From Hexactinellida sp. DTS-2022 (lineage: Eukaryota > Porifera > Hexactinellida), in NCBI GenBank assembly GCA_028753945.1, contig JAPNXP010000004.1:1674001-1738000 (forward strand): DNA of 64,000 bases, in the 5' to 3' direction. This document shows positions 1 to 64,000 of the stretch, one piece after another (positions within the stretch are counted from its first letter, which is position 1; every line of letters begins with the position of its first letter). The position numbers and the translations under genes were made by a program. Below the pieces are notes generated by a model that saw only the letters and a program-made list of their open reading frames with translations, ran no database searches and was not told the DNA's origin.

Positions 1-1271
1 AATTGTCACAGATAAATGAAATAATGCAATGTATCCCCCCTTTTTTCTTACGACAAAAGCAGCTTCCAATAGCATTTCTTTTAATTGACAAGATTTTAGG
101 CATGTGACAGGAATAATTCTTATGATGTACCTTGGTCCACCATAATGGCATATTAATTCAATTACTAATGCTGAAGTTGCAAGTTCTTCTGGTTTGTTAG
201 CTGCATGACCAACTACATGCCCCCCAGTAAACGCATTGCTTTTTTAAGTTTGACCTCATCAAATAATATGTTTACCAAACGTTGTGTGGCTTCAATGTTT
301 CAAAAAGTTTTGCCAAATTGTTGTCTTGATATGATTTTGACAATAACTCTCGAATTAATTTTTTTCTTGGTAGTGTAATGGTTTTAGAATTTCTTAACAA
401 CCTGTATGCTGCTGGTGATATGCAAAGTAACTCGGCTGCAAGGATAACGATATGCTTAGTATAACGGCGTCCTTTAAGTTGGGGAAAAAGGAGGTCCAAT
501 TGTCCCAGAATGAATTGAAAGTTCGGCGAATCTTGTAATTCTTCAATTTTGTTAAGCTCATTCATAGCTATTGATAAATAGTCCTTATTTGAAGGATGAT
601 AGCAATTCATTACAGATATTATATTGCTCAACTGTGACCATTTATGTAGAAAGTTATTCTTTTGCAAATCAAATTTGTTGTTGGGCACTTCAAATCCATT
701 TTTTTCTGCCAATATGAGTTGTAAATATCCAAATGTGGATTCGACTTCTCGGAAATGTAAAAATTGGACAGACTTTTTACCAAGTGTGTCAGTCATAAAC
801 ATGGTTAAATCCTTTCCGTTATTAATAAAACGAAAATTAGTAACATGTGATGCAATATAATTAGCAAAGTTCTGATAATTGTTGATTTTATCGAGTTTTT
901 CTTCCAAATCTTCTCGCATTTTCTTTCCTGCATAAGATGTTGCAAATTAGTAGGTCTTGGGATGGGTTTACATTGTTTCATGCATGATTTGGGAACACCA
1001 GGATAGTAAATTGCTTAGCAGGACGTTTCCCTCCTCTTGTTTTTACCCAATCGCAGTCAAAGTGTGAAGCGCATATCCAAATTTCCTTTCTTCCAATTAA
1101 AGTTTGGGGATTATTGGGCATTGCACCAATCCAAGTGTTTCTTTCGTTTTCATTTGATGGAAAGCTAACTAATTGCGAGTAAGGTTTACGACTATACTTC
1201 CCTCGACAATTAAATGCTGCACAAAGTCTGGGCATCTTTGGATTGAAACGTGGAATAGTCATAAACGACAA
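1..1271 (-). pseudogene. P-element/THAP9-like transposase, 3' end cut by window edge
   Basis: The minus strand encodes an N-terminal THAP zinc finger (978-1271, probable start Met at 1235, MPRLCAAFNC, then W and ICASHF giving the C2CH pattern). A 215-residue frame (272-919) follows, with a charged helix and a segment ending in PAAYRLLRNSKTITLPRKKL, which resembles the conserved lPSprTLr block of THAP9/P-element transposases. The piece 1-238 continues with VVGHAANKPEELATSAL, like the start of their RNase H-like core. The frame changes twice. Near 1000 a one-base shift is likely, because an alternative frame reads PGVPKSCMKQ. Near 920 there is either another shift in an A-run or a 44-bp GT-AG intron containing tactaat. 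Between 276 and 239 a 37-bp GT-AG gap joins the last two pieces in frame. Family assignment is fairly secure; activity is unlikely. Confidence 0.72.
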
Positions 1272-2390
1272 AACTAAAAACTAGAAATATTTAAGATAAG
1301 CCAATAGGGTTAATAAACTCCCTATATACAACTTCCCATTCGCCCATAATATATTCTTCACGTCTAACTTTAACTGATTCCGAGTTTTCAACATTTTTAC
1401 CATATATGGAAAGCTGTGAAAACCCCAAAACTCAAAATCCAGAGATATTTGAGATATGCCAATAAGACCAATGGCATCACCATATACGACTTCCTATTCA
1501 ACAATAATACATTTAATATCAATACACTTAATAGTTCTAGAGATAACAATGGACCCGAGTTTGAAGACCCGAGAATGAGAGCCGACAGTCCATAGTATTA
1601 AGTAGTCTATGGTATGTGGGAAGCAGGACTTTGAATATATAATATCAGATATATATCTGATATGATATATGATATATATATCATATCGTCCAAATGAAAT
1701 ATGAGTGATATACACGTTTAGTAAAATTCAACAATGACATGGTACGTATAGTATATCAGATATAATTTACACTAAAAATTTTCACTTGACCGTTCAGACT
1801 TCATACAGATGAAACTGAAAAGCATCAATGAACATTCAAGTGTGATATATATATCATAAAAGGATATATACATCACTACAAGATATATGATAAAAATATC
1901 AACTCAATCCAAGTGTATGATACTGATTGATATATCTCGATTTGAAAAAAATAGAAATAATATATATACGTATATCATATATCCTGATATATTCAAAGCC
2001 CTGGTGGCAAGCTGGCTCAATGCAAAGCATGTAACATAATATTAAAGTGTGATGGTAATTATAGGAAAGGATTACATGTACAACTCAAATCAACGCATTA
2101 AATCGATATACTCATAAAGGTAAGAACACCAAAACTCTAAAATGACTCCCAAACAAAAAGTACTAACATTTATACTACATATATACAAATTTACCAACAA
2201 TGCAACTCTATCGGAAATACTTGCAAGGATGACGGCATGTGATGGACTCCCTTTCAGTATTTATTACTTCTCAAGACCTTAGAAAATTTCTAATGGCTCT
2301 TGGGTCATACATTACCAAAATCAGTAACAAGAATTAGAGAGCAAGTTATGAAGTATGCACTACAATGACTACATGTAAATGAAATGATTA
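1272..2390. repeat. AT-rich stretch with imperfect palindromes
   Basis: No gene is seen. From about 1630 to 1990 the sequence is dominated by short words such as gatatatca and atatcagatat, which are their own reverse complements or nearly so. This gives many overlapping hairpins. It could be a decayed MITE or simple-sequence expansion. Confidence 0.5.
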
Positions 2391-2631
2391 AACATGATTT
2401 ATTCCTGAAAAAATCCAAAGATGATAAGTTCAACCTTACTCTAGATGAATGGACATCGGTGCGATATTGGAGATACCTAAATCTTAATATATACAGGGTG
2501 GGGTATTTCTGGAATTTGGGATTAGTGAGAATCCAAGGTTGAATTTCTGCGAAGAAATGTATTGAGACAATATCTTCCAAACTGAAAGAATTTGAACTAG
2601 ATTTACATCTGATATTATTGCTATTACTACT

Positions 2632-3372
2632 CATAGTCCAGCAATATGGTGCAGGAAACGGTCGAATTGTGCATTTTCGAGATAAAAGTACCAAATTTTG
2701 CACAATTGTAGTATTATAGGTACTGATCAACTTCAGCTATGGCACATAGCAGAATTTTTGGAAGAACAAATTTTTCAAGGGGTCAAGAATTGGTGCCCAA
2801 TCGAATCGCCGGCAGTATATATACAGGATAGCTCGTTCAATGCATTCTTAACGACTTTATAATGTCAGATTCGTGCTCAGCACTTAATTTCCAGCATTTT
2901 GTTAGGTATATTGACTATATTTGGTGAGAATATTTTTTGAGCTGGAATATAATAAATGCATACTTTTGGTTTGACAATTAATATTTAGAGTGTTTCTAAT
3001 AGTATATTCGCACTCAGTACGCATGTCCGAGAAAAACAAGCGGTCACTCGATATGGTTACTCCAAATTGGGAGATCGGAATGTTTATCACATTCTTACCG
3101 TTGCTATGGAAAACCAAAAAATATTCTCACAAAATATAGTCAATATACTTATCAAAATGCTGGAAATTAAGTGCTGAGCACGAATCTGACAATATAAAGT
3201 AGTTAAGAATGCATTTGAATGAGCTATCCTGTATTTATACTGCAGGCGATTCGATGCTATGTGCCATAGCTGAAGTTGATCAGAACCTATAATACTACAA
3301 TTGTGCAAAATTTGGTACTTTTATCTCGAAAATGCACAATCTTTCACCATATTGCTGGACTATTATGGGTGT
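2632..3372. repeat. Inverted duplication of a hAT transposase fragment
   Basis: The segment 2632-2935 reappears in reverse complement at about 3115-3372. Shared blocks include catagtccagcaatatggtg, gtgcattttcgagataaaag and cacttaatttccagcatttt. About 180 bp separates the arms. Because the repeated unit is coding sequence, this is a duplication-inversion rather than ordinary transposon ends. Confidence 0.75.
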
Positions 3373-3892
3373 TCAACGATGAACGATGAGGAAAGTTGGA
3401 CGATTATTACCAACATTTCATCAATTGTGCTATACCCACTACCTTCAATTGGTAATCCATGATATATTTTATCAGATCATGAGATTAGTTCTAACTATTC
3501 AAGTGAAATGAAGAATATGATGAATTGGAAGAAACAGATGGATTAGCTATAGTGGAGCAAGACAATGCCTTAATAGAAATGAGAGCATTGGTGACGTAGC
3601 GAAAAAAAGTTGGGAGAGTTGTAAAACTCTTCAAAAGGTCACTCTTAAGAATTATATTTTACAGACTTATAGAAAATAGAAAAACGCTAATGGATTGCAG
3701 CTGATACTTAGTTGCAGGACTCGTTGGAGTACTCTATTGAACATGCTAGAGAGAACTGTTAAGTTAAGGATACAAGTTCACAAGGCTTTATTTTATCTTA
3801 ATATTGATATTAATTTAAACAACGAGGAGTTTCAACAAATTAACAATATAGAACAAGCATTGGACCAAATTAAGTTAGCAGTGGTGGCATTA

Positions 3893-4072
3893 TGCAGAAG
3901 CAGTGGCGCGCCAGGGGGAGGGGGCAGGGGGGGACGCATGGTTCCCCCTCTTTTGAGGCTGCCCCCTCCCCCTAGTATAACAATGTTGTACAGTGTGGCA
4001 CCCCCCTGAAATCCCCCATGCGCCCCCAGAGCTCCCCTACCTGAAAATCCTGTCGCCGTCTCTGTGCAGAAG
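3893..4072. mobile_element. hAT-type MITE, 164 bp, 8-bp target duplication
   Basis: A G/C-rich insert at 3901-4064 begins CAGTGGCGCGCC and ends GTCGCCGTCTCTG. It is flanked on both sides by tgcagaag (3893-3900 and 4065-4072). It interrupts the hAT transposase frame: removing it and one duplication copy reconnects the reading frame through the site. The 8-bp duplication and CAG..CTG ends are hAT hallmarks. Confidence 0.85.
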
Positions 4073-4561
4073 AGAGGCAAATCTCATTACTGTTAATGCA
4101 ACGATAGAAAAAATATTTTATAAGATAGAAAACTATCCTCCTACAGAATACAATATTAGAATTATTGAAGCAATTAATCAGAGGAGTGTTCAAGAACGCT
4201 ACATAAGGCTTAGTATTCATGGCAAATCTACACAATCCGATGATCAAGCTTGAAAAAAGTACTGTTCATTCTTTTGGAATTGACTTTAAGTAATATTCAA
4301 CGTAGTATTGATAAAAATAGGTCTCAGCATGTTGGTAATTATTTTTCACTACACAAATGCTAGTTGCAAAGGAATGCATGCATTATTATTTATTCAAATA
4401 GAGAACTTAATTATTATTTTGAATTTTGTATCTAGCATTCTAACGTTAAATTAACTTTCCAAGTAACCATAAATCCATCATTTGTTTTTGATAACTGATT
4501 ATGCAATTAAGTATAAATCTGATTTAAATCTGATTCATTCAATTTCACAAAATTCCTACAA

Positions 4562-5470
4562 ATGGCACAAATTATTCCACTATTTCTAGCAGAAGAAGAA
4601 GAAAACTCTTCATCTATGGCACGTCCAATAATCTTTAGGGATATTAGTCATATTACTGATCCCTTAGATTGTTATGATGATTTGGAACCTGTTCAACGTT
4701 TCCGCTTCTCTAGATCATTAATTTCAAGAATCACTGAGTTAATAGCTCGTCGTTTAAACTTTGCAGACACTCCCATGCCGCCCCACATTTACAGGTTTGT
4801 GTTGCACTTCAGTTTTTTGCTTCTGGAACGTTCCTGATAATCTGTGGAAATGGGGTTAATGCAAGCCAGTCTTCAGCTTCTCGCTTTATTCATGATGTTC
4901 CACAAGGTTTTCAGGAAATATACAACCAGTATGTTAGTATGCCAAGCTCAGCTGAGAAAGCAGAAGTCAAGAACAAATTTACGAAATTGCTCATTCTCCA
5001 GGCGTCCTTGGACTAGTTGACGGGACACATACACATTCAAAAACCATCTGAAAATGAAGTAGATTACATGAATCGACATTTTTACCACTCAATTAATGTC
5101 CAAGTTATATGTCGATCGGATGGTGTATTTAGTGATGTGTTGGCTCGTTTTCCTCGGTCTGTTCACGATTCCCGCATTTGGAAGCATTCCCGGGCTGGAA
5201 TATATGTTGAAAACAACATATTAATCGGGGAGCACATATTAGGGGATAGTGGTTACATGCTAAAGCCCTACTTACTGACTCCCTATCAACAACCAGCATC
5301 GACTCCCAAATCTAATTATAACTATGCTCATAAGAAACACGTGCTATAATTGAGCAAACATTTGGAAGATGGAAACGTAGATTTGATTGTGAACTTCGGA
5401 TGACTCCAGATAAAGTATGCATGATAATAGTTGCTGTCCAGGTTTGCATAACATTGAAATTATGTGGAAA
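4562..5470 (+). pseudogene. Harbinger (HARBI1-like) transposase remnant
   Basis: A start at 4562 gives an N-terminal piece with RFRFSRSLISRITELI. After frame changes near 4830 and 5025 the DDE_Tnp_4 core follows: GVLGLVDGTHTH with the first Asp, HSINVQVICRSDGVFSDV, RFPRSVHDSRIWKHS with the second Asp, then GDSGYMLKPYLLTPY. A further shift near 5349 leads into IIEQTFGRWKRRF with the catalytic Glu. The order and motifs are those of PIF/Harbinger nucleases. At least three frame breaks make it a pseudogene. No Myb-like partner gene is seen nearby. Confidence 0.82.
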
Positions 5471-7384
5471 CAACCTCTATTAGAGCTGTTGTGAGCTGTT
5501 TGAGGTTGAGGATACTGGCCATATGGCTGCCAAACATTATAGAGATCAATTCTCCATTCATAATTTCAGCTAATATTTCAATAATTAGTATTGTATATTG
5601 ATAATACAGTATCATCCGCTTAATTGTAGCCACTGTTAATAGATTTCACCGCTTAATTGGGTCAATTACCCCAGCCCCGATATGACTCTATACACAGTGG
5701 CTTAAGACAAGGAAATAGGAAATATTTGTGGTTATTAAAATGCTTCTAAATGGTAATAAATTCAAGTTATATAGTATACAAACGTTCATAAGAAATTTCC
5801 TTTGATTTGAACACAAATTACGCCTACAAATAATATTTGAATTATATCAAATGTATAGTTCCATTTGTAGTTCTGAGAATTCTAAAAAACTAAATATTTC
5901 ATTTCACTCTGAATTACAATGTATAAGGAATCGTGGTTATTTTGTATTCAAATATATAAAAATGAGTATATAACGGGAGTTCCAAAACTTCTTATTTGTC
6001 AAATTGTCAATCTATTATCAAAATGTTAAAGTTATCATATAAAGTTGTTTTCAACAGCTATACTGGGATAACCAACTATTTTGACATGAATTCACCAATT
6101 ATACATGGCATAGGACACAATACTTTGACATTATTCCCGTTAATAACCGGTTAACCATGTCGAAAAATGGAAATCACAACCGTAGCCTAAGAACGGTTAA
6201 TATTCTTATATCCGGCATGTTCTTATAACCGGCGTTCTTCACAATCAAATTCTTGCTATTCCTTTATAAATTGGTTATTCATGTGGTTAACACTCAATTA
6301 TACTGAGAATAGATCTTGAGGAAAAAGGTGAGAAAGAATAAAAGTGGTCGTAAGAATCTCATAGCAATTTGTCATCCATGGTCCTCGTATTCAAAGTAGT
6401 AAGAATCTCATGGTAGTAAATTTCATACAACAGTACAAATTTGATTAATATTGTGAAGCTTATCTGATTAGAGTCTAATACTGGATTCAGAGACAGAATA
6501 CAACAGTTGTTGAACCATTCAAAAATTCACAAATTTGAATTCAAATTAGCAAAGTATGATCATACTTCTTCGAAAGTTATATAATACCGTCAGGTCTGCT
6601 TAATGTCAACTACTTTCGTCTGCTTATTATGAAAACCTTTTCAATATGAACAAGCACTATGGTCCCAATTTAACAACTTACATAGGGTTTGTATTAAGTT
6701 GACTTCCTTTATTAATTATCTCTATTATGCGCATAAGTTTTGGTCCCTTGAATTTTTATAATAGAATAACTTGACGCTATTAACTAACAACAGAGTTCTA
6801 ACATGATAGATCAGATGAATATATAATAATAATAAAATAAGCTATCTGAATTAACATAGTTAACTAACAAAATCAACTAATGTAATCTTTAAAAAAAAGT
6901 GATAATTTAAACTAAACTATACAAATCTGATTAACTAAAATGAACTAAAACAAATCTGATAAACGAAATTTAAGGGACTGACAAAAAGAATATCCTCACA
7001 CAAAAGGAACAAGATTTACACCATTTGTAGTAGCTATTCTCTCTGCACAGGAATAACAAAGCTTCGCGTTACGACGTGGTAGGATTATGCTATCTGCATT
7101 CATTAATACACATATGCGACATTTGGTTTGACTCCATTTTCATTAGTATTAATAGCCAATTATTAAGAATAGGTAATACTAATAACATAGGGTGTTGATT
7201 AACCGAAAATTATTAATGTAAACAGTATAATGGTTGCCCTGAATGTAATCACAATTAAACTGATGCCCTGAATAATCGAAGTTCAAATATTGTCAAGTCG
7301 AAAGTATATTAACTAATTGAAAGCTAACTAGTGACTGTAGTGTAATAATTAAAGCAGTATGCATACTAATAGGCGTCGTAAGCC
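5471..7384. other. Gene-free AT-rich DNA with pogo/Tigger-like scraps
   Basis: No coding sequence is recognised. Near 5610-5690 and 6590-6720 there are repeated phrases built on ccgcttaatt and tctgcttaat that resemble the ends of pogo/Tigger-type MITEs. A RAG-type terminus sits at 5693 (listed separately). Confidence 0.4.
5693..5730 (+). repeat. Isolated RAG/Transib-type terminus CACAGTGGCTTAA
   Basis: The 13 bases CACAGTGGCTTAA at 5693-5705 are identical to the left end of the RAG1-like element at 8551 and to the reverse complement of the end at 16484. The first seven are the V(D)J heptamer. The following bases (gacaaggaaatagg) differ from both. No partner end is seen to the right, so this is either a solo end or a third related element that has lost its other half. 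Confidence 0.5.
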
Positions 7385-8290
7385 ACCAGGGAGTGTATAT
7401 GCACTTTGGTGTACATGCATGTACACTGATAAGTTGGTGTACAATGTACATGCATGTACACCGGTGTATATGCACTTTATGAACTATATTGGCTACAAGT
7501 GTATATACACCAGTGTATACGCACTTTTATCCATTTTTATGTCAATGGGTGCTTATGAATTTAAACTAGTATATATTGTGAATTCCTGTGTATCTAAGTT
7601 ATGAGATAACATTAATTCTGAAATTGTACATATATTCCCTCGATCTAATATAGCTAGTATTACTATTATACATACGTATGTTATGATTATGACATACGGC
7701 GCGCGGAAATTACTTTGATAAAATAGCATCGATTAGATTTTCACAAATGCAATGGTAGGATGCACTGCTGGGAATATAATTATAATTAACTTTAAATAAT
7801 TTGTGTTTATTGAAATGCATTGCATGATTATAATTGTATCTTATCAATAGAATCAAATGTATACAGTCGAAACCGGTTTATTCTAAACAATTCAATTCAT
7901 GGAAATAAAGTAAGAAAAATCCGATAGTTAGAATAAACCGATTGAAGATAAAACAAAATTGGAATTTCTTACACATTTGGAATAAATAGAAAATGATTAG
8001 TTACGAAAAACTGGGAATAGAAAAACCTGTTTCGACTGAATCATAACTAGATGGTTACAATGGAATTCACAATACTAAATTAAAATTCATAAGCACCCAT
8101 TGACATAAAAATGGATAAAAGTGCGTGTACACTGGTGTATATACACTTGTAGCCAATATAGTGCATAAAGTGCATATACACCGATGTAAGTGCATATAGT
8201 ACACCAACTTATCAGTGTACATGCATGTGCACTGGTGTACAGCATGTACACCAAAAGTGCATATACACTGCAACATACATACCTTCATCC
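7385..8290. repeat. Long inverted repeat built of gtgtatatgca-type units
   Basis: The arm 7385-7592 recurs in reverse complement at about 8062-8290, including cataaaaatggataaaagtg and tgtagccaatatag. Within each arm short units such as gtgtacatgcatgtacac repeat and are partly self-complementary. The open frames inside (both strands) are Met/Cys/Tyr-rich repeat translations and not genes. It is probably a foldback element. A 175-bp MITE lies in the loop. Confidence 0.8.
7864..8038. mobile_element. Tc1/mariner-pogo-type MITE, 175 bp
   Basis: The left end CAGTCGAAACCGGTTT at 7864 matches the reverse complement of the right end, AAACCTGTTTCGACTG at 8038, with one mismatch in the first 16 bases. 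TA precedes the left end; the right flank is aa, so the expected TA duplication is decayed on one side. Confidence 0.6.
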
Positions 8291-8550
8291 AGTCCTTCAT
8301 CTGCATCATGTAGCACATCTGGAATGAATAATCTTCTGAAAATAGTGCGCATGGGTTCTATATCTTCGCCCTTCGATATGAAGCAAACACACCCTAAATG
8401 AAAAAAATATTCACCTTAGTTTTACAAAGAAATTACAACAACGTTGATGTGGATTTTCAGGTTTAATAAAGTAAATATCGAAGGGCAACAAGTATTGCAC
8501 TAGTTGTCACGAACACAATTACGAAACAAGAACACAAAAGACGAACATGA

Positions 8551-9130
8551 CACAGTGGCTTAAGCCTAAAATATAGGAATTTCTTGAGTTCCTATTTACA
8601 TTAGTAAATGATTTCAAATCAATCTTGAATGTTTCAGTAATGCTCTGTGAAAATTGTAAGTCAATCTAACGCCTATAGGCTGTAGATAAATATTATCAAA
8701 GTCAAGCAAATCAAATATTTCAATTTGCGGTTTAGAAGAATTCAAAATAGCTGATATTTTGATGTCTATAAATACTATTCGAAGCGATTTATATAGCTAA
8801 ATTTAGTCTTACTTATACAATTAAAGTATGCTGAATTTGAATTTGAAGACCACTTGTGAGTGAATGAATTATTTTTAATAGAATTTTTATTTGAAGTTCC
8901 AAAGTACAAAAAAGGTAAATGATTTCATACAAAAAATTTCAAAGTGAGCGATAAACAAAAAGTCAGAGAAAGTCAATACCATATTAATACATAGTCATAA
9001 TCAATGTCTCTAGTCTTGTCTTAGAAAATATTAGCCCCCGAAACATTGCGCAACATCAAAAATATATCCACATTCCATTCTCTGTTTTGGTGTCTATAGA
9101 ATTCCATTAACTCGTCTTGTAATGTAATAC
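8551..9130 (+). repeat. Left terminal inverted repeat of RAG1-like element
   Basis: This is one arm of the 580-bp inverted repeat; the partner is 11508-12087. It opens with the heptamer CACAGTG. I see no RSS-like nonamer at 12- or 23-bp spacing, so recognition is likely of the Transib/ProtoRAG kind with other internal motifs. Confidence 0.88.
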
Positions 9131-9190
9131 ATATATTTGTTGATTCCAATTTATCTATCAAAGATTTATTACTTTATAATTAATAAGTAG

Positions 9191-11357
9191 CTAACATTGT
9201 TGATTTGAAATATTTAGCTTATTAACAATACTGTCTATTGTTGTTGACTCCAAGATATCAACACTCTCACTCTTGCAGCATTTCGCTCTTCTGGTGTGGC
9301 CATGTTCTCCACATACTTCACAGACAAGCTTTGAACGATATTCAGCGAGTACAGGGTCACTTTCAGATGCCAACCTAACGAATATATCGAAAATATTGTC
9401 CTCGAAACTAGTTTTTTTTGCCAGATTATCCATATATCTTCGTATCAATTTGTTGCAAGCTTCTGAACCTTCCTCTGAAAGACATTTCAAACCATACCCT
9501 GAGTTTATGTCTCTTAAGAGTTCTTCAGAATGCGCTAATACTTTATGCAACGTAGGTGTGATGCTTGCCCAACTAAAGGAGTCTAAAATCAATAGATATG
9601 TATTAGTACAAAGAATTCCAAGTTGGTTAGTAAGGATTTTCCTGTCAGAGTTTATGATTCTGAGAATTGCAGATAGTTGTGCGTGCACGAGTGAAAGTGA
9701 TCCTCTAAATTCAGCTCCAACAACTGACAACACACAGTCCTTAAATCCAGACTCATCAGAAAAAGCCCTCCTAGCGACACTCCCAGTCGATGTAGTTCCA
9801 CCATGCGGGTCTGGCTGATCAACCCGCAATCCTGTTTTTTCTTGGATTAATGTCCGTACGAATATCATTGATGATTTGATACTTGCAGAAGAAGGTGACC
9901 ATTTTAATTTACCAACATTTAAATGGTAAACTAAGAGCATAAACCACCTGAAAATGCAGGTGTAAGAGTGTAGAGGAGATGCGGGGATGATATTTATGGT
10001 GGATAAGGGCTCATGTGTGATATTGTATCTTTCTTTTGAGGGAAGATTAAAAAAAGATTCAGTACTACCTTCAAGTTCTCCAAACAATTCAATTGCGTCA
10101 GATATATGTCTATTAATTGGGAATCCTTGAATGATTAACTCTCAAACCTTAAGTTCTTCGTGAGTGCTGTACACAACTGGCAGTTTCCCACCCTGCACCA
10201 GATAAAATCGCAGCCATTTTGCCATCAAACATTGAACGCATGATGTCAATATGTACATGCTCCTGATTGGAGAGATCGAATCCTTCATTTTTCATCAACT
10301 CTGTATCCGGATTGATTAAATATACCATGAATTGACGAATATTAGCCTCATTTTCTTTGGCAGCACAAAGAAAAATCGGTCTTTGATAATAAGGTGAATT
10401 GGGACTATGATTTTTCCACAATTCTCTTCCGGAACAAGAAGAGATCGCTATTGGTTTGAAGCAGTAAAGTATGAAATTCTTTGTTTCTGTATTTGTGCTT
10501 AGTTGATTCTAAATAACATGACTCCCAGAACCATCTAAGCCATCTGCAATGCGAAACCTCAGTGGAAAATCTTCAGTGGAAGGAGGTGCAATGGTGGTCA
10601 TTATCTTCAATAATGTATGACGAGCATACTGAGCGTAAGGTACTTTAACACCGATTGGAGCTATAGGACTTGGGAGGGTTGAATGATTGAGCGTAGTACT
10701 ATGCAATTTCTATGCTCAGCTAATTTATGGTATGCTGCGAGTTTGAGATGGCTAGATAACAAATGTTGACGAAACCGTGTGTACTTCCTCTTTCCTATTT
10801 CGAGTAAATCTAGAAGGAATAAAGACTTGTTAAGATCAAGCTCCTTCCTCGGAACATTCCCGAATTCACCGTGGAATTTGTCATAGACATTGGATTTTAA
10901 ACTTTCCGAGAATCTTCCTCATTTATTAGGAGCTGTAATGCAAGGGAAGCTATGTTTATCTCTGATGTATTTTCTATTTCCGAAAGTAATTTAATAGAAT
11001 CTAAGACGCTTGACAAGCGTGATCGCATCTTCTTCAAGGAAATGTCACTTAAATTCTTCTGTATAGAGGAACTATCAATTTCAAGATCATCCAGAAGGGA
11101 AATTAGGGTCTTCTTCTGTTTAGGTAGCAAGGAGAGTTCTGAGTTCCACCACTCTCTCTCACAACTATCCAGAATTTTCTTTGCTCTTTTGACAGTGTCA
11201 CGAATTCTGCGGAGCATTGCATGCAAAGAATCTCTTCTTTCTACGTCTAGATCAAGACAATCCTCCAAGTGAGTGTTTGATGGATGTTATAATCATTGTT
11301 CTTCAGCAGTCTTGCTAAATCAAGCCGGGACTTGGGAAGTGTTGGACATTCAGCCAT
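9191..11357 (-). pseudogene. RAG1-like transposase, frameshifted
   Basis: On the minus strand a start at 11357 (MAECPTLPKSRLDLARL) shifts frame near 11275 into 11268-10897. Further breaks fall at about 10700, 10500, 10430, 10180 and 10100, before the long final frame 10087-9191. RAG1-core landmarks remain in order: RIADGLDGSGSHV (first Asp), MFDGKMAAILSGAG (second Asp), CQLC after a shift (zinc Cys pair), PTLHKVLAHSEEL (zinc His pair), EEGSEACNKLIRRY (catalytic Glu), and CEVCGEHGHTRRAKC (C-terminal knuckle). The rebuilt length is roughly 720 residues. It resembles the neighbour at 14161-16029 closely in places but is clearly a different lineage. The gene is dead although its DNA ends are well kept. 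Confidence 0.88.
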
Positions 11358-11507
11358 TGATTGATTATGAAAAAGAATCTTCAATATCCAAATGTAATGT
11401 ACTAAATTGATATACGTATTCAATATGTATATCTAACAATGTCATATGGTTTTCAAATTGAAACACACTAAAGTGGTTGATATGCAATGAATTCACTGAA
11501 TATTAAA

Positions 11508-12087
11508 TTACATACTACAAGACGAGTTAATGGAATTCCATAGATACCAAAACAGAGAATGGAATGTGGATATATTTTTGATGTTGCGCAATGTTTCGGG
11601 GGCTAATATTTTCTAAGACAAGACTAGAGACATTGATTATGACTATGTATTAATATGGTATTGACTTTCTCTGACTTTTTGTTTATCGCTCACTTTGAAA
11701 TTTTTTGTGTAAAATCATTTACCTTTTTTGTACTTTGGAACTTCAAATAAAAATTCTATTAAAAATAATTCATTCACTCACAAGTGGTCTTCAAATTCAA
11801 ATTCAGCATACTTTAATTGTATAAGTAAGACTAAATTTAGCTATATAAATCGCTTCGAATAGTATTTATAGACATCAAAATATCAGCTATTTTGAATTCT
11901 TCTAAACCGCAAATTGAAATATTTGATTTGCTTGACTTTGATAATATTTATCTACAGCCTATAGGCGTTAGATTGACTTACAATTTTCACAGAGCATTAC
12001 TGAAACATTCAAGATTGATTTGAAATCATTTACTAATGTAAATAGGAACTCAAGAAATTCCTATATTTTAGGCTTAAGCCACTGGGG
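11508..12087 (-). repeat. Right terminal inverted repeat of RAG1-like element
   Basis: Reverse complement of 8551-9130 with very few differences. The terminal heptamer is altered (CCCCAGTG) and one base longer than the left end. The gene reads away from this arm, so its promoter probably lies here. Confidence 0.85.
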
Positions 12088-12289
12088 CATGAAACACGAA
12101 ATGTGAAGATGCAAATAAAATGTATTAATAACTAGACACATGTACATGCTGTCAAATATACATTATAACACAATATATTAACTTGGATAGCTCAGCTACA
12201 ATAAAGTTAAAATAGATATTATAAATACGAACACGACAAGAAAAATTGTTCAAAAAGGCAAACACGAACACGAATAACGAACACGTAAT

Positions 12290-12600
12290 GGATGGTGCTG
12301 AACACCCAACATGCATATAAAAATGCTGAATCAACAGCTATTATATTAATACTGAAAATATAATATCTCTGAAATTAAGTGGGCTAGAAGGAAACTTCCA
12401 ACATAATAAGGGTCATTACCTTCCGGAACAACTTTCTGAAATGGTTCAAACAGCTTTATAGTTACGATGACATTACAAAAATATTTAGGATTACAACTGT
12501 AGCCGATATTATTGTTTTAGAGGCACTATCAATCTACCAACCACCAAATATAGTGCCTACCAAAGGAACATGTTGTCGCCAAAAATGTAATTTTAGATTT
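12290..12600 (-). repeat. Dispersed repeat R1, copy 1
   Basis: The reverse complement of this segment matches 16540-16850 (atgttcctttggt, actatattt.ggtggt, ttgatagtgcct, atttcagaaag, gattcagcattttt, gttgggtgtt) and, more weakly, 59230-59460. The 12-kb and 16-kb copies face each other in inverted orientation around the intact RAG1-like gene. Confidence 0.65.
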
Positions 12601-12669
12601 TTTGCCTTTGTCTTGGTCATACGTTTTATGTGGTTAGAGTTAGTATTATAAGAAATGCATTATAATTGT

Positions 12670-13060
12670 ATAGGAAGATAGAAACATGATATCAAGGCAT
12701 GCATAACACCCTTTAGAATTGTGATATATCACCATTCGCTATTTTTCGTGGGAATTATCGCATTTTTATAGCCTGCTTTTAACATAGTTAAACGCGTTAT
12801 AAATGTTCAAAATAGGAACATGAGGAAGTCCATAACTTTTTGAATGAAATATATCGAAATTATAAATGGAATGTTGACACATTCCTCGGTTTCCAGGGAA
12901 ATGCATATTTCTTAAAATGAGCCATAACTCAAAAACTATCTATTTTATGTAAACTATGCTAATACTGATCTATCCGCAATTGGTAACTTCCTATTCGTGG
13001 ATAATACATTTTCTAGGCCTAACTTCAATAATCTTTGAGATAATGAGTGTTTTACCATAT
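12670..13060 (+). repeat. Dispersed repeat R2, single arm
   Basis: This is the same sequence as one arm of the 1.1-kb palindrome at 40967-42041, for example taacatagttaaacgcgtta, gaatgttgacacattcctcg and ccataactcaaaaactat. Only one arm is present here. The open frame 12956-13225 is part of the repeat and adjoining DNA and is not taken as a gene. Confidence 0.7.
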
Positions 13061-13870
13061 AAAGAATTAAGTGCTAATCTGCACAGACCTCTCTGTTCAA
13101 CATATTTATGGAGCATAGCCGATTCCTCAGCCAAATCTATCCAGAAGTCAACAGTTCACGAAGTACTTAACCCCAGTTCTCGAGTTTTATTCGATGTTGA
13201 GGTATACTACTATATCAGTCGATAATTATCGTAAATAGATTTCCCTTCCAAGCAAGTCGCTGCTGCAGTAAAATTATGTGACTCTATTGGAAATGAAATA
13301 ACAATATATACTATAACTTAATGAATGCAGAATTCAATTCAAAGGACATACCCTTATTGTATGCAACGCAGATTAGGATATTTCACATAAACAATTTTGT
13401 AGAATTTCTCTTAGCTCTTGCCTGGTTACAATAGGGTCTCAGCTAATATAGTACTGTTGGTAATAGGACACGAAAACTTGGGCGGAAATACAACAATAAT
13501 GTATTAAAATAACCTCTTAAGTTGATAAAAGTGTCAAAGAGGCATTATAAGTGGAGAAAGATGATCTACGGATGCTCTGATGTTATATTAGTTAATTAAA
13601 CATTTGTTGGTCCAAAACTTATCATTCGAGGTGTAGTCAAATTAATTTTGAACGGGTGTTATTGATTATATATAATCGTTCGTAACTGCTATCGACTGAA
13701 AAAGAAGAAAGCTAATCGTTTTGCATTCCATGAATATTTTACTAACAAAGGCCTTTAATAACCTTGGGTTAATATTAATACATTTCAGTAAAATTTAGGC
13801 ACAAAATTTAGTGTCCAAATAGCGGCAGTTCCACTTTAGCTGGGGCTTTAAATTTGTGGTAATGAACTTA
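13061..13870. other. No recognisable feature
   Basis: AT-rich sequence between the R2 arm and the MITE at 13879. The left inverted repeat of the second RAG1-like element would be expected in or before this stretch, but no CACAGTG terminus is found. Confidence 0.4.
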
Positions 13871-13981
13871 CTCTAATGCAGTGGTTCCCAAAATGAATTA
13901 GGGTGAATGGGATCATGGGAGGATCCACAGAATGACAATAGGGGTCCACGGTTTAAAAAGTTTGGAATCGCTGTTCTAATG
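13871..13981. mobile_element. hAT-type MITE, 95 bp
   Basis: The insert 13879-13973 starts CAGTGGTTCCCAAA and ends TTTGGAATCGCTG. It is flanked by ctctaatg and ttctaatg (7 of 8 matching). The sequence type (ggggtccacgg, gtttaaaaagtttgg) is shared with the MITE at 34281-34404. Confidence 0.75.
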
Positions 13982-14160
13982 AAAAACAAAATTGAAGAAC
14001 GAAATACCCATATGCACAAATGGATTTGTAGTACATAAGTATTCAGAAAGCTTTTCCAAAAAATCCGTACCATGGAGAATGGTGGAATTCTCAGATCGAT
14101 TTTAATTGTGACTTAAAAAAGAGTCGTCTATCAACTCCAGCTGACTTTACTACGTCCTCT

Positions 14161-16029
14161 GTGCCTGATGAAAGTAGACCTATCCATAGAAAGAGTCTCG
14201 ATAGTGTTTCTTTGAAACATCAGAGATCACGCCTCTCTAAATTACTGGAGTGCATTAAAGAAATTGCAGACATTGAAGACATGTCAGAAATTTCAATCGC
14301 AGCTATTGCTTTACAATTGCTATCTAATCAAGACGATAACCGTCAGTTAGCTCAGATTTCCAAAAAGATTGCCTATGCTGGAGATTTTAGTGATGCGGTA
14401 ACGAAAAAAGTTCCGATTGATAAGTCGTTGTTTCTTCTTGATTTTTTGGAAATTGGTAAAAGGAAATATACGAGCTTACGTCAGCTTTTAATTCCAAGTG
14501 GTATTGAATTTCCTGCTTATCAGAGAATAGTAGAAGAAAGGAATGTTATCGTCCTACGACCACTTATTCAACTTTATCCAGATCCACAGGCACCAATCGG
14601 TATTTTTATCTCTTATATTCATATAGTCAGACACACGTTAGAAAGAATACTTTCAACTGTACAGCCTGTACTCCCTGAAGAATATCCTCTTACGTTTCAA
14701 TTTGCAGATGGCCTTGATGGTTCTGGCAGTCATGTTATCTACAATCAATCCAAGACAAATAGAGAAACTAAGAATTATATTCTTTTTTGCTTTAAACCAC
14801 TATCAGTGACAAATGTTGAGAACAATGTAATTTGGCAAACAACTTCTCCAAATTCTCCATTTTCACAAAGACCTGTGTTTCTTTGTGCTACCAAAGAGTC
14901 TGAACAAAACATTCTTAAGTTAATGTGTGATCTTATCAACCCTGATACAGATCTCATGAAAAAAGAAGGAATTGCATCACCTGGAGGACTTGTACATATT
15001 AATATCGTTCGTTCTCTGATTGATGGAAAAATGGCAGGGATTCTCTCTGGCGCCGGAGGGGCAAGCTGCCAAATGTGTACAGCAACTCACAATGATCTCA
15101 CAGACCGCGACTTAATATTAGAGGGATTTCCCATTAACAGGCACATATCAGATGCGATCGAATTGTTTGGAGAGCTCGAAGATATTGATCATTTTCTATC
15201 ACTTCCATCTAATCAACGTTATAATCTAACTCATATACCGATTTCCACAATTGATATAAATCCTGCGTCGCCCCTTCATTCCTACACTTGTTTGTTTCGA
15301 TGGTTTAATCTCCTGGTTTATCATTTAAATATCGGGAAGAAAAAGTGGGGCCCAACCAGTCTACAAATTAAAACATCCATGCAATTCGTTCGGAATCTTA
15401 TCGAAGAGAAAACTGGGCTTAGAATTGATCAGCCGGATTCCAGGGGGGGAACAAGTTCTACTGGAAACGTTGCTAGACAAGCTTTCTCAGAATCCAACTA
15501 TATTAAATGCGTTTTATCACTTGTTGATGTTCAATACAAAGATTCACTTTTACAGATACACACAAATATATCGGCTATCTTACGAATAATTAATTCTAGT
15601 CAGAAAGTAAAAACGGATCTTCTTGGTAATATATGTAAAGATACATATATCATGATTCTGGACAATTTTCCATGGGCAAGTATCACACCGACTCTTCACA
15701 AGGTCTTAGCTCATTCTGAAGAACTCATTAGAGAGTCCAATTCAAGTTTTGGCTTGAAAAATATTTCTGAAGAAGGATCTGAATCGTGTAATAAACTAAT
15801 TCGTAGGTATCGCGAGAATTTGTCAAGAAAGATCAGCTTTGAAGCAAATATATCTGACATTTTTGTTAGATTACTATCTGAAAGCGACCCTATATTAATC
15901 AGATTCCGTTCAAAGCTAGTGTGTGAAAAATGTAATACTATCGGACATACAAGTAGAGCAAAGTGCTGCAGGAAGAAGATTCAAAATTCAAATATTGAAA
16001 TTATTGTAAATAGTGTATTATATAATTAA
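14161..16029 (+). CDS. RAG1L: RAG1-like transposase, uninterrupted core
   Basis: Predicted DDE recombinase that cuts at CACAGTG ends, homologous to the V(D)J recombinase RAG1. Numbering from 14161: first Asp D183 in FADGLDGSGSHV, second Asp D288 in SLIDGKMAGILSG, zinc cysteines C303/C306, zinc histidines H513/H518 in LHKVLAH, Glu E541 in EEGSESCNKLIRR. Spacing D-D 105 and D-E 253 matches mouse RAG1 D600/D708/E962 (108 and 254). The tail holds CEKCNTIGHTSRAKC (588-602), the CX2CX3GHX5C knuckle type described in amphioxus ProtoRAG RAG1-like proteins. The frame is open upstream to 14032 without ATG; 14161 is GTG. Homology to the neighbour copy begins at about 14077 (EWWNS), so the true start is either an upstream exon or lost. 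It lacks any RING/N-terminal domain of vertebrate RAG1, and no RAG2-like gene is visible. Confidence 0.9.
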   Translation: MPDESRPIHRKSLDSVSLKHQRSRLSKLLECIKEIADIEDMSEISIAAIALQLLSNQDDNRQLAQISKKIAYAGDFSDAVTKKVPIDKSLFLLDFLEIGKRKYTSLRQLLIPSGIEFPAYQRIVEERNVIVLRPLIQLYPDPQAPIGIFISYIHIVRHTLERILSTVQPVLPEEYPLTFQFADGLDGSGSHVIYNQSKTNRETKNYILFCFKPLSVTNVENNVIWQTTSPNSPFSQRPVFLCATKESEQNILKLMCDLINPDTDLMKKEGIASPGGLVHINIVRSLIDGKMAGILSGAGGASCQMCTATHNDLTDRDLILEGFPINRHISDAIELFGELEDIDHFLSLPSNQRYNLTHIPISTIDINPASPLHSYTCLFRWFNLLVYHLNIGKKKWGPTSLQIKTSMQFVRNLIEEKTGLRIDQPDSRGGTSSTGNVARQAFSESNYIKCVLSLVDVQYKDSLLQIHTNISAILRIINSSQKVKTDLLGNICKDTYIMILDNFPWASITPTLHKVLAHSEELIRESNSSFGLKNISEEGSESCNKLIRRYRENLSRKISFEANISDIFVRLLSESDPILIRFRSKLVCEKCNTIGHTSRAKCCRKKIQNSNIEIIVNSVLYN

Positions 16030-16143
16030 TAAACCTATTTTGAATGAATTAAGGCAATAAGTTAATTAATTTTCTAAGTAATTCCTAGTTACAGTCGACA
16101 TATAATTGCAAAATATTAATTTAAGGGGTTAAATTAATTAATA

Positions 16144-16440
16144 CCAGAAATTATAAAAAAAACACGTTGCATGACGTCATAACAAATACATCTGGAGGCA
16201 TAAAGAATTTTTTATTATGTCAAAAGATGCATAGGCACCGATAACCCATATGTAATTAATTCATAGTACAACGCTAACTCTAAAGAAATAGCGGATTTCA
16301 GAATTTCAAAAAAATAAGTAACATCATCATGACGTCATAACAGACAAAGTATGAGGTGTAAATAAATTTTGATATGACCAAACATTTTCTAAACATCGAT
16401 AACCCATATGCAAATAATACTTATAATAGGCTAAAGTGCA
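16144..16440 (+). repeat. Two diverged ~125-bp direct repeats with TGACGTCAT
   Basis: Units at about 16144-16267 and 16299-16419 share atgacgtcataaca, aaaatt/tttta blocks and cgataacccatatg. Each carries the palindrome ATGACGTCAT (16171-16180 and 16329-16338), a CRE/bZIP-type site. They lie between the RAG1-like stop codon and the element's right end, where transposase-binding subterminal repeats would be expected. Confidence 0.7.
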
Positions 16441-16464
16441 CACAGATATCTATTCCCTACCACC

Positions 16465-16484
16465 TGCGATTTTAAGCCACTGTG
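16465..16484 (-). repeat. Right terminus of the second RAG1-like element
   Basis: Read on the minus strand from 16484 the sequence begins CACAGTGGCTTAA, identical over 13 bases to the ends at 8551 and 5693, then diverges. It lies 455 bp beyond the RAG1-like stop codon, in the orientation expected for a right end. The 5 bp outside are aattg; no matching left flank was found. Confidence 0.72.
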
Positions 16485-16539
16485 AATTGGAAAAAAAATT
16501 ATGTAATAAAATGATATTCAATAAAATACGTAATAATAA

Positions 16540-16850
16540 AATCCAAAATTGCAGCCTGTGCCGACGCATGTTCCTTTGGTGGCACTATATTTTGGTGGTG
16601 GTTTATTGATAGTGCCTACATAGGAACAAGCTGTCGGCTCAGCTGCAATTTTGGATTTTCTTTCGCCATGTCATCATCACTATGAAGGTGTTAAATTATT
16701 TCAGAAAGGAGTTTCAAAAGGCAACGACCCTTAGTGAGTTGGAAGTCTCCATTTAGCTCACTTTATTTGAGAGATATTCAAGTTTCAGTAGAATATAATC
16801 TGTGATGATTCAGCATTTTTTAAGTGCGTGTTGGGTGTTTACCCAACTCC
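16540..16850 (+). repeat. Dispersed repeat R1, copy 2
   Basis: Inverted relative to 12290-12600 and starting 56 bp outside the RAG terminus at 16484. It contains ttggtggtggtttattgata and gattcagcatttttt. No coding potential is seen. Confidence 0.65.
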
Positions 16851-17740
16851 AACCAACCCATGCGAATTATTTAATTCACAAAATTGGAAAAATACATTTT
16901 TTGACGATGTCATCATCACCTTAAGGTGTCAAGATCCACTTGTATAGGTAGTACGTGCCATAAAGACCAATTGATAAATTTAAAGTTTGTTTCTATCTTA
17001 TATCATTTCTGAGATTAATGAAATTTAGAGTAGTATAAATATTTAATTAATCTATTAATAATTTAACACCAATATTATGTACATCAAAATAAATTAAGTT
17101 CAATTATTTGCAATAATTATTAATTTAAATTTAATTTAATTATCATATTTGAATTCAGCGCACTCGATAACCCCAATAATCTATTTGGAACCATCTCTAT
17201 AAGTTAAACACAGAGCGAATTATTTAGAATTAAATTTGTCATGTATCCATTGTGCAAGAATATTCTAAGCAGAAATAAATATACGTAATCACATAATCTG
17301 TCGTTGTTATGGAATGTAGAATCTTAGTTTTCAATTATAAAATAGAAGCCTACTCGATCTCACAAGTTGAATCACTAGAATTATCGCAATGTGAAACAAT
17401 AGAATTAGATTTAACACTTTCAATTGAACTGAAGTGTTAGTAAACAAAGGAAACTTGCAACTCAATTGTGGCACAAACGAAACCCAATTTAAAAATTCGT
17501 GCACTGTGAAAAGGTGTAGAATTTAATTCTCTATCGAATGCATATAAATTAAATATTCCCGCACTATTTATTGTTCTTTTTCAAATATTAAACAGGTGCA
17601 AAAATGTGTCCAAAAAATGTAATAAAAAATTGTGACCCCAGGTGCACATCTGTAACCCATGAGACACCTATCCTGAAATTTTGGGCTCTTAGTTAATAAA
17701 ACTCTGTTCTGTGGAGAGGATACGGAAGGAAAACTAACCA
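16851..17740. other. No recognisable gene
   Basis: Strongly AT-rich unique-looking sequence with no open frame worth reporting and no terminal repeat seen. Confidence 0.4.
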
Positions 17741-17748
17741 AAGCACTA

Positions 17749-17909
17749 AGACCAATACTGGGCCACTATACTATAGTATAGTCGGCACAGTAATAACCAA
17801 GGCAGTAATATTAGAACTGGGCCACTATACTATAGTATAGTCGGCACAGTAATAAAGGCAGTAATCCAATACTGGGCCACTATACTATAGTATAGTCGGC
17901 ACAGTAAAA
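17749..17909. repeat. Tandem repeat with 16-bp perfect palindrome, 3 copies
   Basis: The unit actgggccactatactatag / tatagtcggcacagtaata occurs three times, with spacers of different length (about 24 and 15 bp). Each copy contains ctatactatagtatag, a perfect palindrome, flanked by gggcc and gtcggcac. Spacer variation and the lack of cas genes argue against a CRISPR array. Confidence 0.88.
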
Positions 17910-18099
17910 ATTCGGTCAACCACAATCGTAAATAAATTTATGTAATCAATATCAAAACGATATTTGGGGAAAATGAGATAGTTTTATGTTGTCACTAACA
18001 ATTAAGCAGAATGTATGCTGTAGTGCTGTAGTACTTTTGATCAAAAAGTATTAAGCAAATTGATTAGATTAATTAATGGACAATCTTCGACGCTTACCA

Positions 18100-18215
18100 T
18101 TAGGCTTGAATAAAGGATTGTTTGACTGTCCTTTGGAGAAATCAAATGTTTCAAAATGGATAGATCCCCATCTCTTAATTTCATCATCAAGTTTTTCATT
18201 GCTAGCTGCTTTCTA
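18100..18215 (-). CDS. Possible exon of an unidentified gene
   Basis: On the minus strand an acceptor-like ttttttagaaag precedes an open segment reading KLDDEIKRWGSIHFETFDFS and then KGQSNNPLFKPN, which ends at a consensus donor (aatg|gtaagc). The composition looks protein-coding and no transposon family is recognised. The evidence is one short frame plus splice-like borders, so this is tentative. Confidence 0.3.
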
Positions 18216-18535
18216 AAAAAACATTTAGTTATCAATTGATACAGGTCTAATTTAGAATGATTGGTTTGAGAATGACATACTAAAATCAGAAATTAAAGTT
18301 AATAGATGGTATGCATAACATAAATCAAATAGATAACAATAAACTATATGCTATCACTAGGATTATGAAATTAGAAACCTCCAATAAAACTGAGAGTTTG
18401 TGTCTGAGCTAGATTCAGACATTTAAGTAATAAAGTACGCATAGTAATTAATATTTTCATTATATTTTTGGGAAGTAATGTAGGAGAAGAGGTATAATTT
18501 GGGCCGCGGAGATAACACCATGATATCAGATGTTG

Positions 18536-19366
18536 AATAAGCGTAGGGGCGGATCAAGGAGGGCTGTAGCCCTGGGGCAAGTTGTGAATGTGAGGCCCCA
18601 TTTTCCTCGCTAGGATTATTATTGCTAGAAATTAAAAAAATCGGTAATATGTCCACAGAATCGTGATGTTCAACAGTCCTTATTATTTTAATACTGTAGA
18701 CTCTCGTTAATACGAACAGGGATAAGGCAGACATTTTAAATTCACCAGCCTATACAAATGAATACTAATGACTTTGGTTAATTAATACGAATTTCGGTTA
18801 TTGCGAACTAATTCTGACAGTCCCCTGGTGTTCATATGAATGAGAGTTTATTGTACCATAAATATTTCCACTTCTCCTCTCAATAATGTCAATCGAGAGC
18901 GACATTCTTAGGAATCTCGACTTCTCGTCAATTATTGAAACATTTGCTTGTCAAAATATCCGAAAGGTTGTAGTTTGAACATTACGTAGATATGCCAATT
19001 CTAGTGACCCTTAGTGCTATTTTAAATAAGAGATATCATATATGTAGAGTAGACCGTCTATTTCTAGACCAGGTATTTTTACATATACATTAGTATTACC
19101 CATAAAAAGCAGGGCAAGTGGTCTACAGATTTTATAGACAGTCTATAAATTTTTGGCTTATTTGTATGGGCTTTAAAAGACCGTCTAGAAATAGACCGTC
19201 TACATATAAGGATGCTCTTTAAATAAAGATTATTTCCAATAAACAAAAATTCCCTCTATATTTGGGATAATTTTTCGTTTCATATCTTGAGTGGGGCCCC
19301 TGACCTTTGGGGCCCTGGGGCACGTGCCGCCCCGTTCTCCTTGGTTAATCCGCCTCTGAATAAGTG
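18536..19366. mobile_element. hAT-type MITE, 815 bp, with nested MITEs
   Basis: The element 18544-19358 has ends TAGGGGCGGATC and ttaatccgcctctg. It is flanked by aataagcg and aataagtg (7 of 8). Inside are two smaller inverted-repeat insertions: one near 18703-18860 (gtagactctcgttaatacga at one side, atgaatgagagttta at the other) and one near 19047-19206 (tagaccgtctatttctagac / gtctagaaatagaccgtcta). Confidence 0.72.
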
Positions 19367-19913
19367 TACAAAGTTTAATTTTAAAAATAAGCATAGTTTC
19401 GTAATGTGGTGAGTATAAACAAAAAATATTGTTATAAAGAAATGATAAAAAATAATTCTATTTATAGTAAATAATGGATATAGTTATATTGGATATAGCA
19501 ATAATTTTGCTGCTTTAGACGTGTCGCTGAGCAAATCCTATACACATTTTATTGGTTATAGCGATATCATCATAGGATATAGACTCATATAGTGATAACT
19601 TGTGTTACAAATTATAACAATAATATTGGATTTTTGACCTCAACTGCCCCCATAATTTAATATTTTACAGTATAAATATCGTTACCAGTTGAATTCGATA
19701 ATGAATTTAACTATACTCATGAGGATAGAAGTATTGACAATGTATACAGTCATATATTAGATGCAATGATACAGTGGATAGAGTGATATAATGGATATAG
19801 TTATAATTTGGACAAAATCCCTTGATCCCATTATTATCAATATATACATTTTGTACTGTACCATTTGATAGAATAAAAGTTATAAAAATCTATAATATTA
19901 TAAAGAAACGAGG

Positions 19914-22181
19914 ATCCATATCAGTGGCAGCGCCAGTTCACCAAGTAAGGGAGGGCCAAATCTATTTTAGGGGGGCCACTTTTATAAAGAAAAAGATAAT
20001 TTTACATTATAACAACACAGGAAAATGACCCTTCATTTTCTGCAGTGGTTATTGGGATGGTGCAAGAAATTTGGTATGCCTTACAAAGTTGAGAATAGTA
20101 TCGAGGAATTGCAGAATGTCCAAAAGGTTTTTACATTCGAGTGCAGAATTATTGAATTGCGCTGTGAAAACATCACACTCACTCTTCATTAGGTGACTTC
20201 GTAAATTATAGTGGTCAACAAATAGTTTTAATACTTCCGAATTAAGAAAATTTCGTGAATGTGGCAAGAGGGCTTCGAAGTTAGGATTATGCATGCTTCT
20301 CACTGAATCTTCTATTAAGTTCTGAAACAAACATCTCGATGACTTTATTGAATATTAATTTAAGTTCTTTGTAATCAGGTCTGGTCCAAACAGTTCGATG
20401 TGTATCTTCTCTGCAGCTTGACGTCTACGTTCTACTGGGGCTGAAATATTATGTCGATCGATTAAATTCTTTGCAGCAATCCACACTTCATCAAATAATG
20501 TGTCTCTCGTAAGATCAAACTTCAGTGCTTTAATTAACTCAACAGTCTGAATAATAGATCCCTAAGTAGCAACAACGGCATCACATGCTTCAGCCTGACA
20601 ACACCATCGAGTTTTCACAAAGATTTAAGTTCTTTTGTTGTAAAGCTTTCCTATTGATGTCAGCGTCCTCTGCACATTCCTTCTGTGCTTGGCAAAATAT
20701 GCGTGTGGAACGCTTGCAGAATAGAAAGAATAGATTGTGGCCATATTTTCAAAGAAGTGATCAGCCTTGTCGATATTATACACACAGGACGACCAAGTCT
20801 AAACGATGAGCCCAGCAATGAACATATATAGCATTAGGACACAATTAATTTCTCATAATTGCTGGCGATCAGATTAGCACCATCACAGCATTGTGAAATC
20901 AGGTATGATTTACAGTCAACTTCCATCTCAAAGAGGGCATCTTTCAACTTCATCATCACAGACCTTGCATCTAAACCTTCTGCTCTAATGAAATTGTAGA
21001 AATCTTCATATATTATTCCATTAACTACGTAACAAATACATAAGGAGAGCTCTCCATTTTCCCATGTCCTTAGTCTCGTCGCATAATATAGAAAAATATT
21101 TAGCTTTCCTGAGAGAAGTCAATATATAATTCCGAACGGATTTGGCTAATAAACTTAACAACTCATCTTGAATATCGTGATGAACGTACTGAGCATTACG
21201 AGACCCATTAAGCTTTTTTCTGATTACCATAGAACACCTGATTACCATTGATTACGTGAACACCATAGGAACTCAAGATCTCCAAAAAATTTCCTCCATT
21301 GCGGAATCCACAGTTAAATTGTTGATCAATAATATCACCTTCTCCATCAATAAGCGGACCTTCTCGATGTCCTCGTAATGGGATGTCCAGAACAGCACAC
21401 AACATTACCACTTCAGCAACTGTCTTAATATAGTGACGATTGTCTAAAATATCTTGCCGAGAGATTGATTCAAGCTTAGAGGTAATTGATCCAATTTTTG
21501 AAGCATTTCCTGATAATTCGTCCACTTCAGAGTGGATTCAAGATGTCCAGCCGAGGTTTCATGTGCTTTTAGACCCTATTTATCATCCATGGAGATTTTC
21601 CAGTTCGTAAATCCAACTTTTGTCCATTGTTCATTAGAATTGGAGCTTAGGAATGCACGGCAGCTGTAGCAAAAGCATGCATCTGCTGATTGAGAATACT
21701 CAAGCCATGGATTGATACCGTACCACTCTTTTTGAAAAGTACGCAGTCTATCTCCAAATTTACGCTTAGGATAATTTTTTTGGGTTGATATTGATTATCA
21801 GACAAATTTGCTGCAATGTTATCTCATATCTATCAATGGTCGCTTAGTAGGAGGTTCTGAACTTATATCTGAATCTATATTATCAATTTCCACAGGTCTC
21901 TTACTAGAGGACGCTTTTAAAACAAGTTTATCCATATGATAAGCAACAATGAATACTAACTTGGGAAATATGTATTTATACAAAGCCAACAGGGGTCGAA
22001 AAGGTTTCGCTCGAATGGCCTCGCATAACTAGGTTTCCTTCATCAATGGATAATCATAAATCCCTATATCCAATAAAGACAATGCTGGAAAATTAAGCTG
22101 GCCCCCTTGGATGGGACCAGAAGCAACTAATGAGAACCATGGCCCCCCTGGATCCCCCCTCGCGCCGCCACTGGTCGATAT
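19914..22181 (-). mobile_element. hAT element of the ZMYM1/DUF4371 type
   Basis: The ends are CAGTGGCAGCGCC at 19922 and GGCGCCGCCACTG-like cgcgccgccactg ending at 22173. The flanks atccatat and gtcgatat agree at 6 of 8, fitting an old 8-bp hAT duplication. The 2.25-kb element carries one decayed transposase gene on the minus strand. Confidence 0.75.
20049..21935 (-). pseudogene. hAT transposase (TTF zinc finger, DUF4371)
   Basis: The start Met lies at 21935 (MDKLVLKASSSKRPVE). After a stop near 21825, the TTF-type finger region reads KRKFGDRLRTFQKEWYG and ADACFCYSCRAF. DUF4371 follows at 21525-21208, with DILDNRHYIKTVAEVVMLCA, GHREG and GNFLEILSSYG, and continues at 21248-21021 (KYFSILCDETKDM, holding the first catalytic Asp). 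The C-terminal part is at 20330-20049. Many frame changes separate these blocks. It is a typical ZMYM1-like hAT transposase of animals, now inactive. Confidence 0.75.
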
Positions 22182-22782
22182 AAAGCCCCAAGAAAAGGGA
22201 GAAAAAAAAAAAGTTGGGATATATAGAGAAATAACATTGATAAGTGGGGCTTGTGACAATATGTGAGCGTGTTTGTCTTGTTTTAATAAATTACAAGGAC
22301 TAAAGTTTGAAAATTCATTCAGGTGAAGACCGCTAAAGAGTTGAACTGGCTTTTATAACAATATTATGGAAGATGATGAATTGAAACCCCACAAAGTATA
22401 AACCTGCCAACGAATTCATTAAGAAGTTTAGTTGATGAGCGCTGAACGGGTCGATTTCCAAGGGCTGGAATTTGAAAGAGAAAAACATTGTGAAATGATG
22501 TGGGGAAAACTCTCGTTAAACAAACATAATATATTTTGCTCTAATTACTATGGTAGCATCTATTGTTAATTGCAGATAAAAAGGACAATTTATCCATGTT
22601 GTTCATTAAATTACTCATTTCCTTGGTATAATTGCATTTGATAGAAGCGCTCTGAACAGATAAACGTATTGATGAACCCTACCATAAACAGTTTGGTTAA
22701 ATAATAGGAATTGATTTAGAGATTCGCGCAGTGGGTTATCCAAGTACAAGTCAACGTGGCCATCAGACAATTTTGATCCAGG

Positions 22783-23037
22783 TTAACCTCGATCGTCCTC
22801 TCCTTCACTGCAATCAATCTCCTGCCGCCACAAGGTCATCGCTTGCATTAGGTGAGGGTAGTTGAGAACGATGTCAACCGAACACTGACGTCCTGAATTT
22901 CGGCTGTTGATAGGGTGCAATATCGCATACAGCAGTTGCATCAGTCTAGCATGTACGTGCAGAACATGTGGTATCTTGACGGAGCCAGCAGTCAATCCCT
23001 TGATAATGGCAGAAGCCTCGAGTCTTACATACCTCAA
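22783..23037 (-). CDS. Unidentified open frame, 84 codons
   Basis: Minus-strand frame with locally higher GC than its surroundings. It includes the stretches RLEASAIIKGLTAGSVKIPH and MQAMTLWRQEIDCSEGEDD. No domain is recognised. It may be a fragment of an element or an exon; no splice context stands out. Confidence 0.25.
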   Translation of the reverse strand: MRYVRLEASAIIKGLTAGSVKIPHVLHVHARLMQLLYAILHPINSRNSGRQCSVDIVLNYPHLMQAMTLWRQEIDCSEGEDDRG

Positions 23038-23714
23038 CTGATCATATAGTACATAATTTCTGGGTTACTTGTCAGAACGTGCACGTGGTAGGACTATTAG
23101 AACCCAGCGGTTAAAAACAAGAGCTTGCGGCCCTTGTGTTTCAACCGCTGTGGGCTGTGAAGTTGCTCTTATACAAACATTAACACATGAAGAAACTGTG
23201 AATCAGTGCACATGTGTATTAACAACTCAACCTCATTTTAATTTTCCACCTCCCATTTATAGGAAAATATTAATATGGTAAACCTATTTTATTACCTATT
23301 TAACTCCACCTATTTAAAACGTCCTTGTAATAAGTATCTTATTATAATATACTAATCTGGGGAAGGAAAAATTATTTCTAAACCTATGGAGTAATATTGA
23401 AACGACAGGATTTCAATGTGACTTTCCTAAGTGGTACATATTGCACATAATATAAAGGTAGTGCAAGCACCGTAAAGTGGATTCGAATTGAAAAATAATA
23501 GGAAATTTTAGTAGAGTTGTGTGATTAGTATAGCTTTACTGATAATTGAAGAGATCGGAATAATGACTTAATTATCTTGATATGAGCGAAATAGGCCTTG
23601 AACATTAATACTATAATATAGGGACGTGCGAGTCTATCTTTAAACGTAATTAGAGTAAACATCAGTGGCCCCAATCATGGGCGCAAAGTTTTACAAGTAT
23701 GAGGAAAAAGTTGA

Positions 23715-23739
23715 GGGGGGGGGGGGGGGGGGGGGGGGG
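23715..23739 (+). repeat. Uninterrupted run of 25 G
   Basis: 25 consecutive G, followed by cgcgg. A strong G-quadruplex former and a likely site of length variation or sequencing error. Confidence 0.95.
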
Positions 23740-24397
23740 CGCGGAGTGAGTAACGAGTTCATACAAAATAATGTTTTAAAATTTCTAAATAGAGCAATAT
23801 ATTTAAAGTAATTTATGGGTAGTAAATGGCCTTGAATACTTTGTTAGAAGATCATTGACTGCACTACAATTTACTTTTGGACAGGGAATCTATATTCCAC
23901 AACCAAATATTAAATAGAATTATAAAAAAAGGATATGGATATACACTCAAACTTCCCAGTCAGATACGAACACCTCCATCCATAGGCGCCGAAAGTGGGA
24001 GCGTTCCCCCCCCCCCCTGGCTGAGGAAAGAGTCAGGAAGGGTACACCCCTCCTGGTCAGGGAGGGTATATTAGACATATTCTTCATTGTTATCGCAACA
24101 CTCGCCCCGCGCCCCCTCGCAACACTCGCCCCGCGCCCCCCAAACTTTAATCTTATATTTGTAAACTTTGCGTCCATGCACCATAGGAATCGTTTTTTTG
24201 ACCTTTCACATATAAATGTAAACTTACAACCCCCTGTGCTGGAAAGTTTCGGCGCATATGCCTCCATCACCCGGCACCCCAAATGGTGTATAGCCAAGCT
24301 AAATATATATTGATTTAAACAATAATAGAGTTGAACATTTGACAAAATTATTTAATAAATACATCGTAAATTATCCAGAACCAGTTAAAACACGAGT

Positions 24398-25125
24398 TTG
24401 TATTTTGTGGTGTCAGTAATTGTTTGGAGATTGAAGTATTATGTGTTTTCAAATCTCGCGGAGGAAAAGGCAAAGGATGTATGTAATGACGTAATGACCG
24501 CATTCCTAACCGGGGTAGGATTTCACAAAGATAATTTAAGAAAAGTAGGATGGTTGAACACAAAGGCAGGTCAGCATACTGGCCTTGCTGTTCGAGTACG
24601 AATTGAACATTGTGATCATATCATGTTCTTAAGATGTCAAGCGCATAACGTGTCTCTTATGGTTAAAGACGTTATCAAGTCGGGTATTACAGAGATCCTC
24701 GTAATTGGGGAAAATCTTTGCACCTCGAGGGAAGATTGTGGTGGTAAATCTCTCGCTGCTAATGCTCAAGTTGTAAGAGTGTGTCTTAGAATGAACGAGA
24801 AACAATATCTCGCTGGAGCCAAAGCAAGGAGGCATGCAGACAAGTAATGCGTTTTGATAGATACTTCGATTTCAAATTTCTTTACAAAAATCTTCGTCAG
24901 CTTGATACACAAACACATGTTTACAATGAGTGTAAATCACAGTTGATAAAGAAAGGGAGACATTGCTCTACTAAAATCGGCCAATATATCAATCACAAAT
25001 TTGACATTCTTTATACAGCTGTCAGTCAAGGAAGAAATAGGTCTTTGATGAAAGACAACTCCCTACTAGGCTACGGCGAGCTAGATCATTACGTTGCATT
25101 GAAGAATAAAGTGGAACTCGCTTAA
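24398..25125 (+). pseudogene. Unidentified transposase-like fragment
   Basis: Two adjoining frames (24398-24847 and 24847-25125). The first contains TKAGQHTGLAVRVRIEHCDH and FLRCQAHNVSLMVKDVIKS, which has the shape of the hAT core segment (gkhSGlaarik..., hC.aHrlnLv.kd). The rest shows no clear match. I call it a possible hAT remnant with low confidence. Confidence 0.35.
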
Positions 25126-25651
25126 GATGAACTCTCGGATAATATGTACTAATTATATCTAATAACCGATTTTTCTTCCTATCTGAAGGAAAAAAATCAA
25201 GGAGCGCGATACGGTCCTTTTGGAGCATGATTTTTGGAAAATTTGAATTTCGGAGCGAGAAAATTTGGAATACTCTCCTATATACCGAAACATTTTTTGT
25301 GATTTAGTAGTATAAAAATTGGATCAGATCAGGATTAGGAGCCTATTTACAAATGGCTGTATAATACACTGGATCTGATCCATTATAAATGATTTAGTTA
25401 ATAAGAACTCGAATAAGAAGTACTTGGATAAGACGTATCAAATTATATTCCCAAGTGAACAAAATGTCTTAATTTTAATTCGGTTAGTACATATTCTATA
25501 AAACTATAGGCAGATTCCAGTTAGTATTTGGTTTAAGTGAGTAGGTGACATCAAAAATACTATAATCTTATCGTTAAGTATGTTAAAGACATGAATACCC
25601 TCATCATATTCATATCATTGAACAAGTCAATATTTCGACTCGTGGATTATG

Positions 25652-25931
25652 CATACAGACAACGGCGGATTCCTGGGGGGAAAACTGCCCCCCCCCCCCC
25701 AGTTTTTCAACATTAGAATAACTGAAATTAATTAGTAAACAAGAGAGATAATGTAATTTATTGGAAATTCTAATAGGATGAACGCGTATTAGCTTGCATG
25801 GACAAATTGTAGTTTTAGACTTTTAGTATGTGTACCATGTAGTATTCTATAATGAATCAAAAAGTAGCTCTGATAAGAACAATTTCCCCCCCCCCCCAGA
25901 ATTTATTAAAGAATCCGCCTCTGCGTACAGA
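25652..25931. mobile_element. hAT-type MITE, 264 bp
   Basis: The insert 25660-25923 has ends caacGGCGGATTCctggg and aaaGAATCCGCCtctg, with long C tracts just inside both. It is flanked by catacaga and cgtacaga (7 of 8). Confidence 0.72.
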
Positions 25932-28324
25932 TAAGAAGTACCATGGTTAGTATATAGTACTTTTGCTTGTTTCACAGGGTGGTATGTCTTTATCGAGTTA
26001 TACTGTATTATAATGTAAAGTTGATGAAGCTTGAGTTAGATTCTATATCCACGGAGAAACGCGTTGAGAATCAATTCCTATATGATTTTAAATAAGCAAT
26101 TCATATCCACAGATGGTAAGATACAGATGATTTGGGATTATTAGTTGAAGATAACAGGAGAGAACTCAAACGTGAAGTTAGTGCAGTTATCGTTATTTTT
26201 TCCCGAGAGAAATAGACAGCTATTTGGTCACTAAAAAAATGAATGACTATTTGCGACGTAATTGAAAGTGGACAGTGGACAGTAATGGATTTAATAACTA
26301 CGTGTGTTTCATACATCTGCAGTAATGAGGCGTGATATGCCAACAACAATGCTGCTATATAGTTTTATTATAATTATCAGGGGCGTATACTCGGGATGGG
26401 GATTGCCCGGATTGGTAGGGCCATTTATGCTAACTTGCATCATACTTAATAGAAGATGATGGCTCTTGACAAATTATTGGTAGGGCCATGGCCTCACCAA
26501 CCCTACCGGAGCCTACGCCTATGATTATTCTGTTTACTACTAGTACAGTGGAAATAAAGTTAAACGGAATGACACATATCCGCCACTACCTACGTGATTC
26601 ACAAACGCAACATCGTTTGAATGACCATAATGCTATTACTTAACTAATATATCACTGCTTAAATCTTCCCGGAATTTATTGCTGAGAAATTCCAAGACGA
26701 GACTCAAGTAAGAAGGAAGATATTTGAAAAAAAGTGAATGCAAATGGCGCTAAACTAGAAATAGTACACCTAATATCATATATAATTGTATTTCACTAAA
26801 TACAGGCTTGTTCAAACCAAAGGTGGCGACAGGGGGATCCAGGGGGTTCGAGCCCCCTCAATTTTTGAGGGAGCCCCGTAAACTGCAATAGACTTAACAT
26901 CTTCATACAGGCATGGCGAACCGGCCGTGTATGAAGTTGTACTAATTAGAAATTCAATTTTGTTTTCCCTATATTGGAAATTCATATTTTCAAATATATA
27001 ATTAATATTTGGAAAATAAATGAATAAACGTAGTAATTTTAGTTCACTTGTATATATTTATTGATACTACTTGGCTCTAAGTTAAATGATTCATTTTCAA
27101 ATAGCGTAGAATTAATTTTTCGAATTACGCATTGTTGGCCGCCTACAATGTCGCCAAGCCGACTTATAGCAAAAGTAGCAGACAAGTAAGGATTTAGCCG
27201 AGTCAATTTGGAACCTTTCAGCTCAAGTCCAGTAACATGAAAATCATTGATTTTGATATTGATTATGATTTACGGTATCCAAAATCACCCACGACACATA
27301 TGATTTTGATTTTGAAATGCTAAAATCAAAATCGTTTTGATTTTGATTTTGATTTTCTTTAGAAAAATCAAAATGGATTAGAATTTAATTTTGATTTTAA
27401 AATCATTTCTAAATCATTTGTGTATTTTCAAATCATATCTAAATCATTTGTGCCTTTCAATTCAATTCCACTTAATGATTTTGATTTATAAATCAAAATT
27501 AAATTATTACATATTTTTGATTTTGATTTATAAATCAAAATCAGAAATTTTATAAGCCCGTAAATAAATAAATTAATAAATCTCCATACCCACCTTAAAA
27601 GTACAGGGTTTAGTTAGCTGCCCATTCATAGTCGCTTCTCACTTATTAGGTTCTTTTTACTCCATAAAAGATCATTATTTCCGAACTTACATATACTTTT
27701 CGTCCTATTTGTTCAACTTTAGATAAACTCTTTATATGTCAGCTTTATATGTCCTTATACAGTTAACAGACAAAATTTTCCAATCATTCGATTTCATTTA
27801 TGATAGTTTGGGCTACGTTCCGAGTAATCTCACCCTTTCCATACAATAATTTATTTTAAATCTCTAAATCTCTCTTAAAGTTAAATTTCAGATACTATAA
27901 TGATATCTCATTTTTCAGCTATTTTCCCTCATTTTCTCTGATATCTCAATTAACATTAAAAGAGTAGTAACTAGTAATTACACTAATTTTGACCATTTAT
28001 TTGAATTCTACGCCAAAGGTTACTCTTAAGTAATAATTTCAGACTGATAGTTTAAGTAGTATCGAATTCAGTGTGCCCATGCCACTTGTAGCATTTGAGC
28101 CACATTAATCATTTGGAAAAATTGCATTGCATAAGTAGTCTCAATATTAATCCACTAACGAATCTATATTACAGAGGTTTACCAGAAGTAAATAATTCCA
28201 AACTTTATTCTATGACAAAATGTGAAGTGCAATTCATATACGTGGTCAAATATTTTACTGATAACTGGGGTGTCAGAGATAATGAAGGAATTAAATTTAA
28301 CTATAAAACAAACAAAAACTAAAT
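25932..28324. other. MITE scraps and simple repeats, no gene
   Basis: 26378-26523 looks like a short MITE, with ends caggggcgtat and ctacgcctatg and a repeated ttggtagggccat. Near 26816 a G/C-rich hAT-like left end (aaaggtggcgacaggggg) appears. 27240-27560 is a simple repeat (listed). The open frames here are not convincing. Confidence 0.4.
27240..27560. repeat. Degenerate attttgattttga repeat
   Basis: Dozens of variants of tttgatttt and its complement aaaatcaaa alternate. This is the same type of repeat that makes up the interior of the hAT element at 36156-36986. Confidence 0.8.
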
Positions 28325-28700
28325 ATATAGAGCAGGGATTTTCAACCTTTTGCACCATGCGACCCCTTTACATATGTAGAAATGCTCGCGACCCCCCACA
28401 ATGCTAATGTGAATTTTTTTATTAATGTGTAATAAGTATTCCCATTGTTTAATTAATTTGATGCACCTCATGTTTCAAGCATATTCTGACAATTATGAAA
28501 GCACTGCATTTTTAGTACATGCACAATGTCCACACAATATACGTATTTAATGTATATAATTTAAATAAGTTTTGACTTATATCACGGTAGATTTTAACGA
28601 TTTTATATAAACCTTCCGGAACTTCACGCGACCCCTCTATAAAGCCTTCGCGACCCCCTTGGGGGTCGCGCCCCCCAGGTTGAAAACCCATGATATAGAG
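28325..28700. mobile_element. hAT-type MITE, 360 bp, perfect 8-bp duplication
   Basis: The insert 28333-28692 begins CAGGGATTTTCAACC and ends GGTTGAAAACCCATG. It is flanked by exact copies of atatagag (28325-28332, 28693-28700). Inside each end are gcgacccc / ggggtcgc repeats. Confidence 0.92.
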
Positions 28701-28754
28701 TTAGTTTAAGAGAACTCGGAATATATAATCCAATTTGAGTGTTTGAGTGGAATA

Positions 28755-30907
28755 CTGGTGAACTCGGCCCAAAACGAATTCGGTGAATTTCGGTCTATAA
28801 GAAAACTCGCCCCATAAGATCACTCGTCCCTTAACAGAACTCGGCCCAATAAGACTTCGGCCCATTGGAGAACTAGGTCAAATACTAAACCACTAATTTG
28901 CTATCTTAAGTTATCACAGAGATATAAATAAATTTAATACATGTAATTGATAGACACTTCAATGTGGAAATTCAAAACAATAGCAACAATACAATGAGTT
29001 ATATATAAATACCTGTATTTGTAAAACTTGAATCATATTGTAATTTTCATAATGGAGAATAGCAATGTTCACGATTTACCACAACCTATTGCTGAAGAAC
29101 CCGTTTATCAACCGAGTGGATACACGAGAGCAATTCAAGCGAGGAGTTAACACACACTGCCTTACCTTCGTTCAACATATCCGAATCTTTTCAAGATCCT
29201 TTGTCAGACCCTGGGCCAGAACATCCTCAGTTGCTTCCTGAATTAACAGATCAGCCTCTTATTCATTCTCAAGACAATCTTTCGTTCGAAATTATTGAAA
29301 ACGGTGCACAAAGGTCCAATAAACTTTTAGTTGATAGTAATGATTATTAATATACCATGAAATCACACAAACACAGAAGATCTGGTCGTGTTGTGTGGCG
29401 TTGCACTCTCCGAAGGAAAACGATAACATGTTCTGCCACCGTTATTCAGATTGGTGAAGTCTTTACTCCCGGTCCTAATTATCATATTCATCCTGCTCAA
29501 CCTGGATTAGATATTAAAGTGAAAATTACAAAGAAAGTGCACCAAATTGCGAAAGTAAACGTTATTTGTTCTGCTTCTGCAATTGTTGAAGATGTGATGT
29601 CTACTGATTTTCAGCTGGAAAAGCCATCAATTGCGGCCCCAAACATTCAAATCTCATCCGCAGTAGCCATTACCAACGTCACAAAAATCGACCTACTGAA
29701 CCCCAGGACATATTATTTGACTTAGATTTAAATTGGATTCCTCAAGATTTTTTTCAGGGAGACATCAAAGTTCATGGAGCCCGACATATTTTGCATCTTA
29801 ACCACAACTCAATCTTTTAAATAATGCGAGTGTCATCTATTGCGATGTACTTTCAAAGTTGTTCGATAACCATTTTGTCAACTGTTCAGTTTACATTCTT
29901 TTCTAGCTGATGATAATGGTTACAAAGTCAAGCAGGTTCCTCTTGCCTTTGTCATGATGTCACGTCGCCCCAAACAAGACTATAAGGCCATCTTCCAACA
30001 TATTAAGGGAATAATACCAAGCATAAACCTATTCAGGCTGATCACAGATTTGAAGCAGCCATCTGGAACGGAGCAAGAGAAGCTTTTCCAAACATTATCA
30101 TTAGTGGGTGTAATTTCCATTGGGGACAAGCTCTATGGAGAAAAGTTCAGGAACTGGGACTTGCAGTTTCATACAGTAGGATCATTAATGGATACAGTAG
30201 GATCCGTTAATGAATATATTAAATTACTATTTTCCCTACCTTTATTCCTGAAGAACATATTCTACCTTCTTTCATTGAAATCGCAGCATGTGCAACGCCT
30301 GACAATCAACCTCTGATTGAATACATGGATCGTACATGGATGACTGGTGCAATGTGGTCTCCTGCGGATTGGTGCGTTTTCAAAAGAGCTATCCGCACTA
30401 ATAGCGACGTTGAGGGATGGCACAATCGATTACATACAAGAACCCAGCACAGCTAAATTTATTTGTATATACTCATATCTTTGCTTCATTCAGAAGCTGT
30501 TCTCATTCCTATCCAGCAAAAACTGGTCTAAGAAGACAAACTCAGAAATATCAGAAAAAGAAAACAGTAACATTCCAAGGGAAGTTATTTCAACTGTGGC
30601 GCGATTAACGAAAATAACATAACTACAAGTCAGCTATTGAAAAGCGTATCGCAAATAACAGCTCCAGCAATAAGTTAATTATTTCAGATAACAGTCCGTG
30701 AAAAACATAATTATTTTATTTTCCATTATTAATTATACTTTTCACTTAACAAATAAATTAAGGAATAATTATTTGTTTGAACTGAATTAATTAGCTCTAA
30801 AACCTCAGTTCTGGGCCGAGTGCTCCCAGGCCGAGATTTCCTATAAGCCGAGTGCTCCTGAGCCGAGTGCTACTTGGCCGAATTCTCCTATAGCCAGAGT
30901 TCACCAG
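28755..30907 (+). mobile_element. Mutator-like element with FLYWCH transposase
   Basis: The ends CTGGTGAACTCGGCC at 28755 and the reverse complement of agttcaccag near 30907 match. Behind each end the word actcggccca / gggccgagt is repeated four to six times (28762-28880 and 30806-30895), the subterminal binding-site array expected of Mutator-like elements. Flanking 9-mers agtggaata and gtacctatg do not match, so the target duplication is lost or the ends are slightly misplaced. Confidence 0.75.
29052..30700 (+). pseudogene. FLYWCH-MULE transposase
   Basis: Start ATG at 29052 (MENSNVHDLPQP). A FLYWCH zinc finger follows at about 29285-29500: KHRRSGRVVWRCTLRRK, ITCSATVIQ, HIHP. The MULE DDE core covers 29750-30420: VIYCDGTFKVV (first Asp), then KVKQVPLAFVMMSRRPKQDY, LITDLKQP (second Asp), and VEGWHNRLH near the end (catalytic Glu region). 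Stops and frame changes at about 29155, 29347, 29720, 29820, 29890 and 30230 show decay. The combination FLYWCH plus MULE is common in invertebrate genomes. Confidence 0.82.
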
Positions 30908-32031
30908 GTACCTATGAGTGTTGGCGAAATTTGCTTATATGTCGGTGGCCGACACACGTAAGTATAAGTAAGCCGTTATTTATTATTCAGATAAGGAAAT
31001 ATTTATTCATGCTTAAAATTCCTCCCCCGCTTACCGATCACAATTGCCTCCTCTGCTGAAGCTCTTTTATTACTATAATTTGATAGAATTCTTAAACTTT
31101 CTAAAGAACTTCCAAGATAAATTGGAAGAACTTGTTGACCAATCCGCCAAGTTAGCAATCGTAGAATAGTTCTACTGTGATAGCTACGTTTGACAATGAT
31201 TTTAACTCAAATCTTCAATAAATTATTACGGTACATAAACATGAAGTTGTGTTAGTTAATTAAAAATTAAAATTCAGCGTAACCCCCGTGAAATCCTGGC
31301 GCCGCCGCTTGTTTAAAAATCAAACATTATCATATTATATGTTTTGAAACTCAGCAAGTTAGTGAGAACCTGATTAAATGACAAAGTCACAAACTAGTTA
31401 AATGAACAGGATGACCTGTTCAAATGACCATTTCAACCAGATCAGAATCTGAAAAATTTAATTGAAGAAACTCGAAGGTTTGCAAAAGTTTGCCCCTCAT
31501 TCAAAATTTCCACTCCTCAAAAGTTGTGACATTTTGAGAACCCTGAAAACATAATTCGCACTCTCTACTTGATAAATCAGAATAATGAATATGACATGTA
31601 CATTAATGATGCGGGGATGTTAGTCATAACAGTGTTTAAAAGGGCCATTATAAATGCGCTCCAATCCTGTACTGAAATGATATTAATACGCCTAAATTAC
31701 AAATGAAGGTTAAATAAAGAAAATGATAAATTTATGATCCCATAAGGAATATTTTCCAAAATCATTAACAAAGGAGGGTCCCGCGGTTTTGAATTATTAT
31801 TTGGGGGTCACACCGTATTAACAATATGCTTACTCAATGATGAAGTAATCATCAAAATTTCTTATTGTTAAATATACCTATTTCTGGCCTAACCTAAATA
31901 AGCGATAATTTGCGTTAAAGGTAATAAAGCAACCTATCAAATGAAGCCCGCTAGTTGTCAGCTAAATGGCGTGGTCAATTTCCTTAGACTGTAGTTGCAA
32001 TGAATTGAGATGTTGAATACCGATTTACGTA
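30908..32031. other. No gene seen
   Basis: AT-rich. A G/C-rich hAT-like right end (tcctggcgccgccgcttg) lies at 31290-31307 and might pair with the left-type end near 26816. Confidence 0.4.
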
Positions 32032-32521
32032 CAGTGGAACCTCCAGAAACGGGGTGCCAGGGACGCAAGTTTTTTTCCAGGCACCCCGTTTCTGAACAAT
32101 ACCCCGTTTCTGACACTTGTTGACCACTGTCAACAATCAGTGTCCATGAGAGTTAGACTTCATAGTTCCTTGATATAATTCGATATGTACTGTTAGAAGC
32201 TTATATTCATTGATAATTCGAGTTTGTATTGCATGTTATAGTGATTTTTAGTTTTAATGGGTTACAAAAGGGATGAGTATGTGTTTAATGGGATTCCGTT
32301 GGGAAACGTTTCTTGAAAAATCGCACCTAAGAATGCAAAAATTCCCCATTTGTAGAGGTTGATTTGTGTGTGAATCAAATTTCGGCGAAAAAAGGATCAC
32401 CCCGTTTCCCCGTTTCTACCTAATTCCCCGTTTGTGGAGGTTCATTTGTGTGGGACTAGGAATTTGTTGGATTTTTTTACCCCAGTTCCAGAGGTTCCCC
32501 GTTTCTGGAGGTTCCACTGTA
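32030..32521. mobile_element. pogo/Tigger-type MITE, 488 bp, TA duplication
   Basis: The insert 32032-32519 starts CAGTGGAACCTCCAGAAACG and ends with its inverted repeat tttctggaggttccactg. TA is present on both sides. The internal sequence repeats the phrase ccccgtttctg several times. Confidence 0.88.
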
Positions 32522-32959
32522 GTCATCTTATTTCTCTGATTGTTTCTAAATGCGTACGTGTGTTTCATCACTAGCCCTACCACCTTTTGGAAAGTGTAAA
32601 TCCATAAAAAATTAACTTCTGCCATATCAGCAGGGCCTGGATTAATGTATACCATGTGATCAATATAGAACATAGTAGGGCTACCCAACTAAAAATCCCT
32701 AAATAGTTGGTCAATATATGATTTATAATGTAATATTTCGTTTAAGAGGATAAAATAACTTTGAAATTGATTAACGAATCTATGGTTCGGAGTCAATATC
32801 TTTTAGTGAATACTACAACTTAATTACGTACCTAACTAAGTACGAGTTGAGGAATAAGATATAACTTAAATTCTTAGTGAATAAGCCGGTTGATAACAGT
32901 TCATGAGTTATATATCCTCAAGGTAAACAATATCAAATAAATAAAATGAAATAACTAAC

Positions 32960-33077
32960 AATATAATCTTCTTTCAATATTTCAATAAACTCAGGATGGC
33001 CGATGATTGCTACATTTAGTTTATCTTCAATCGAGAGACTGAATACATCATTTTCCGTATTTTCCAAATCTTCCAGT
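32960..33077 (-). CDS. Possible exon of an unidentified gene
   Basis: On the minus strand a pyrimidine-rich acceptor (tttgttcttctag) precedes 118 open bases reading LEDLENTENDVFSLSIEDKL and NVAIIGHPEFIEILKED, followed by a donor-like gttagt. It does not look like any transposon family here. The length and borders suit an internal exon; function unknown. Confidence 0.35.
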
Positions 33078-33242
33078 CTAGAAGAACAAAAACGATGAAG
33101 AGCAAAAAAAGTGATAAACATCAAGTGGCTATATTAGCTTAAACTATGAATACTTAACTCAAGATCCAAAATTTGACCAAAATAAAAATTAAATACATTA
33201 ATAGAGTATTGATTATAAATAGTAGTAATGGGCATTGACGTT

Positions 33243-33409
33243 CAGGGTTTGATACAGAAATTTTTCTGGGTGGGGGAACCATCCACTGTTCCCTTGGATA
33301 AAGGAGCAGCATATACATGCATAGGCCAAAATAAGACAATTCCTGGGATGGGGGCATCTTTCCTGGGGGGAGGGGAAATCCCAGGGGGGCCCCTCTGTAT
33401 CACACCCTG
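33243..33409. mobile_element. hAT-type MITE, 167 bp
   Basis: The ends CAGGGTTTGATACAG and ctgtatcacaccctg are inverted repeats with one or two differences. The interior holds G-rich stretches. The flanking 8-mers do not match clearly, so the duplication has decayed. Confidence 0.65.
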
Positions 33410-34089
33410 ATGTTAAACTTAAAATTCCAGATAGTGATAGCGCACACGCTGAGGCGCCGATGACAGACTGTAAATGTAGAACAATATATTATATAATTAT
33501 TTCAAATTCATTAGTTGGTTTTCAAAAATTAAAACAAATATAACACAAACTGCACCTAAATCCTGAAGAGCGCTGGTCTTTTGTAACATAGTTAACGCGG
33601 CGCATAGCTAGCGATCTTTTCAACGCTGGCTCTTACACTGACTAGACAAAAAGCGGAACTGCCATGACAGATAATTTCCAAAGAATTTCAAATAAGTTTT
33701 TTCCTGCAACTAGTAATATATCACAGCTAAGTGTACTTAATTGGAACACATTTGTTTCAGGGCTCATGTCCCAATTAAGCGGAGATCCCAATTAACAGAA
33801 TAACTATTATAAAGTAGCGAATTGCAACAATTTCAATTTTAACTTGTTAAAAGAATTCCGCCACTGCCTGCGGACCCTAGAGGCTACTCACACCCATAGT
33901 ATGAGCCTTAATATTTTGTGGGCGGTTTGGAACAATCCGTGAACCACAAGATCATACTCTCTGGAAAATTTATGTAGTTGCGAATAATTTAAAGATCCAA
34001 TTATCAAGATGAGTGAAATGATCCAACTTGCATAGCTGACGGTACATGTTCATAAATATTTAATAAAAATAGGCTGTTTGTTGAATACT

Positions 34090-34640
34090 TTACTAATATA
34101 ATCAACTCTCGCTATAAACAAGTCAGATATAACGAAGTACATGGTTATAACGAAGTCGTTCAATGGTCCGGAAATCCTTCTAAAAATCTTATTGCAATAT
34201 TAAAACTTCGTTTACAACGAATGGATATAACGCAATTCCGCTTATAACGAAGTCATTTAAATTCCATATAGCCTCTAAGCCAGCGATTCCAAACTTTTTC
34301 AACCGTGGACCCCTTGTAGTAATTCTGTGGACCCCCTCCCATTGACCGTAATACATATTGTGGACCCCTACAGCCATCAGTGGACCCCAGGGTTGGAACT
34401 AATGCTCTAAGATATTGATTTTACTCCGGTTATAACGAATTCTGCTTATAAAACTCCGGGTATAACGAGATCCGTATATAGTGAACTCCAGTTACAACGT
34501 ATTTCAACTTGTAATGAACTATTTTCAGAATGAACTCCGCTTATAACGAACTCTTTTAAGATTGAACTCCGCATATAACGAACTCGTTTTAACAAACTCA
34601 GCTTATAACGAAATGAAACTACTGTTGAGGAGCACTTCGT
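34090..34640. repeat. Tigger/pogo-like repeat of cgcttataacgaa units
   Basis: Repeats of the type ctccgcttataacgaactc on both strands, typical of the ends of Tigger-type MITEs in animals. A 124-bp hAT MITE is inserted in it. A fragment with the same words is at 38620-38675 as a small foldback. Confidence 0.65.
34273..34412. mobile_element. hAT-type MITE, 124 bp
   Basis: The insert 34281-34404 begins CAGCGATTCCAAAC and ends gttggaactaatg. The flanks ctctaagc and ctctaaga agree at 7 of 8. It shares ggaccccttgtagta-type interior with the MITE at 13879. Confidence 0.78.
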
Positions 34641-36147
34641 TATAACATATAATAACAACTAACAATCTTCTTTATATTATGGCACAGCTTTTTTCACGAC
34701 AAAGAGTATTTCTTGATAGACTCAATCCAACTTATGTTTATAATGCTACAGAATATATCGCGCGTTAAAAAGTTACAAAATATATGTTCGTTCAGCTGCA
34801 AGAAAAAGTTGTAGTATATTCCTTCATCGATTTTTGTAATAATATCATAAGTCTGCCTATTTTTAAGGATAAATATTTAAGCTAATTGGCAGAGGATAAA
34901 TTGGAGCTTAGCTAAGTCTGAACAATTCTTTAACGATATCATTATATGTTTAACAGATTCAGAGGCAACTTCCTGAACATTTTTTTGACACGAGGAATGT
35001 AAAATTCCTGCTTATTAATGTCACATTTATAGACATATTTCAGTAGGATTTCATACCAAATTGATTCCCCTTGATGAATACCAAAAAGTGAATTGATCGA
35101 GATAGATATGGGTTGGCCATCGGACCATGCGGTTGCAGATAAAATATTTTTTTAAGATAAGAATCTACTGATATATTTGCTCGACCATGTTTGGGTGGAG
35201 GTACTATTCACGATACCATTTTAGCCAACTATAGAACACCCTCGCTAATCCGAACAGGGGATACGAAATATGTTTCTAATAATAGTGGGAAAAAATCGTA
35301 AATATTGGTATATTGCAATGGAAATATCAAAAATAATTCTCAGTAAGGAGTACACTAGATGTTTAGTGCGGATTAACAAGGTTTGTACAATTTTGGTTCG
35401 GATTATCGAGATTCTCATTTATAGATGCCCATAGAAAATGCATTACTTCACTAATCCGAACAAATTACTAATCGCAACATATTTTTTCTGAATCGGAACA
35501 CCTCTGTACAGATTAGCAAGGGTGTACTCTGATACCAAGTAAATAGATTATGGTAAACCTATCTTTTGACAAGCGACTCAGCTTTCAGCTTAGGTACGCG
35601 GTACTTGTGTGATCGACTTCGATATTTTCATCTCGAAAATGCTTTACACACACATTAACCAATAGATTTTGCTCATTAACATCCTCATGGTGTAGAGCAT
35701 GCATCCCTACCTGTTTGAATTCAGGTGGATTTTAGGATATCTTGAACAATTGAAATCGGTCATAATTACTTTACAACCGCAATGAGCAGCTCCTGGGCGT
35801 GATGCAATAGGATTCTAAATGTCAATAGTCACAAAATGCGTTAATGTGACTATATAGAAGATAATGAATGTGTTAATAGTAGTAAATAAACATCTAAAAT
35901 CAAATCAAACATGTAATCATTTGGTGTTATCATTATCCTTAATCAATATGGTTCATTTTATCGTGCATTCGATAAAAATTAAGATTTATATAGCCGTTGG
36001 TTAATAATTTCGGCATTTACTCAATCCTTAGAATTTGAGATTTAGGTTATTCTCAAACTGCATTGAAATATTTGTTTAAGGAGTTTTGCAAAGAACCATC
36101 CATTGTTGAGAAAGGAGACCGAAAGGCTCATTACTGGCAAAGAATCA
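34641..36147. other. No gene seen
   Basis: AT-rich. An inverted-repeat pair near 35228-35525 (acaccctcgctaatccgaac / tagcaagggtgt) suggests another pogo-type MITE. Confidence 0.4.
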
Positions 36148-36994
36148 ATGACAACCAGGGCTTTACATAAATCATTTGATGATTTTTTTTTCAAATCAAA
36201 TCAATGATTTATGATTGATCTTTGGGTAACATTCAATGATTTGATGATTGATTTTTTCCATTTCATTTTTAGAATGATTTGATTTTGATTGATTTGTGAA
36301 AAGTTAATGATTTGATTTTTATTTAAATCAAATCAGTTTTCTGCTCTGTTAATAATTTACTAAGTAATACTAACCCATATTTATGTTATATGTTCTTCCA
36401 CTTCAGCAGGTTATAGTAGTATGAACACGTTAAATACAATTGCGAGTCTATGTATATTTTATCGTTCCACTTCACCCCCGTTTGAAACTACAATCACTCA
36501 GCTAAATCGAATCCAAAGTTTTACCAGGAACAACCCAATACCCTTATACTTAGATTGCTCCGGTTTAATGTGTGAAATATGCTAACGTTTACACTATTAC
36601 TATCGACTCCGCTTATTAGTCTCCTCGGAATTAGTTATTTTGACCTTTTAATAGGTACATCTGAAAAGGATTACTAATTAATAGTTACATGTACTGTATT
36701 TATATTATAGCTATTATATTGATTAAGATTCTTAGATCACCTATAAAAAAATCAGTTATTGTGTGTAAATTAGTATTCGGTCGGGAGTAACAAAAAAAAT
36801 TATATCATCGTAATTGGAAATGATTTGATTTTGATTTTTGATGATTTTGTGGTGAATCAAAATGATTTGATGATTGATTTTTTCAATCTCACATTTTGAA
36901 TGATTTGATTTTGATTGATTTTTACATCACGAATTTTTGAATGATTTTGATTTAAAATCAAAATCAATGATTTATGTAAAGCCCTGATGACAAC
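36148..36994. mobile_element. hAT element without coding sequence, 831 bp
   Basis: The element 36156-36986 begins CAGGGCTTTACATAAATCAT and ends with the inverted copy atttatgtaaagccctg. It is flanked by perfect atgacaac duplications (36148-36155, 36987-36994). Both subterminal regions consist of tttgattttgatt-type repeats. Confidence 0.93.
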
Positions 36995-37104
36995 TTACTT
37001 GATTGTGGGATTTCTTCATTTATACGAAATTTCATCGCCTTTCGCTAAAAATTCCTCTTAAAATATTAGTATAACTGCTTTCCATCGAGATATTCTAACT
37101 TATC

Positions 37105-37880
37105 GGTTCTAGGTCGCAACAGTTATAACGAGTGTGAAGTTGGGAAGTTGGCTTAGTATTCGACCAGGGTCACTTCAGTCACATATTTGACTCACTTTTA
37201 GTTATCAGATTAGAATAAATTTACTATCATTGGAGAGGGAGATACGGAGGTATACTGTAATATGAATTATCTATTTTAAAAAATAATTTTCAGTTAGTTA
37301 TTTTCATCATACAATTCAGGGTTGGTATTTCATAAAAAATCACTATCTCAAATTTTGTTTACAATTATGAAAATTTGTAATCATACTTTGGAGAAATGGA
37401 GGTACAGTATATGCAATTTAAATTATATTTAGAATTTCACAAAAAAATTAAGTTATATACATTCAAACTTGAATTTGGGAAAATGAGTGGAAGTATAATC
37501 TTGAAAAGTACATTGAGTAGGGTTAGTTCAAAGTGTCAATTCCTATCCAATATCAAAGTTAATCTAATTAATTTTTGTATCATTCGTTAGAGGAGACACG
37601 GAGGTTTACCTCAATGCCATTAGATTCTCTAATATTCCCTAAATATAACAGACAAATAAGTATTTTAAAAATGGTGTAAATCTCTGTTTTTATTGTTTTC
37701 TCTTTTCAAACTTTGAGCTCAAATTTCCGAGATAAAATACAATCAGAATCGATTCAAACTTTACAGGTACTCTCTCTGATATATTATTATTCAATCCCCA
37801 GAAAGAAAAAAACAGGGGTAGTTAGTCATTTCTTTCAGAATTTTATAATTTCTCCAATAAGTTTCAAATTTGATTTCTTC
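37105..37880 (+). repeat. Left terminal inverted repeat of the 10-kb element
   Basis: Inverted partner of 46480-47250, roughly 90% alike by eye. Frames inside it (for example 37396-37590 and 37713-37970) lie within repeat sequence and are not taken as genes. Confidence 0.8.
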
Positions 37881-38829
37881 ATTAATTTTGCTAAGCCTAC
37901 CTTCATTATATTCTATTCTATTAGTGTAGACTATCTACGTAATGTAACACAAATCATTCGCTCCTCTTAGTTCCCATCTAGCATTGAGTTTCTAGTAACT
38001 TTCTACTAATAATAGCAAATTGTTATTCCAACTATATTCACACTTTACAAGTCAAATAAATCATTGGAATGCAAACAGAATCTTGTAAACAATGAATATT
38101 CTGGCTGTTGCAATAACTTGTAGGTGACAATTATAAACAAATGCAAGAAGAGAATGGCATCCATAAGATATGCGTGCTTGTATCAATTCCGCCTGCTTTA
38201 TTGGATTGACCTTAATTATAGAGAGGGAATGCCAGTAATTTCATTAAAATAATTCATGCTTGTATCAATTCCGACTGCTCTTGGATTGATCTTACTTATC
38301 AAATTCCTTCTCTCCAGAAATATACGAGTTTTCCTTCCTTTGAGAACTAGATAGTAAACTTCACACAAATATGTATAAATCACCACTTATTATATTTTAA
38401 GAATATAACTGACCACTATAAATGTTGGCAAATATAAATGGAGAGAGAGTGGCTTTATAATTGTTAGATAATTGCCTCAGATCGCCTGCAGATCTTTTAT
38501 CTTTATTGCCTGCAGATCTTTTGCACTATCAAGCCCGAAATTATTTTATTCTTCTACCCTTCTATCGATGGATTTAAAAGGATCACTTGGAAGTGATCCT
38601 AATAAATACATCGATAAAGTTAACTCCCGTTATAACGAAGTCCAACTAGTTGAACTTCGTTATAACGGAAGTTAACTGTATATACCAAGGAGACATTCCC
38701 AAACCTGGATAGTATTCTGCATACAACAATTAATTACCTACTTATTAATTAAGGAAATTTTCTGTAATTATCAAATTATACTATAGTTATTAATTAAATA
38801 ATATTACGAGGTAATCAATGAACTACTGA

Positions 38830-39871
38830 TTACTTCGTAGATATTAAATCCACCCGTAATATAGGTTCATAATGTACTCCATTATGATTAATATAGATAG
38901 AGCCTGCATTATTTCGTAGGGGAGATTCCAAAGTATCAACTAGTATAACCCCTCTATCTGAGAATACCATACCCATACTTGCCAACCGTCCCGATTTTTG
39001 GCAAAGATTTTGTGAATTGTCCCGCGTCCCGCTTTTAGACACGTTTGTCCCGCTTTTAGTACCCTGTATTTCATTTTTGTGACAATAACAATAAAATATA
39101 AAGATCTGAGCATTGCTTCTTCCAATTAGGTAATAAATCTGTAGAATTGACTAGCGTCCCGTTATATTGACGGGACTTCTCGTTTTATGCAATTGGAGTA
39201 AGGTTCCTTCCGTTGAGATAATCAAATTATTACAATTACTAGGATTTTGAACTCTAATTATAGATTATATAGTATATGAATTATTATTAACTAGTAATAG
39301 TAATACTACTTCACTTATTTATGTACTAATGTTCTTTGTCCCGCCAAAATTCCTTATGTCCCGCCAAAATCCATTCCTCCGTCCCGCCAAAGACTTGTAT
39401 TAGGTTGGCAAGTATGCATACCCAAATATCCGTCTGTAGTAATAAGGCCGTAGCAAATAACTCCACATCAGTAGCCCACGTAGAATTCCTCTTCATATTT
39501 GATTTCACTACATAGTCCGCCACATAACGATAGTTAATTACACTCTTCGGAAATTTATTGACAATAAACTTATTGCATGCTTCCTTCAGCTTACCAACCA
39601 TATTCTCTACAACTTTCAACCGTACTAAATTAAAACTATCAATTTTTCCAGTCAACCAGTATGATAATGATGCAAATAAACAATTTCCATCTCCAGGAAT
39701 TCGCAAACACTTCGAAGGAACATAGTCTTTTAAATTAGAAGTAGCTGGGAAGAATTCTCTTATGGAAATTGTAGAATCCGACAACTGTAAATGTAAATCT
39801 TCACATAACTTCTTCTGTCTCCGATATGTAAGTGGTTGGAATGCCGGCAACTTATATTCCATGGTAGCCAT
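38830..39871 (-). pseudogene. OTU-type cysteine protease domain, split by a MITE
   Basis: Minus-strand frame starting at 39871. Around residue 60 it has RIPGDGNCLFASLSYWLTG, the D-G-N-C box with the catalytic Cys, then WATDVELFATALLLQTDIWV. The MITE 38974-39416 interrupts the sequence at that point. Beyond it (38968-38830, one frame shift) the domain finishes with IYINHNGVHYEPIL, which carries the catalytic His. So the protease was complete before the insertion. OTU domains cleave ubiquitin-type links; in transposons their role is not established. It probably formed the C-terminal part of the transposase polyprotein. Confidence 0.8.
38968..39422. mobile_element. 443-bp MITE with 14-bp TIRs and 6-bp duplication
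   Basis: The insert 38974-39416 has perfect 14-bp inverted ends CATACTTGCCAACC. It is flanked by exact catacc (38968-38973, 39417-39422). The interior repeats gtcccgc. It interrupts the OTU domain. A relative is at 48137-48577. Confidence 0.9.
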
Positions 39872-39899
39872 TTCTACTAAATCTAAATTACTAATTATT

Positions 39900-40350
39900 T
39901 TAACTTTTCACTTGCACGCAAAATACCATCACAAACTGTAGCAACATCGACTGGATTATTTCACAAATAGCAGCTACCTCCCTGTTTGTTGAACGTTTAC
40001 TTAAATTTACTACATTAGAACTTTTACTAGACTTGAAATTTGTAAATATCGTACTAACCTTATCAAAAGTTGGTTTAATATAACTAAATTTACTCTTCTT
40101 ACTTCTAGACCACTCCTCTTTGCATTCCTCCTCATTCTCCACGCGAAATCTCTTCTTAACTTTATCCTATCGTCTATATTATTATAAACTGTTCTAATGA
40201 AATCAGCAGCTCGTATCCCGGTCTCTGAATTAAATATGCTGTGTTTAACAATTCTGAACCAATTTCAACAATCGCATTACTGTCTGTTGTATTCTCTGAC
40301 AAATTAACTGTACATAAAATTATCCCACTCCACAACGGTAATAATGGCAT
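39900..40350 (-). pseudogene. C-terminal part of Mutator-like DDE core
   Basis: Reading the minus strand from 40350: PLLPLWSGIILC, then TTDSNAIVEIGSELFN, which fits the MULE pattern tNNavEnwF with the catalytic Glu codon at 40264-40266. After a stop near 40165 the frame 40142-39900 continues (EEWSRSKKSKFSYIKPTFDK). This completes the DDE core whose first part lies beyond the Tigger insertion at 44330-43785. Confidence 0.6.
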
Positions 40351-40651
40351 ATACAGTAGAGCCTCTGAACAACGGACACTTTGGGACCGGAGTCGTTGTC
40401 CGTTATTTAGAGGTTGTCCGCTATTCGGAGGTAGAGCCTTATATTAGCTAATAGTACTATAATACACTATCAAATAGTGCAAATGCATCCCTAATCACAC
40501 TGTAAATAATTAATAGTCAATAATAGTCCGCAGGGGCCCCCAAGTGGACAAATGGTGAACATGACGATTAGAGAACTGGACAATTAGATAACTAGACAAT
40601 TCGAGATTCATCAATTAGGGAATTGGACTATAAGGGAACACTACTTGATGA

Positions 40652-43369
40652 CTAAAAATAGTTATGCAAGTTAGTTTGCACAGAGTATTGTATCTTGAGA
40701 TTCGCAACTGAGTCTATGGCAGAGCCAACACTGTTTATGGCTTGAATATTCCCTTTCTGGCCCTGCAGAAATGTATACACATCTTCAAGTGCCAGTAGAA
40801 CCTCCTTGAAATTAGCTACTTTGGATCGAGGTTGTTCAACATCAATATCAACTACTCCTTCTGTACCAGTTACTCGATCCGAATCATCAGAATCATTATC
40901 TTCATCTTGCTGATCTAGCCCAAGTTCTTCCATAAAGTTGACACACCAATTTTCATTGTCTTGGTCATGGCCTACTTAATATACGGCTATATATGTCGCC
41001 GAGAAGGCCATAAAACAAAGAGGCCAGTTTCTGATTTCAAAATGGAGAATTGATCTTTATTCGAATAATTAGCAATGATAGAGCTGAAAAGTGTATTATA
41101 ACTATATAGGAATATGGTATACAGGTATACATAGCACCCTCCATAATTGTGATATGTCATCATCTGATGACGTTGTGGTTATTTTGGTTGCGAATTATCT
41201 TGTTTTTCTAGCATACTTTTAACATAGTTAAACGCGTTATAAATGTTCAAAATTGGAACATGGTTATACCCAGAAGTAGTAGAATAAAATATATCGAAAT
41301 TTTAAATGGAATGTTGACACATTCCTCGGTTTCCATGGAAATGTATATTTCCTAAAATGTGCCATAACTCAAAAACTATGAATGTTATGCAAACTAGACT
41401 GGTACTGATCTGTCCGGAATAGGTAACTTCCTATTCATCGATAATACATTTTATAGGCCTAACTTCAATAATTTTTGAGATAATGAGATAATTTTAACTT
41501 AGTTCATTATTAGGTAATGACTCATTATCTCAAAGATTATTGAAGTTAGGCCTATAAAATGTATTATCGATGAATAGGAAGTTACCTATTCCGGACAGAT
41601 CAGTACCAGTCTAGTTTACATAACATTCATAGTTTTTGTGTTATGGCACATTTTAGGAAATATACATTTCCATGGCAACCGAGGAATGTGTCAACATTCC
41701 ATTTATAATTTCGATATATTTTATTCTACTACTTCTGGGTATAACCATGTTTCAATTTTGAACATTTATAACGCGTTTAACTACGTTAAAAGTATGCTAG
41801 AAAAACAAGATAATTCGCAACCAAAATAACCATAACGTCATCAGATGATGACATATCACAATTCTGTAGGGTGCTATGTATACCTGGATACCATATTCCT
41901 ATATAGTTCTAATACACTTTTCAGCTCTATCATTGCTAATTATTCGAATAAAGATCAATTCTCCATTTTGAAATCAGAAACTGGCCTCTTTGTTTTATGG
42001 CCTTCTCAGCGACATATATAGCCGTATATTAAGTAGGCCATGTCTTGGTCTATGAACACTGGGAGATTATCATCTCCTTGTAGATATTCACCAAAGTACA
42101 ACGATCATCAATAACCATGGACCTCTCAATAAGAGTTTGAATCTCTAATCTGACATCACATTCAAGAAATGGATCTTCACTATCAGCATCATATCCAACA
42201 GTAACAACATCCATCTCATCACTTAAGATTCCAGCTTTTCGGAAACATTTAGAAATTGTTTCCGAATGAACAAAAGACCAAGTCTCGCTCACCCATCTAA
42301 TAGCCGAAAGTATATTCACCGACTTTACAACATCAGAAGCAGTATCACATGAGTCAATCTTTGAGAGAACATACAAGTAGTAAATTTTGAAATTTTGAAT
42401 AATGCCCAAAATCAAGAGGCTGAAGTTTTGATGTGGTGTTAGTAGGCAAAAAAGTAATTTTGATATTGCTAAACTTTGTTGCCAATTATCGGGATGACAG
42501 CCTGCATAATTCATCAATAGTATAATGAAACGGTTAGTACCCATCAATCGACGATTCAATTTTTTAGGACTGTCTCCATGATTTCCTCAGTCATCCATGC
42601 TTTTTTTTGGCTGAAGTAATTTACGGGCAATTCAGATTTATTTATTCCTTTAAGACATCTTGGATTTTCAGATTTCCATATTAAAATAGGCTGTTCTTTC
42701 GTACCAGCTGCGGAAACAAAGAACGCAACAGTTACACGTTGTTTGACTTTCTTTCCTCCTTTACATTCCTTTCCCTTTTCCCCAAATCTGCGATGGGGTA
42801 GAGCCTTCCAAAAAACACAATTCTCATCCTTATTCTATATATCTTCCTTTGTGTAGCCCTGTAGAATCTCAGGGAGCCGCTCTTTCCATTAACATAGGGT
42901 TGGTCCCTGCACATCACCTGACTCTCCAAAATAGTCAACTGTTTCACATTGTATCTCAATTTCCATTTCTGTAACCAGCCCGGAGAACATTTAAAATTTG
43001 AAATCTTAATGCGCTCGGCAATTTCTTTAGCCTTTTCCATGAGCTGAGGTCCTCCTGGAAATATATTCTTCGAGCATGCTAGGATATACCATTCATAAGT
43101 ACTTAGTTTATTTCACTGAATTGTGATTTACGACCTATCACATTTACATGTAGTCTATCCACAGATGCGTTAGACTCATACATGGTAAGAATTGATTCCT
43201 TGTTCTTGAGGATTCTTGCAATTTGAGTACTACAACACGTGAAAACTTTCTCTATTCTTCTGATACTGATGCCTGGAATATTTTCAGTGAAGTGAATCAA
43301 TTCAACTTTCTTCTTCAGATTTAGAAATTTTATCTTATTTGGTACTAGACTAGACATCCTATTAATCAA
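40652..43369 (-). pseudogene. Tigger/pogo transposase (CENP-B-type HTH, DDE_1)
   Basis: Minus strand, four blocks. 43369-43103: first HTH, KKKVELIHFTENIPGISIRR and TQIARILKNKESIL. 43040-42732: second CENP-B-type HTH, AKEIAERIKISNFKCSPGWL, then after a frame change KDENCVFWKALP with the first catalytic Asp. 42559-42050: GIIQNFKIYYL and SAIRWVSETWSFV, the end of the DDE_1 core, followed by the acidic tail. 40933-40652: FKEVLLALEDVYTFLQ, the C-terminal helix. A 1.1-kb palindromic element separates the last two. Several frame changes make it inactive. It is unrelated to the host Mutator-like element. Confidence 0.85.
40958..42050. mobile_element. 1.1-kb palindromic foldback element R2, 9-bp duplication
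   Basis: 40967-42041 is one near-perfect palindrome with arms of about 530 bp around a centre near 41500. It starts ATGGCCTACTTAATATACGG and ends with the inverted copy. Flanks are exact gtcttggtc (40958-40966, 42042-42050). Nine-base duplications point to Mutator-type transposase. Single-arm relatives lie at 12670-13060 and 63340-63860. Confidence 0.92.
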
Positions 43370-43784
43370 ATGCTACATTAATACAATTCAATTAAAATTA
43401 ATGGATAATAAATTTAGTACGGTGGAAGTGGAACAAGCTTAAATCGCGCCAAGGACTGGAAGAAAAGATTGAGGTTATACGTAGATTATAGTGGCAAACT
43501 AGCAAATACCTCGCACTGGTTTCACTGATTAATATTCAATTAATATGTAATTTTCATTACATTACTTTGAAAATGTGGTTTAATAACAAGTTATAATATT
43601 TTTGTATGCATTGCTGTTTCCTCAATAAACGTATAAAGAATCAAAGATATCAAGAAAACTTTTAATTATAATTAAACGATTTGACATGGCTTGTAAACAC
43701 AGCATACCTAAAGAACTGGAACTTTTAGAGATCCAGTCACACATAAAGGGGATCTTATTTAAATTATAACTAATTCTGTGCATG

Positions 43785-44330
43785 CTATGAGCCGAGGAGA
43801 TGGAGGACTATTATAATATTATCACCTAAGTTCTCACTATTAGCTATAAATTCCCAACAATATTGGAGATAATGAAAAAGAGTAAATTTGTTAAACGCTA
43901 AACATGTACTGTGTATCATAGCCCAACTAAAATCTATCTCAACTTTCTTAATTTTTAACTCCATTGTGTTAAATAATTTTACACTCAAACACCATTTATT
44001 CAGGAAGTGTGAGATCTCAGCTGTGCTATGATCGCTACTAATCATTTCAGCTAATGGGATGGGACTGGTGGAAAACTCCGGGTATTGTATTGTAAGGGCA
44101 TAATAATATATCTTCTTAGAACAGGAAGGGGGTTTAGAAATAAGAGAACCAGTCGCATCTAAATTCAAGAAAATATCTTTACTTTTCATTAGATTTAGAA
44201 TTTCCAGCTGCTTATAAGAATACATATGGAAAATGCAAGGATCCTGTACGAAATACTGAACATAGCCTGGTAGGGGGGATTCAGGAAGTAGATAACGGAA
44301 ATACTGCTGGGTTGCTGCTACATCTTCCAT
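43785..44330 (-). pseudogene. Mutator-like DDE transposase, first part of catalytic core
   Basis: A 181-residue minus-strand frame. IFLNLDATGSLISKP resembles the first Asp motif of MULE-type nucleases, and KKVEIDFSWAMIHS the second (tDfs.a). Between them come KKIYYYALTIQYP and AEMISSDHSTAEISHFL. The matching Glu motif is at 40264, on the far side of the Tigger insertion, so the original gene was cut in two. I assign it to the Mutator-like superfamily on motif order only; another DDE superfamily is possible. Confidence 0.55.
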
Positions 44331-44531
44331 ATATTACTTAGCAAACCGCTCCTTAGATTTCAATTCAGCTTTAACTTTCCGCAAACAATCTTGTAATTTA
44401 AGAGAAGTAAAATTACCATAACAGAGACCCTGATTACTTGAATTATTAAACTGTTTATTATAAATTTTACTAACCGAATTATTCACTATAATTCTCCCAT
44501 TTTACTACGCTCACTGCAAGATAGATGGCGA

Positions 44532-45685
44532 CTAAATGCACTCTGATCTCTGTGTGTTGAAGTGACAAATATCCTTTTGAGTAAATCTTGACAAGTATGT
44601 CATTATTACCAAATTTAGTGCATCATCAATATAAAAGATATAAGATCGACAATTTTCAAACTTACAAGACTCTATATCTCTGAAGAAAGGACTATTAACT
44701 TTGTGACTGTTAGGTTTCTTCAACCAATAATTTACAAACTTTAAAACACACATTGGGGCTAAATCTTAAAAATTTTCAGTAAAACATTAGTCCAATTACT
44801 AACCAATGAAGTTATACCACTCAGTTCGAGATAAAACTCCCCACAGTTACTACTCAAATTAGTTAGAACTTCGTTCTCAGATCTCTCTATCACCATTTCT
44901 GTTTCAAAGTTGTCAGTTTTAAAATTAGGCACATCGTGAGAACGAGGAAGTGGAAGTTCACTTACAACTCTAACACAAAAATCAGTACATTTACTTTCTA
45001 AGCACTTAACACCATCAGCATTGTACTCATCTCTTAACGCCTTTAACAAGTAATAAAAAGACTAAAGTCATCTCCACTTAAAAACACATATTTCTTACCA
45101 AACATTTTATACAAGAAACTACATTCAAGCTGTACTTCAGACAACCACAAAACCATTAAAGGAGTACATTCCACAAAACTTTTACAATAAGTACTTACTA
45201 TCGTGGGAATAAAATCAAAACACTCATCAAAATAGCAAGTTTCCTCGAATTGCAAAAAACCAGAAAGGTTTTGTGTAGAAGTTAATTCATAAAACATAGA
45301 ACCGTCTACCCATAGCTGACATTCAGTTTATTTGAACATGTATACACATCGTGCCCATCGCTATTTAGAGAACTAAGATTTGTAGTATGAGAATCCCTTT
45401 TCAACCGATCATACATAGTTTGGTCGGATGCAGAAGATGTCACATAATAAGAAGTTTATCGTCAACTAAATCAAATTCAAGTTTTCTTAAATCTAAGTTA
45501 TCGAGTGCCGAAAATAAATCAGAACACGCAGCTACACTTAAATTTACTTCCTTAAGAATAGTGGAAGTTACCAATGATGCTCTCCTCTGAATAGTTAAGT
45601 TTGTAAGGCTACAACTCACGTGAAATTGTTCCTCCGAACTAGGAGGACTAACTAATGGTTTAACTTCGCTCAAAGCATCCCTCAC
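44532..45685 (-). pseudogene. Uncharacterised N-terminal part of the Mutator-like protein
   Basis: Minus-strand open blocks 45685-45440, 45297-45043, 45049-44759 and 44753-44532, separated by small frame changes or short introns. Readable stretches include EECYF-like QFEETCYFDECFDFIPTIV and a Cys-containing segment CLESKCTDFCVRV. No domain is recognised. Position between the 2A-like leader and the DDE core suggests DNA-binding or structural function, but that is inference. Confidence 0.45.
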
Positions 45686-45924
45686 CAGGGTTCTTATGTA
45701 TGAGAGTTCTTCTCCATTTCAAGTACAAGCTGTGTCTATTGACAGGCTTGTTCACGAGTAAACCTTCTTACAGATCGAATCCCAAATAGAACTAGGCGAA
45801 CTGTAGCTGACAGACAGGGACTGGATCAATTGTTCAAATGTTAGTGTTGTGGAGAGGAGTGCGTAGATAATAGAGTTTATCTCTGCTGGTAGTAGTTCTA
45901 AAAAAATAACAATAAAGGCTATCC

Positions 45925-46167
45925 TTATTCATAACGTATATCAATCAAATTACCTTGTTTGTGACGAGTATCTTGAGTTGGGGTGATAAGCCCAGGATTG
46001 ATCTCGATGCCGCCAATGACTAGTAGAATAGCTATTATACAAGCAATAAGAGCGGAGATGAGTGAAACAGATGAATCAATTTGGTCTGTTGTTGATAGAT
46101 TATGATTATTGTATTTTTGGGTACAATGTAAACCGATGCGAGCACGCCAGAATTCAATAGAAATCAT
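45925..46167 (-). CDS. N-terminal leader with hydrophobic segment and 2A-like motif
   Basis: The minus-strand frame begins MISIEFWRARIGLHC, then a hydrophobic stretch ALIACIIAILLVI (about residues 39-51) directly followed by GGIEINPGL (52-60, DNA 46014-45988). Hydrophobic segments ending in a ribosome-skipping 2A motif (consensus D-V/I-E-x-N-P-G-P) are known at the N-terminus of several invertebrate retroelement and immune proteins. Here the D is G and the essential final Pro is Leu, so skipping is probably impaired. The DNA just upstream (46170-46330) is a polypurine tract on the plus strand, a CT-rich leader for this gene. Confidence 0.5.
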   Translation of the reverse strand: MISIEFWRARIGLHCTQKYNNHNLSTTDQIDSSVSLISALIACIIAILLVIGGIEINPGLITPTQDTRHKQGNLIDIRYE

Positions 46168-46479
46168 TGACGAATAACAAGAAGAAATTAATAAAGAAAG
46201 AATTGTAGAAGAGAATAAAATTCAAGAAATAGGGCAAGAAGAAATAGAAGTAGAAGAAGAAAAGTGAAAAGATTGATAAAGAGAAAAAATAATGAAAACA
46301 AAATAGTGTAAAGTTGAAAATCTATTTCTATTCTTAGGAAAAACTTATATATTCTAAGATAGCCTATAGGCGCAACAGCTCAATCCCTTTAAAAATGTGT
46401 AAGTGGAACTAACGATTGTGTAACGCAAATTCGACTTGTGAGAAATTACTGTTTAGGGGTATAGGTGTATAGTTATTAT

Positions 46480-47250
46480 GAGCTTGCCGCTTACAACTTG
46501 TAGTATGAAAATTTAGTTAATAAATGTTTTCCGTGAAAAGAAAATTCTGAAAGAAATGACTCTTTCGGGGGATTGAATAATAATATATCAGAGAAAGTGC
46601 CTGTAAAGTTTGAATCGATTCTGATTGTATTTAATCTCGGAAAATTGAGCTCAAAGTTTGAAAAGAGAAACAATAAAACAAAGATTTACACCATTTTTTA
46701 AATACTCATTTGTCTGTTATATAGGGAATATTAGAGAATCTAATGGCATTGAGATAAACATCCGTGTCTCCTCTAACGAATGATACAAAAATTAATTAGA
46801 CTCACTTTGATATTGGATAGGAATTGACACTTTGAACTAACCCTACTCAATGTACTTTTCAAGATTATACTTCCACTCATTTTCCAAAATTCAAGTTTGA
46901 ATGTTTACAACTCAATTTCTTTGGGAAATTCTAAATAAATTTAAATTGCATATACCTCCATTTCTCCAAAGTATGATTACAAATTTTCAGAATTGTAAAC
47001 AAAATTTGAGATAGAAATTTTTGATGAAATACCAACCCTCAATTGTATGATGAAAATATCTAACTGAAAATTAATTTTAAAATAAATAAATCATATTACA
47101 GTAAACCTCCGTATCTCCCTCTCCAATTATAGTAGATTTATTCTAATCTGATAACTAAAAGTAAGTCAAATATGTGACTGAAGTGACCCTGGTCGAATAC
47201 AAAGCCAACTTCCCATTTCACACTCGTTATAACTGTCGCGACCTAGAACC
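46480..47250 (-). repeat. Right terminal inverted repeat of the 10-kb element
   Basis: Inverted copy of 37105-37880, with outer end GGTTCTAGGTCGC on the minus strand. The coding pieces start about 310 bp inside it, so the promoter probably lies in or just below this arm. Confidence 0.8.
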
Positions 47251-47403
47251 ACCGCATTATATGTCTTGACTTTATTGAAAAGAAAAAATCATAATGAGCC
47301 ACAAACAATTTCCGCGATAAATCCCAGCGTGAAAGGCTACAATCACACCAAACCCTCCATATATGACCATAAAGTCAAAACTTATCACCAATGTCATCGT
47401 TAA

Positions 47404-48058
47404 CAGAGGCGGTCCCAGGGGGGGGGGGTCCAGGGGGTCCGGACCCCCCATTTTTTCTGGACTAATGAAATTATGCCTTTCAGAATGCCTCTTCAGAAAT
47501 TATTTCTGGAGTTTTGTAAAATTAGACCCCACCCTTTTATCAAATCCTAAAATTAGACCCCCCCTTTTCACAAATGCAGTAGGCTTATATGCCTTTTCCC
47601 TTAGGAATTACATCAGAAGGTCGTTAGTACAAATACGGTAAATGAGAATTTCGGGATAAGAGGAACAAATAGCTTCACAAAATCAGGTTCCTAGATTTGC
47701 AATTCAATGGGTAATTCTCATGTTATGGAGATCTCTAAAACTGAGATATTAGACATCCAGAAGCTACTTATCTTCAGCTAGTTATGTAGTTATTGTATCG
47801 TGTTCAGTTGGTAACATCCGCATCACAAGATCCGTGCCCACCCAGACCTGAAAGTTCAGTTTCGCATATGTCACCAATTATATACCTTTAGTATAGATCT
47901 AATTCCCTCACTATACATTATTGTATTTACATATTTGAGATTTGATTATTTGAGATTAATACGATTTTAGTATGTTGAATTTTAGTTAGGAATTTGAGAT
48001 ACATTCCCCTGAAATAGTCTCTGACCACCCCTCAGATTTGTTTCTCGAAGCGGCTCTG
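47404..48058. mobile_element. Probable hAT-type MITE
   Basis: The left end CAGAGGCGGTCCC with a G tract and the right end tcgaagcggctctg look like inverted hAT ends. The flanking 8-mers do not agree, so the call is tentative. Inside, repeated ttagaccccccctttt/tttatcaaatcc phrases occur. Confidence 0.4.
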
Positions 48059-48130
48059 GCGTAGATATCAAAGTATAAAGTGCTAAATTTGACTCATTCA
48101 TGCTAATTCTTATATACGTATTGAAGTGGG

Positions 48131-48583
48131 CTAGTTCATAACTGCCAACCGCACAGGGATTCCCTGTACAGTACAGGAATTTAACCATTTTGGCTGTTCT
48201 GTAAAACATACAGGGATTTATTCTATTTATATTGGGATTTTTAATATACTAATTATGAGTTAAATAATGCCTAAAATATCTAGTGAAGATAGTATATTCT
48301 TCCATGCATTCTGCATTGACCACATAAAAGCACAACTTGGTTTATATATCTATTCAAGGGTTTAGGGAATCCATGTACAGTATATACTATCTAATTGCTT
48401 TACCTTTCCAAAGTAATAATTTTGATATGTCTTTCGTATTTCTCTAAATAATAATCCCCGGGACGAGCGAGCGCAGCGAGCGAGAAATCTTTGGGAGGTG
48501 TACACGGATTTTTGGCCAATGTACAGGGGAAATTTGATCCCTATGAGGGAAATGACTCAAATAGGTTGGCAGGTATGCTAGTT
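48131..48583. mobile_element. 441-bp MITE with 14-bp TIRs and 6-bp duplication
   Basis: The insert 48137-48577 has ends CATAACTGCCAACC and (reverse) CATACCTGCCAACC. It is flanked by exact ctagtt (48131-48136, 48578-48583). Length and termini match the element at 38974-39416, but the interiors differ. Confidence 0.9.
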
Positions 48584-48714
48584 ATGCTATTCAATTTGAA
48601 TACTATAATTCTAAACACACTTGAATTCTCTGAGCACCCCCACTGGGGGTGCTGACAGAGTTTCAGGAGGTACCGTAGCATCCCCTAGCACCCCCTTGGC
48701 GCCGCCCCTGAAAC

Positions 48715-48960
48715 CATGGATGTGCTATTAGAAATTATACAGTGATATTTTGAGACACTATAAAAGGAATTTTTGGCTTATTTTTACTATTTATTTGAAT
48801 TTCATTTAAGAATGAGACGCGTGAGATTTTGAGACATTACTACTAGCAAACCAGGATGTGCTATTAGAAATTATAGTGATATTTTGAGACGGTACAAAAG
48901 GAATTTTTGGCTTATTTTTACTTCTTATTATGAATTTAAGAATACTGTGATTTTGAGATC
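48715..48960 (+). repeat. Repeated atgtgctattagaaatta block, inverted at 57.1-57.2 kb
   Basis: Two direct copies of ggatgtgctattagaaatta followed by gatattttgagac (48719 and 48852). The inverse is at about 57145-57212 (gtctcaaatatgac...aatagcacatccatggtttgc). They could be ends of one large element (48.7-57.2 kb) holding the Ginger-like gene, or solo copies of a terminal repeat. Confidence 0.55.
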
Positions 48961-49077
48961 ATAATATAGATAAACCCTATACTATTATCAAATTAACTAT
49001 ATAAGAAACTTAATATATGCATTAATTGTCTTATTCATTTACAACAAATAAACAATCAAATCCTTTCTTATTTTTAA

Positions 49078-52000
49078 ATGAATCGAAATGAATATGACGA
49101 AATCATTCACTTTATTCGCGAAGAAAAATATCCTGAGGCATCTCAAGCTTCACGTCAGACAAAATGGAACTACAAATGAAGATTGTCTTCCTATTTTATT
49201 CGAGATTCAACAGACCTTTCAAGGTTTTATTGACTTCCTTATTCCCCTAGACCATTTTTAAATATCCCATGGTTTAATTAAATTCTCCCTTTAGAGAATA
49301 AAAGTGGAAGGCACAGAGACAGATTTGGCAGTTTCATTTCAGTCTGAGTAGGACAGCATCTATGAGAAGTTCCATGACGAAGTCGGTCATCCAGGAATAA
49401 ATATGACCCTATATTCAGTTCAGAAAGATAGACATGGGAAGTCGTTTCCCAAGACGTTAAATAATATGTGAGTTTAATTATCCGGTATACTTTCCTAGGT
49501 AGCACGTGGTTCGGTCATGGCCGGACCACTTGCCAATTACAGTTACATTATTATAAAGGATAGTCCATCTTTGGCCGGACCACTTCTGTATTTAGTTCAT
49601 ACTTTATAAAAATTTCCTACCTATCTCGTTTCATTTGAACATTCGAAACAACTGAAGTTTTATTCCTGATACAATATACTTCTCGTTTGCTCAATAAAGC
49701 CTGCTATGCTGAATTAAACTACTCTCAAATGACTATATTTTGGAATATAAGTATAAATATCATGACATTAGGATTTTAAGTCATGTTTATCCAATAACCA
49801 TGAAGTGGAATCTGTGTCTATGTCACGTGCTACTCGTGGACCAGTGCCGAATTAAGGTCTTCGTAGGTCCTAGGCACTTTGAGGATACCAGGCAGCAATT
49901 AGGCCCCAAATATTTCGTAAGCCCTAGGCAGTAGTAGGCACAGTGCGTACTTTGCTTATTGGATAACCCGGCCCTGTGTGGGACAAGTGGCACGTAAGGA
50001 AATGTGGCTGTATATCAGTGGAAAATAATCGCAAATTCATAATGATTAGAAACTATTCACATAGCTTCGTAACATAGTAGTACATATTAAATTATACAAT
50101 AGTAATGGCTTTCTTACATTATTAAGGTAAAGACTTGCCATATATGTCAGATTACAGCGGCCTTGCCACCTCAACGGCAAAAGGAACTCCCACCAATACC
50201 ACCTCCGTCTTAAACGTGGAGACATTTAAGAATGGACCTTATATGCGACCAACCTGAGAGTGAAGACGGCTATAAACACATTCTAGCCACTGTATGCTAC
50301 CTGAGAAAATATGTTGCAGTATGCCCTCTCAAGACTAAGACTTCACAAGGAGTTATTCAGAATCTGAAGGACATCTATCTCGATATGGGATTACCTGATA
50401 TTATCCAGCACGACCAGGGCAAAGAGTTCACAAGCAGTATGAGTAGTATAATGTAATACTGTTGTTAGATTCTTCCGACATAGTGTTATTTAATTTTAGA
50501 CACTAACATTATAGTATGTATTGTTATTTGTATTTATTTATTGAATTTTTATTTATTGTATTTAACAGATATTTAAGGAATTCAACCAGAAATTTGGTAT
50601 AGACAATCGTAGCACTCGTGCTTACCACCCGATGGCTAACGGCTTAGTCGAAGCGCACAACAAGATTCTGAAACAGTTAGTATTTGTAATATCAAATTTA
50701 GAACCATTTAACGAATTATCCATATAGAAAACTGATTAAAATGGAGAGTCAGATTGGGGATCATTGGTCCAAACTGCTGAAACAGGCTGTGCTTGCAATG
50801 AACTCCTGCAAGAAAAGATCCCTCGGGCAAACTCCATTCAAGGTTATGTGGGGAAGAGAGACCCGGCATCAAGATCTCTTGCCCACCATTAACGACCTGC
50901 ATACCAATGATGAGGAAGACTTTGATTTGGAGAATCGATTTTCTATGAAGTCACAGATCCACAGATGATATCGAAGGTATAAACGATATATTTTGCCCAC
51001 CTACTGATAATCCCCTCGAGGCAGTTAGCAACATTGATGAATCTCGAACTTCTACACAGCAATCAGCTATGGATTGCATCAATTTTGAACAACTCAAGCA
51101 GAAGATACAATATGATAAGAAAGTTAACACTAATCGGTTAGTTGAACTGATGACGATATTTAATTCATACATAACACACAGTCTATTTATTACTAATGTT
51201 CGATTCATTCTTTCGATTTTAATTATTTTCATAATTATTCTCTCTGTAATTTAGTGACCCTCTAAAGAAGGATGATAAGTTCATCTATACCAACATGCCC
51301 AAACTAAAACAAATGTCCAAAACAAAGAAGCAAACGAAACTTCTTGGGCCTTACACGGTGTAGAAAGCCATGTTACAATTTCTAATTCAGACTTAGAACG
51401 AAGAAAGACAAAAAGATTCAAATCCATATCACAAGACCCTACTTCGAAAGATCCTCTAGTCCCAAAAATACTAAGAAGAAAGTAAGCCTCGATACTAGCA
51501 TAGGAATCAACACCTCACAGGTAATTCATTGTGATTGAGTGTTATTTAAAAGATAAAATAGTGTAAATAGTAAATATTCCTTTTTTAGATGTACCAGATT
51601 CTTTTCGGATTTTCTACGGAATCTATATTTCAACAGCTTAATAACTTAAAAGTAAGGTTCCGTTCTCACCTCTACTTCAAATAAATTTAGTGTTATCTTT
51701 ATTGACACTCATTGTTATTTTAGCTTTACACCTTCAATTGACATCAATCCATAATATTTGTAACATCGAGTAATAATTTTCTTACAATGTTGTCATTTGT
51801 GGAATCCTAAAGCAGAATATACGTGGGCGGACCATCATGACTCCTCTACATGAAGAGCTGCACAAAAAGTTATAGAAAGCGGACAACTACACTGCCAACA
51901 CGATGCTATTCGAGTAATTGGATTGTGGAAAAGAAGAGGAAGTAAGTCAACAATGATTCATACGACAACTACAAATTATAATTTTATCCATTTATTGTAG

Positions 52001-52871
52001 AAGAGAGATATTATGGAGATTATACTCGGATGGAGAACAGATCTCTACCCCACCCAGCTATACAGATATCCTACGTGCTAGATACATAGTACTGTATTTG
52101 GTGGTAAGTTAAAATAATCTAACAATACACTCATACAATTAAAATTCAGTTAAATTAGTATGTTTGTTCAGTTTACTATCTATACGTACCTCCGAAAGCA
52201 GGCTATAACATTAGAATAATTCTTTTATTAATTAAATTGTAAACGAATTAATATTTTAGGGAATGCAGTATCTAAACACAATGCTATGGGAATCATTTCA
52301 CGACACAGTTCCTAACCGTAATCCAAGCGACACACCGATGAACCCAAGGATCAATGTGATATATTTTAAATTGGGAGCGTATTAAATGCGATATGTTGGG
52401 GATATCATTTGAATCAGTTTGCAGACAACAATATAATAACGTTGGGAAGTTACTTAGCTGTTTTGAACAGGGGAAACGGAACATATCGAAGAAGATGGTA
52501 ATTGTCTATTTCAATGCCTATCTAAATTAGTTACTGGGAGTGAAAACAGACACCTACAGCTTCGTTCTATCATTATCGCCTGTGGAGGAACAAGGAAACT
52601 AGGATGGTATTTTAAAACCAAACAAATTACACCGTGTGAATACCTTACCACACAAGTACTGAATCGTGAATACGTTTGGGGAACAGATGTGGAAGTTAAT
52701 GCTGCTTCTGCTATTCTTGATGCCGATGTCTACGTTGCCAATAACTTCTACAAAACAAAAGCTTCAGTAATACGCGAGGTGGTTGGAGTTTGCACAGAGC
52801 CACAGATAACTACGGCCATCCTTTATATCCAAAACTACTTCGACAAGTATCAACCTGTCGTATCTATCTGA
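49078..52871 (+). pseudogene. Ginger-like integrase transposase with introns and OTU domain
   Basis: ATG at 49078 (MNRNEYDEIIHFIREEKYP; stop after 33 codons at 49177). The zinc-binding module HDEVGHPGINMT is near 49365 and its TCHICQ near 50132. The integrase core runs from MDLICDQPESEDGYKH at 50232 (first Asp) through IIQHDQGKEFTS (second Asp) to NGLVEAHNKILK near 50650 (Glu). A 52-bp GT-AG intron at 50676-50727 joins the frame perfectly to QIGDHWSKLLKQAV. A GPY-type module (KLLGPYTV) is near 51340. The last block (52480-52871) is an OTU domain with EEDGNCLFQC (Cys codon 52503-52505), but the closing motif reads FDKYQPV, where HY.PV is expected. Spliced integrase plus OTU fits Ginger-type DNA transposons rather than an LTR retroelement. 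No LTRs or gag/RT were seen. Confidence 0.7.
49500..49605. repeat. Short ggccggaccact repeat
   Basis: gtcatggccggaccacttg and ctttggccggaccacttct occur 57 bp apart. The same words occur at 63570-63670 in an inserted element, so this is a second copy of that MITE family. Confidence 0.55.
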
Positions 52872-53339
52872 ACACGAATTACAAGACTTATGGAACAACT
52901 TAAGATTATGTCCAAAATAAATACCTTCGCCAAAATGAGAATTTCATTATATCGATTTCTTTGACTATAGTAATATAGTATAATATAAGGATCTCCGGAC
53001 CATTGAACTTCGTGATAAGCCGATTTCCGAGTTGGAATTCACTGTAATACAGTTTAATTTCAAAGTTTGAGTAATAAAGTGTTACTTAACCTATTTTACT
53101 TGCGAGTTATTTTTTGTACACTGCATTATCAGGGCGAATCAATGCGATGCTCATTTGTTATGTCGTTACACACATACGAACGAAGGGTAATTTAATTAAA
53201 AATTGGGGCCGATTGATTGGCTATAGATGTGCGGTTTCAACTGTGTGAATGGAGAGGAGAGGGTAGGGCGGCTGCCTGGGTAAAAGGTGGAGGCCTCCAA
53301 AATAATAATTGGTTAATACATAGCCTACTCTATATATGG

Positions 53340-53544
53340 CCTGACAGCATAGGCGTCGGAAATGGACCCGCCGGCCCTTCGGGCCGCCCGGCCCGAAGGC
53401 TCCGGGGCCGGCCCAATCGATTCTGGGGCCGCTACATTCACGGCATCACTAACACAACTATGGGCCGGGTAGAGCCGGGTAGACCCTTCGGGCTGCCCGG
53501 CCCATGCCGGGTGGCCGGGTGGGTCCGACGCCTATGCCTGACAG
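53340..53544. mobile_element. GC-rich hAT-type MITE, 189 bp, perfect 8-bp duplication
   Basis: The insert 53348-53536 begins CATAGGCGTCGG and ends ccgacgcctatg. It is flanked by exact cctgacag (53340-53347, 53537-53544). It is strongly GC-rich in an AT-rich background, with repeated gggccgg and cttcgggc words. Confidence 0.92.
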
Positions 53545-53766
53545 TAACCTAGAAAATGTGGACCAAGGATGAAGGAGAAGATGGTAATATTTATCCAACC
53601 ACAATATTTAATTTCAAAAATAATAATCATAATCAACCACATTAATTAGAAATATTCTTGAAATATATACAATTATTGATCAGATTTTATTCAAAACTCT
53701 TCTATTGACATAAAATCTCATCCTTTTAATTTCGCTTTGGTATTTTATTCATATTAGCTTCTATTA

Positions 53767-55779
53767 ATGTCTAACTTATGTTCTGTCCCCGGAGCAAGAG
53801 AAACTACAACCCAGATGACCATGTTCCTGTGTTCAAGATGCCTCAAAATCCACCAACCCTGAATCATGCCTGGACATGCGCTCTTTTTCGCGAGGATTTC
53901 GGTGACCTGAAGGTGGTCTATGTATGTATCGACCATTTTCAGAAAGAAGACACAGACTACACTTTCCAAGTCCCAAAAGGAGATGGTACTTTTACTGAAG
54001 TACCGCGAGCGAAGCCAAACCTGAAGGAAGGCGCTCTACCAAGTTCACTAACTCGCTGCCCAGCATATTACTCATCCAAACCTAACAAACGGAATCGCTT
54101 CTCATACGATGCTAAAGAGGAAGAATTGATGAACCAAGCACTACAACGCAGCTTGAGATCCGAGAGTCAAGAGAAAGAGAAGTTTGTGGTAACTCTCCAC
54201 AGGACTTGAAGATAAGTTAACCTTGATTTATTTACCTAATAGTTGGTTGGTGTGGTTTCCTTAATGAGAGCAACATAACGTTTGTTCTCGCTAAAATGGC
54301 TGAAAAAAAATCTCAGTAGATTTGTACCTTGAAATCAATGCTTATTTATCCACCTCAGCCTATTTTAATGGACAGAGTATATCCGTTCCCATTGCTGCAT
54401 TAGTGACATCCGAGAAATTGAATCTGTTTTGCAAGAACTTGCTTTAAAATTCAACTCTAGTTCCTATTGTGATTATCCCCTTAAGTTCGGTTGTGCATCC
54501 TTTGAAAATGTACGTCAATTATATAACTCAGAAAGAACAAGTTTAACCAAGTTATCTCCTCATTTGACTATGAAGTCCTGTTTTCCGTCTTGCATAGAGC
54601 GTCAAAATGTCAATCAGGTTTTGAAAGTCGTAAACGAATTAAAAATATCTTCGCTAACTATTCAGAATATAGAAAGAATACTCCTGAGTTTGTTGATAAC
54701 CTTCTTACTGTTTGGAAATTATTCAACGTGAACATACCATATAAAGGAATACGTTTGAACGATAATTTCTCTAGACCTTTGACCTTTAATGACGAGCGAT
54801 TTCTATTTTTGACTCGTGTAGTTTTGGTTAGATGCTTGGCAAACTGAGTAAACAAACATACACCAGTTTAGACATGCTTGTATTGCCTTACCACAAATTA
54901 CCAATCATTTGACTCAAACTTGTGGCTTTACATAGTATGTGTTGTCCTCCTTTCTACAGATGGATCCCTTGGAACACCATTTCGGTCTATACCGTATGAT
55001 GTCGGCTTATAATTATCACATCTCCTATCTTCAAATCCTTGAACCGAGCGTCTACTTAAACTTTCTAGCATAATGAAACATATTTACTGACCAACAATAC
55101 ACTTCCTTTAAATCTATTCAGTCATTAGTTAAGTCATTTTCTTCTCCGTATAGCGTATTCCAATACTGATGGTGAGTTAAATTTGGAGCCATTTCTTGAT
55201 GCGATTAATGATTTATCAACAATTGATTGTGGTTCACAGTTGCTTCAATCATTAGCCTTTATTGCGGGCTATACTGTCCATCAGTACCTGAAATAAACAA
55301 AACCGTGGCATGTATGTCTACATATGTTAACAGTTGATAAATAATTTCTCCCTGATTTAGACCTGGACTCTCAGTATAAACTTCTGCAGCTAACGGACCG
55401 TGGCGGACTTAAATATCCATCTGAGCCAGTTTTAATTTCCATAATTGTTATATGGAAGACCTTTAGTGCAATCGAAAACAATAAAGAGCTGATGGCGAAG
55501 CTTGTAAGTGGACCTTCTAGAAAAATACTAGTTGAACTCACGTTGATGTATTTGGAAGATAGTGATAATCGTGATCCAAGTATTTGGAAGTCTACTTGTA
55601 TTAGCTGTGGTGTGTTTAGTTGGAACATCTTATCGAAGCTAGTCTTTACCGCAGCGAATTGCTTTCTTGCAAACAAAGTTAAGAATTATAACTCGCTGGT
55701 TCTTTCAAAAAGTATAGAAAGCGTAAATTTAAGAAATTCTCTTAATTATGTGTCTACATATTTGTATTTTATACCATGA
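53767..55779 (+). pseudogene. P-element-like transposase with THAP finger
   Basis: ATG at 53767 (MSNLCSVPGA, where the second THAP Cys is replaced by Ala), one frame shift, then HAWTCALFRED and VYVCIDHF, the rest of the C2CH finger. GALPSSLTRCPAYYSS marks the end of the THAP domain. Later blocks are LSPHLTMKSCFPSCIERQNV (54575), FNVNIPYKGIRLND (54725), DPLEHHFGLYRMMSAYNYHI (54962) and DRGGLKYPSEPVLISII (55395), which occur in this order in THAP9/P-type transposases. Multiple frames and stops indicate decay. It is a different copy from the one at 1-1271. Confidence 0.75.
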
Positions 55780-57400
55780 TTTGTATTACTCTGTTATTCT
55801 TATTTCTATTATGTAGTTAAGTGTGTCGTGTGTCACTGCTAGAGCCAGAGAGAGAAAGGGAGAAAGGAAAGAAAGCAAATAATTGTGTATATTTACTGTA
55901 TATTAATATTAGAAATTGTACTGTTTGTGTTTATTATTACTATTAAATTATGAAAATCCAATCACCGTTGTCATGCATTACAGCTAATACTAATCGCGGG
56001 TTAGCAAGGCTGTGTCATGTTTACGACCTAGAAACGTATAAAGAACTTAGTAGTTCAATATAGAAAACATTAAAAAATTAAAATTTCCCATCTTCTTGTG
56101 CATCCCTGGTACATCCACTGTCAGGCCATATATAGAGTAGGCTATGGTTAATAGTACAATCAAAACTGATAGAAAAATAGTTTACCTTTTACCTATCTTA
56201 TAAATATATGTATATCTCTTTCTAGACATTCGCCTAGTACATTTAGAAAGAAGGTAATCGCTGTGATTATTTCTATACCCAATAGAATTGGTAGGATAGT
56301 AACCATAAGTCGTAAGAAATCAAGGATTAGATTATTGAATTCAAGAGAAATTAAAAGGTTCAAACATTTTTTAAATAGTTTTATTTCACAACAACAAATT
56401 TTGTTTACATTATTTTGTTAATCGTAATCAGATAAGGTAGTGTTGGCAATTGGCGTAAATGACACTGTGTATTATAATTTAGTATGTTGGTTATACAAAG
56501 TTAATAACTACAGTATAAGTAATAGCTAACAAACTTACCTAATTTAAATGCTACTACTTTATTTGCTCTGGTTTCATTTTTGGAAGTGAGAAGGGGAGAG
56601 GAGGAAGTGGGAGGAGGAGATGAGGTGGATGGAGAAGGGGAGATTTTGACATCAAAGAGGATGCTACGGGGGAGGAGGAGGGGGTGCTATTGGGGTTTTA
56701 GAATATTTTTGTATTTAAATTCTAAGTTAGTTTAGGTATTTAAAAGTGTGTTTTATTGAATGAATTTAGTATACTTATTCTGTTTGTTTGTAATACGTAG
56801 TAGTTTTTGTTTTAAAATAAAGTTGTGTCCCTGTAACTGTTAGTAATAATATATGAATTGGGAAATTATTAGATTAGGAAAAACTAGTCAAATTAGATAT
56901 ACATTACTGGTATAACATGCTATAATTATCAGTAATTAAGTTAATTAAAAATGGATAAATATTGGAGATAGAATACAAATGTAGTGAGACGTTCAAAACA
57001 GGTGATCAAGCCAGAAATTGTTATATACCAGGGTCTCAAAACAATATATAGCTATCACATCTATTTTATCGTCTCAAAATTGTAAGAATCTTAAATTTAT
57101 AATAAAAAGTGATATTAAGTAGAAAATTACTTCTATAGTAGTGTCTCAAAATCTCACGTGTCTCAAATATGACTGTATAATTTATAATAGCACATCCATG
57201 GTTTGCTAACAGTACGTATCAAATTCTCACGCGTCTCAAAATATCATGCAACACTCCTCAAACTAGATATCATAATAGAAATACAGTGGTGGGTGGGTCC
57301 TTCGGGAGTCAATAGAGGCATTAGTTCTACCACCGGTATAACTAGCATAGTTACGTAGTATATGAACTGCGGACAACTAAATTATAACATGCCTCTCTAA
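55780..57400. other. No gene; polypurine tract and inverted repeat end
   Basis: 56583-56692 is a G/A-rich tract (gaggaagtgggaggaggag and similar) that could form triplex DNA. 57145-57212 is the inverse of the 48.7-kb repeat. Nothing else is recognised. Confidence 0.45.
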
Positions 57401-57403
57401 TCT

Positions 57404-57637
57404 TTGAAAATAGACGAAAATTCCTTAAGTATACAGAGTGTGGACGTCGATGAGTGCGAGAGAGTGTGGTCTGGGCTGAAGTACATAAAGACCCGGCTCC
57501 GGGCCCAGCTCACTGCAGACCACACAAGGGAGACACTGATTTGCTACACCAATGCGGATATCCTAATGGACATTACCATGGAAAAACTGGTGGACGCATA
57601 CGCAAATAGGAAAGATATAATGCAGACTTGCTCCTAG
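57404..57637 (+). pseudogene. hAT transposase C-terminal (dimerisation) fragment
   Basis: The open frame contains ERVWSGLKYIKTRLRAQLTA, matching the hAT dimerisation motif (eR.fS.lk.iKt.lR..l...r), followed by ADILMDITMEKLVDAYANRK. The remainder of the gene is absent. Confidence 0.6.
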
Positions 57638-57699
57638 GTGGCAGTGATTGAATAGACTGTTTGTAGTTGGCCCCTATTCTATTCGGATTTTCAATATTT

Positions 57700-58010
57700 A
57701 TCTAGGTTATGCCTTGATTACGTACTTACTGGTAAAATGTTATACTTTGGCTGACCCAAGTGGCACTCGGTCCATACCTGGCCTGGGCCCTCTCTGCGGC
57801 CTCTTGTGGCCCCATACCAACTTGGACCCAAAGTTAAGTGCTCCTATGGGCCCATTTCGTACTTTTTCTAGAGGGCCCAATTCGAATTCTGTGCTTTTGT
57901 ACAGATAGAATAGTCTGATAAGGGGCCCCCCAAGGGGGCCCCAAATTATAAACTCCCAAGGGGGGCCCGACGGGGATTCCCCGCTGGATTGTATGGCCAG
58001 GACGCCCCTG
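57700..58010. repeat. G/C-rich hAT MITE end
   Basis: ggggccccccaagggggcccc at 57920-57940 and the terminal gccaggacgcccctg ending at 58011 look like the right part of a hAT MITE. The left end is not certain. Confidence 0.4.
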
Positions 58011-58299
58011 AGTTTGAACCATTGTCATGTCAGCTATCTATCGTCTCTCCAAATTCTTTTTGTCTTAACTGTTTTGTTTTCCAAGTAGCTGGGACAGTTC
58101 GGGAATACGTATAGTTCGTACAGCAGTCCTTGTAAGGGAAAATAGGTTTAGTGGTGTCACAACCATCTCCTGCCCATCAAAAGATGCGAATGCCCTGTTA
58201 ATGAATTCATTTTTGAAGTGGAGTATACAAAACTAATAAATGATTCAATAATTTTGAATGTAAGTAAAGATTCATTTTAAAATAAGAATAAAAAATTAC

Positions 58300-58393
58300 T
58301 TGCAAATATTCATCGAGTGCAAATATATTGATTGTAAATACTCTCAAAGGATAAAAGTCATCAGCCAGCCCATAATATTGACAATAATTCACT
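58300..58393 (-). CDS. Possible exon of an unidentified gene
   Basis: A minus-strand open segment reading VNYCQYYGLADDFYPLRVFT and INIFALDEYLQ, ending at a donor-like gtaatt. An AG at 58394-58395 could be the acceptor but lacks a pyrimidine tract. No family recognised. Confidence 0.25.
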
Positions 58394-58922
58394 CTATCTC
58401 AAGAGTTCTCCCACCCTACACATATAATATCTAGTTCTTTTGAGGATTTGAGGTTAGATTTCAGCTCATAACGTGATATGTAATGTTTCAGGTCATTCGC
58501 CCATTATCTTGATATAATCATTATAATGCAACCTCAATTATAAATAAAAATCATATCTGTACTAATTTTGAAAATTTATTTGAATTCTAAGAACCAAATT
58601 CGGTTTGATGTGTGGAATTCAGTCAATGTACGTATAGTATATAAATATCTTTCCTAACAAATTTCGATGGTTCCACCGCAAATAATGAGGAATATTTGTT
58701 AATGCTGGAAAATCTATGAATAATACTTTCGTAAGTGATTAGTTCAGGCCTTCTTGTATCAATCTTATTCAATCTTCAGGGATACGGTGGGCCAAACATA
58801 GTATAATATGAATAACTAATTGAAATATTACTAATAATCTTATCATCGATTACAACTCAATGTAAAAAAAATTATACTGAGAAATAAAACCTAATACTAA
58901 ATATTTTCAAAAATAAACTCAC

Positions 58923-59065
58923 GTTGGTGCAAGCCTTTTAATTGATTGAGCTATGTGAGATATTTTGTAATCTCCTTTAGGTAGATTTAGAGTAGCTAAA
59001 AAGTTGAATTCGATTTCACATCTCTTATCAGGGAGAAAATCAAAAGAATGAAAACGGGCGTCGTT
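58923..59065 (-). CDS. Possible exon of an unidentified gene
   Basis: 143 open bases on the minus strand between an acceptor (cataattttag) and a consensus donor (caac|gtgagt). It reads NDARFHSFDFLPDKRCEIEF and NFLATLNLPKGDYKISHIAQ and then SIKRLAPT. The composition and both splice sites make it the best candidate host exon in the window. Nearby at 59117-59167 another short open piece (CILKKLGAEARLLNL) also has splice-like borders, but its phase does not join to this one. Confidence 0.42.
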
Positions 59066-59229
59066 CTAAAATTATGAGAAAAATTTAAATAAAATATTCA
59101 AAGCATTATACGTACTTAAATTTAGTAATCGTGCTTCTGCACCTAGTTTTTTAAGAATACATCCTCCTACAATAAGTGGACAAAAGAAAAAGCAAACCCA
59201 AGCCCGATGTCACAGTAAATTTTAATATT

Positions 59230-59460
59230 AAAAGTTTGAAAATATAAATTACAGCTGTCGAGAAGGCATTTTCTTTGGGAGGCAGTACATTTTGGTGTTG
59301 AATTATTGATAGTGCCTCGATGACTAAATTCAGTCTGCACATTGTAATTTTAGAATGTTCGTCACATCATCATCACTAGTGTCATACCATTTCAGAAAGG
59401 TGTTTCAGAGGGTAACGACCCTTTGTAGTGTTGCAAATTTCCTTCTAACCTATTTCATTC
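59230..59460 (+). repeat. Dispersed repeat R1, copy 3 (diverged)
   Basis: Shares gtacattttggtgttg, attattgatagtgcct, cacatcatcatcacta and atttcagaaaggtgtttca with 16540-16850. Confidence 0.6.
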
Positions 59461-60311
59461 CAGAATTATTGGACTTTCCGTAACAATATGTAGAAAATCA
59501 AAATACAAAACTAAAAACAGTTACAAGATTAAACTCGAATTTTTAAATAGTATCAAATTTCAAGAATTGACACTTTATAAGTCTATCAGCATCAGTTTTC
59601 TTTTAATTTCCACACATTTGGTACGTATTACGGTTTCGATGGAAACAATTATACTTCGACTAAATAAAGAAAAAACTAACTGATTTATTGAATACTAGCG
59701 TGATAGTCATTCTAGGTCGTTACACGGCGTGTGGCATCCACACAGGAGAATAATATAAATAATTTCAGAATAAAAATATCACAAATTGTATTGTAATGAT
59801 GACGTAATAATTTGATGATGAACAAGCATTTTAGTCAATTTGGGATAGGGCATAGCATTCTAAACATAAGGCAATGGCACTCACTCAAATTTCTGGACCA
59901 GGGATTGGTTAGTATAGTCAATAAAACATATGCAATGCAATTATTCATCGAAATAAATATTCAGAGGGGCTTCTACCTATGTAATAGTTTTTCCAATTTT
60001 GCGCAAAATGTGTATAATCATTTGAATGTATATTACAATAATCACAATTCTCAGAAAATTGGTTGGAGATAGAACATCGAAATGTATTATCATTGAATAG
60101 GAAGTTGAGGACGGCTATCAATTGGATCCATTGAGTAAGCTGTAACTATATTCCTTCTCGAGATATGACCTCAATCATTCAAATCACGTTTACATAGCAA
60201 CAGAGGAATGTGTCAACATTCTATAATTGATTCTGAGATATTTTATGTAAATGACTCTTATATGGGTTAGTCAAAGCAATTTGTTTGAAAAAGCGAAATT
60301 GAACATTTTAC
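59461..60311. other. No gene; weak R2-like sequence
   Basis: 60095-60240 resembles part of the R2 arm (aataggaagtt, agcaacagaggaatgtgtca, acattctataatt). The rest is AT-rich and uninterpreted. Confidence 0.4.
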
Positions 60312-60317
60312 ATGCCT

Positions 60318-60343
60318 TAATAATAATAATAATAATAATAATG
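60318..60343 (+). repeat. (aat)n microsatellite, 3' tail of the LINE
   Basis: About eight to nine aat units next to gaattttaaagcgcag, the 3' end of the LINE on the opposite strand. Confidence 0.9.
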
Positions 60344-60440
60344 AATTTTAAAGCGCAGATTCCATACAAATATGTTCAAGTGCTCTGTACAATAGGTAAT
60401 ACATGCGCATGTAGATTAGACAGTGAGTATGTCTGTGAAA

Positions 60441-62745
60441 CTATTGTGTTTGTATGTATGCAATGTTAAAGAGGTGTGTTTTAAGAAGGTTTTTGAATAC
60501 ATCGAGGGATTGAGATTGCCTAATCTTGGAGGGCAGGATATTCCATTCAGTGGGGGCGGCGAAGGAAAATGAACGGCTGCCGTGTGTCTTGGATAATCTG
60601 ATGGGAAGATGTTCAAGTAGGATAGCGTTGTTTGATCTTAGTGTTCGATGCGTTTGCTTGACCTTAATTAGCTCAGTGATGTAGTCAGGAGCCATATGGT
60701 GAATGGCTTTAAAAGTAATGATGAGGATTTTGAAGATGTTGCGGTACTTTACAGGCAGCCAGTGGAGTTCGAAGAGGAGGGGATAGGATGGTGTGAATCT
60801 GGATGTGTTGTGAATTAGTCTGGCTGCGCTATTTTGGACACGTTGGAGACGGGAAATGAGTGTAGAAGGGTGGCCATAGAGTAAGGAGTTGCAGTAGTCC
60901 AGACGTGATGTGACGAGTGCATTGACAAGCGTCTCACAGGCGTTGTGCGAAAGGTATTTCGGATGCGTCGGATGTTGTAGATATAGTAGAAGCAAGACGA
61001 AGCAATCTTGGTGACATGAGTAGACATTGATAACGTGTTGTCAAACCAAGAGCCGAGATTTTTCACTTCTTTGGACGGCGAGATTGAAGAGTTGCCGACG
61101 GAGATTGTGTTGATAGAGGTTTTAGACAGTTGGTGGAGTGTTCCGATGATCTGGAACTCCGTTTTGGTTTCATTTATAAGAAGTTTGTTGTTGAGGAGCC
61201 AGAGGCGGACGTCTGAAATACAAGATTATATGGCTTGGAGTGCCGAAAGCTCAGATGTTAGAGAGTTGGGTGTGAAGGATAGATAAAGCTGGGTGTCGTC
61301 AGCGTAGCAATGCATCTCAGGTAAATGCGATTTGATAAGATCAAATAGAGGACTTGTGTAGAGTGTGAATAGAAGTGGTCCGAGGCAGGATCCCTGAGGG
61401 ATTCCGTGTAGGACGGGTAGTGCAGGTGAGCTTTTCCCTTCTATATAGACAGACTGCGTTCTGTTGGAAAGGTAAGATTCGAACCAAGAGAGAGAAGAAC
61501 CACAGATGCCGAAATGCGATTGGAGACGAGTTAACAGGATGGTGTGGTCGACTGTATCAAACGCAGAGCTGAGGTCTAGAAGTACAAGGAGTGTAAGATG
61601 TTGCTGGTTCATATTTAGTAGAATATCATTCTTTACTTTCAGGAGCGCAGTCTCGGTGCTATGATGTCTTCGGTATGCGGATTGAGTCTTGGGGAAGAGG
61701 TGGTGAGCTGTGATATGGTCAGCAACCTGTGTAGCAGCAGCTTTTTCAGTCAGCTTGCAGAGAAACGTAAGATTGCTGATAGGACGGTAGTTCGAGAGGA
61801 CAAGTTCGAAATTTGCTTTTTTCAGCTTAGGGTAGATGATGGCATGTTTCCAAGGTGATAGAACCGTTCCAGTGGAAAGGGATGTGTTGATGATTGTGTT
61901 CAGTATAGGACCGATAATGTCCACCGAAGATTTGATCAGATGGGTTGGGACGGGATCGCTGTTGCAGGTCTTATTTGGGGCGGTTACTATCATAAGTTTG
62001 GTATCGGCAACAGAGAGAGGTTGAAACTCAGAGAATAGATGGCGGGAGGTTGGCTCAGGATCAGAAGTTGAATTTTTAGAATGTGATATGATCGGGTTAG
62101 TAGTGGAGTCGATGGTATCCCTGATGTTGTTGATCTTCATTGCGAAGAATTTGGAGAATTCTTTTGAGAGAATAGTAGCATCTGAGTGAGGTGGTAGATC
62201 AAGCTTCTGCCGAATTCCAAGCAGGGCATTTGCCTTCCGAAACAGCTTCCGTTGGTCATTCCCATTCTGGCTAATCCAATCGCTGTAGTAGCATCGACGC
62301 TCTCGGGTCAATAGGTTTGTTACTGAGTTCCTCTTGTGCTTTAGATCTACTAGGTCGTCAGAGTGCCTAGAGTGGCGCCATTTACGTTCGGCCTTCCTAC
62401 GTAGGCGTTTGAGACTCTTGATGGTTGAGCTGTACCAGGGGACGCGATGTCGAGTAATGATGGTTTTAGTTCTCAGGGGTGCATGTTTTTCGTAGATGGA
62501 ACGTAATGTGAAGTCATAGCAATTGAGAAGTTCTTCAGGGTTGTCAGGGGGATTTAAGCATAGGTCGGAGGATGCGAGATCATCAAGGAATAAAGGGAGG
62601 TTGATAGATTTAGGACGGAACTTGACCTTCTGTGTGATGAGTTGCGGCTTTGAGATAGAGAGAAGACATGAGATAGAGAAGTGATCAGAGAATAATTCAT
62701 CAGCTACAGGTTCAGAGTGGATGATGTCGTCAGATGATCGTGTGT
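60441..62745 (-). pseudogene. LINE endonuclease/reverse transcriptase ORF2
   Basis: The frame is open from about 62745 to 61226, well upstream of the first Met-like codon. It starts with the end of the endonuclease (HSEPVADELFSDHFSI). The RT follows: LSNYRPISNLTFLCKLTEK, LVLLDLSSAFDTVDHTILL (first Asp), HGIPQGSCLGPLLFTLYTS, MHCYADDTQLYLSF (catalytic YADD). A stop at 61226 (SALQAI*SCISDV), then the same frame resumes, and a frame shift near 60960 leads to the C-terminal block with LVTSRLDYCNSLLYG, LQRVQNSAARLI and LHWLPVKYRNIF. Only about two lesions, so this copy is fairly young. Confidence 0.9.
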
Positions 62746-62755
62746 GTGGTTATGT

Positions 62756-63339
62756 TCTACTCAAAAGCGAAGTAGCAAGCGAAGCGCGCTAATATATATA
62801 TATATTTAACACATAAGTTTGTGATTTGATAGTATAGATTATAGATATCATGTCAAACTGGTGAGATCTTAATTATAGGTTGCAAACGAGTGATTTAAAG
62901 TAATTGGAAACGATTTTTACAAATTAGTTAACTTGCCAAATTCGACGATTTATTATCACCAGAAGAAAATGTAAGGGGTAAAAAGGGGCTGTAAGAGCGT
63001 TTTACTTAGGGAAAAGTCACTAGATAGGGTAAAATCTCATTGGTAAAGGGGAAGGTCCTAAATGGCCGAACGCGATTAGAACGCAAATACGGATTAGACT
63101 GAAAAAATAAAGCCCTTTCAGTCGCATTTAATGCCTTTTCAATGAAAAAAACAGGTTATCAAGTGCTTCGAATAAGCGCTAGGAAGCTTATTTTCCGTGG
63201 GCAACTTACCCTGACTTTTTTTAATATATAAATTAATTTTGCAGGGTTCTAGTGGTTTCAGTGGATTAATTTAAGCAACGATAACTTGGGTCCATCTGAC
63301 TCAAATTGAATAGACGGGGAAATGGTAAGGTAATCATTG
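62756..63339. other. No gene seen
   Basis: Starts with agcgaagtagcaagcgaagc, similar to gagcgagcgcagcgagcgag at 48470, then AT-rich sequence without open frames. Confidence 0.4.
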
Positions 63340-63860
63340 TTAGTTTTTGAGTTATGAGTCATTTAGGAAATATACGTTTCCCTGGCAACCGAGAAATGTG
63401 TCAACATTCCATTTATAATTTCTATATATTTTGTTCAACTAGTTTTAGTATTACTATTTAGCAATTTGAAGATTTATAACGCGATTAAATATGTTATAGT
63501 CAGGCTATAAAACACGATAATTCGCACCAAAAAATAAGATCATCAGATGATGACACATAGTTGTAGCACGCGGTCCGGCTGGTGCGGCCATGGCCGGACC
63601 AGTTTTCATATATTCTACTATAATATATAGGACGGTCCGGTTTTAGCAGGACCACTTAAACTCTTTGGCCGGAGATTTTTCAGAGCCGTGCGACGCCCGT
63701 GTGACATATCATAATTCTGAAGGGTGATATGTATACCTTGATACCATATTCCTATATATGTAGTTGTAATACATTTTTCAGCTCTATCATCACTAAATAT
63801 AGGGATAAAACAGATTTTTTGAATAGAAAACCGGAATCCTATTTTTCGATGTTTATGCAG
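63340..63860 (+). repeat. Dispersed repeat R2, one arm, with a nested insertion
   Basis: Matches the right arm of the 41-kb palindrome (gtcaacattccatttataat, cagctctatcat). At 63559-63701 a GC-rich insert (gcggtccggctgg...gtgcgacgcccgtg) is flanked by tgacacat and tgacatat (7 of 8). Confidence 0.72.
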
Positions 63861-64000
63861 CATGTTTAGCAGTATTTAAAGTAGGCAGAGCATTTCGTTA
63901 GAAAAAATTCAAAGATTTTGTCATTTTATTAAACTTAACATATCATTTTATGTCAACATCCATTTTGAAGGAACTATTAATGTTATTATGCTGCTAAGCT

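Follow-up and report, generated by a model that had tools for sequence, protein, structure and literature searches.

Transib-like transposons are the presumed ancestors of RAG1 and of its signals. Transibs themselves are single-gene elements that lack a RAG2-like (RAG2L) gene, and autonomous Transibs typically occur singly or a few times at most, according to the consulted part of Kapitonov and Koonin (2015, PMC4411706). HzTransib from Helicoverpa zea (PDB 6pqn) uses the catalytic triad D126/D225/E436 (excerpts of PMC6941560), residue numbers that give a triad spacing of 99/211, and its terminal inverted repeats (TIRs) are called symmetric in the relevant section of PMC8289069. For amphioxus ProtoRAG/RAG1L (PDB 6b40), the sections drawn on from PMC7204232 and PMC8289069 describe asymmetric TIRs, a nonamer-binding domain (NBD) and a C-terminal CCGHC tail, and the latter source gives spacers of 27/31 bp. 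Asymmetric, 12/23-like TIRs have also been attributed to Transibs of a fly and a mosquito in PMC8355894, which cites its reference 8 for them. Subgroup I Transibs combine asymmetric TIRs with an alpha11-alpha12 region, a CTT1 tail and an NBD, and the same study describes a RAGL transposon in an alga whose spacers of 4/13 bp amount to a 9-bp offset (Tao et al. 2022, PMC9435367).

The window analysed here is a stretch of 64,000 nucleotides from a glass-sponge genome. Reading its open reading frames bears out the initial annotation in that an uninterrupted frame of 622 codons, free of stops, occupies positions 14161-16029 of the plus strand. This frame very probably belongs to a Transib, a cut-and-paste DNA transposon, in a copy that formed recently and is truncated at its 5' end. 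The features of the copy are given below, with residue numbers counted in the window frame unless they are said to be those of L009, a full-length sibling located elsewhere in the genome.

14072 to 16484, plus strand: 5'-truncated Transib element of family F1, 99.7% identical to sibling L009:3900-6314 (blastn, 20 fetched loci)
14032 to 14160, plus strand: in-frame open stretch 5' of the listed start, with homology to the sibling from 14072 and no in-frame ATG until 14281
14161 to 16029, plus strand: Transib transposase frame of 622 codons, counted from a mechanical GTG and equivalent to residues 96-717 of the 717-aa L009 protein
14182 to 14340, plus strand: nonamer-binding-domain-like region, residues ~8-60 of the frame (P0001), from a profile of nine related frames
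14716 to 14718, plus strand: catalytic D186, aligned with HzTransib D126
15022 to 15024, plus strand: catalytic D288, aligned with HzTransib D225
15067 to 15078, plus strand: zinc cysteines C303 and C306, invariant columns C398/C401 in L009 numbers
15121 to 15264, plus strand: putative alpha11-alpha12 region, ~48 residues, as defined in PMC9435367 and placed here from sequence only
15697 to 15714, plus strand: zinc histidines H513 and H518, invariant columns H608/H613 in L009 numbers
15781 to 15783, plus strand: catalytic E541, aligned with HzTransib E436
15922 to 15966, plus strand: C-terminal CCHC-type knuckle CEKCNTIGHTSRAKC, matched by Pfam zf-CCHC_6 below the cut-off (E = 0.14)
16445 to 16484, minus strand: right (3') TIR with its tip CACAGTGG at 16484; in the full-length sibling L009, the TSD follows this same end

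The frame contains a DDE core that is homologous to the Transib transposase. The Pfam RAG1 model PF12940 matches it with E = 4.8e-8 and 32 bits, above its cut-off of 25, and the best match among solved structures is HzTransib at 94 bits (E = 7e-26), compared with 48 bits for amphioxus RAG1L and at most 28 bits for vertebrate RAG1. In the alignment, identity to L009 is 27% for HzTransib and 22% for amphioxus RAG1L. The protein thus lies within the RAG1/Transib group to which the initial annotation had assigned it. Residues D186, D288, E541, C303, C306, H513 and H518 are invariant with respect to both HzTransib and amphioxus RAG1L, and all but the first of these had been named correctly. The aspartate previously proposed as the first catalytic residue, D183, is three residues off, since it is D186 that aligns with HzTransib D126, whereas HzTransib has a lysine in the D183 column. 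These correspondences use an offset of 17 between the numbering of the PDB chain and the published numbering, which is our own reading and fits all three catalytic residues. The triad spacing in the window frame is 102/253, so the claim of a spacing identical to that of mouse RAG1 (108/254) holds only approximately.

Three accessory parts accompany this core. When a profile was built from the N-terminal region alone of the nine related frames, its top structure match was the RAG1 NBD (3gna, E = 2.5e-5); all 16 matches below E = 0.01 are RAG1, and 2 more matches up to E = 1 are unrelated. The window frame retains this NBD-like region without a native start ahead of it. The solved chain of HzTransib aligns only downstream of the NBD-like region. 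As judged from sequence, the alpha11-alpha12 stretch of ~48 residues can be aligned to amphioxus RAG1L, whereas HzTransib has 13 residues in its place. The C-terminal knuckle reported earlier is present as C588-x2-C591-x3-G-H596-x5-C602. The window copy shares this pattern with 7 of 13 fetched frames, among them L027 with S for G, and the pattern is absent from the other 6, among them L024, whose frame end reads on into other sequence. When the C-terminal tail alone was used as a query, it gave five weak matches, none of them to a RAG protein.

We searched the whole genome (112.4 Mb in 18 contigs, including the window) for related copies. The sibling L009 (C17:2322789) is a complete element of 3,326 bp that encodes a 717-aa protein, carries CACAGTG at both tips and is flanked on both sides by the TSD CTGTT; its borders were set beforehand from sibling copies, and they recur in other copies. 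It therefore has the heptamer-like tips and 5-bp TSD of a Transib, and the window copy retains the right end only. No second ORF of more than 70 aa was found in the L009 element, which accordingly has the single-gene organization of the Transib superfamily and lacks the linked RAG2L gene of RAG1L/ProtoRAG elements. A genome-wide search with the RAG2 profile PF03089 gave no match, but it likewise gave none in 14 of 14 control genomes.

Comparison with L009 shows where the window copy is incomplete. The copy begins inside the gene, at residue 67 of the L009 protein. Nothing in the window significantly resembles the left 911 bp of L009, which comprise the left TIR, the native ATG and the codons for the first 66 aa; the best alignment spans 16 bp (E = 0.049). 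The GTG at 14161 is a mechanical start, and the earliest in-frame ATG is codon 41, at 14281; in principle, an exon further upstream might provide one. Having kept the right TIR and lost the left end, the window copy possesses neither two ends nor a complete gene, and the description of it as intact does not stand. Its description as young fares better: the alignment with L009, 2,415 columns long, shows 5 substitutions and 2 gaps of one base each, and because these differences are so few, the sequence supports a young copy. Selection on the window copy, which had also been suggested, is not supported, since the open-frame differences to L009 number three, too few for a selection test, and all change an amino acid (one lies upstream of 14161) while none is silent. 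As for the statement that all other transposases in the window are broken, it is correct for the sole other Transib that tblastn found there, which is the part of the claim that our search covered.

Given that the core frame is fully open with its catalytic and zinc residues in place and that the left TIR is gone, one might suppose that this is a domesticated RAG1-like host gene, held under selection after loss of a transposon end. We regard this as very unlikely. At 99.7% identity to a sibling whose ends are complete, the copy has had little time to become domesticated, the three amino-acid differences against no silent ones in the open frame run counter to it, no in-frame ATG occurs before 14281, and the right TIR is still present. 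Somewhat less improbable, though still poorly favored, is the idea that the family belongs to a RAG1L (ProtoRAG-type) lineage that has lost its RAG2L partner. This idea overlaps with the preferred one, as the window copy is truncated either way, and it draws on the relationship of the NBD to the RAG1 NBD and on the alpha11-alpha12 stretch and C-terminal knuckle, both of which have been described for RAG1L. The same features, however, are reported in Subgroup I Transibs (Tao et al. 2022, PMC9435367), the scores (94 bits for HzTransib against 48 for amphioxus RAG1L) and identities to L009 (27% against 22%) are higher for HzTransib, and the sibling element has no second ORF of more than 70 aa. 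Thus, the initial label of RAG1-like holds at the level of the superfamily, but the element is of the Transib rather than the RAG1L type. The absence of a RAG2-like gene, which the initial annotation had remarked upon, is to be expected because the element is a Transib.

There is next to no chance that the frame belongs to an intact element bounded by the long inverted repeats that occupy 12301-12601 and 16538-16839. The two arms are inverted, 76% identical and bracket the frame, but they are copies of a repeat that several of the other fetched loci also contain, in different surroundings, and the Transib stops at 16484, short of the right arm. We rejected these repeats as TIRs on the basis of the sibling borders and TSD; they represent another repeat that imitates long TIRs. 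A recently truncated Transib copy remains the preferred reading, and the recency of the truncation would explain why the core is still open. Deletion, failed gap repair or a rearrangement may have removed the 5' part.

The window copy is one of many. The genome holds at least 79 matching stretches (71 of 1,097 first-look candidates were scored), a number that counts stretches rather than elements, and 17 of the 79, the window copy included, run without a stop across 570 or more of the 622 residues. Between families (both "families" and "TIR types" being groupings made in this analysis), amino-acid change is 0.21-0.33 against raw silent change of 0.76-0.84 in 6 pairs; silent sites are saturated at this distance, so that the direction of the difference alone was used, and 3 within-type pairs are too close to tell. 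At the level of sequence comparison, this direction shows apparent purifying selection between families, as expected for working transposases. Family F1 also includes no fewer than 15 shorter copies (1,805-1,829 bp) that retain both ends, as paired from end-match positions. Examples such as C18:1385799-1387603 and C9:1194285-1196092 match the first 120 bases of L009 at 97-98% identity, and the short copy in L011, which was partly fetched, has lost internal sequence, its deletion junction showing a 7-bp overlap. From their sequences, the short copies look like non-autonomous elements moved in trans, and their near-uniform size suggests that one deletion derivative has spread. The notion that the 1.8-kb copies encode an NBD-only repressor was rejected, as the L011 copy, the sole one partly fetched, has a shifted frame.

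We next consider the element ends. TIR/TSD pairs were identified by a script that accepted a pair if it had a heptamer-like tip, resemblance in the first bases and no more than one mismatch in the TSD, so the tips and TSDs of the scripted pairs are partly a product of the selection rule. With one copy taken per TIR type, CACAGTGG stands at both tips in all 11 types, and 10 of them have an exact TSD, L025 having one mismatch. Copies of the same type were dropped (L016 and L018 as L017, L020 as L019, L034 as L033, and L027 as L032, although L027 has its own offset of +14 and a 5' end 4 bases shorter than that of L032), as were the F1 copies L010, L011, L015 and L028, which are like L009, and L013, L023, L024 and L031, for which no pair was found.

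In 9 of the 11 TIR types, the best offset places an inner block that is common to both ends 9-10 bp deeper at the 3' end, in a contest that omitted offsets within 2 of zero (a near-zero match scores higher in L017 and L026). Shuffled controls gave a mean of 0.86 types and a maximum of 4 of 11 in 500 shuffles; the shuffling was by single bases and ignores relatedness among elements. In F1, whose TIRs are thus asymmetric like those of Subgroup I, the offset is +10 and was reached by 2 of 500 shuffles. Tested element by element, the observed block was reached by at most 15 of 500 shuffles in 9 of 12 elements, while L012 (84/500), L014 (224/500) and L026 (323/500) are not significant alone. L014 and L026 do not have a 9-10 bp offset. 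The inner block matches within an element and differs between families. An offset of 9-10 bp is about one helical turn and is reminiscent of 12/23 spacing.

The offset is not general, as the other Transib in the window has ends of another design.

8551 to 12087, minus strand: second Transib element, its gene broken into several frames, with TIRs of ~580 bp at 8551-9128 and 11507-12087

The arms of this element are 98.6% identical with tips CACAGTGG/CCCAGTGG, and its TSD was taken to be CATGA, the right end carrying an additional G. Together with the related L037, L038 and L039, it forms a group with symmetric TIRs of ~560-585 bp whose arms are 94-99% identical. The same long-TIR design is seen at C18:3493203-3497342 and C18:3890904-3895666, and a 1.57-kb long-TIR copy at C10:2494244-2495815 has no detected gene. 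Long symmetric TIRs, a twelfth type, count against the generality of the offset.

Other repeats and ORFs were observed in the window as well. Positions 17735-17907 contain ~3 tandem copies of a 59-bp unit that contains ACTATACTATAGTATAGT, an 18-bp perfect palindrome, as well as the string GGCACAGTAA; similar units are present in the Transib loci L016, L017 and L026. ORFs with OTU protease (39326-39871, minus strand), DDE_1 (42050-42559, minus strand), THAP (53778-54209, plus strand) and reverse transcriptase (61226-62311, minus strand) domains follow in that order, and at least the DDE_1 and reverse transcriptase ORFs look like pieces of other mobile elements.

Relatives of the family were sought by three protein searches, and among the best rows of each (87, 73 and 107, each of 8,000 scored), all rows that name an organism name the glass sponge Oopsacas minuta, most rows being nameless. 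Most of the sequences P0002-P0123 carry the precomputed Pfam label PF26100.1, a model that is missing from the Pfam scan of six. One scan each of bacterial and viral collections yielded 76 and 92 pattern matches, respectively, and tblastn confirmed none of them. In a tree of 32 sequences, the window copy and L009 fall in a clade with two Oopsacas minuta proteins with support of 100. Oopsacas sequences join sequences of this genome at three places in the tree, which indicates that several lineages are common to both genomes. The outgroups HzTransib and amphioxus RAG1L have very long branches that make the root unreliable and gain versus loss of the knuckle unreadable. L025 groups with P0043, P0064, P0076 and P0075 of Oopsacas minuta, and these sequences are far more alike across the two genomes than those of other lineages in the tree; this likeness could reflect recent transfer or slow change.

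Given these features, the sponge elements can be set against the described systems. They share with HzTransib the catalytic triad and zinc residues, and with amphioxus RAG1L the catalytic and zinc residues and, in the alignment, the alpha11-alpha12 stretch; they differ from ProtoRAG in that L009 has no RAG2L gene and in their lower similarity to it than to HzTransib. Like Subgroup I, they have asymmetric TIRs, an alpha11-alpha12 region, an NBD, an RSS-like heptamer and an element free of RAG2, with a possible type-1 tail, in the form of a knuckle, in some lineages. Unlike Subgroup I, they reside in a glass sponge (the main text of PMC9435367 names no sponge), with many families per genome, some lineages without a knuckle and one with long symmetric TIRs. 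The many Transibs in this genome also depart from the one or few copies given as typical in the consulted part of PMC4411706. Searches by title or abstract (Transib with sponge or Porifera, and the glass-sponge genome literature) found no publication on sponge Transibs, and the main text of the two glass-sponge genome papers, PMC10282587 among them, contains no mention of Transib. The sponge Transib family falls within the known Transib kind, and the parts that deserve further attention are the offset, seen in many of the families, and the lineage with symmetric ends.

Likeness to vertebrate RAG1 and its 12/23 RSSs extends to the heptamer CACAGTG, homology of the NBD and bipartite ends with two spacings, but the inner block is not the RSS nonamer, the offset is 9-10 bp rather than 11, and the element is still a transposon. 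RAG and Transib enzymes nick at the heptamer, form a hairpin on the flank and insert with a 5-bp stagger. By analogy with this superfamily biochemistry, the sponge transposase would nick at the heptamer using D186/D288/E541, a hairpin would form on the flanking DNA, and insertion would occur with a 5-bp stagger of which the TSDs would be the trace. The N-terminal NBD, joined by the C-terminal knuckle where one is present, may read the inner TIR block, and the short-spaced 5' end may pair with the long-spaced 3' end, thereby aiding assembly of the complex. The window copy would make no full transposase and be incapable of autonomous movement.

We tentatively propose that glass-sponge Transibs practice a 12/23-like pairing without RAG2, in which the offset inner block is read by an NBD that is homologous to the one in RAG1, and only short/long end pairs are joined efficiently; we consider this possible, though the odds lean against it. 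If it is true, one lineage would have escaped the pairing rule by means of symmetric 580-bp ends, and the families with differing blocks would constitute a natural series of NBD-block specificities. The window copy itself is a dead-end fragment of lesser importance. It seems that an early-branching animal lineage harbors a large set of Transibs in which an NBD of the RAG1 type is found together with the RSS heptamer in its exact form and with ends whose spacing is shifted by roughly one DNA turn, and this set makes the idea of spacing asymmetry before RAG2 testable. If the proposed pairing holds, bipartite asymmetric end recognition would predate the gain of RAG2.
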